The notes under the pieces are model-generated. The model saw only the letters and a list, made by a program, of their open reading frames with translations. It was not told the origin of the DNA and made no database searches. Below, piece after piece: positions 1 to 36,873 of a DNA stretch of 36,873 nt. The first letter of the stretch is position 1, and each line of letters starts with the position of its first letter. Source of the stretch: Candidatus Scatosoma pullicola (lineage in GTDB: Bacteria; Bacillota; Clostridia; Christensenellales; Borkfalkiaceae); contig DVGN01000095.1 in assembly GCA_018712725.1 (NCBI GenBank), positions 1 to 36,873 of the forward strand. Reading direction: 5' to 3'. Made by a program: the position numbers and the translations under genes.

Positions 1-29
1 AACCGTTCCGGCAACGCTTGTCTGTCCAC
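1..29 (-). CDS. 5' end of a leftward gene that runs off the window (GTG start; MDRQALPER...)
   Basis: Minus strand reads AGGGAGGGGTTTC-GTG with the frame open to the window edge, downstream of a consensus promoter. Only 9 codons are visible. Confidence 0.4.
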
Positions 30-71
30 GAAACCCCTCCCTTTCGGCGGCGCTCCGTCCGCCGTATGTTT

Positions 72-110
72 ATTATATACCATTATATACCATCCGATCG
101 CCGTTGTCAA
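72..110 (-). promoter_or_regulatory. Sigma70-type promoter for the leftward gene (TTGACA-N17-TATAAT, with a second TATAAT 10 bp further on)
   Basis: Minus strand: TTGACA (105-110), 17-nt spacer, TATAAT (82-87); another TATAAT at 72-77 within a 10-bp direct repeat. Confidence 0.75.
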
Positions 111-146
111 GCACCTGCAAAAGGCGTTTGCAAACGCCCGTTTATC

Positions 147-178
147 AAAACAGCCCGGCGGAATTTCCGCCGGGCTGT
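147..178 (-). terminator. Rho-independent terminator of the rhamnose operon
   Basis: 13-bp perfect inverted repeat acagcccggcgga-att-tccgccgggctgt (150-178), followed on the minus strand by TTTT. Confidence 0.8.
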
Positions 179-195
179 CCCGAAAGGGAAGAAAA

Positions 196-1341
196 TTACA
201 TGAGAGAACGATAGAGGGCCTTGATGTCCTCCAGCGTGGGATCTTTGGGGTTGCCGGGACGGCAGGCGTCGTCCATGGCGGACTGCGCCAAAAAGTCCAC
301 GTCTTCGTCTTTGACGATGGCTTTGAGATCCTGCGGGATGCCGACGTCCTTGGAGAGCTGACGGACGGCGTCCACGGCGGCTTTGCGGTACTCCGCCTGG
401 GTCATCTTTTCGGTGCCTTCGACGCCCATCGCCTTGGCGATGTCGCGGTACTTCTCGCCCGTCGCTTCGGCGTTGTATTCCATGACGGTGGGCAGCAGGA
501 TGGCGTTGGCGACGCCGTGCGGGGTGTCGTACACGGCTCCGAGCGCGTGCGCCATCGAATGGACGATGCCCAGACCGACGTTGGAGAAGCCCATGCCCGC
601 GATATACTGTCCGAGCGCCATGCCTTCCCTGCCCTCTTTGGTGTTCGCCACCGCGCCGCGCAGGGACTTGGCGATGATCTCGATCGCCTTCAGGTGGAAC
701 ATATCCGTCATCTCCCAGGCGCCCTTGGTGATATAGCCTTCGATCGCGTGGGTGAGCGCGTCCATGCCCGTGGCGGCGGTGAGCCCCTTGGGCATCGTGG
801 ACATCATTTCGGGATCGACGACCGCGACGACGGGGATGTCGTGAACGTCCACGCAGACGAACTTGCGCTTTTTCTGGACATCGGTGATGACGTAGTTGAT
901 GGTGACTTCCGCCGCCGTCCCCGCCGTGGTGGGCACCGCGATGATGGGAACGGAAGGTTTCTTGGTGGGCGCCACCCCTTCGAGAGAGCGCACGTCCTCA
1001 AATTCGGGGTTGGCGATGATGATGCCGATCGCCTTGGCGGTGTCCATCGACGAGCCGCCGCCGATCGCCACGAGACAGTCGGCGCCGCTTTGCCTGAACG
1101 CCGCCACGCCCGTCTGCACGTTCTCGATGGTGGGATTGGGCTTGATTTCCGAATACAGCGTATAGGGAATGCCCGCGCCGTCGAGAATGTCGAGCACCTT
1201 CTTGGTGACGCCGAACTTCACGAGGTCGGGATCGGAGCAGACGAACGCCTTTTTCAGTCCCCTGCCCCTGATCTCGCCGGGGATCTCCCGGATGCAGCCC
1301 GCTCCGTGGTAACTGGTTTCGTTGAGTACGATTCTTGCCAT
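196..1341 (-). CDS. fucO: Lactaldehyde reductase / iron-dependent alcohol dehydrogenase (FucO-like)
   Basis: 381 aa; GGGSSMDTAKAIG motif, Fe-ADH-type histidines (HAIEGY, HSMAHALGAVYDTPHG); last gene of the rha operon. Confidence 0.9.
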   Translation of the reverse strand: MARIVLNETSYHGAGCIREIPGEIRGRGLKKAFVCSDPDLVKFGVTKKVLDILDGAGIPYTLYSEIKPNPTIENVQTGVAAFRQSGADCLVAIGGGSSMDTAKAIGIIIANPEFEDVRSLEGVAPTKKPSVPIIAVPTTAGTAAEVTINYVITDVQKKRKFVCVDVHDIPVVAVVDPEMMSTMPKGLTAATGMDALTHAIEGYITKGAWEMTDMFHLKAIEIIAKSLRGAVANTKEGREGMALGQYIAGMGFSNVGLGIVHSMAHALGAVYDTPHGVANAILLPTVMEYNAEATGEKYRDIAKAMGVEGTEKMTQAEYRKAAVDAVRQLSKDVGIPQDLKAIVKDEDVDFLAQSAMDDACRPGNPKDPTLEDIKALYRSLM

Positions 1342-1433
1342 TGTTTTTATCTCCTTTTTATTTATTTTATCCGATTTTTTCCGATTTTTATCCGGCAGCC
1401 GCGCCTTTTCCCCTTCCGGAAAAAATTCCGCCG

Positions 1434-1751
1434 TCAGGGGAGATAAAATACTTCGCAGAGCCGGGGCTGAGCGCCCGTCTCCTCATCCCTGCCCATATCG
1501 AGGACGTCCGCCATATATTCGTTCCACCTTTCTACGACGGGGCTTTCCGCCTGCATTTCGGCGGCGTACGCCGCGCCCTTTTCGCACTCGTAATAGCCGA
1601 AAACCTCGTCGCCTGAAATCCATATGGAATAATTGCAGATGCCCGCCCCTTTCAGGACGTCTTTCATCTCCTGCCAGATCTCGTCGTGGCGGCGGATATA
1701 CTCCGCCCGTTTTCCGGGGCGGATCGCCGCCTTCCAGGCATACCGTTCCAT
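1434..1751 (-). CDS. rhaM: L-rhamnose mutarotase
   Basis: MERYAWKAAIRPGKRAEYIRRHDEIWQEM...NYSIWISGDEVFGYYE is RhaM-like. Start placed at 1751, inside the longer ORF 1434..1853. Confidence 0.9.
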   Translation of the reverse strand: MERYAWKAAIRPGKRAEYIRRHDEIWQEMKDVLKGAGICNYSIWISGDEVFGYYECEKGAAYAAEMQAESPVVERWNEYMADVLDMGRDEETGAQPRLCEVFYLP

Positions 1752-1767
1752 CTGCCGCGCCCCGCCT

Positions 1768-2622
1768 TTACCGCAGAACTCCTTCGAGCGGGGTGACGTC
1801 GAACCGTTTCGCAAGCCCCCGAAGGGTCTCGTCGGGGATGACGTTGACGGCATGCCCCAGCGCCAGCATATAGATCTGCGCCGTCTTTTCCACCGTCTCG
1901 ATCAGGCCGAACGCTTCGTCCATGTCCCTGCCCGCGCCGTAAATGCCGTGATTGGTCCAGACGACCAGGCGGAATTTTTTCATCTTCTCCGCCGTCGCTT
2001 CGCCGATCTCGTTGGTGCCGCACACCATGCAGGGCAGCATGCCGACGCCGTCGGGGAACACGACGATCGCCTCGGTGTTCGACTGCCAGAGCCTGTGCGT
2101 AAATTCCTTTTCGTCCACGGGGCAGACGGTGTTCATCGCGATCGTGTACGTCGGATGCGAGTGCATGACGATGCGGTTTTGGGGATCGACGGACAGGCGG
2201 GAAATATGGCTCATGAGGTGGGCGGGCAACTCGGAGGTGAATCTGCCGCCGTCCTTATACCCCCACAAAAGTTCCGCCGTGGTGCCGTCTTTGGCGATGC
2301 GGATGATGCCGAGATTGGTTTCGGGGTCAAATTCCACGTTCTTGAAATATTTGCCCGTGCCCGTCACGATGAAGATCTTCCCGATGAGCGGAGCCGCGTC
2401 GAATCCGGTGGGGATGGTGCGGATGACCTCGTTGAGGTCGAGATATTCCCCCACTTCCTTTTCGTCCAGAAGACAGCTGATGTTGCCGCCGTTGCGCTCG
2501 TCCCAGCCGAGACGATACATGTTGGCGGTCGTGCGGCACATCTCCCGCACGAAAGGCGCGTCGAAAATGTTCTTGCGGGCGAGCTTGCCCGCCGTCTTTT
2601 TCAGATCGTCCATAAATCCCAT
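1768..2622 (-). CDS. rhaD: Rhamnulose-1-phosphate aldolase
   Basis: 284 aa class II aldolase; GWDERNGGNIS, HSHPTYTIA and WTNHGIYGAG motifs; operon context. Confidence 0.92.
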   Translation of the reverse strand: MGFMDDLKKTAGKLARKNIFDAPFVREMCRTTANMYRLGWDERNGGNISCLLDEKEVGEYLDLNEVIRTIPTGFDAAPLIGKIFIVTGTGKYFKNVEFDPETNLGIIRIAKDGTTAELLWGYKDGGRFTSELPAHLMSHISRLSVDPQNRIVMHSHPTYTIAMNTVCPVDEKEFTHRLWQSNTEAIVVFPDGVGMLPCMVCGTNEIGEATAEKMKKFRLVVWTNHGIYGAGRDMDEAFGLIETVEKTAQIYMLALGHAVNVIPDETLRGLAKRFDVTPLEGVLR

Positions 2623-2678
2623 AATGGTACACTCCTTTTTTCGTTTTTTCTCCGTGTATCTTCTAAGCCGCCGGGCAG

Positions 2679-3923
2679 TCAGGCGCGCCCGGAAAGCACT
2701 TCCCTTTCATAGCGTTCGGCTTCGCCGTACCACTCGTCCGAAAGCCCCTGCTTTGCGAGATATTCGTTCCAGACATCCCCCAAGGGCATGGTCTTGAACA
2801 GCTCGTTCAGGTACATGAGCTTGCCGAAATTCGCCTTATCCTGCAAAGCTTTCATCTCCGCGTTGGGCAGGAGCAGGGCGTAGAGCAGCGCCTTCTGCAT
2901 CGACCGCACCCCCGTCACCCAGGCGCCGATGCGGTTGATGGAGGCGTCGAAATAGTCCAGCCCGATGATGACCTTGTCCGTTGCGTCGTTGCGCACGATC
3001 TCCTTGGCGATCTCTTTGAGTTCGTCGTCCAGGATGACCACGTGGTCGCTGTCCCAGCGCACGGGGCGGGAGACGTGCAGCGCCACCTTGTCGTAAAAGG
3101 CGAGAAGGGCGGGGATTTTATCGGAGACGACCTCCGTCGGATGATAGTGCCCCGTGTCCAGAAGGCAGCAGATGCCCGCCTTGGCGGCGTAATTCTGATA
3201 GAATTCGTTGCTGCCCACCGTATAGCTTTCCAGGCCGATGCCGAACACCTTGCTCTCGACGCCGACGATCACCCATTTTTTGTCGTACCCTTCGAGAATT
3301 TTGTCGAGGGAATCTTTCAGGCGCAGGCGGGGCGAAAGTCTGTCCGCGGGGATGTCCTTGTACCCGTCGGGGATCCAGATATTGACGAAACAGGGGCTGC
3401 CCATCGCCCTGCCCATCTCCGCCGCGATTTTCAGGCAGGCTCTGCCGTGATTGATCCAGAACGCGCGCGTCTCTTCGTCGGGGGAGGACAGGGAAAGCCC
3501 GTCCTTCATCCTGGGATGGGCGAAGAAAGTCGGGTTGAAGTCGATGCCCGCAAGCCCGAGTTCCTTGGCAAACGCCACCCAGGGCTCGAAATACTTATAT
3601 GTATATGCGTCCCTGTCCACCTTGCCCTTGTCCGCGCCGAGAACGGCGTAACTCGCGTGCAGGTTCAGCCGCTTCTTGCCCGGCATCAGGGAAAACGCCT
3701 CTCTGATGTCCGCTTTGAGCTGTTCGAAGCCCACCGCTTTGCCGGGATAATTGCCCGTCGTCTGAATGCCGCCGTCGAGGGAATCGCTGCCGTCGAAACC
3801 GATGACGTCGTCCCCCTGCCAGCAATGCACGCTGACGGGGATCTCTTTGAGTTTCGCGATCGCCGCGTCCGTATCGATGCCGTATGCGGCATACATCTTT
3901 TTCGCTTCTTCGTACCTGGACAT
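2679..3923 (-). CDS. rhaA: L-rhamnose isomerase
   Basis: MSRYEEAKKMYAAYGIDTDAAI...SVHCWQGDDV...LNLHASY; 414 aa. The ORF-track start at 4817 is an extension through rhaB in another frame. Confidence 0.95.
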   Translation of the reverse strand: MSRYEEAKKMYAAYGIDTDAAIAKLKEIPVSVHCWQGDDVIGFDGSDSLDGGIQTTGNYPGKAVGFEQLKADIREAFSLMPGKKRLNLHASYAVLGADKGKVDRDAYTYKYFEPWVAFAKELGLAGIDFNPTFFAHPRMKDGLSLSSPDEETRAFWINHGRACLKIAAEMGRAMGSPCFVNIWIPDGYKDIPADRLSPRLRLKDSLDKILEGYDKKWVIVGVESKVFGIGLESYTVGSNEFYQNYAAKAGICCLLDTGHYHPTEVVSDKIPALLAFYDKVALHVSRPVRWDSDHVVILDDELKEIAKEIVRNDATDKVIIGLDYFDASINRIGAWVTGVRSMQKALLYALLLPNAEMKALQDKANFGKLMYLNELFKTMPLGDVWNEYLAKQGLSDEWYGEAERYEREVLSGRA

Positions 3924-4003
3924 GCCTTGAATCTCCTTTTTTCCGTTTGGTTTTTTGTCCGTTTTTTTATCTTTCCGCCGGCGCCCGTCCGCGCCGGAAA
4001 AAG

Positions 4004-5386
4004 TCAGAGTTCCCGGATGTCGAAGGAATTCCGGATGATCTCCCTGCCTTCGGCGACCGAGCATATCTCGCCCGCGCCCGCCATCTGCATCAGTATGTTG
4101 CCGAGCGCCGTCCCCTCCGCGGGGCCGGCGACGATCTTTTTGCCCGTGTATTTCGCCGTCAGCTCGTTGAGAAATTCGTTTTTGCTGCCGCCGCCGATGA
4201 TGTTGAGGGTGTCGTACCTCTCCCCCGTCAGCGCTTCCAGCGCGGACAGGCTTTCGGCATAACTCTTGGCGAGGCTGTTGAAAATGCAGTACGCCCGCTC
4301 GCCGACGGAAAGCCGCCTGCCCACCGCTTTGTCGATCTCGTCCGTCATGCTCTCGGGGGCGAGAAATCTCTGGTCGTTGACGTCCACGGCGTCGGCGATC
4401 CCGTTTTGCCGCGCCATCTCCGCGAGTTCGGCAAAGCCGTATTTGTCGCCGAGTTCGTGCCGCACCTGCTGGATCATCCACAGCCCCATGATGTTCTTTT
4501 GCAGGCGGAAATTGCCGTCCACGCTCCCTTCGTTGGAATAGTCGAGCAGGCGCGCCTTTTCCGAAGTGTCCGCGCTCCCCCTCTCCACGCCGAGCAGCGA
4601 CCAGGTGCCGCTGGAAATATACGGCGTCCTGCCGCGCAGGGGCGCCGCGAGCACCGCGCTCGCCGTGTCGTGCGTCGCGGGCAGGACGACCTTCGATCTG
4701 TACCCGACCGCAGAAGCTACTTCCTCCGAAAACGCCCCCGTCTCCGTGCCCGGCTGCGACAGTTCCCCGAACAGCGATCTGTCGTATCCGAGCGCGTCCA
4801 GAATGTCTTCGTCCCATACATGGGTGCGGGCATTGACCATTCCCGTCGTCGTCGCGTCCGTGTATTCCCGCCTCTTTTTGCCCGTTAAGCGGAAGTGGAA
4901 ATAATCGGGGAGCATGAGGAAGCTCTTCGCCCCCCGCATCCGACCGCTCTGCACGTCGTCGAAGAGCTGATAGACGGTGTTGAAAGGCTGGTGCTGGATA
5001 CCCGTTCTGGAATACAGCTCCGCATAGGACAGCCGCTCGTGTACGGCGGGAATGGCGTCCTTCGTCCTGCCGTCCCGATAGCAGTACACCCCGCCGATGG
5101 GCAGATCGTCCTTATCCAGAAGGACGTAATCCACCCCCCAGGTGTCCACGCCGACGGAAAGGGGGATTTTTCCCGCTTCTCCCGCCTTTTTCAGACCCGC
5201 CAGGATCTCGCCGAACAGCCGGTCGGCGTTCCATACCAGATGCCTGCCGGAGGCGTCCGTCCGCGTTTCCGGACCGTTGGAAAAGCGGTAAATTTCCTCC
5301 GCGATCAGCCTGCCCCCTTCGAGATGACCCAGAATGTGCCGCCCCGAAGACGCCCCGATGTCGATCGCCAGATAATAATTTTTCAT
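4004..5386 (-). CDS. rhaB: Rhamnulokinase (FGGY family)
   Basis: MKNYYLAIDIGASSGRHILG... FGGY kinase; AGGAGGGCGAAGC-ATG ribosome binding site supports the start at 5386. Confidence 0.93.
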   Translation of the reverse strand: MKNYYLAIDIGASSGRHILGHLEGGRLIAEEIYRFSNGPETRTDASGRHLVWNADRLFGEILAGLKKAGEAGKIPLSVGVDTWGVDYVLLDKDDLPIGGVYCYRDGRTKDAIPAVHERLSYAELYSRTGIQHQPFNTVYQLFDDVQSGRMRGAKSFLMLPDYFHFRLTGKKRREYTDATTTGMVNARTHVWDEDILDALGYDRSLFGELSQPGTETGAFSEEVASAVGYRSKVVLPATHDTASAVLAAPLRGRTPYISSGTWSLLGVERGSADTSEKARLLDYSNEGSVDGNFRLQKNIMGLWMIQQVRHELGDKYGFAELAEMARQNGIADAVDVNDQRFLAPESMTDEIDKAVGRRLSVGERAYCIFNSLAKSYAESLSALEALTGERYDTLNIIGGGSKNEFLNELTAKYTGKKIVAGPAEGTALGNILMQMAGAGEICSVAEGREIIRNSFDIREL

Positions 5387-5422
5387 GCTTCGCCCTCCTT
5401 TCCGCCCGTCCGCGTCCGTTTT

Positions 5423-5451
5423 ATTATACCACACTTTTTTCTTCTTGTCTA
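5423..5451 (-). promoter_or_regulatory. Promoter of the rha operon (TAGACA-N17-TATAAT)
   Basis: Minus strand TATAAT at 5423-5428, TAGACA at 5446-5451, 17-nt spacer. Confidence 0.7.
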
Positions 5452-5466
5452 TATGTGTCCGGAAGA

Positions 5467-5495
5467 TTGACAAAAAAGTTTTTCAGGCGTATAAT
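5467..5495 (+). promoter_or_regulatory. Promoter of the DeoR-family regulator (TTGACA-N17-TATAAT)
   Basis: Consensus -35 at 5467-5472, -10 at 5490-5495, 17-nt spacer. Confidence 0.8.
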
Positions 5496-5534
5496 ATGAG
5501 CAGAAACAATCAAAAACGCGCAAGAGGAAAGAAA

Positions 5535-6278
5535 ATGCTCACGAGCGAACGGCAGAACAAAATTCTGGAATATCTGAAAGAGCGCAAGACGGCGTTTGTG
5601 CGGGATCTCGCCGCGGCGCTGTACGTCAGCGAGGCGACGGTGCGGCGGGATCTGAACGAAATGCAGAAACTCGGGCTGATCGAACGCAGCCACGGCGGGG
5701 CGATTCTGCCCGAAAACGCCGAAGAGGTGTCCATTTTCGTGCGCATGAACAAGAACGCCAGGGAAAAGGAACGCGCCGCCACCAACGCGCTGAAAAGGCT
5801 CGCGGGCATCCCCTTCCGCAGCCTTTTCGTGGACAGTTCCTCCACAGCGCTCGCCCTCGCCGCCCGCCTGGACCTCTCGCACAGGACGGTGGTGACCAAC
5901 AATTTGCAGACCGCCATGCAGCTGGCGCAGAAGGCGGGCGTCAACCTCATCCTGCTGGGGGGAAGCGTGCAGGCGAACACCAATTCCGCGACGGGGAGCT
6001 GGACGGTGCGCCAACTCGCCGATTTTTCCTTCGACCTCATGCTCGCCTCCTGCGCCGCCGTCGTCGGCGGAGAGGCGTTCGAGCGCTCGCTCGACCAGAA
6101 GGAGATCAAGCGGGCGGCGTTCGAGCGGAGCGCGAAGCGGGTGCTCGTCGTCGATTCGGGGAAATTTTCCGCGTCGGGCACCTATCGTTTCCAATCGCTG
6201 GACGCCTTCGACTGCGTGGCGACGGACGCCCCGCCCCCCGCCGAGCTCATCGGAAAAAACATCCCCTTCGCCTATTGA
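5535..6278 (+). CDS. DeoR-family transcriptional regulator, likely regulator of rhamnose utilisation
   Basis: MLTSERQNKILEYLKERKTAFVRDLAAALYVSEATVRRDLNEMQKLGLIERSHGGAIL DeoR HTH plus sugar-phosphate sensor domain; divergent from rhaB. Confidence 0.88.
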   Translation: MLTSERQNKILEYLKERKTAFVRDLAAALYVSEATVRRDLNEMQKLGLIERSHGGAILPENAEEVSIFVRMNKNAREKERAATNALKRLAGIPFRSLFVDSSSTALALAARLDLSHRTVVTNNLQTAMQLAQKAGVNLILLGGSVQANTNSATGSWTVRQLADFSFDLMLASCAAVVGGEAFERSLDQKEIKRAAFERSAKRVLVVDSGKFSASGTYRFQSLDAFDCVATDAPPPAELIGKNIPFAY

Positions 6279-6290
6279 AGGGGATGTTTT
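6256..6290 (+). terminator. Rho-independent terminator of the DeoR gene
   Basis: aaaacatccccttc-gcctatt-gaaggggatgtttt inverted repeat, overlapping the stop codon. Confidence 0.75.
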
Positions 6291-6308
6291 CAATTAAATA
6301 TACCCAAA

Positions 6309-6611
6309 TTAAAGTTCATTCTTCTTTTTCAAAATTTCTCTTGCCATGCGCTTTGTCTCGCCAGCCATTAATTTCAAGTTGTTTGTATTCAATCTTTTAT
6401 CTTCCATGTCCAAAACTTGAGTAAGCCAAAAAATATGATGTTCCTTTGTTGTAAAATAAATATTTCTTCTCATTGGATACGTCTTTACATTTTTCCAAGC
6501 CATATGTTGCGGATCGACCTCACAATAGTAAGCATAAGAAACAAACCAAGTCGCTCCCATACGCGACAATGCATCTCCGCCAACAAAATTAAAAAAATGC
6601 GCTTTTGCCAT
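6309..6611 (-). CDS. Orphan hypothetical protein, third gene of the AT-rich cassette
   Basis: MAKAHFFNFVGGDALSRMGATWFVSYAYYCEVDPQHMAWKN...; GGAGG upstream of the ATG at 6611 (a TTG at 6629 is an alternative). AT-rich. Confidence 0.6.
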   Translation of the reverse strand: MAKAHFFNFVGGDALSRMGATWFVSYAYYCEVDPQHMAWKNVKTYPMRRNIYFTTKEHHIFWLTQVLDMEDKRLNTNNLKLMAGETKRMAREILKKKNEL

Positions 6612-6619
6612 GAATAAAT

Positions 6620-6901
6620 TTACCTCCAATATTTAATAAATGACGAATAAAAATTATTTACATCCCTATAAACAGTTATCAATAAAACAGTTTCAATATG
6701 TTTATAGGAAAAATTGCAAAATACATAAATAGTTTGATTGAAGAATATACAATATACATTTTGCTCCCGCATACAGTGTATCTCTACGCCCCTATTATAT
6801 GCATTTCTTACCTCGTGGTAAGCTCTTCGGCGATTTTTGATTTTTAGCCTTTCTTTCAATCGCTTCAAAGCATGCGCCGACAAAAGATACTTGGTATTCA
6901 T
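6620..6901 (-). CDS. Small DUF4258-like protein (RelE/BrnT-type toxin-like)
   Basis: MNTKYLLSAHALKRLKERLKI...YCIFFNQTIYVFCNFSYKHIETVLLITVYR; the S.HA..R...R start and ITVY ending resemble DUF4258. Start overlaps the previous stop (TAATG). Confidence 0.6.
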   Translation of the reverse strand: MNTKYLLSAHALKRLKERLKIKNRRRAYHEVRNAYNRGVEIHCMREQNVYCIFFNQTIYVFCNFSYKHIETVLLITVYRDVNNFYSSFIKYWR

Positions 6902-8109
6902 TAAAATTCTCCTTTTAATGTTTTTTCGTAATTTTCGATTAGAATTTGATGAACTATTTTTTTCGGCAAGCAAATCTTAAAATTAAATTTGAAACATTCC
7001 AAAGTATAATCGCCTATGGGTTGATCGCCTTCAAAATCCATGAATCTCGTAAACTGTATGCCTCGTTTCGCCTTCATAGTAATTTCATCCGAATACTTTT
7101 TTATATCATCCGCTATAGGCTCAATAAGCCCCTTTTCAAGTAATGAAGAAAATGTGGCTTTATAATAATCCTTTTTAATAAAAAAGTTTTTATAAAGATA
7201 ATCTCGTGCTTTATTGGTTCCACCGAAGAAGTCAAGTTCATTTTCGATTTCTCCTGTCGAAACCTCCTCAAAATAAATCACATTATTTATATCATATCTC
7301 CCTGTTTCAGCCCAAACGGATTCCATTTTTTCATAATAAATGCCTGTACCATCATAACAAATACTTTTGTTTCCATAACCCTCTTGGACCATCACACTCA
7401 ACATCAAAGGGAATACATCTTCCGCCTTTTTTCGTCTGTCCTCAGTTAAATTTTTACCGAGTAACGACTTTCCAAAACTCTTTAACACATCCGCCCTGAA
7501 CGCATCTTCTGTAAGTTGTTTATATAAAGATACGATTTCTTCTCTTTTATATAATTTTTCAGGTGCATCAAAAAATCTTTTCTTGTCTCCATTTTCAAAC
7601 TTATACGGAAGATATACGGACGAATAGATAAACTCGCCGTCTTGAAAAGGGTTTTCTATTGTACCAACATTTTTTTTCGCGTCCTCATCTTCTTGATCCG
7701 ATATTGTATATAACGAATCGGAAAAAGCAATACTTTCACTCTTGCCGACAATCCTCGCTTCTATAAGATCGATTAAAACATTTTTCTCTTCTTCCGTTAA
7801 ATTCCTCAAAGGCGATTCCGTTTCGACTGCTTCCGTAAATAGTTCGTCTAACGTACAACCGATAACTCTTGAAATTGCAACAAGTGTAGGTATATTCGGA
7901 AACGCTTCTTTATTAAGCCATTTGTAAACATTTTTAGTCGATTTAGTCGACTCAGTCTCGTGTCCTGCGTATCCCAATTTTTCCATAACCTCTTTTGCAA
8001 ATTTTGCCTGATTGTATCTGCACTCTTCTTTCCGTTTGTCTATATATCTTTGGATTCGAGCGCTAAGACATTCTTTGCAAATATCTGATAAAGACCTATT
8101 AGTTTTCAT
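6901..8109 (-). CDS. XRE-family HTH protein with a large uncharacterised C-terminal domain
   Basis: 402 aa; N-terminal HTH (YNQAKFAKEVMEKLGY...TKNVYKWLNKEAFPNIPTLVAISRVIGCTLDELF) followed by about 280 aa with no recognised family. Confidence 0.75.
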   Translation of the reverse strand: MKTNRSLSDICKECLSARIQRYIDKRKEECRYNQAKFAKEVMEKLGYAGHETESTKSTKNVYKWLNKEAFPNIPTLVAISRVIGCTLDELFTEAVETESPLRNLTEEEKNVLIDLIEARIVGKSESIAFSDSLYTISDQEDEDAKKNVGTIENPFQDGEFIYSSVYLPYKFENGDKKRFFDAPEKLYKREEIVSLYKQLTEDAFRADVLKSFGKSLLGKNLTEDRRKKAEDVFPLMLSVMVQEGYGNKSICYDGTGIYYEKMESVWAETGRYDINNVIYFEEVSTGEIENELDFFGGTNKARDYLYKNFFIKKDYYKATFSSLLEKGLIEPIADDIKKYSDEITMKAKRGIQFTRFMDFEGDQPIGDYTLECFKFNFKICLPKKIVHQILIENYEKTLKGEF

Positions 8110-8141
8110 TTTTTTTCTCCAAGTTTAGTTAACTTGCACAT

Positions 8142-8170
8142 ATACTATCACTTTTAAGTGGAAATGTAAA
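8142..8170 (-). promoter_or_regulatory. Promoter of the XRE cassette (TTTACA-N17-TAGTAT) with an inverted repeat in the spacer
   Basis: Minus strand -35 at 8165-8170, -10 at 8142-8147; CACTT-AA-AAGTG (8149-8160) lies between them. Confidence 0.65.
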
Positions 8171-8255
8171 GCTTTTTTCTTGTCATAATATTAAGTTTTT
8201 TCTCTTTATAAGGGAAATAAAGTTTATTATATTTATATTACGTTTATCTTCAATA

Positions 8256-8292
8256 AAACAAAGCGGAGCCTTTTAAGCTCCGCTTTGTTTTA
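8256..8292. terminator. Bidirectional Rho-independent terminator between the esterase gene and the cassette
   Basis: aaaacaaagcggagc-cttttaa-gctccgctttgtttt perfect inverted repeat with A and T runs. Confidence 0.8.
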
Positions 8293-8346
8293 CACATTTT
8301 GCTTACTATTCTTAAAGTCCGTTTACTTGCCAACCAAACTATTAAA

Positions 8347-9180
8347 TCAGAACTTTTCCACGCAATAGGAGCGGAAGAAATCAGCGCAGTCGCTTGTCCA
8401 TTGCGCGTTCTTGCGCATAAACGGCGCGCAGGCGGGATTTATCTCCCAATCGCAGGTGGACGCGCCGTGATCCCCCTTCGGATAAACGTGCAGTTCGTAG
8501 GGGATCTTGTTTCTTTGCAGCGAAAGGGCAAAAAGCAGAGTGTTTTCGGGCGGCACGCAGCTGTCCTCCACCGTCGTCCACAAAAACGCGGGCGGCGTGT
8601 CCTCCGTGACCCGGTCTTCGAGCGAAAGCTCCTTTTCGAGCTCCGCCTTCGCCTCCTCCGTGTATCCGTCGAGCAGATTTTTATAGGAATCCGCATGGCA
8701 CGTCTTATGGGAAATGACGGGATAGGCGAGTCCCACCGCCCTGGGACGGCAGTCGAGATCCATTCCCGTCTTCTGCTTCACGCACTGCCATTCGACGGCG
8801 AGATCGGCGGTCAGATGCCCGCCCGCGGAAAAGCCCACGACGAAGATCTCGTCCGGATTGACGTGCATCTTCTCCGCGTTTTTCTTCACGTAATCGACCG
8901 CTGCGGCGACCTCGGCGAGCTGTTCGGGATAACGTACCCCGTCGGGGTTGCAGAGATAGGTGAGAACGCATACCTGGTACCCCTTTGCGAAGAAACGGCT
9001 GGCGACGGGCACGCCTTCTCTCTTGCTGACCATCCAGTACCCGCCGCCGGGAACGACGACGACCATGGGACGCCGCCACTCGGGCGCGGGCTGGTCATAG
9101 GGGGCGTCGGCGAGCAGAAATTCCAGTTCGCCCCCTTCCACGTCATAATTGTCTTTGAGTTGCACTTTATATGTATTCAT
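8347..9180 (-). CDS. Alpha/beta hydrolase (acetyl-esterase-like)
   Basis: MNTYKVQLKDNYDVEGG...VVVPGGGYWMVSKREG...VGFSAGGH...GDHGAS; 277 aa; start at 9180. Confidence 0.85.
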   Translation of the reverse strand: MNTYKVQLKDNYDVEGGELEFLLADAPYDQPAPEWRRPMVVVVPGGGYWMVSKREGVPVASRFFAKGYQVCVLTYLCNPDGVRYPEQLAEVAAAVDYVKKNAEKMHVNPDEIFVVGFSAGGHLTADLAVEWQCVKQKTGMDLDCRPRAVGLAYPVISHKTCHADSYKNLLDGYTEEAKAELEKELSLEDRVTEDTPPAFLWTTVEDSCVPPENTLLFALSLQRNKIPYELHVYPKGDHGASTCDWEINPACAPFMRKNAQWTSDCADFFRSYCVEKF

Positions 9181-9256
9181 GGAAAAAACCTCCCAAAAAA
9201 TTTCGTCTGAAAACTCCGTTCGGGCGCGGCGCGCCGTTCCGGCGATGCCCGCCCGT

Positions 9257-9745
9257 TCAATTTTTCGTCCGCCGGGCAAAATACGCCCGCAGCACGTCCA
9301 GACTCTCCTCCCGAAGGACGCCGCCCAGCGTCTCCGGCCCTCTTCCCATGCCCCGGAACACCGTGCCGCAGCAATCGCACCCCTCTTCGCCGAGCAGGGC
9401 GCACAGATCCCTGTCCGACGCGCCGTAAACGAGCCGCCCCAGCTTTGCCCATACCATGGCGCCGCAGCACATGCAACACGGCTCGCAGCTGGAATAGAGG
9501 GTATATCCCCCGAGATCGGCAATGCCCGTCTCCGCGCAGAATTTTTCGATGAGTCCGACTTCCGCATGACGGGTGAAATCGTGCGCGGTGTAAATCTCGT
9601 TCTCCCGTTCGCAGACGATGCGTCCGCCGCGGACGAGCAGGGCGCCGAAAGGCTCGTTTCCGCGCTCCGCCGCCGATTTCGCGAGCGCGATCGCCCGCCG
9701 CATGAAAAATTCGTCCTCTTCCCGCCCGTTTTCCCGTTTCTTCAT
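9257..9745 (-). CDS. Nucleoside deaminase (CMP/dCMP or guanine deaminase-like, zinc-dependent)
   Basis: HAEV and SSCEPCCMCCGA zinc motifs, NEPFGALLV; 162 aa. Confidence 0.85.
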   Translation of the reverse strand: MKKRENGREEDEFFMRRAIALAKSAAERGNEPFGALLVRGGRIVCERENEIYTAHDFTRHAEVGLIEKFCAETGIADLGGYTLYSSCEPCCMCCGAMVWAKLGRLVYGASDRDLCALLGEEGCDCCGTVFRGMGRGPETLGGVLREESLDVLRAYFARRTKN

Positions 9746-9757
9746 CCTTCTCTCCTT

Positions 9758-12058
9758 TCAGGGCAGGCGGACGTAGCGGAATACCTGCCCGTCCTTGACG
9801 ACGTTTCCGAAAATCGGGCGCTTGGAGAAATAATCCAGCCGGTACATCTCTTCCAGCATCTCCTGCTTGCCGTAATATTGCAGGCTGTCCTTCAAAAACT
9901 CCGTCACGTTTTCGGGGAATCCCTCCTCCGAATAGAGGGTGCTTTCGTAGTCGTACTGCGTCCAGCTGCCGTCCGCCTCCTTCACGGAGACGGTGATGCC
10001 GTCGTAATAAATATCGTTCGTGAAGATGCCCGATTCCCGGCTGACGAACACGCTTGTCCGATCGGAAAGCATGCTCACCCCCTGGAAGAGGTTGAGGTTA
10101 TAATCGAAACCGACGAGATGCAGAAGGGTGGGCATCACGTCGAAAGTACAGGCGAATTTATCCACCGTGCGCCCGCCCTGCAAGGGGCTGTCCGTGTTCT
10201 CGGAGGCGGTGAAATCCATCGCGTGGTACCCTTCGTAAAAGCCGTCCGCAGACACCTTGCAGTCCATGCTGCCGCCATACCAGAGGAAACAGGGCAGATT
10301 GTAGAGGGCGGTGTTCCAGGGCTCCCCTTCCGGCACCCCTTTGAGGATATAATTCTGATTGTGATAATACGCCGAATGGTCGGCATAGAAGAAGAACGCC
10401 GTATCGTCCAGCTGCCCCGTCCTTTCGAGGTCGTACACGAGGGAATTGACCGCTTCGTCCAGATCCATCAGCCCCGCCTGATACCGCTTGTAACGCAGGT
10501 ATATGTTCCAGAGCTCCTCCTCCGAATAGGGCGACGTCCCGGGATCCGTGTCCAGAAAAATCCCCTTGTCCGCCACGAAGGTCTGCGGATAGTCGTCGAT
10601 GATCTCGTAATATTTCTCGAAGCCCTTGACCGTACATTCTTCGGAAAAGCGCTCTCTCGCCTCCGCGCGCTCCTCTTCCGTCATGTCCGGATAGGTCTCG
10701 AAGGGATAGTCGCCGTTTTCGATGAGGTCGTCGTAACCGCCGTGGGAGGAGAGGGTCATCTGCATGGAGAAGAACGCCCCGTCCCCCTCCGCCTTATAGG
10801 TGTATTCGGGGAAATAATTTTCCGTCACCTGCGCGTCCTTGTCGAAATCGTAAAATCCGTCCTTGACGATCGTCCCGTCCTCGTCGCAGTTGTCCAGAGC
10901 GGGCATATCGTCGAGAAAATGCGCCGTATCGAATCCGAATACGCCCCCCGCCCCGTAGGTCACGTCGCGGTTGTAAAAGCTGCGCGTGTTGGCGTGGAAA
11001 TAGTTGGAGGTATAGCCCGCCGCCCCCAAGAGGTTGGGCAGGGTGAAGGCGAGATCGGAATCCTGCAGTCTCGTCGCGGGATCGCTGTTGACGGGATAGC
11101 TGCCGAGGACGGAGAGCGCCTCCGAATGGTTGGTCTTGTCCCGCGCGTAATATTCGGTAAAGGCGATCCCCTCCGTCGCCATCTCGTACAGGGTGGGGGT
11201 ATATTCTTCGTTGATGCCGTACCATTCCCCCGACTCGATGACGATGAGCACGATGTTCTTGCCTTCCAGCGTACCCGTATAGATATTGTCGCCGTAGGCG
11301 GACGAACTCATCTCCCCTTCCGCAAAATAGCTGTCCAAAGCGGACAGTTCCAGCCGCTCTTCCGAAGGCTCGTCCCCGCCGAAAAGAGAGCCGATCGCGT
11401 TGGATATGTTCATGAAATAGAAGCCGAAAAAGCCGAACTTTTTCAGCGCCTTGGCGGGGATGAACTGCGTCGTGTACAGCAGTTCGTCGTTGTTGTAATC
11501 GGCAAGCTCGTCCGAGATCCCCGTGCCGCGGAAGGAACCGACGGTCGCCTGGTAGAGGATGAGCGCCGCGTTCTCCCCGATGATACAGCAGACGAGAAGC
11601 AGAATGACGGCGTTTTTCGCAAACCGGACGCGGGGGGTATGGATAAAGCGGCGGAGCAGAATCATCCCCGTCATCTCCGCGGCGTATAAGAGGAGCAGCC
11701 CCGCCAAAAGCCACCAGTTCACGAATTCGGAATTGAACACGCCCCCCACTTCCTTGGCGAGATTGAGCATGTTCAGGCTGAACACCATGCCGCTCATGCT
11801 GTACAGAGCTTCGTTGATAAAGCAGACGACGAGCTGGATGAAGAGCAGAACTCCGTTGATCGCGATGGACGCGGTCTCGGAGGGGACGATGAAAATGAGC
11901 AGCGCGATGCCCAGGATAAAGGCGAGATCGATGCCCCAATAGGACGGAATCACCCCCATGCCCATCACGGCGAAGGAGATGATTTCGAAAAGCGCCGCCG
12001 TCACGGCGTATAACAGCGCATACAGCGCTTTCTTTTTGAGCAGTTTTTCCATAGACAC
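9758..12058 (-). CDS. LTA synthase-like membrane sulfatase-fold protein (phosphoglycerol transferase type)
   Basis: N-terminal hydrophobic segments, then KNIVLIVIESGEWYGINEEYTPTLYEMATEG...KTNHSEALSVLGSYP...FFFYADHSAY. Confidence 0.85.
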   Translation of the reverse strand: MSMEKLLKKKALYALLYAVTAALFEIISFAVMGMGVIPSYWGIDLAFILGIALLIFIVPSETASIAINGVLLFIQLVVCFINEALYSMSGMVFSLNMLNLAKEVGGVFNSEFVNWWLLAGLLLLYAAEMTGMILLRRFIHTPRVRFAKNAVILLLVCCIIGENAALILYQATVGSFRGTGISDELADYNNDELLYTTQFIPAKALKKFGFFGFYFMNISNAIGSLFGGDEPSEERLELSALDSYFAEGEMSSSAYGDNIYTGTLEGKNIVLIVIESGEWYGINEEYTPTLYEMATEGIAFTEYYARDKTNHSEALSVLGSYPVNSDPATRLQDSDLAFTLPNLLGAAGYTSNYFHANTRSFYNRDVTYGAGGVFGFDTAHFLDDMPALDNCDEDGTIVKDGFYDFDKDAQVTENYFPEYTYKAEGDGAFFSMQMTLSSHGGYDDLIENGDYPFETYPDMTEEERAEARERFSEECTVKGFEKYYEIIDDYPQTFVADKGIFLDTDPGTSPYSEEELWNIYLRYKRYQAGLMDLDEAVNSLVYDLERTGQLDDTAFFFYADHSAYYHNQNYILKGVPEGEPWNTALYNLPCFLWYGGSMDCKVSADGFYEGYHAMDFTASENTDSPLQGGRTVDKFACTFDVMPTLLHLVGFDYNLNLFQGVSMLSDRTSVFVSRESGIFTNDIYYDGITVSVKEADGSWTQYDYESTLYSEEGFPENVTEFLKDSLQYYGKQEMLEEMYRLDYFSKRPIFGNVVKDGQVFRYVRLP

Positions 12059-12164
12059 TCTTTGCTTTCCGGTTTCCGCCGCAAACTTCCGCCTTTTGAT
12101 ATCTTGCGGAAAAACGGCGGATTTTATCCGAAACGAAGGGGGCAGGGCTGCGGCTGCCGCATTA

Positions 12165-13484
12165 CTATGCCCTGAAAAATTCCCGGTAGACGGCGCGGAT
12201 GCAGTCGGCGCAGTCGGCGTTGTCCACCCCGACGATGATGTTCAGCTCGCTGGAGCCCTGGTCGATCATGATGACGTTGATCCCCGCGTCCGAAAGGGAC
12301 CTGAACAGCCGGGCGGCGGTGCCGACGGCGTTCGCCATCCCGTGCCCCACCGTCGCCACGAGCGCGATCCCCTCATGGGTGCGCACCGAATCGGGTCTGA
12401 CCTCCGCGCGGATGTCCGAAACGATCTTTTCCAGCACCCCGCCCGCGAGATATTTGTCGTCGATGACGATGGAGAGGGTGTCGATGCCCGTGGGCAGATG
12501 TTCGAAGGAGACGCCGTAGCGGCTGAGGATGCCCAGCACCTTTTCCGCGAAGCCGATCTCCCCGTTCATCATGGATTTTTCGAGAAAGATGACGGTGAAA
12601 TCCTTCTTTCCCGCGATGCCCGTGACGGCGCCCCCGCTCCGGCTGCGGCGCGCCGAAGAGACGATGAGCGTCCCTTCGTCCTCCGGGCGGAAGGTGTTGC
12701 AGATGCGGATGGGAATGCCCGCGCTGCGCACGGGGAAGATGGATTCGCTGTGCAGGACGTTCGCGCCCATGTAGGAAAGTTCCCTCAGTTCCTGATAGGA
12801 CACTTCGCGGATGCACTCGGGCGAAGAGACGATGCGCGGATCGCAGGCGAAAAAGCCGCTGACGTCCGTCCAGTTTTCGTACAGGGAGGCGCGCACCGCC
12901 CGCGCCACGACCGAGCCGGAAATATCGCTTCCGCCCCGGGAAAAGGTCTTTATCTTTCCGTCCGCGCCCGACCCGTAAAAGCCGGGAATGACCGCGTTCG
13001 GGTACCTGCGGAGCGCCGCCGCGGCCTTTATGTACGACTCGTCGTCCAGCGTGCCCTCCGCCGAAAAAAAGACGACGTCCTTCGCGTCCACGAACGGCCA
13101 GCCGAGCAGGGCGGACATGACGCGCGCGGCGAGATATTCCCCGCGGGAAGCGCAGTAATCCCTGCCCGCCCCCGCGCGGATCTCCTTTTCGATGCGGTCG
13201 AGTTCCCCGCGCATGCCGACGTCTTTGCCGATCTCCTTTTCGATCCCCTCGAACCGGGCGCGGACGCGGGAAAAGATCTCGCCGAAATCCTCTCCCGAAG
13301 AGGCGAGATCGTGACAGCGATAGAGGAGATCGGTGATCTTCACGTCCCCGCCGAACCGCTTTCCGGGGGCGGAAACGACGACGTAGCGGCGCTGCGGATC
13401 GGCGCGGACGATGTCTGCCGCGCGGCGCATGATATTGCCGTCCGCCATGGACGTGCCGCCGAATTTGCATACCTTGATGTCCAT
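12165..13484 (-). CDS. Aspartate kinase
   Basis: MDIKVCKFGGTSMADGNIMRRAADIV...GRGGSDISGS-type region (FSRGGSDISGSVVA) and C-terminal ACT domains; 439 aa; ends with tandem TAG-TAA. Confidence 0.92.
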   Translation of the reverse strand: MDIKVCKFGGTSMADGNIMRRAADIVRADPQRRYVVVSAPGKRFGGDVKITDLLYRCHDLASSGEDFGEIFSRVRARFEGIEKEIGKDVGMRGELDRIEKEIRAGAGRDYCASRGEYLAARVMSALLGWPFVDAKDVVFFSAEGTLDDESYIKAAAALRRYPNAVIPGFYGSGADGKIKTFSRGGSDISGSVVARAVRASLYENWTDVSGFFACDPRIVSSPECIREVSYQELRELSYMGANVLHSESIFPVRSAGIPIRICNTFRPEDEGTLIVSSARRSRSGGAVTGIAGKKDFTVIFLEKSMMNGEIGFAEKVLGILSRYGVSFEHLPTGIDTLSIVIDDKYLAGGVLEKIVSDIRAEVRPDSVRTHEGIALVATVGHGMANAVGTAARLFRSLSDAGINVIMIDQGSSELNIIVGVDNADCADCIRAVYREFFRA

Positions 13485-13566
13485 AAAATCTCCCGGCGCC
13501 CTCCGGGCGCCTCTCTCTTTATCCATATGCGCCGTCTGCCGCGCGGCGTGCGCGCCCCGCTTGCGC

Positions 13567-13674
13567 TCAGATGTTGAGGAAGATGACGACGAGCACCGCA
13601 AGCGCCGCGGAAATGAGTTTTATCCACAGCTTGCGGACGAATACGTTTTTAAGAAATTTCGCAAAACCGTTCAC
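13567..13674 (-). CDS. 35-aa single-helix membrane microprotein between cdaA and aspartate kinase (CdaR/YbbR N-terminus-like)
   Basis: GTG start with GGGGAGGA 7 nt upstream; MNGFAKFLKNVFVRKLWIKLISAALAVLVVIFLNI*; begins 18 nt after the cdaA stop. Not in the supplied ORF track (too short). Confidence 0.6.
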   Translation of the reverse strand: MNGFAKFLKNVFVRKLWIKLISAALAVLVVIFLNI

Positions 13675-13692
13675 GGTATTTTCCTCCCCGGT

Positions 13693-14580
13693 TCAGCCCG
13701 AAATGCGCCTGTCCTTCCTGTCGGACAGCGGAAGTTCCTGCCAATAATAATCGCGCAGCGCGCTCTGCAAAATGTCGTAATCGGCATACCGCTGCACGTT
13801 CCCCTGCTTGATGACGGAGATGATGCCCGTCTCTTCGGAGACGACCAGAGACACGACGTTGGCGACCTCCGTGATGCCGATGCCGGCGCGGTGACGGGTG
13901 CCGAATTCCTTGGGATAGCTCGTCTTCTGGGTCAGGGGCAGAAAGCAGCCCGCCGCCTGGATCTTGTGCCCGCGGATGATCATCGCCCCGTCGTGCAGGG
14001 GGGCCTTGGGGAAGAAAATCCCTTCGATGAGTTGGGTGGAGATCTCCGCGTCCAGCATGACGCCGCTTTGCAGCACCTGCTTGGGCAGATTGCCCTTGGA
14101 GAGGATGATCAGCGCCCCCACGTTGTTTTTGGACATGTTTTGCAGCGCCTTGATGATGTCGGAGATGCAGCGCTCCACGTCTGCGGGCGTCCTGCCGCTT
14201 TCCGATCCGTTCGCGGGCTTCTCCGCCTTTTCCGAACGCGGGTTATGCACGTCCCAGAGGCTCTTTTTCACCTCTACGTTGAAGAGGATGAGCATGAACA
14301 GCGACAGCAGCATGACGAAATAGAGATAGAACTGCGAATCGATGAGCGGCGTGGCAAACTGCATGACGCCCACCACGACCAACAGCACCCAATACAGGAT
14401 CATCAGCCGCGTCGCGTCGTTGTCCCTCAGCACTTTGGAAACATAATAGATGAGCAGAAAAAAGAGGATGATTTCCGCCGCATAACTCACCGAAAAGCCG
14501 GTGAAAAAATCGATGAGTCCGTCGCCGAATCTCGTCAGCCCATCGATAAAGGCGGACGCCGCCAGGGCGTATGTGTTCAT
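13693..14580 (-). CDS. cdaA: Diadenylate cyclase CdaA
   Basis: N-terminal transmembrane helices; PLHDGAMII and GTRHRAGIGITE catalytic motifs; start at 14580 with GGGAGGAG. Confidence 0.93.
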   Translation of the reverse strand: MNTYALAASAFIDGLTRFGDGLIDFFTGFSVSYAAEIILFFLLIYYVSKVLRDNDATRLMILYWVLLVVVGVMQFATPLIDSQFYLYFVMLLSLFMLILFNVEVKKSLWDVHNPRSEKAEKPANGSESGRTPADVERCISDIIKALQNMSKNNVGALIILSKGNLPKQVLQSGVMLDAEISTQLIEGIFFPKAPLHDGAMIIRGHKIQAAGCFLPLTQKTSYPKEFGTRHRAGIGITEVANVVSLVVSEETGIISVIKQGNVQRYADYDILQSALRDYYWQELPLSDRKDRRISG

Positions 14581-14688
14581 ATTTCTCCTCCCGTCGGGCG
14601 GGAGTTCCCCGCCCGATAGCGAAATTTTTCTCGATCTTGTCCCGATCGCCCGGCGCGGGGCTGCGCCCGGCACCCGATACCCGCGCGT

Positions 14689-15708
14689 TTACGAAGCCCC
14701 CCGCCGCGCCTGCCTTCCCCTGAAAAACAGCCCCGCCGTCACCTTTTTCAGCGCGGACGCGGGGGTGAGTTCCCCGCTCTTGATGGCGCACACGGCGCGG
14801 TAGACGTCCGAATAACAGCGCAGAAGCTCCCCTTCGGGGAATCCCGCCGCCTGTTCGCGGCTCTTTTTCACGGCGTAATCCCGCATGCCGAGCGCCGCCG
14901 CCACTTCCCTGTCCGTCCCCCGCGAAAGGGAGACTTCGTACAGGCCGCGGAAGTGATAGCAGAGGGAATTGAGCAGGGAGATCTCGTCGTACCCCTTCGT
15001 CTGCAATTCGCCCAAAATGCGGACGAAAGCGGAATAATTGCGGCGGGAGAGCGCCCCCGAAAGTTCGTACAGCTTATATTCCGAATCGGGATACACCGCC
15101 TCGTCCACGACTTCGTCCGTCAGGCGGGAAAGCCCCTTCGCGGCGCAGTAGACGAGCAGTTTTTCCGTCTCGCCCGCGATGCGGGACATGTCGTACACGC
15201 AGTACCCCGCCAGCTTGCCGCAGGTGACGCCGTCGGCGAACACCCCCGCCCGCTTGCAGGTGACGTAGATCCACTTTTTGATCGTCTCTTCGTCCGCCCT
15301 GCCGCAGTCGACGAAAGTGACGCCCGGCTTTTTGGAGAGCGCCGCCGTGCCCGCCTTGCCCTTACCCGCGTTGGAGATGACGAGAATGCTGTCGGGGGAG
15401 GGATTTTCAAAGAGGTCTTTGAGGTAAAAGTCGTATTCCTTTTCCGTGGGGTAAAATTCGGAGACGTACACGAACCGCTTTCCGCCCGAAAAGGAAAAGC
15501 TGCCCAGGGCGTCCGCGAGCGCTTTGAGTTTGTCCCCTTTCAGCGCCCTGCCGTCGAAGGAAGAAAAATCGAGCAGCGGATCGACGAGAAAGCGCTTTTT
15601 CAGAAGCGCCGTGCCCCCGTCGCGGAAATAGACTTCCTCCCCTTCGAAGAGATAGACGGGCTGCGCGCCGTTTTCGTCCGTGAATTTTCTGAAATCGACG
15701 TATTTCAT
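14689..15708 (-). CDS. holA: DNA polymerase III delta subunit
   Basis: 339 aa; PVYLFEGEEVYFRDGGTALL..., DMSRIAGETEKLLVYC, LLNSLCYHFRGLYEV; next to comEC as in many Firmicutes. Confidence 0.88.
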   Translation of the reverse strand: MKYVDFRKFTDENGAQPVYLFEGEEVYFRDGGTALLKKRFLVDPLLDFSSFDGRALKGDKLKALADALGSFSFSGGKRFVYVSEFYPTEKEYDFYLKDLFENPSPDSILVISNAGKGKAGTAALSKKPGVTFVDCGRADEETIKKWIYVTCKRAGVFADGVTCGKLAGYCVYDMSRIAGETEKLLVYCAAKGLSRLTDEVVDEAVYPDSEYKLYELSGALSRRNYSAFVRILGELQTKGYDEISLLNSLCYHFRGLYEVSLSRGTDREVAAALGMRDYAVKKSREQAAGFPEGELLRCYSDVYRAVCAIKSGELTPASALKKVTAGLFFRGRQARRGAS

Positions 15709-15734
15709 GCCCCTCCCTCCGAAAGATTTTCTCC

Positions 15735-15763
15735 ATTATACCACATCCTTTCGGAAAACGCAA
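15735..15763 (-). promoter_or_regulatory. Probable promoter upstream of holA (TTGCGT-N17-TATAAT)
   Basis: Minus strand -10 TATAAT at 15735-15740, -35-like TTGCGT at 15758-15763. Confidence 0.5.
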
Positions 15764-15794
15764 GGGAAAAGCGGGGTGAAAAGCGCCCCGGCGC

Positions 15795-17405
15795 TCAGAA
15801 TATCCAGGCGACCAGGGAAGCCGCGAACGCCGCCGCGCACAGGAGAAGCGCCGCCGCCCGCGCCCCTCTTTTCAGCCGCACCTTGTCCGACGCGAACAGG
15901 AAAAAGCCCAGAAAGGCGGCCGCGCCGCCCTGCAATCCCGCCGTCCGGACGACGAGGGAGAAATCGAGCGCGTGGAAGAGAAGCAGGGACGCCGACCACG
16001 CCGCCGAAGGCGCAAACAACAGCGCGGGCGCAAAGGACGCGGGCAGCAGGCATGCGACGAACGCGAGTGCCAGCAGCACGAAAAAGAGGGCTTCGGTAAA
16101 GGGGACGAACAGGCAGTTCAGAAGGACGCTCCACACGGACAGTTCGCCGAAGACACCCGCGAGCAGGGGAAGGGTGCCGATCTGCGCCGACAGGGTGACG
16201 GCGAGAAATTCCGCCGCGCCCCGCCCGGCGCGCAGCCAAAATCCCTCCGGTTTGTCCGCGTTCCGCGCGGGGAGGGAAAGCGCCCGCTGCAATCCGTCCG
16301 AAAAGCCGCGCGAGAGGACGCCGATGCCGAGACACGCCGCAAAGGAAAGCCCGAATCCCACGTCGAACAGGCGGGCGGGACAGGAGCCGAGAAGGACGAG
16401 CGCCGCGATCCCCGTGCTTTCGAGCAGGTCGGATTTTACCCCGAAGAGAGCGGACAGGTATAAGACGAGACACATGACGACGGCGCGCAGGACGGAGGGC
16501 GAGAACCCGCACACGCCCGCGTACAGCGCCAGAAGTCCGCCCGTCAGCGCAAAGCGGAATACGCCGGGCAGGCGGCGGAGCGCCGTCCTCTTCTCTATGG
16601 CGCGCATGACGGCATACAGCGCGCCGACGTTCAGTCCCGACACGGAAAAGATGTGCGAAATGCCGCCGTAACGGATATTTTCGTACAGCCCTTCCTCTAT
16701 CCCCGACGTGTCCCCGATGAGAAGGGCGTACGTCATCCCCGCCGCCTCTTCGGGCATGCCCGCATACAGCCTGTCTTTGAGGCGGGCGCGGAGAAAGAGA
16801 AAGGGATTTCCCGACCGCCCCGCGGCGACGGCGGACTCCGCTTCCATGCGGTAATAAATCCCCTTTTCGACGTTTTCGCTCTTAAAGCCGTAATCGCCGA
16901 AAAAGGAGAGATCGGTCTCCGCCTCCCCGTACAGCGCCGCCCTGTCCCCCAACCGGATATTTTCGGCGAGCGAAGGGGGCAGGGTTGCGGCGAGCCTGCC
17001 GTCCAGCCGCTTTCCCTCCGCGGTGAGATCGGAGAGGATCACCCTTGCGCCCCAATCGTAGTCCGTCTTTTCCTCCACCGTACCGGCGACGGTAATCCTG
17101 CCCGAAATCACCTCCGCCGAAGCGTGGGCGCGCACCTCCGCCGAAAAGGCGAACGCTCCCAGAGAAAAACACAGCAACAGCCCCGCCGCGGCGGCGACGG
17201 AGCGCAGGCGGTCGGCGGGGAAGAAGAGGGGCACGAGGGCGGGGACGGGCAGCAATGCCAGAAGCCACCACAGGGAGGCGCCCGAAAACAGGCGGAAAAA
17301 GGCAAAGGCGATGCCGAGCGCGAAAAACGCCGCCGCAGACAGAGCGGGACGGAAGTTGAATATTCTCCCGCCCTCTCCGTTGCCGGCAGCGCCCTTTTTC
17401 TCCAT
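15795..17405 (-). CDS. ComEC/Rec2-type competence membrane protein without the C-terminal metallo-beta-lactamase domain
   Basis: DUF4131-like N-terminus, then Competence domain (MTYALLIGDTSGIEEGLYENIRYGGISHIFSVSGLNVGALYAV); stops after the transmembrane region at 536 aa. Confidence 0.88.
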   Translation of the reverse strand: MEKKGAAGNGEGGRIFNFRPALSAAAFFALGIAFAFFRLFSGASLWWLLALLPVPALVPLFFPADRLRSVAAAAGLLLCFSLGAFAFSAEVRAHASAEVISGRITVAGTVEEKTDYDWGARVILSDLTAEGKRLDGRLAATLPPSLAENIRLGDRAALYGEAETDLSFFGDYGFKSENVEKGIYYRMEAESAVAAGRSGNPFLFLRARLKDRLYAGMPEEAAGMTYALLIGDTSGIEEGLYENIRYGGISHIFSVSGLNVGALYAVMRAIEKRTALRRLPGVFRFALTGGLLALYAGVCGFSPSVLRAVVMCLVLYLSALFGVKSDLLESTGIAALVLLGSCPARLFDVGFGLSFAACLGIGVLSRGFSDGLQRALSLPARNADKPEGFWLRAGRGAAEFLAVTLSAQIGTLPLLAGVFGELSVWSVLLNCLFVPFTEALFFVLLALAFVACLLPASFAPALLFAPSAAWSASLLLFHALDFSLVVRTAGLQGGAAAFLGFFLFASDKVRLKRGARAAALLLCAAAFAASLVAWIF

Positions 17406-17478
17406 TTCATTTTCCCCTGTAAAAAATTCCGGTACCTTGCCTTTTCCGTTCGTCTCTCCCCTGCCCCTCTCCTTTCGC

Positions 17479-20400
17479 TTACGCGAGGGAGATGCGGTCG
17501 GAGACGGAGCGTACGAACAGCCCTTTCTCCTCTCCCATCGTCACGCAGTTGTTGACGTATACGGAGAACTGATCGGAGGGCTTGTTGATGCGGAAGAGGT
17601 TGCAGACGATGACCATGATTTCGTCCATGTACAGCGCCACCTTGTCTTCGAGCGCGGAACGGATGATCGCGACGATCTCGTAAGGGGTGAAATCCGTCTC
17701 GTTCCTGCGGAGGACGTCCCCCGTTTCCACGCGGTACTTGTCGAAGCCGATGCACTTGTCCGTCTTGCGGTAGTACGCCGTGCCGAAGATGCGCTCGTAC
17801 TTGAATCCGCAGAGGGCGACGAGCGCCTGCATGCGGGCGTCCGCCTTGGCGCCGTACTTCATGATGCCCAGCCCGGACAGGCAGCGCCGGACGAGAAAAT
17901 CGTAGGAGATCGGCTCTTCCGCCGCGACGATGGCTTTGAGGCGGGAGATGATCTCGGCGTCGTTGTCGCCGGAGGTGACAAAGGTGGCGTTTTCGAAGCG
18001 CTGTTCGAGCGCCGCCGCCTTATACGGCTTCTTGCTACGGTTTAAGCCGGTGCCTCCCCTCTTGTCCGCCCCCGTGAGCTTGTCGAGCAGGTCTTTGATC
18101 TTCTTGATCTCCCGCTTGGGATTGTTGTAATAGTTGACCGAATACACCCGCACGACGTTCCAGTTGTTGCGTTTGAGCGTCTGCATCTGCAGGACGAAGC
18201 GGTCCTTGACGGAAAAGTTGTTGGGCCCGTCGCACATGACGGCGAGGATAAACTTGTGCCGGTTTCTCGGATCGGTGACGGCGACGTCGATCTTGAAGTC
18301 GGAAACGCCGACGTCATAGCGGCAGTCGTAGCCGTAGGAGGCGAGTTCTTCGGCGATGTACTTGCCGATGCCCGGCCCCTTGCGGACGAGATTGCCCGAC
18401 GGGATGGCGAGCGTGGTGCGCCCCTTTTCGGCGAATTCGAGGAAGGCTTTGAGCCCCGCCACCCCCTTGGAACCCGTCTTGGACAGGTCGATCATCGCCC
18501 CCGTCATGGACGAGAAGATGACCATCTCTTCGCGCGCGCGGGACACGGCGACGTTGAGCCGCCGCCAGCCGCCCGCCTGGTTGAGGGGACCGAAGTTGAG
18601 GGACACCCTCCCCTGTTTGTCGGGACCGTAGCAGACGGAGAAGAGGATGACGTCCCGCTCGTCCCCCTGCACGTTTTCGAGATTCTTGACGAACAGCGGC
18701 TCTTCGCGGTCGTAGGCGGCGCCGTCCAGCCTCTTTTCGGCGATGACCGCCGTGAGTTTGCGCTCGATGTACTCCTTCTGCACGTTGCTGAACGTGACGA
18801 TGCCGATGCTGGATTTGCGCAGATTCGGGTCGGAGAGCCTGCGGACGACCTCCGCGACGAGCGCGTCCCCTTCCGCCTTGTTCCGCTTGGTGAAGCCGCG
18901 GTCGTAAACGCCGTCCTCCACCCGCACGAACCTGACCCGGCTGTCGGGCGCGTCCGGGGAGGGGAAGGTACACAGCTTGTTGCCGTAATACATGATGTTG
19001 GAGAAGGCGATGAGGCTCTCGTGCTTGCTCCGGTAATGCCAGATGAGGTGGCGCTGCGGGATGCCGAGCGCGAGGCAGTCGTCCAGAACGCTCTCCATGT
19101 CCTCGTTTTCGAGATTGTCTTCGTCCACGTAATTGGTGTTGAAGAATGCGGTGGGCGGCAGCTGTTTGGGGTCGCCGACGACGACGGCGCACTTGGCGCG
19201 CGCGAGAGACCCGATCGCCTCCGCCGTGGGCATCTGGGAGGCTTCGTCGAAGATGACCATGTCGAACATCCCGTTTTCCGGCTGCAGATACTGCGACACG
19301 GTGATCGGGCTCATCAGCATGCAGGGGGCGACGACTTTGAGGAGCTCGGGAATCTCTTCGAACAGCTTTCTCAGCCCCATGCCCCGCAGATTCGCCTTGG
19401 CGAGCCGCTGGAAGTTGACCACTTCCAGACTGAGCGCCCCTTCGGTGGAGGGGGTGGGCAGGCGGGAAATGAGCTTGGCGCGGATGCTCTCGCGGGAGAG
19501 ACGGGCAAATTCGTCCAGCGCCAGCCGCAAAGATTCCGTCTCCTCTTCGAGCAGCGTCGCCGAAAAGCGGGAAAGGACGGGATCGAGCGGGATATTCGTC
19601 TGCAAAAAGTTCTTGTAGATGTTCTTTTCGAAGCTGTCGACGATGTTTTCGCCGGTGATGGAGCCGTTTTCCAACGCGTCCGTCATGAAGGTAAGCCCCG
19701 CCCCGTCCAGCTTCTCCGCCGTCGCGCGGTACATACACCAGTTGGCGAGCAAGTCGATGTTGTCGATGAGCGCCCCCGCCTTGGCGGTATAGTATTCGAG
19801 GACGTCCTCCGCGGGCACCTTTTTGCGGTCGGCGTTGGTGACGGAGAGGAAACTTTCCTCCGCCGCGTAAAAACTCGCCACCGAGCGCAGCAGCCCTTTG
19901 AGGACGGGCTTGGTATAGCCGTTCGCGGCGCGGATGCACATGCTGTTGAAGCTGTCGGCGTTGTAGTCCATGAACAGGCGGGAACAGATGTCGTGCAGTT
20001 CGTACAACCCGGACAAAAACTGCTTTCTGCCGTCGAAGTAGTCCACCTTCCCGAACGCGCCCGTGAAATTTCGGGAGAGCTTGGTGTTGGTGCGGATGAG
20101 TTCCATCGCCTCATAGATCTCGGTGACCGTCTGCAAATGCTTGACGACGTCCTCCTCCTTCATGGGCGAAATTGCGACTTTGGCGAGCTTTCTGGCGACG
20201 GAGAGCGCCGTCTTGTCCTTCGCGTACGCCGTGCCGCCCGCGTCCAGCCAGCTGCCGAGTTCCTTGTACTCCTTCCCGATGTCCACGAGCTTTTTGAAGC
20301 TCTTGAAATAGGCGTCCAGACAGGCGTCCAGCCGGCGGTTGGCGTTGAAGAAGGCATAGAATTCCTCTTCGTTTTCGCGGAAGTATTTATCCAGCGTGCC

Positions 20401-23136
20401 GCCGTCCAGAAGTTTTGCCGCCTGCGAGAGAAGTTCCAGCTTCTTGCGCGTGAGCGTGCTGATCCGCTGGCGGTACAGTTCCAGAAAGAGCGCCACGTAG
20501 TTTTTCAGATGCTTGATCTCCGCGATGACCACTTCGGACGAGCAGTAAATCGCGTCCCGGAGATCGCGCGAATATTCGGTGAGATTGACGTTGGCAAAGG
20601 GGGAATTGTACACCCCGCCGCACTCTTTGGCGGCAGCCGCCGCCTGCACCATCATGTTCTCGTAAGCCTCTATCTTCTCCTTGGTCAGGCTGTCGTAGAA
20701 GGTGCTTTCGATGTTCATGATGTCGGGCGCGTTCTTGTTTTTCTGACAGATGAGCAGCGCCTCGTACACCGACACCCCCAGCCGGCGCTTTTTGTGCAGC
20801 GCCGCCAGCGGCTCGGCGAGATCTTTTTTCAGCTGGGAAATGCTGCCCGATTTCTCGGACAGGCTCACGCTCTCCTGCGCCCCCGCGAGCGCGAGCGTGG
20901 AAGTCAGCTTTTGCAGCACGTCCGCCTTATTCGTCTTGTTGGAGTGCAGTTCCAGACAGAACTCCCCCAGCCCCAGCGAATCCAGGCGCTTTTTGACGAC
21001 GGACAGCGCCGCCTGCTTCTCCGCGACGAACAGCACCCGCTTCCCGTCGTTTAAGGCGTTGGCGATCATATTGGTGATCGTCTGGCTCTTGCCCGTTCCG
21101 GGAGGACCGTGCAAAACGAAGGTCTTGCCCGTCTGCGAAAGCGCCACCGCCTCCCACTGCGAAGAGTCGGCGGGCAGGGGCATGAGGGTCTGGGTGGGCG
21201 GGCACTCGTCCTCCCTGAACTCCACGTCCGCGGTGTCCCTGATCTCGCAGCGGTTGTGCAGGAGGGAGGAGATGAGCTCGTTTTTGGAAAAGACGTCCAT
21301 GTTGTGGCGGAGATCCTGCCACATCTGATAGCGGGCGAAGGAGAAGGCGGCGATATATACGTCGTCGAACACCTTCCAGTCCTTCATGTTGACGACTTCC
21401 ATGCGCACCATGCCGAGAATTTCGGAAATTTTCAGCCCTTGCAGAGCGCCGTCCAGACCGCGGATGTCGATGTTGAATTCCTGCTTCAAAAATTCGAGCA
21501 GGGTGGAATTGACGGAGAAATCTTCGTCCCCCGCCGAAATCGCGTATCCCACGCCCCCTTTCGCCTTTTTGAGGGTGACCGGCTTTAAGACGAGAGGCGC
21601 ATAGTTGACCTTCCCGTCCTCCCGCGAATACCAGCGCAGAAAGCCGAGCGCGAGATAAAGGATCTTCGTGCCCGATTCTTCGTCCGCTTCCTTGCTCCGC
21701 TTGATGAGGCGGTTGATCGTCTCGTTGAGGACGACTTCCTCCGAAAAGGTGCGCAGAATGCCGTTGGAATTTTCCAGCGAGATCAGCTCCCGCATGGACT
21801 TCACTTCCTGCGCGGCGTCGAAAAAGATCTTGCGCCTGGCGATTTCGGTCACCGCCGCCGACGCGCCCGCAAGCCGCATCTCCTCCTTCCCTTCCAGGGC
21901 GGCAAGGGTGGCGTCCGGATCGGAAGAAAGGACGTGCTGCACCATCTTTTCGGGAGAGAAGTTGAGCAGGGTGTTCTTCAAGGACAGATCGAGAAGCCGC
22001 CGCTCCCACTGCTTGTCCTTGGTCTGCTTGCCGTCCAGGCTGAGTTTTTTCGCCTCCGAAAGCTGTTTGGGCGCGGCGTCGGGGGACATGTCCTCTTCCG
22101 AGAGGATCTCGTACCCTTTGAGGTTGCGCGCGCGCATGGGCAGAGGGCGGATGTGCGCGATCCGGCAGCGCCGGATGTCCACGTATTTGTCGTAAATGCC
22201 CCCCGCGTTCAGCCGTTGCAGGAAATGCGCCTCCGAAGTGGAATAGGCGCAGTTGCGGTCGGAGAACAGGTCGTTTATGTCGAAGCAGCTCAGATTGTTG
22301 ATGCCGTCCGCGATGTACTTGGAAAGCCGCTGCATGTCGTCGGCGACCGTGTCCATGAAACAGCTGTCGTACAGCCATACGCCGCAGGTGATCTCCCTTT
22401 CGCCCAACACCAGCACGGGATGCAGTCCTAAACTTTCCAGGCACGCGGCGAAGAGCAGGGAAAGTTCGAGCGGGGTCGCCTTGCGCTCGGCGAGCAGCTT
22501 GGTGCCGCCCCCCGCTTCCACGGGCGAAGCGATGTCCGCCTCTTCCTTTTCGAAGGCGTAGCGGCGGATGCAGGCATACAGCGCCGCCGCCGTCTGCCGC
22601 ACCGCGTTCTTGTCGCTCCCCTCATAGCCGTTTATCTCGCTCGGCACTCCCCACTTTTTCAGCTGCGCCGCGATCTCCGTTTTCAGGCGTTCGCAGTCGG
22701 CGAGCCGGGGGCGCACGAAGGCAGCCAGAAGTTCGGCGTTGCCCGAAGTGCCCTGCCAATAGTCGAAGGGCAGGGCGGTGAGCGTCAGTTTCTGGGACGC
22801 GTACAGCTTTTTCTCCTTGCGGAGCTCTATATAAACGTCCTCCTGCCGCACTTCTTCCAGCCCCACGAAATAGAGCGGGGACAGGATGTTGCCCGCGTCC
22901 ACTTCCACCGCGCTCTCGAACGGCACTTCCGCCACCGGAAGCACGCAGGAGGTCAGAAGACCGTGGTCGTTGGTAACGGTCAGGGTGAGGTCGGCAAGCG
23001 CCTCCGACCCGCCGTTTTCTATCCTTAAAGAAGTGAATATCGGCGTCTGCGTGAAGTAGTCGGCATAGGAAACCACGCCGAGCGCCTCCGCGACGAGGGT
23101 TATACTGTCTTCCGTTTTCAGCTTTTTCTGCGCCAT
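17479..23136 (-). CDS. DUF4011-type SF1 (Upf1-like) helicase with Vsr/DUF559-like domain and DUF3320-like C-terminus
   Basis: 1885 aa; VLHGPPGTGKSQTITNMIANAL (Walker A), MVIFDEASQMPTAEA (Walker B), VVGDPKQLPPTAFF, ENVQGDERDVILFSVCYGP, LNVAVSRAREEMVIFSS; C-terminal nuclease-like and DUF3320-like regions. Confidence 0.85.
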   Translation of the reverse strand: MAQKKLKTEDSITLVAEALGVVSYADYFTQTPIFTSLRIENGGSEALADLTLTVTNDHGLLTSCVLPVAEVPFESAVEVDAGNILSPLYFVGLEEVRQEDVYIELRKEKKLYASQKLTLTALPFDYWQGTSGNAELLAAFVRPRLADCERLKTEIAAQLKKWGVPSEINGYEGSDKNAVRQTAAALYACIRRYAFEKEEADIASPVEAGGGTKLLAERKATPLELSLLFAACLESLGLHPVLVLGEREITCGVWLYDSCFMDTVADDMQRLSKYIADGINNLSCFDINDLFSDRNCAYSTSEAHFLQRLNAGGIYDKYVDIRRCRIAHIRPLPMRARNLKGYEILSEEDMSPDAAPKQLSEAKKLSLDGKQTKDKQWERRLLDLSLKNTLLNFSPEKMVQHVLSSDPDATLAALEGKEEMRLAGASAAVTEIARRKIFFDAAQEVKSMRELISLENSNGILRTFSEEVVLNETINRLIKRSKEADEESGTKILYLALGFLRWYSREDGKVNYAPLVLKPVTLKKAKGGVGYAISAGDEDFSVNSTLLEFLKQEFNIDIRGLDGALQGLKISEILGMVRMEVVNMKDWKVFDDVYIAAFSFARYQMWQDLRHNMDVFSKNELISSLLHNRCEIRDTADVEFREDECPPTQTLMPLPADSSQWEAVALSQTGKTFVLHGPPGTGKSQTITNMIANALNDGKRVLFVAEKQAALSVVKKRLDSLGLGEFCLELHSNKTNKADVLQKLTSTLALAGAQESVSLSEKSGSISQLKKDLAEPLAALHKKRRLGVSVYEALLICQKNKNAPDIMNIESTFYDSLTKEKIEAYENMMVQAAAAAKECGGVYNSPFANVNLTEYSRDLRDAIYCSSEVVIAEIKHLKNYVALFLELYRQRISTLTRKKLELLSQAAKLLDGGTLDKYFRENEEEFYAFFNANRRLDACLDAYFKSFKKLVDIGKEYKELGSWLDAGGTAYAKDKTALSVARKLAKVAISPMKEEDVVKHLQTVTEIYEAMELIRTNTKLSRNFTGAFGKVDYFDGRKQFLSGLYELHDICSRLFMDYNADSFNSMCIRAANGYTKPVLKGLLRSVASFYAAEESFLSVTNADRKKVPAEDVLEYYTAKAGALIDNIDLLANWCMYRATAEKLDGAGLTFMTDALENGSITGENIVDSFEKNIYKNFLQTNIPLDPVLSRFSATLLEEETESLRLALDEFARLSRESIRAKLISRLPTPSTEGALSLEVVNFQRLAKANLRGMGLRKLFEEIPELLKVVAPCMLMSPITVSQYLQPENGMFDMVIFDEASQMPTAEAIGSLARAKCAVVVGDPKQLPPTAFFNTNYVDEDNLENEDMESVLDDCLALGIPQRHLIWHYRSKHESLIAFSNIMYYGNKLCTFPSPDAPDSRVRFVRVEDGVYDRGFTKRNKAEGDALVAEVVRRLSDPNLRKSSIGIVTFSNVQKEYIERKLTAVIAEKRLDGAAYDREEPLFVKNLENVQGDERDVILFSVCYGPDKQGRVSLNFGPLNQAGGWRRLNVAVSRAREEMVIFSSMTGAMIDLSKTGSKGVAGLKAFLEFAEKGRTTLAIPSGNLVRKGPGIGKYIAEELASYGYDCRYDVGVSDFKIDVAVTDPRNRHKFILAVMCDGPNNFSVKDRFVLQMQTLKRNNWNVVRVYSVNYYNNPKREIKKIKDLLDKLTGADKRGGTGLNRSKKPYKAAALEQRFENATFVTSGDNDAEIISRLKAIVAAEEPISYDFLVRRCLSGLGIMKYGAKADARMQALVALCGFKYERIFGTAYYRKTDKCIGFDKYRVETGDVLRRNETDFTPYEIVAIIRSALEDKVALYMDEIMVIVCNLFRINKPSDQFSVYVNNCVTMGEEKGLFVRSVSDRISLA
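23073..23101 (-). other. Helicase N-terminal coding region (part of 17479..23136), placed here only to mark that the promoter lies outside it
   Basis: Positional note. The promoter is the next entry. Confidence 0.05.
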
Positions 23137-23172
23137 GATTTCTCCCTTTTGTGTCTGAATCTTGTCCCCTCT

Positions 23173-23201
23173 ATTATACTCTTTTTTATACGAAAAATCA
23201 A
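23173..23201 (-). promoter_or_regulatory. Promoter of the helicase gene (TTGATT-N17-TATAAT)
   Basis: Minus strand TATAAT at 23173-23178, TTGATT at 23196-23201, 17-nt spacer; AAAGGGAG ribosome binding site before the ATG at 23136. Confidence 0.65.
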
Positions 23202-23364
23202 CCGCTGCAACCCCCTTTTCGACAAAAGCCCCTTATAAATGTAAATTTTCTCTCCCCCCTTTTGCCCCTTCCCTTCGGAGCCCCTCCCGCGAAAAATCCG
23301 CGCCCGTCACATCTTGTCATACCCCCCGGCGTTCCCCCGTCCTTGGCTCCCTTTTTCCCTCTCT

Positions 23365-23579
23365 TTATAACTCTCTTATGCAAAGAGCGGGCAGCAATGC
23401 GCCGCCCGCCCCGACTTCCTTTCTCCTCTTTCACGGCTCTCTTGTACAAAGAAAAGCAGCCGACATATGCCCCACCACCATGGCTCCCTTGTGCAAAGGG
23501 AGCTGTCAGCGCAAGCCGCACCCCAACCATGGCTCCCTTGTGCAAAGGGAGCTGTCAGCGCAGCTGACTGAGGGATTGT
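23365..23579 (+). repeat. Intergenic repeat array 1: degenerate units plus two full double-hairpin units
   Basis: Units begin near 23365, 23431, 23478 and 23527 (CCATGGCTCCCTTGTGCAAAGGGAGCTGTCAGCGCA...). The last, 53 bp, is identical to 32668-32720. Confidence 0.85.
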
Positions 23580-23614
23580 CCCGCACAAATTCCGACTCCG
23601 GGACAAGGCCCTCT

Positions 23615-23992
23615 TTACAGGGCATCTATGACCATCCAATCGATTCGCCCCACTTCAAACTCGACAAATTCGTTTTCCGCAATGTCTTTGGGAATATTGT
23701 TTTCAAGTTCTATCACAATTCCCCCGACCGCAACCAATCGATTTTTCAGGTCAAACAGCCTCCCCGTCAGTTTATAGCCATAATATCCGTCCGTTTTTTC
23801 CGCCGAATATTCATTTTTCAAGGCGCGCATGACGTTTTCCGACATAAATGCCGAAAGCGTAAAATCCTTTTCCTTATCCCCGGCGGAATACGGAAGGGCA
23901 TAGCATAAAATCTCATATTTCCCGTCCGAAACAAGGATGTCCGCCTCCTGCTCCCCGTCAAAATCGACAGACTTGATATACATTTTTGCCAT
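23615..23992 (-). CDS. Hypothetical protein (125 aa)
   Basis: MAKMYIKSVDFDGEQEADILVSDGKYEILCYALPYS...; coherent globular composition, no family recognised. Confidence 0.65.
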   Translation of the reverse strand: MAKMYIKSVDFDGEQEADILVSDGKYEILCYALPYSAGDKEKDFTLSAFMSENVMRALKNEYSAEKTDGYYGYKLTGRLFDLKNRLVAVGGIVIELENNIPKDIAENEFVEFEVGRIDWMVIDAL

Positions 23993-24078
23993 AATTTTTG
24001 CCTTTTTTATTATTTATCAGCGCCGCGGAACAGACAAAATTCATTCTGTTTTCTATAATTTTTCGCCGCCGAAAAAAA

Positions 24079-24384
24079 TCAAATATCCAGGATTTCGACA
24101 ATTTTTCCGTGCGCCGCTTTTTCCCGCGCTTCATACAGATCGAATTCCATTCCGATTTCCGCCTGCTCATCCGACAATTTCCTGCTTTTCAACCCGACAA
24201 AGGCGACGGACGTTTTTCCGCAAATTTCCCTGTTGAAAATTTCTGCGCTGAATACGGCGCCGCTTTCCGAAGGAGTTTTTTCATCCGCAAAAACAATTAT
24301 CGGTCGATAGGGCAGATCGGAAATAACGGGCTGTCCGCTCTTTATGTCCGCCGCCCACACGATTTCGGCTATAAATCCGGACAT
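24079..24384 (-). CDS. Small protein resembling EF-Tu domain-like hypothetical proteins (101 aa)
   Basis: MSGFIAEIVWAADIKSGQPVISDLPYRPIIVFADEK...; strong GGAGGGAGAAA ribosome binding site. Family assignment is tentative. Confidence 0.65.
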   Translation of the reverse strand: MSGFIAEIVWAADIKSGQPVISDLPYRPIIVFADEKTPSESGAVFSAEIFNREICGKTSVAFVGLKSRKLSDEQAEIGMEFDLYEAREKAAHGKIVEILDI

Positions 24385-24445
24385 TTTCTCCCTCCTTTCC
24401 GAAAAAATAATTTTTTCGGATTTTTCATTTTTCCCGCACTTTCCG

Positions 24446-25036
24446 TCATCTTAAAAATTCGTTTATCGTGGGATAAAAAAGCCGGTTTTTCCTGCGGACG
24501 GACGTTTTTTGAGGCGGAATGTCAAATGTATTGTGCGACAAAATATATCCGATGATCTGTTCGTCCGATTCCGCCTCACGGCATTCTTCCGTACCGTCGT
24601 AAGTAAATTTCAGCCCTTCCCCGTCCCGGCGGACATACGCGTTCAAAATTCCCGTTTTATTTTTATCGTACCGCCACGAAAAACGGATGGTTCGCGTCAG
24701 ATAAAAATCCTGCAAATCGCCGGGCTGCTAAAGGGGTATATTTTTACAGCATAAAAGAATTTTATTCTCTTCGGCGTGAAAATTTATATTTTTATTGAAA
24801 TTATCGAGACAATTTCTATATGCCTCCTCCCCCGTTTTTCCCGATCCGCTGATTTTGCAGATCTGCGCGCCGCAATTATCGTTTATCAGACTGACGTTGA
24901 CCGACGCATATTTTGTCTCCTTCCCCAATCGGCATAAATCCGAAATAAATTCCGTCAGCGTGACGATGATGATCAGCCCCTGTTTTGCGATGATTTTATG
25001 TTCGCATTCCCGCTCGATCGTTATCCTATCGGCCAT
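24446..25036 (-). pseudogene. Hypothetical ORF split by an in-frame TAG (102 codons + TAG + 93 sense codons)
   Basis: ORFs 24728..25036 and 24446..24715 share a frame and are separated by TAG (24728-24730) plus CAG CCC GGC GAT. The second has only a TTG start and no clear ribosome binding site. Confidence 0.5.
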
Positions 25037-25107
25037 ATCCCACCCGGAAAAATTTTTTACGGCTTCGCTTCTCCTTTTCCGTTTCCGAAACGTCGCTCCA
25101 TACCTTT

Positions 25108-25136
25108 ATTATATCCGCTGTCTCCCGCCCTGTCAA
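25108..25136 (-). promoter_or_regulatory. Consensus promoter (TTGACA-N17-TATAAT) upstream of the ORF at 25036
   Basis: Minus strand TTGACA at 25131-25136, TATAAT at 25108-25113, 17-nt spacer. Confidence 0.75.
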
Positions 25137-25370
25137 CAGAATCCGGCATATTTCTCCCGCCGGATACGCGGCGCCATTTCCCGCCCCTGCCGCCCGCCGC
25201 GGCGCGCGGCCCGGCGAACAAAAAACAGCCCTTATGGCGTTTTGCCAAAAGAACTGCCGAAAAAGAATATTTTTTGCATATTTTCAAATATCCGCCCGCC
25301 TCCGCCTGACTTTCGCCGGCAGCGCACCGGAACGCAGATTTTCCGAAAACGGTGCAAATTTGCCGAAAGT

Positions 25371-25705
25371 TTACTTTTCCTCTTCCCCGGCTTCCTTCTC
25401 CCGCAAAGCCTTTTCCTGTTTTCTCTGCGTGATACTGTCGTAATAAATGCCCGAAACGTCCGTTCCTCTTGTAGCAAAGAGGCAAGACGGAGGATCTTCC
25501 GGCAATATTCCGTGTCGTACGCCGTTTTATAAATATCCCCGATCGAATAGAGCCCGACCCCGTCCTGTTCGCCGAACGGGGTATATTCCTTCAAAAGGAG
25601 ATAGTCGTCGTCCCATTCCGACACTTCCCCCAAGCCGAAACCGTCGTCGTTTATATCCGTATAGACTTCCAGCAGCCGTCCCTTTTCAAAAACTTCCCTC
25701 TTCAT
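25371..25705 (-). pseudogene. Hypothetical gene with an apparent frameshift near 25460-25480
   Basis: MKREVFEKGRLLEVYTDINDDGFGLGEVSEWDDDYLLL...YDTEYCRKILRLASL in one frame; the -1 frame continues ...GIYYDSITQRKQEKALREKEAGEEEK-TAA, a more protein-like ending than the Arg-rich tail of ORF 25232..25705. Confidence 0.5.
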
Positions 25706-25762
25706 CTTTTCTCTCCTTATTTTTTTACGCCTTTTTCCGTCCGTCGCCCTTTTGCCGCCCTC

Positions 25763-26722
25763 TCAAAGATACTGCGAAACGGTGTAGGACAGCCGGTCGA
25801 TGACCTCTTCCGGCTCGCCGAACAGCATGCAGCCCGCCGCCCGGACGTGCCCGCCTCCGCCGTACACCCCGGCGATCTTGTTCACGTCCGCGTATTTCTT
25901 GGAGCGCAGGGAAATTTTATACTGTCCCTTCTTCACCTCCATGACGGACGCGCTCACTTCCACGCTTTCCACGGTCAGGGGGAAATCGACGAAGCCCTCC
26001 GTCATGCCGTTGTCCGCGCCGTACTTCTTCATCTTGTCCAGCGTGAGGAGAATGACCGCGAAGCGATCGTCTAAAAGCCAGCGGATATGCCCCAGCGCGT
26101 CGGCGTACAGTTCCGCCCGCGCCTTGGGCTGACGGCGGAACAGATTGTAGTTGAGCGCCGCGGGATCGGCGCCCGCCCGCGTCAGTTTTGCCGCCGCGAG
26201 AAAGGTCTCCTCCGTCACGTCGTCGTGGGAAAAATTCCCCGAATCGGTGAGGATGCCGAGCAGGAGATAACCGGCGATTTTTTTGTCGAGCGGCACACCC
26301 AGGGTTTCGACGAGCGCCAAAATGTTCATGCAATTCGCCGAACACAGGCGCACGAAATCGTAGCGGGCGAAACGGGTGTTGGAGACGTGGTGATCGATAT
26401 TGACCGTGTCGTGTTTTTTCGCCGCCGCGCGGAAGGGTTCGGCGAGCGCGCCGAGCCGCTGTTCGTCGCTCGAATCCACGGCGATATACAGTTCCGCTTC
26501 GGGAAGCTGTTTTTGTATCTTCTCCGTCCCCTCCAAAAAGGCGAGATTGGACGGGATGTCCGATTCGTCGCACACCGTATTGGGAATGTCCAGCCTGTCG
26601 AGCGCGGCGGACAGCCCCAAAGCGCTCCCGAACGCGTCCCCGTCCGGGCGCATATGGGTGAGGATGACGGCGCTCTTCGCTGCCTTGATGCGCGCCGCGA
26701 TTTCCGTAAGAGTTGCGTTCAC
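25763..26722 (-). CDS. nrnA: DHH-family bifunctional oligoribonuclease/pAp phosphatase (NrnA)
   Basis: THMRPDGDAFGSALGL, DSSDEQR, NIDHHVSNTRF, ILTDSGNFSH, GGGGHVRAAG; GTG start at 26722, adjacent to rbfA. Confidence 0.9.
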   Translation of the reverse strand: MNATLTEIAARIKAAKSAVILTHMRPDGDAFGSALGLSAALDRLDIPNTVCDESDIPSNLAFLEGTEKIQKQLPEAELYIAVDSSDEQRLGALAEPFRAAAKKHDTVNIDHHVSNTRFARYDFVRLCSANCMNILALVETLGVPLDKKIAGYLLLGILTDSGNFSHDDVTEETFLAAAKLTRAGADPAALNYNLFRRQPKARAELYADALGHIRWLLDDRFAVILLTLDKMKKYGADNGMTEGFVDFPLTVESVEVSASVMEVKKGQYKISLRSKKYADVNKIAGVYGGGGHVRAAGCMLFGEPEEVIDRLSYTVSQYL

Positions 26723-26726
26723 TGTC

Positions 26727-27125
26727 TTATTTTTCTTCCTTTTCTTCGCCTTCGTTCTCTTCCGGCGCGGGATCGACGTGTATCTTTTTGAAGAGATCGT
26801 CCATTTTAGCGCCGTACGCCATGCTGCCGTCCCACAGGAAGGTGAGGGCGGGCACGGTGCGCATGCGCATGACCGCGGCGAGTTCGTGGCGGATAAAGCC
26901 CGCGTTTTCTTCGAGCAGCGCGAAGGACTTCGCCTTCTGCGCCTCTTCGTTCGCGTAAATGCTGACATATACCTTCGCCGTTTTGAGATCGGGCGCGACG
27001 TCCGTTTCCGTCACCGAGATAAGCCCTTTGAGTTCGGGTTCCCTGTCTTTGAGACGGGTGCGGATAATCTCGCTGATCTCCTTCTGAAATTCCCCGTTCA
27101 GGCGGGATGTCCTCGAAACTTTCAT
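26727..27125 (-). CDS. rbfA: Ribosome-binding factor A
   Basis: [27 protein letters not shown]...VTETDVAPDLKTAKVYVS; start overlaps the infB stop (ATGA). Confidence 0.92.
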   Translation of the reverse strand: MKVSRTSRLNGEFQKEISEIIRTRLKDREPELKGLISVTETDVAPDLKTAKVYVSIYANEEAQKAKSFALLEENAGFIRHELAAVMRMRTVPALTFLWDGSMAYGAKMDDLFKKIHVDPAPEENEGEEKEEK

Positions 27126-29917
27126 GCCGATTTGACTTCCTCCGTCACATAGCATTCGATGATGTCGCCGACCTTGATGTCGTTGAAGCCGTCGATGGAA
27201 CAGCCGCACTCATACCCCTTGGCGACCTCTTTCACGTCGTCCTTGAAGCGTTTGAGCTGGCGGACGCCGCCTTCGCAGATCATGATGTCTTCGCGGTAAA
27301 TGCGCAGCCTGCCGCCGCGGCGGATGACCCCCTCCGTGACATAGCAGCCCGCGACCGTGCCGACCCCCGTGATGTTGAAGGTCTGGCGCACTTCGCACTT
27401 GCCCGTGAGCACTTCCCTGGTCTTGGGCGAAAGCATGCCCTTCAAAGCCGCTTCCATGTCGTCGATGAGTTCGTAGATGATGCGATAGCTCCGCACGTCC
27501 ACCTTGCTCGACTCCGCGAGCTTTCTCGCGTTGGCGTCCGGGCGGACGTTGAATCCGATGATGATCGCGTTGGCGCTGTCGGCGAGCATGACGTCGCTCT
27601 CGTTGATCGCGCCCGCCGCCGCGTGGATGACCTTGACGCGCACTTCTTCGTTGGAGAGCTTTTCGAGAGACTGCTTCACCGCTTCCACGCTGCCCTGCAC
27701 GTCCCCTTTGACGATGAGGTTGAGGGTCTTGATCTTGCCCTCTTCCACCTGCGCGAACACGTCGTCCAGCGTCACGCGCGCCTGTTCCTTGATCATGCTC
27801 TCCCGCTCTTTGTTCTTGCGCTCTTCCTGCACCTGCTTCATGAGCGACTGATCGACGGCGACGATGCTGTCGCCCGCGTTGGGGACGTCTTCCAGCCCCA
27901 AAACGGACACCGCCATGGACGGTCCCGCCGCCTTGACCGCGCGCCCCTTGTCGTCGAACATCGCGCGCACCCTGCCCATCGTCGTGCCGGAGAGGATGTT
28001 GTCCCCCGTGTGCAGCGTGCCGTTCTGGACGATGATGCTCGCCACGGGGCCCTTGCCCTTGTCCAGCTTGGCTTCGATGATCGTGCCTTTGGCGGGACGG
28101 TCGGGGTTGGCTTTGAGTTCGAGCATCTCCGCTTCCAGATTGATGGCGTCGAGAAGCTCGTCTATCCCCTTGCCCGTCTTGGCAGACACGGGGACGATCA
28201 TCGTATCCCCGCCCCATTCTTCGGGCACGAGATTCTGTTCGATCAGCCCCTGCCTGACCCGGTCGGGGTTGACCTCCGGTTTATCCATCTTGTTCATCGC
28301 CACGATGATGGGCACGTTCGCCGCCTTGGCGTGGTTGATCGCCTCCACCGTCTGCGGCATGATGCCGTCGTCCGCCGCCACGACGAGGACGACGATGTCC
28401 GTCACCTGCGCGCCGCGCGCCCGCATCGCCGTGAACGCCGCGTGGCCGGGCGTGTCGATAAAGGTGATCTGCTTGCCCTTCGCCGTGACCGTGTACGCGC
28501 CGATGCTCTGCGTGATGCCGCCCGCTTCCCCCGCCGTGACCGACGTGGAGCGGATTTTGTCCAGAAGGGAGGTCTTGCCATGGTCGACGTGACCCATGAC
28601 CGTGACGACGGGCGCGCGGGGCACCAGATTCGCCCCGTCCTCTTCCGTCACCACGGTGTCGCGGAGCATATCCTCCGCCGTCTTTTCCGGCTTGTATTCG
28701 AGATCGATCCCCATGTCCGCCGCGAGCAGCGCCGCGTTGTCGTAATCGATGGAATCGTTGATGCTCTTCATGATGCCTTCCTTGAAGAGCCGCTTGGAGA
28801 TCTCCACCGCCGAGATGCCGAGTTTCTCCGAAAGCACTTTCAGGGGAATTTCCTGCGTCGTGACCACCGCGTGGTCGATCTTGACCGCCTGGATCTCCTG
28901 CTTCTTCTGCTTTTTGGGAGTACGCAGCTTGCGGTAGCCCGACTTGTTCTCGTCGAAATCCTCCACCGTCATCCCCTGCTGCCGGACGAGAGTGCGCTTG
29001 GAGACGGGTTTCTTCTCCACATACGTCTTATCGTACGTCTTTTTCTTGGGCGGAGCGCTCTTTTCCTTGGGCAGGACGGGCGCCGCCGCCACCGGTCTGG
29101 CGCCGGCAGGTCTCCCGCCCGCGGGACGGGGCCCGGCGGGACGGGCGGGTCTCTCCGCGCGGGGACGATAGCCGCCCGTATTTGTGCCCGCGTTCACGTC
29201 CACGCCCGGCTTGGCGACATACACGCCCTGTTCCTGTCCGTTGCGGAAATACCGCGGGGCGCGGGGCGCCGCGGGAGAGGCGGGACGCGCCGGAGCGCCC
29301 GCCGCCGGACTCTGCGCCGCCGGGGTCTGCGCCGCCGGCTTTTTCGCCGGTTCTTTGGCGGATTCCGCCGCCTTTTCCTCCCGTCCGGGAGCCTTCTCGC
29401 CCTCCTTCGGCGCTTTCGCTTCCCGGGGCTTTTTCTCCTCCGGCGCCTTCTTCGGTCCGGATTTTTCTTCCTTTTTCTCTTCGGAGACGGGCGCGGCGCT
29501 TTCCGCGGTCTTTTCCGCGGCTTTTTCCGCCGCTTCCTCTGCCTTTTTCTCCGGTTTTTCCGCCGCGGTCTTTGCGGGCTCCTCCGCTTTCTCCGCCTTT
29601 ACGGGCGCCTTGGCGGGCGCCTCAGCGGGGCTCTCCGGCTCTTTTTCGGGCGCGGGCGCCGGCTCCGAGACCTCTTTTTGCGGCTCGGGCAGAGGGGATT
29701 CGGGTTGGGAAACGGCGGAAGCGGCTTCCGCTCTGGCGGCTTCTTCCCGCGCCAGCGCTTCCTTTTCCGCCCTGTCCGCCTCCAGCGCGGAGAGCTTTCT
29801 CAGAATTTCGGACAGGCTCTTTTCCGTCGAAAAGATGCGCTTTTGCAGCTGACCGAGCTGTTTCTCGTCCAGCAGTTCCTTTACTTTCTCCGCATTTTCG
29901 TATCTGTTTGCTGCCAT
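27122..29917 (-). CDS. infB: Translation initiation factor IF-2
   Basis: [45 protein letters not shown]; long Ala/Pro/Lys/Glu-rich N-terminus; 931 aa. Confidence 0.97.
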
Positions 29918-29921
29918 TTGT

Positions 29922-30254
29922 TCAGTTGTTTCCTCCCGAATATATTTTGTACCTGTTGTCTCTCTCCGCTTCGGCGAGGATTGCCGAAGCCAGATTTTTA
30001 TCCTTGATCGCCGCCGCCTTGACGGCGGGTCTGTGCAGAAGTTCGCCCAGGGAAATTTCCTCCGCCGTCACCAGCGGACAGGAAAACCTGCTTTGCAGTT
30101 TTTGCAGCGCCTTCATGGAATTTTCCGAAATCGTCCCGTCCGCCATCAGGAGAAAGACGCCCTTTTTCAGCGCTTCCGCCCGATCGACGCCCAGGGCAAT
30201 CTTTCCCGAGCGCATGCAAAATCCCAGATATGCCCCGATTTTACCCGTTTCCAA
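29922..30254 (-). CDS. ylxQ: L7Ae-like ribosomal/RNA-binding protein (YlxQ)
   Basis: KIGAYLGFCMRSGKIALGVDRAEALKKGVFLLMADGTISENSMK; between ylxR and infB. Confidence 0.85.
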   Translation of the reverse strand: METGKIGAYLGFCMRSGKIALGVDRAEALKKGVFLLMADGTISENSMKALQKLQSRFSCPLVTAEEISLGELLHRPAVKAAAIKDKNLASAILAEAERDNRYKIYSGGNN

Positions 30255-30516
30255 AAAACTCCTCCTCGAGCCTCTCGTACACTTCGCGCGGCACCTCCGC
30301 GGAAAACGCCTTGTTCAAAAGCCTCTGCTTTCCGAGCTTCTTCACGCATTCCGGCTTGTTGCAGATATACGCGCCCCGCCCCGGCGCCTTGCCCGAAAAA
30401 TCCAGAAAGATCTTTCCCTCCGCGTTCTTCACGACGCGCAGCATCTCCTTTTTCGGGATCATCTCCCGGCAGGCGATGCACATCCGCACGGGCACCGATT
30501 TCGCCTTTGCCATCAT
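30241..30516 (-). CDS. ylxR: YlxR (RnpM) family nucleic-acid-binding protein
   Basis: VRMCIACREMIPKKEMLRVVKN...GKAPGRGAYICNKPECVKKL; downstream of nusA. Confidence 0.92.
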   Translation of the reverse strand: MMAKAKSVPVRMCIACREMIPKKEMLRVVKNAEGKIFLDFSGKAPGRGAYICNKPECVKKLGKQRLLNKAFSAEVPREVYERLEEEFFGNG

Positions 30517-31772
30517 TCTCCGTCCTTTTCTTCTCCGTCTGCGCCGTCCGCGCCCTCTTCCGCACCTTCGCCTGCCTCTTCCGCCGCTTCCGCGGGTGCA
30601 GGCTCCGCGCTCTCTGCGATCTCACTGCTTTCCGCAGCCTCTTCAAGGGCCTCTTCGGGCGCGGTCTCTTCGGGCGCCTCTTCCCCTTCTTCCTCAGGCT
30701 CCTCTTCGTCCTCCGTCATTTTGAGATTCATCTTCTCGGCGGCGGACAGGCTCTTGACGTCGATCTTCCAGCCGGTGAGCCGGGCGGCGAGACGGGCGTT
30801 CTGTCCGTCCCTGCCGATGGCGAGGGAGAGCTTGTCGTCGGGCACCACCGCCACCGCTCCCTTTTCGCTGATCTGCGTCACGGAGAGCACGGAGGCGGGG
30901 GAAAGCGCCTTGGCGATGAATTCGAGCGGATTTTCGCTCCAGAAGATGATGTCTATCTTTTCGCCGCCCAGCTCCTCCACGACGGCGTTGACCCGGGAGC
31001 CGCGGTTGCCCACGCAGGCGCCCACCGCGTCCACGCGCGCGTCGTTGGAATGGATGGCGATCTTGGTGCGGTGCCCCGGTTCGCGGGAAATCGCCTTGAT
31101 CTCCACGATCCCCTGCGCCAGTTCGGGCACCTGCTCTTCAAACAGCTTCCGGACGAGCCCGGGGGAAGTGCGCGAGACGAGGATCTGGGAATTTCTGCCG
31201 CTGTTCTTCACCCGCTTGACGAACACTTTGAGCTTTTCGCCCACCGTGTAGCGCTCGGCGGGGGACTGATCCTGGGGCAGCATGACCCCTTCGATCTTCT
31301 TATCCCCCAATTCGACGTACACGTTTTTGTCGTCGAGTTTGCGGACGGTGCATTCCATAAGCTCCCCTTCCTTGTCGGAAAGGGCGGAGAAAGTGCTGTC
31401 CCGCTCCGCTTCGTGCAGCTTCTGCAAAATCACCTGTTTGGCGGTCTGCGTCGCGATCCTGCCGAAATCCTTGGGCACGAAGCTCCTGGCGATCACGTCC
31501 CCTTCGCGATAGTCGGGATTGATCTGCTGCGCCTCTTCCACGGAAATTTCCTTGTCCCTGTCCTCCACTTCGGCGACGACGCGGCGGGAGGCGAGAAATT
31601 CGATATTCCCCGAATCGGGATCGAGCTCCACCGAAATCTCCGCGCCGTTGTCGTACTGCTTCTTATAGGCGGACGCCAGCGCGTTCTGCAGCGTCTCGAT
31701 GAAGGATTCCCGGCTGATCCCCTTTTCCTTGACGAGATCGTTGAGCGCCGCAAAAAATTCCTGATTGATCAT
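30513..31772 (-). CDS. nusA: Transcription termination/antitermination protein NusA
   Basis: MINQEFFAALNDLVKEKGISRESFIETLQNALASAYKKQY..., S1 and KH regions (GACVGNRGSRVNAVVEELGGEKIDII); acidic Glu/Ala-rich tail. Confidence 0.96.
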   Translation of the reverse strand: MINQEFFAALNDLVKEKGISRESFIETLQNALASAYKKQYDNGAEISVELDPDSGNIEFLASRRVVAEVEDRDKEISVEEAQQINPDYREGDVIARSFVPKDFGRIATQTAKQVILQKLHEAERDSTFSALSDKEGELMECTVRKLDDKNVYVELGDKKIEGVMLPQDQSPAERYTVGEKLKVFVKRVKNSGRNSQILVSRTSPGLVRKLFEEQVPELAQGIVEIKAISREPGHRTKIAIHSNDARVDAVGACVGNRGSRVNAVVEELGGEKIDIIFWSENPLEFIAKALSPASVLSVTQISEKGAVAVVPDDKLSLAIGRDGQNARLAARLTGWKIDVKSLSAAEKMNLKMTEDEEEPEEEGEEAPEETAPEEALEEAAESSEIAESAEPAPAEAAEEAGEGAEEGADGADGEEKDGE

Positions 31773-31877
31773 GATAATCGTTCTCCTTGCTTTGTTCCTT
31801 GCTTTGTGTATGGCTTGCAGCCCTGCCTGCCGTTAATTCCGCCGCATTTCCGCCGTTTTCCGGCGCGGCGCCCCGGC

Positions 31878-32342
31878 TCAGTCGTCGAAATCGATCGCCC
31901 GGCAGATTTTGGCGACGCGGGAAAGTTCCAGCGTATACTCCCCTTCCCCTTCGTCCAGCCGGATGTTCTTGCCGTCGTAGCCGGCGAGAATGCCCTCGAT
32001 CGTCTTCTTCCCCTTCATGGGGGAAAACAGTCTGACCTCCACCTTCTCGCCCAGACACCGCTCGAAATCCCGCGCCGTCTTCAACGGTCTGTCCAGCCCG
32101 GGGCTGGAAACGTTGAGGGTGTAGGGCGCGCCGTAAGTGGGATCCAGCTCGTCCAGAGCCGGGTCGATGGCGTTGTGGTACTTCTCGCAGGTATCGAGAT
32201 CCACGCCGTCCTCCGTGTCGATGAACGCCGTGAGCGACGGCGACCTCCCCTGCCGGAATTCGACGTCCACCAGCTCGATGCCCATTTCGTCCGCAATCCG
32301 CTGCAAGAGGGCGCGGATCTCTTCGATGGGTTTTACTTTCAC
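31878..32342 (-). CDS. rimP: Ribosome maturation factor RimP
   Basis: IGIELVDVEFRQG, DTCEKYHNAIDPALDEL, YTLNVSSPGLDRPLKTARDFERCLG; GTG start at 32342. Confidence 0.93.
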   Translation of the reverse strand: MKVKPIEEIRALLQRIADEMGIELVDVEFRQGRSPSLTAFIDTEDGVDLDTCEKYHNAIDPALDELDPTYGAPYTLNVSSPGLDRPLKTARDFERCLGEKVEVRLFSPMKGKKTIEGILAGYDGKNIRLDEGEGEYTLELSRVAKICRAIDFDD

Positions 32343-32365
32343 CGAAATTCCTCCTCACATAGCAA

Positions 32366-32393
32366 TATTGAGAGTGGCAAGCCACTCTCAATA
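32366..32393 (-). promoter_or_regulatory. 13-bp perfect inverted repeat in the rimP-nusA-infB leader
   Basis: tattgagagtggc-aa-gccactctcaata, between the promoter and the ribosome binding site. Confidence 0.75.
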
Positions 32394-32420
32394 CTCAGTA
32401 ACTGATTATTAAGTATCCTC

Positions 32421-32449
32421 ATTATACCATTATCTTACGCAATTTGCAA
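32421..32449 (-). promoter_or_regulatory. Promoter of the rimP operon (TTGCAA-N17-TATAAT)
   Basis: Minus strand TATAAT at 32421-32426, TTGCAA at 32444-32449, 17-nt spacer. Confidence 0.6.
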
Positions 32450-32514
32450 CCGTTTTTGCGAGCCTTTTGAAAAATTTTCCGCAAAATCTTTCACCTCCCG
32501 GCGCCGCGCTCCCG

Positions 32515-32720
32515 ACATGGGTTTTATGCAAAATGTCATCGACTCCCCCATGGCTCTCTTGTGCAAAAACCTGCCGACTCACCCCCACTCCATGGCTCCC
32601 CTTGTGCAACAACTGTCGTCGCCTCCCATGGTTCCCTTGTACAACAACTGCCGACGCACACCCCACTCCATGGCTCCCTTGTGCAAAGGGAGCTGTCAGC
32701 GCAGCTGACTGAGGGATTGT
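32515..32720 (+). repeat. Intergenic repeat array 2: five units, the last a full double hairpin
   Basis: Unit starts near 32515, 32548, 32590, 32626 and 32668; final 53 bp identical to 23527-23579. Confidence 0.85.
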
Positions 32721-32863
32721 AACGCCCGGTCTCCGATTTACCCGAAAAACGCCGTCGTCTCTACCCTGCCCCGCTCTTTCCGACCTTCTTATTTGTCAAA
32801 AGGGGAAACATGAAAAGAGGGGCACATGCACCCGCAAAGAACGCCGAACCTGTATCAAACAAC

Positions 32864-34456
32864 TTACGCGAGAGGCAAAGAGCCCTTTTTGCGGACGAGT
32901 TCCATGAAGATCTTCGCCGTCGTCAGGGCGTCGTCGAAAGCGCGGTGGTGGTTGAAGGTAAACCCGTAATAATCGGCGAGCGTGTTGAGTTTGTAATTGG
33001 ACAAGCCCTCCCCCCGCAGCACCTCCTGCGCGAGCGGCAGCGTGTCGTACTGCGGCTGATCGAACATATATCCGCTCTCTTCGCCGTAATAACGGATAAA
33101 GCGGCAGTCGAACTGGATGCTGTTGTGCCCGGCGAGCGCGCACCCGTCGCAGAATTTATAAAAATCCGCGATGACCTTTTCGATGGGCGGAGCGCCTGCG
33201 AGATCTTCGTCGTGAATGCCCGTGAGTTTGACGATTTCGGGCGGGAGGCGGGTGGGACAGGCGACGAAGGTGGAAAACTTCTCCGCGATCTTCCCGTCCA
33301 CGATCTTCACCGCGCCGATTTCGATGATCCTGTCCATCCGCCCCATCGCGGGCTGACTGTTGAGCCCCGTCGTTTCCAGGTCGAAACAGACGACGGATTT
33401 GCCGCGGAGCGCGGCGGGCGCCTCCGACGTCTCGAACAGATCCGCCTGCGTATAATCGACGTACGGCTCGGGGAAAACGGCGTGGTACGCCTTGGGCACC
33501 GGCTTTCCCTTTCTGGCTTCGGGCACGAAATTTTCGGGCGGGCGGCCGTAGTTTATCCGCTTTGCCGTAAAGGAGATGCCGCCGCCGTACGACTCGTTCG
33601 CGCCCGAAAGCACCACCCAGTCCCCCACTTTCAGCGCGCGCACCTTTTCCAGCGTCGCCTTTTTGGGGAAATAGGTCGTCCGAAGGCTGCCCGTCCCGTC
33701 CGAGACGGTCAGGGAAAAGCGGGTTTTCTGCGTCTCCTCTCCCGTCTTTTCGTTCTTTTTGGTGTATTCCCGTTCCTGTATGAAGGTGATCGCCCCGCAC
33801 ACGGTCATGTCCTCGCTCTCGCCGACCGCATCCGCGATGTACGTCGCGTATTTGGGGAGGACGTCCGCGCCGTCCAGCCGCCGGAATCCCGTCACGGGAA
33901 ACACGCGCGGCGCGCGCGCGATCTCTTCCTCTTCCGCCGCCGCGGGAATCTCGTCGGGGTCGAAAGTCTCCCGCTCCCGCTCGACCAGCCGCACGTCGCC
34001 GTAAAAGCTGCCGCAATAGATGCCGGACAGGTATGCGCTCACTTCGTCGAGAATCTTTCCCGACGAAAAGACGTCCTTATCCCCCGACGCCACGTCGAAG
34101 CGGAAACGGGCGCCGCTGCCCGACGGCAGCATCTCCGCTTCGATGTCCTCATCCTTCACGAACGCCGCCGCGGCGGGGAAGCGGGCTTTGAGAAACGCCG
34201 CGATCTTCCCGCGGATCATCTCCGCGTCCGGCACCCGCTTTTCGATGTGCACTTCCGGCTTGAATGCGGGGGGCAGGTATTTGACCGCCGCATTTTTTGC
34301 CCCTTCTTTCGACGCCGCGGAATACGTCTTGTCCGTGACGAGAAAAAATTCCGCCGTCATCGTCCGCCTATGTACGCAGATCCCCGTGAGAATGGCGTTT
34401 TCCAATCCCGACAGGGCGCGCACGTCATTCAGATATGCTTCCGTCTCCCTTTCCAT
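32864..34456 (-). CDS. PolC-like protein with N-terminal region, OB fold and DEDDh 3'-5' exonuclease, no polymerase or PHP domain
   Basis: 530 aa; VVCFDLETTGLNS...RIIEIGAVKI, LTGIHDEDL, AGHNSIQFDCRFI, LNTLADYYGFTFNHHRAFDDALTTAKIF; sits between ispG and rimP. Confidence 0.85.
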   Translation of the reverse strand: MERETEAYLNDVRALSGLENAILTGICVHRRTMTAEFFLVTDKTYSAASKEGAKNAAVKYLPPAFKPEVHIEKRVPDAEMIRGKIAAFLKARFPAAAAFVKDEDIEAEMLPSGSGARFRFDVASGDKDVFSSGKILDEVSAYLSGIYCGSFYGDVRLVERERETFDPDEIPAAAEEEEIARAPRVFPVTGFRRLDGADVLPKYATYIADAVGESEDMTVCGAITFIQEREYTKKNEKTGEETQKTRFSLTVSDGTGSLRTTYFPKKATLEKVRALKVGDWVVLSGANESYGGGISFTAKRINYGRPPENFVPEARKGKPVPKAYHAVFPEPYVDYTQADLFETSEAPAALRGKSVVCFDLETTGLNSQPAMGRMDRIIEIGAVKIVDGKIAEKFSTFVACPTRLPPEIVKLTGIHDEDLAGAPPIEKVIADFYKFCDGCALAGHNSIQFDCRFIRYYGEESGYMFDQPQYDTLPLAQEVLRGEGLSNYKLNTLADYYGFTFNHHRAFDDALTTAKIFMELVRKKGSLPLA

Positions 34457-35504
34457 CTTGCAACAATCCTTTCAGCTCCTCAAAAAATTCTCTCTCCGCG
34501 GCGTCTGCGTCCACGGTCTTGTACGGCGCGCCCTTTCTGAACAGCACGCACCTGCCCTTTCCGCCCGCGATGCCGATGTCGGCGTCCTTCGCCTCTCCGG
34601 GGCCGTTTACCACGCACCCCATGACGGCGACTTTCAGCCGCTTTTTATACGGGCGCACGAATTCCGTCACCTTCTGCGCCAGCGCCATGCTCTCCCATTC
34701 GCACCTGCCGCAGGTGGGGCAGGAGACCACTTCGACGTAGTCCTTTTCCAGGCCGCACGCCCGCAGGATCTCCCTGGCGGCGTACACTTCCCGCACGGGG
34801 TCGTCCGTCAGCGACACCCGGATCGTGTCCCCGATCCCGTTCAGAAGCAGCGACCCGATCCCGACCGCGCTCTTGACGATGCCCGCTTCCGTCGTCCCCG
34901 CCTCCGTCACGCCGACGTGCAGGGGATAGTCCGTCCTCTCCGAAAGCAGGGCGTAAGCCTTCGTTGTGAGGGGCACGTCGGACGCCTTCACCGAAATGAC
35001 GATGTCCTCCACCCCGTGCCTTTCGAGAATGCCCACGTTGTACAGCGCGCTGCCGACCAGCGCCTCCGCGCTCCTGCCGTACTTTTCGAGAAACTCCTTT
35101 TCGATGCTCCCCGTATTCGCCCCCACCCGCACGGGGATGTGATGGGCGCGCACGCAGTCGGCGACATAGGCGATTTCCCTCTCCCCGCCGATGTTGCCGG
35201 GATTGATCCGGATTTTATCCGCGCCGTTTTCCACCGCCAGCACCGCCAATCGGGGGGAAAAATGGATGTCCGCCACCAGGGGGATGCGGATTTTTCCCTT
35301 GACCGCGGCGATCGCGCGGGCATCCGCTTCGTCGGCGACGGCGACGCGCACGATCTCGCAGCCCGCCTCTTCCAGCCGCCCGATCTGCGCCGCCGTCCCT
35401 TCCGTATCCGACGTCTTCGTCGTCGTCATCGACTGGATCTTTACGGGGGAATCCCCCCCGATCGGAACGCCGCCGACGCTTACCTGCCTCGTCCGTTTAC
35501 GCAT
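34425..35504 (-). CDS. ispG: 4-hydroxy-3-methylbut-2-en-1-yl diphosphate synthase
   Basis: VSVGGVPIGGDSPVKIQSMTTTKTSD, RINPGNIGG, CPTCGRCEW, VAVMGCVVNGPGEAKDADIGIAGG. Confidence 0.95.
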   Translation of the reverse strand: MRKRTRQVSVGGVPIGGDSPVKIQSMTTTKTSDTEGTAAQIGRLEEAGCEIVRVAVADEADARAIAAVKGKIRIPLVADIHFSPRLAVLAVENGADKIRINPGNIGGEREIAYVADCVRAHHIPVRVGANTGSIEKEFLEKYGRSAEALVGSALYNVGILERHGVEDIVISVKASDVPLTTKAYALLSERTDYPLHVGVTEAGTTEAGIVKSAVGIGSLLLNGIGDTIRVSLTDDPVREVYAAREILRACGLEKDYVEVVSCPTCGRCEWESMALAQKVTEFVRPYKKRLKVAVMGCVVNGPGEAKDADIGIAGGKGRCVLFRKGAPYKTVDADAAEREFFEELKGLLQDGKGDGSISE

Positions 35505-36003
35505 TTTCCGGCTTTTCCTCCCCCGATTTCTTCCCGTGCTTCCGGGGCTCCTCCCGCTCCTTCATCATGTCTTTGAGTTCGGCGAGAAAGGAGGAGATGT
35601 CCTTGAACGAGCGATAGACGGAGGCATAGCGCACATAGGCGACTTCGTCCACCTTTTTCAGCCGTTCCATGACCATTTCGCCGATCTGCTTGGAGGTGAC
35701 TTCGCTCTCCATGCTGTTGTACACCTGTTTGGAAATATCCGTCACCATGTCGTCGATGACCGCCATGGGCACCGGGCGCTTTTCGCAAGATTTGATGATG
35801 CCGTTGCGCACCTTTTCGGCGTTGAACGCCTGCCGCGTGCCGTTGTTCTTGACGACGAGCACGGGCGTCACTTCGATGGTCTCGTACGTCGTGAACCGCC
35901 TGCCGCAGTTCATGCACTCCCGGCGGCGGCGGATGGTCCTGTCGTCCGCCGAACGGGAATCGATCACCTTGCTCTCCGTGCAATCGCAATACAGACATTT
36001 CAT
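35497..36003 (-). CDS. nrdR: Transcriptional repressor NrdR (zinc ribbon, ATP-cone)
   Basis: MKCLYCDCTESKVIDSRSADDRTIRRRRECMNCGRRFTTYE..., VAYVRYASVYRSFKD. Confidence 0.96.
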   Translation of the reverse strand: MKCLYCDCTESKVIDSRSADDRTIRRRRECMNCGRRFTTYETIEVTPVLVVKNNGTRQAFNAEKVRNGIIKSCEKRPVPMAVIDDMVTDISKQVYNSMESEVTSKQIGEMVMERLKKVDEVAYVRYASVYRSFKDISSFLAELKDMMKEREEPRKHGKKSGEEKPENA

Positions 36004-36024
36004 GATTTCTGCCTCCTTCCGTCC

Positions 36025-36483
36025 TCAAAAAATTTTTTCGACTTTGTAATTGATCAGATACCTGCCCCGCCTCTCGACGGTATTTTCGCGCAGGACGGCA
36101 TATCCTCTCCCCGCGAAAAAGGAAAGCGCCGTTCGGGAGGAAAACGCCGTCATCCGCTTCTCTCCCGCCGCCCGCGCCCGCTCTTCCAAAGCGCCGCAGA
36201 GCAGGCTGCCCGCTCCCCTGCCCTTCCTCTCGGGCAGCACGTACAGCCGGTCGAGATAATCCCCGTCTAAATCCCCGAAGCCGACGATCCGCCCGTCCTC
36301 TTCCGCGACGAGGGCATAATGCGCCGCCAAAGAACGCCGCCAGCCCTCTTCGTCCGGGTCGGACGGCGCCCAGGCGTCCAGCTGTGCGGGCGTATAATCC
36401 CCCGACGCCAGCTCGTGCACCGAGCGGTAAAACAGGGAAAGGATCTCCTTTAAGTCCTCTTCACGATAGGGTCGCAGCGTCAT
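36025..36483 (-). CDS. GNAT family N-acetyltransferase
   Basis: MTLRPYREEDLKEILSLFYRSVHELASGDYTPAQLDAW...LDRLYVLPERKGRGAGSLLCGALEERA. Confidence 0.88.
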   Translation of the reverse strand: MTLRPYREEDLKEILSLFYRSVHELASGDYTPAQLDAWAPSDPDEEGWRRSLAAHYALVAEEDGRIVGFGDLDGDYLDRLYVLPERKGRGAGSLLCGALEERARAAGEKRMTAFSSRTALSFFAGRGYAVLRENTVERRGRYLINYKVEKIF

Positions 36484-36873
36484 TTCATTCCCTTCCCTTT
36501 GCGTATCTCTTTCACCGTCTTTTCGTATCCCCTGTCGTTCGGGACATAATAGACGCGGTCTTTCAGCGAATCGGGCAGATACTGCTGTTCGACATAGCCG
36601 CCGTAATCGTGCGGGTACTTGTAATTTTTACCCTGCGCCTTGTCCTCCCGGCTGCCGTAGCTGTTGTCTTTGAGATAGGGCGGAACGGCGTCGTCGCGGA
36701 CTTCGGCGGCGTCCGCCCTGGCGGCGAACATGGCTCTTTTCACCGAATCGCTCTTGTCCGCTTCGCAGACGTAGACGATGGCTTCGGACAGGGGCAGAAG
36801 CCCTTCGGGCGCGCCCACCTTTTCGAGAATAAACATCGCCGACGCCGCCATTTGCAGCGCTTTCGGATCCGCC
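36480..36873 (-). CDS. rarA: Replication-associated recombination protein A, C-terminal part (runs off the window)
   Basis: LPLSEAIVYVCEADKSDSVKRAM...NYKYPHDYGGYVEQQYLPDSLKDRVYYVPNDRGYE; frame open to the window end. Confidence 0.85.
   Translation of the reverse strand, partial: ADPKALQMAASAMFILEKVGAPEGLLPLSEAIVYVCEADKSDSVKRAMFAARADAAEVRDDAVPPYLKDNSYGSREDKAQGKNYKYPHDYGGYVEQQYLPDSLKDRVYYVPNDRGYEKTVKEIRKGKGMK

Follow-up and report, generated by a model that had tools for sequence, protein, structure and literature searches.

Introduction

DUF4258 is listed among 13 families of BECR (RelE/ParE) toxins; the antitoxin gene normally comes first, and fusion of DUF4258 modules to HTH antitoxins of the MqsA type is possible (PMC11980606). 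The locus described here consists of three genes in a stretch of 36,873 nucleotides (the window), which makes up contig C67 of a draft genome ~2.0 Mb in size.

The locus can be set beside several described systems: (i) gene 2 can be aligned along the full length of the domain that defines the DUF4258 family (PF14076) of the RelE/ParE (BECR) superfamily and follows an HTH gene, in the antitoxin-first order usual there (PMC11980606), but it scores below the Pfam cut-off and stands outside the conserved unit of the locus, and its antitoxin partner is only putative; (ii) the locus shares with XRE/HTH-led type II toxin-antitoxin operons a leading HTH gene, overlapping small genes, operator-like promoter palindromes and a mobile, AT-rich setting, whereas the regulator here is 402 aa long and ends in a large, novel domain, and the small partner, gene 3, has a new helical fold (as modelled) and mostly occurs without the regulator; (iii) the N-terminal HTH region of gene 1 resembles that of phage-type c2/C1 repressors (phrog_8, P22 c2), but its C-terminal domain is unrelated to them and phage genes are absent at the locus; (iv) like single-gene abortive-infection and integron-cassette defence genes, gene 3 is small, solitary, mobile and AT-rich and is once found beside AbiJ, although searches of PADLOC and the PDB relate it to no described defence protein in sequence or fold.

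The reading tentatively favoured here, to which we give somewhat less than an even chance, is that the locus is an acquired regulator-effector operon of the toxin-antitoxin or abortive-defence type, in which gene 1 would repress itself and control gene 3, and to which gene 2 would have been added.

Architecture and chromosomal setting of the locus

The three genes all lie on the minus strand within a segment of low GC content (Table 1). The best-fitting segment, 6273-8360, has 33.0% GC, compared with 59.3% for the remainder of the window; a 2-kb scan of the window reaches its minimum at start 6301 (33.2%), and the next lowest value outside is 46.6%. The sharp GC drop over three same-strand genes described in the first-pass annotation is therefore a discrete segment. 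The flanking alpha/beta hydrolase gene is found in 54 of 57 congeners. The congener G060 keeps the hydrolase and DeoR genes in synteny but has a gene for a polysaccharide deacetylase between them, so this part of the chromosome is a slot of variable content. Composition, patchy distribution and this variable slot together support the earlier proposal of horizontal acquisition.

Table 1. Features of the locus, in window coordinates
Feature	Position	Strand	Remark
DeoR-family regulator, flank	5535..6278	+	host backbone
Hairpin terminator	6256..6290	.	common to gene 3 (-) and convergent DeoR gene (+)
Gene 3, 100 aa, all-helical protein	6309..6611	-	ATG 6611 start, 8 nt after gene 2 stop
Gene 2, 93 aa, DUF4258-like (BECR/RelE-type fold family)	6620..6901	-	profile comparison
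Shine-Dalgarno GGAGG of gene 3	6623..6627	-	read in sequence, within final codons of gene 2
Gene 1, 402 aa	6901..8109	-	HTH + linker + unclassified C-terminal domain
Shine-Dalgarno AAAGGAG of gene 2	6909..6915	-	read in sequence, within final codons of gene 1
C-terminal domain of gene 1, unclassified	6916..7629	-	alpha/beta, about residues 161-398
HTH region of gene 1	7819..8010	-	XRE/Cro-type, about residues 34-97
Putative operator	8120..8160	-	palindrome-like; CACTTAAAAGTG (8149-8160), CAAGTTAACTAAACTTG (8120-8136)
Putative operon promoter	8142..8170	-	TTTACA-17-TAGTAT, TG before -10; consensus scan only
Hairpin terminator of upstream hydrolase gene	8254..8292	-	folding
Alpha/beta hydrolase (BD-FAE/Abhydrolase_3), flank	8347..9180	-	domain matches

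Strong hairpins do flank the genes, as had been noted, with folding energies of ~-22 kcal/mol on either strand at the gene 3 end (z -5.1/-5.4) and -27.4 kcal/mol at the gene 1 end (z -7.2). Their use as evidence of cassette ends does not stand, because the convergent DeoR gene has its stop codon within the first, and the second trails the hydrolase gene and is also present at the equivalent position in a syntenic relative (L100). As cassette boundaries both hairpins were rejected; they are probably ordinary terminators, the first serving both gene 3 and the DeoR gene and the second belonging to the hydrolase gene. Terminators were the only such features read in 6250-8350, where no attC-like site was seen, and no RNA families were found within the window.

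The gene junctions are as first annotated: gene 2 starts inside the stop of gene 1 (TAATG), and a gap of 8 nt precedes gene 3, each small gene having its ribosome-binding site within the final codons of the gene before it, so that translation signals read as coupled. The third gene had been given 106 codons from TTG 6629. This is probably not the true start, because GGAGG precedes ATG 6611 and homologues paired directly with gene 1 share the latter position.

Elsewhere in the window, a gene at 17479-23136 (-) encodes a 1885-aa helicase-nuclease (DUF4011, AAA_11/AAA_12, MTES_1575 REase) that matches the PADLOC phage-defence candidate PDC-S37 nearly end to end (E 5e-297). Immediately upstream of it is a second low-GC stretch (23500-25500, 44-49%) with small minus-strand ORFs of 125, 101, 102 and 157 aa, which have no Pfam or PADLOC matches.

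Gene 1, a putative self-repressing regulator

The N-terminal region of gene 1 is very likely a helix-turn-helix of the XRE/Cro-C1 type, although it falls below curated cut-offs. Pfam HTH_26 and HTH_3 match it weakly and below threshold (E 0.012 and 0.024, respectively), and the XRE assignment of the first-pass annotation finds further, modest backing in the PDB profile of 3omt (E 0.001), in phrog_8 of the PHROGs (E 1.7e-7, N-terminal part) and in a Foldseek comparison of the model, which returns P22 c2 repressor-like folds with probability 0.99 but E about 0.09 or more. A linker (residues 121-158) is missing in relatives. The C-terminal domain has no match in Pfam, NCBIfam, PHROGs or PADLOC; the structure model, based on an alignment of four sequences, has a mean pLDDT of 65 overall and low confidence in this domain. 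Among the loci fetched, the C-terminal profile matches only copies linked to gene 3. A search with the gene 1 alignment (A2) among members of the order beyond the same family gave matches to the HTH part only, and no relatives of gene 1 were found in viral contigs, plasmids or phages.

The -10 region of the putative promoter is conserved between the window operon and three homologous operons. One palindrome-like site, CACTTAAAAGTG, lies inside the promoter spacer and the other, CAAGTTAACTAAACTTG, immediately downstream of the -10, and similar sites occur at the equivalent place in homologues (TGTCATGACA in L002, TTGTAACGTTGCAA in L004). Since the four promoters share the -10 region and then palindrome-like sites, autorepression of gene 1 through these palindromes is suggested, as a hint from four sequences.

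Gene 1 and gene 3 form the conserved unit

Full-length gene 1 was found in four of the 201 genomes sampled from the same family (the window genome, G024, G065 and G173), its relatives being limited to three other genera. In all four, seen from the gene 1 side, a gene 3 homologue adjoins gene 1 downstream; gene 2 lies between them in the window, whereas in the other three the gap is a few to about 20 nt without gene 2. The pair is intact in four genera at 24-50% identity. Because the three relatives have gene 3 directly behind gene 1, the conserved unit consists of these two genes, gene 2 apparently having been added in this lineage.

The linkage does not hold in reverse. A fifth genome of the family (G015) has gene 3 and lacks gene 1, gene 3 elsewhere is mostly solitary, and in a tree of poor resolution the four copies linked to gene 1 are not grouped as a single clade. 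Profiles of the gene 1 HTH, the gene 1 C-terminal domain and DUF4258 found nothing further near gene 3 in the loci from other phyla. The conserved three-component module first proposed has thus given way to a kept pair: gene 2 has no homologue beside the other copies, and most gene 3 homologues are unlinked to gene 1, which speaks against a co-occurring trio.

Gene 3, a mobile family with a modelled helical fold

Gene 3, initially taken for an orphan, has the widest distribution of the three genes. A five-sequence alignment searched against 84,980 species genomes recovered 46 further loci of this family of ~100 aa in at least seven phyla. The hosts include Clostridia, Treponema, Eggerthellaceae, Bacteroidales, Akkermansia, Fibrobacter, Proteobacteria, Deferribacteraceae and one Bathyarchaeota fragment, and almost all come from guts, rumens or termites. 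The family is rare outside gut lineages, since 349 genomes taken across the phylum held no copy except the window's own. Five residues are invariant (W22, F23, S25, Y26 and M89; alignment A3) and five nearly so (H36, W39, R48, H59 and N77).

Searches of Pfam, NCBIfam, PHROGs, PADLOC and PDB sequences gave no family match. The AF2 model is all-helical and confident (pLDDT 91.1, pTM 0.83), and a fold search with it found no match, the best probabilities being 0.08 in the PDB and 0.13 among viral models. By this model, gene 3 is a novel all-helical protein family whose fold has no known match.

Several observations indicate that gene 3 moves. Its GC content is below that of its own locus in 42 of 44 loci, by a median of 8 points, and phyla are intermixed in its poorly resolved tree. 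In a Treponema sp. (L033 5171-8430 and L032), the gene 3 homologue is a cassette of an integron-type array. A 65-nt attC-like site comes after it, and related sites (CACATAAC...GTTATGTG) recur along the array; the length agrees with the 63-68 bp of published Treponema attC sites (PMC3607928). These sites apart, no conserved DNA was seen flanking gene 3. One copy is on a Vibrio casei plasmid, where no attC-like repeat and hence no integron setting was found. Another is in an IMG/VR phage contig (L072, IMGVR_UViG_3300050336_000135), adjoining AbiJ (AbiJ_NTD3 E 7e-51, Abi_C); the phages collection held none. In that contig, positions 1-5020 place a C5 DNA methyltransferase, AbiJ and the gene 3 homologue inside 5 kb, likely an accessory-gene region.

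Gene 3 mostly occurs on its own, after unrelated genes such as purL, prfB and dnaE. It is also found as a domain fused to Sel1 (L027), ankyrin (L043, L044) or MORN-like (L065) repeats, named by eye, or to coiled-coil; the repeat partners sit on either side of it. Some copies adjoin genes for BspA-like leucine-rich repeat proteins. The only recurring neighbours, counted with no correction for host background, are leucine-rich and ankyrin repeat proteins, of kinds that these hosts commonly encode, and there is no consistent defence partner.

Individual loci differ further. At L067 (5653-6264) the gene 3 domain occurs in tandem, as near-identical copies, after a coiled-coil N-terminus that is DUF4298-like, a match obtained on the similar L069 protein. 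In two rabbit-gut Clostridia, related proteins of 444-447 aa with no Pfam family adjoin gene 3 upstream (L031 1445-2776 and its equivalent in L059) and are a possible second fixed partner. In a Lachnospiraceae locus (L054 681-1319) the upstream neighbour is another XRE protein, of 213 aa, with a different C-terminal part.

These solitary copies, repeat fusions and BspA-like neighbours, with the integron-type array and the phage contig, are what would be expected if gene 3 were a single-gene mobile trait (defence, counter-defence or repeat-protein interaction) captured behind a regulator, with gene 1 only controlling its expression. We regard this as rather unlikely, though it fares best among the alternatives: the C-terminal domain of gene 1, about 240 aa, exceeds what a repressor needs and, among the loci fetched, is found only with gene 3.

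Gene 2, a remote DUF4258 relative

Against Pfam DUF4258, gene 2 spans the whole domain with E 0.51 and 11.1 bits, where the cut-off is 25. Compared by hhalign with a reference set of 26 true DUF4258 domains drawn from genomes, it aligns over columns 1-71 of the ~71-residue domain (probability 93.9, score 38); the best score in 60 shuffles was 13.6. This full-domain match supports the DUF4258-like assignment of gene 2, which appears to be a remote relative of the family. The alignment, together with the listing of DUF4258 among BECR toxin families, makes gene 2 plausibly a RelE-type toxin or a derivative of one. No credible relatives were found in the same family of bacteria, viral contigs, plasmids or phages. 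A match in G008 was rejected, being antisense within a priA-like gene. With no homologue detected by the DUF4258 profile beside any other copy of gene 1 or gene 3 in the gathered loci, gene 2 looks like a local addition: of the genomes seen, this one alone has it between genes 1 and 3.

Genes 1 and 2 have the order and overlap of a type II operon. In DUF4258 modules the antitoxin comes first, and fusion to an MqsA-type HTH can occur (PMC11980606), so that gene 1 as HTH antitoxin and gene 2 as toxin might form a type II pair, with gene 3 an older passenger. This is distinctly unlikely in our estimation, since the relatives of gene 1 lack gene 2 yet have gene 3, gene 1, with 402 aa, far exceeds the usual size of an antitoxin and does not resemble MqsA, and gene 2 is a remote family member under the Pfam cut-off.

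Regulator-effector model and significance

A remnant of a prophage or other element, consisting of a phage-type repressor and two small genes with no host function, would account for the repressor-like N-terminus of gene 1 (phrog_8, P22 c2 fold) and an AT-rich locus with no other element genes nearby, but is very improbable given a gene 1-gene 3 pair kept across four diverged genera, the lack of gene 1 and gene 2 relatives in the phage and viral collections searched, and the absence of an integrase or structural gene at the locus.

That the locus is a mobile regulator-effector operon is held here with moderate confidence, and any specific action of it with low confidence. We infer that the HTH protein of gene 1 would repress its own promoter and that its C-terminal domain would hold or sense gene 3. 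Gene 3, a small helical protein that spreads alone as a mobile gene, would be the effector or bind a target. The DUF4258 (RelE-type) gene 2 would have come in between the two more recently, in this genome, and would encode a further small protein, translated by coupling. A trigger, for example phage infection, would lift the control by gene 1 and release the effector or effectors.

The regulator-effector operon is favoured by the adjacency of genes 1 and 3, the restriction of the C-terminal domain to gene 3-linked copies, the promoter palindromes, the low GC and phylum-mixing tree of gene 3 and its mobile contexts, and by the position of the HTH gene before the DUF4258-like gene, which is the antitoxin-first order (PMC11980606). 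Counting against it are the solitary state of most gene 3 copies, the lack of a defence partner, the scattered placement of the linked copies and the negative PADLOC result (no match for the proteins of genes 1, 2 and 3 up to E 1). Gene 3, being usually solitary and lying also behind housekeeping genes, does not look like a toxin tied to one fixed antitoxin. Its wide spread, on plasmid, phage and integron, makes the operon a candidate phage-defence or toxin-type module. A more far-reaching version, which we consider unlikely, is that gene 3 founds a family of mobile small effectors of undescribed helical fold that cross animal-gut phyla on integrons, plasmids and phages and are fused to sensor-like ankyrin, Sel1 and MORN repeats; gene 1 would then be a dedicated sensor-repressor arming gene 3 against phages.

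The gene 3 family is well conserved and widely exchanged among gut bacteria, and has neither an entry in Pfam, NCBIfam, PHROGs or PADLOC nor a match to a solved fold. Its pairing with a dedicated HTH protein offers a way in to probing its role, and at this locus a DUF4258 toxin-like gene can be seen joining what appears to be a pre-existing two-gene module.
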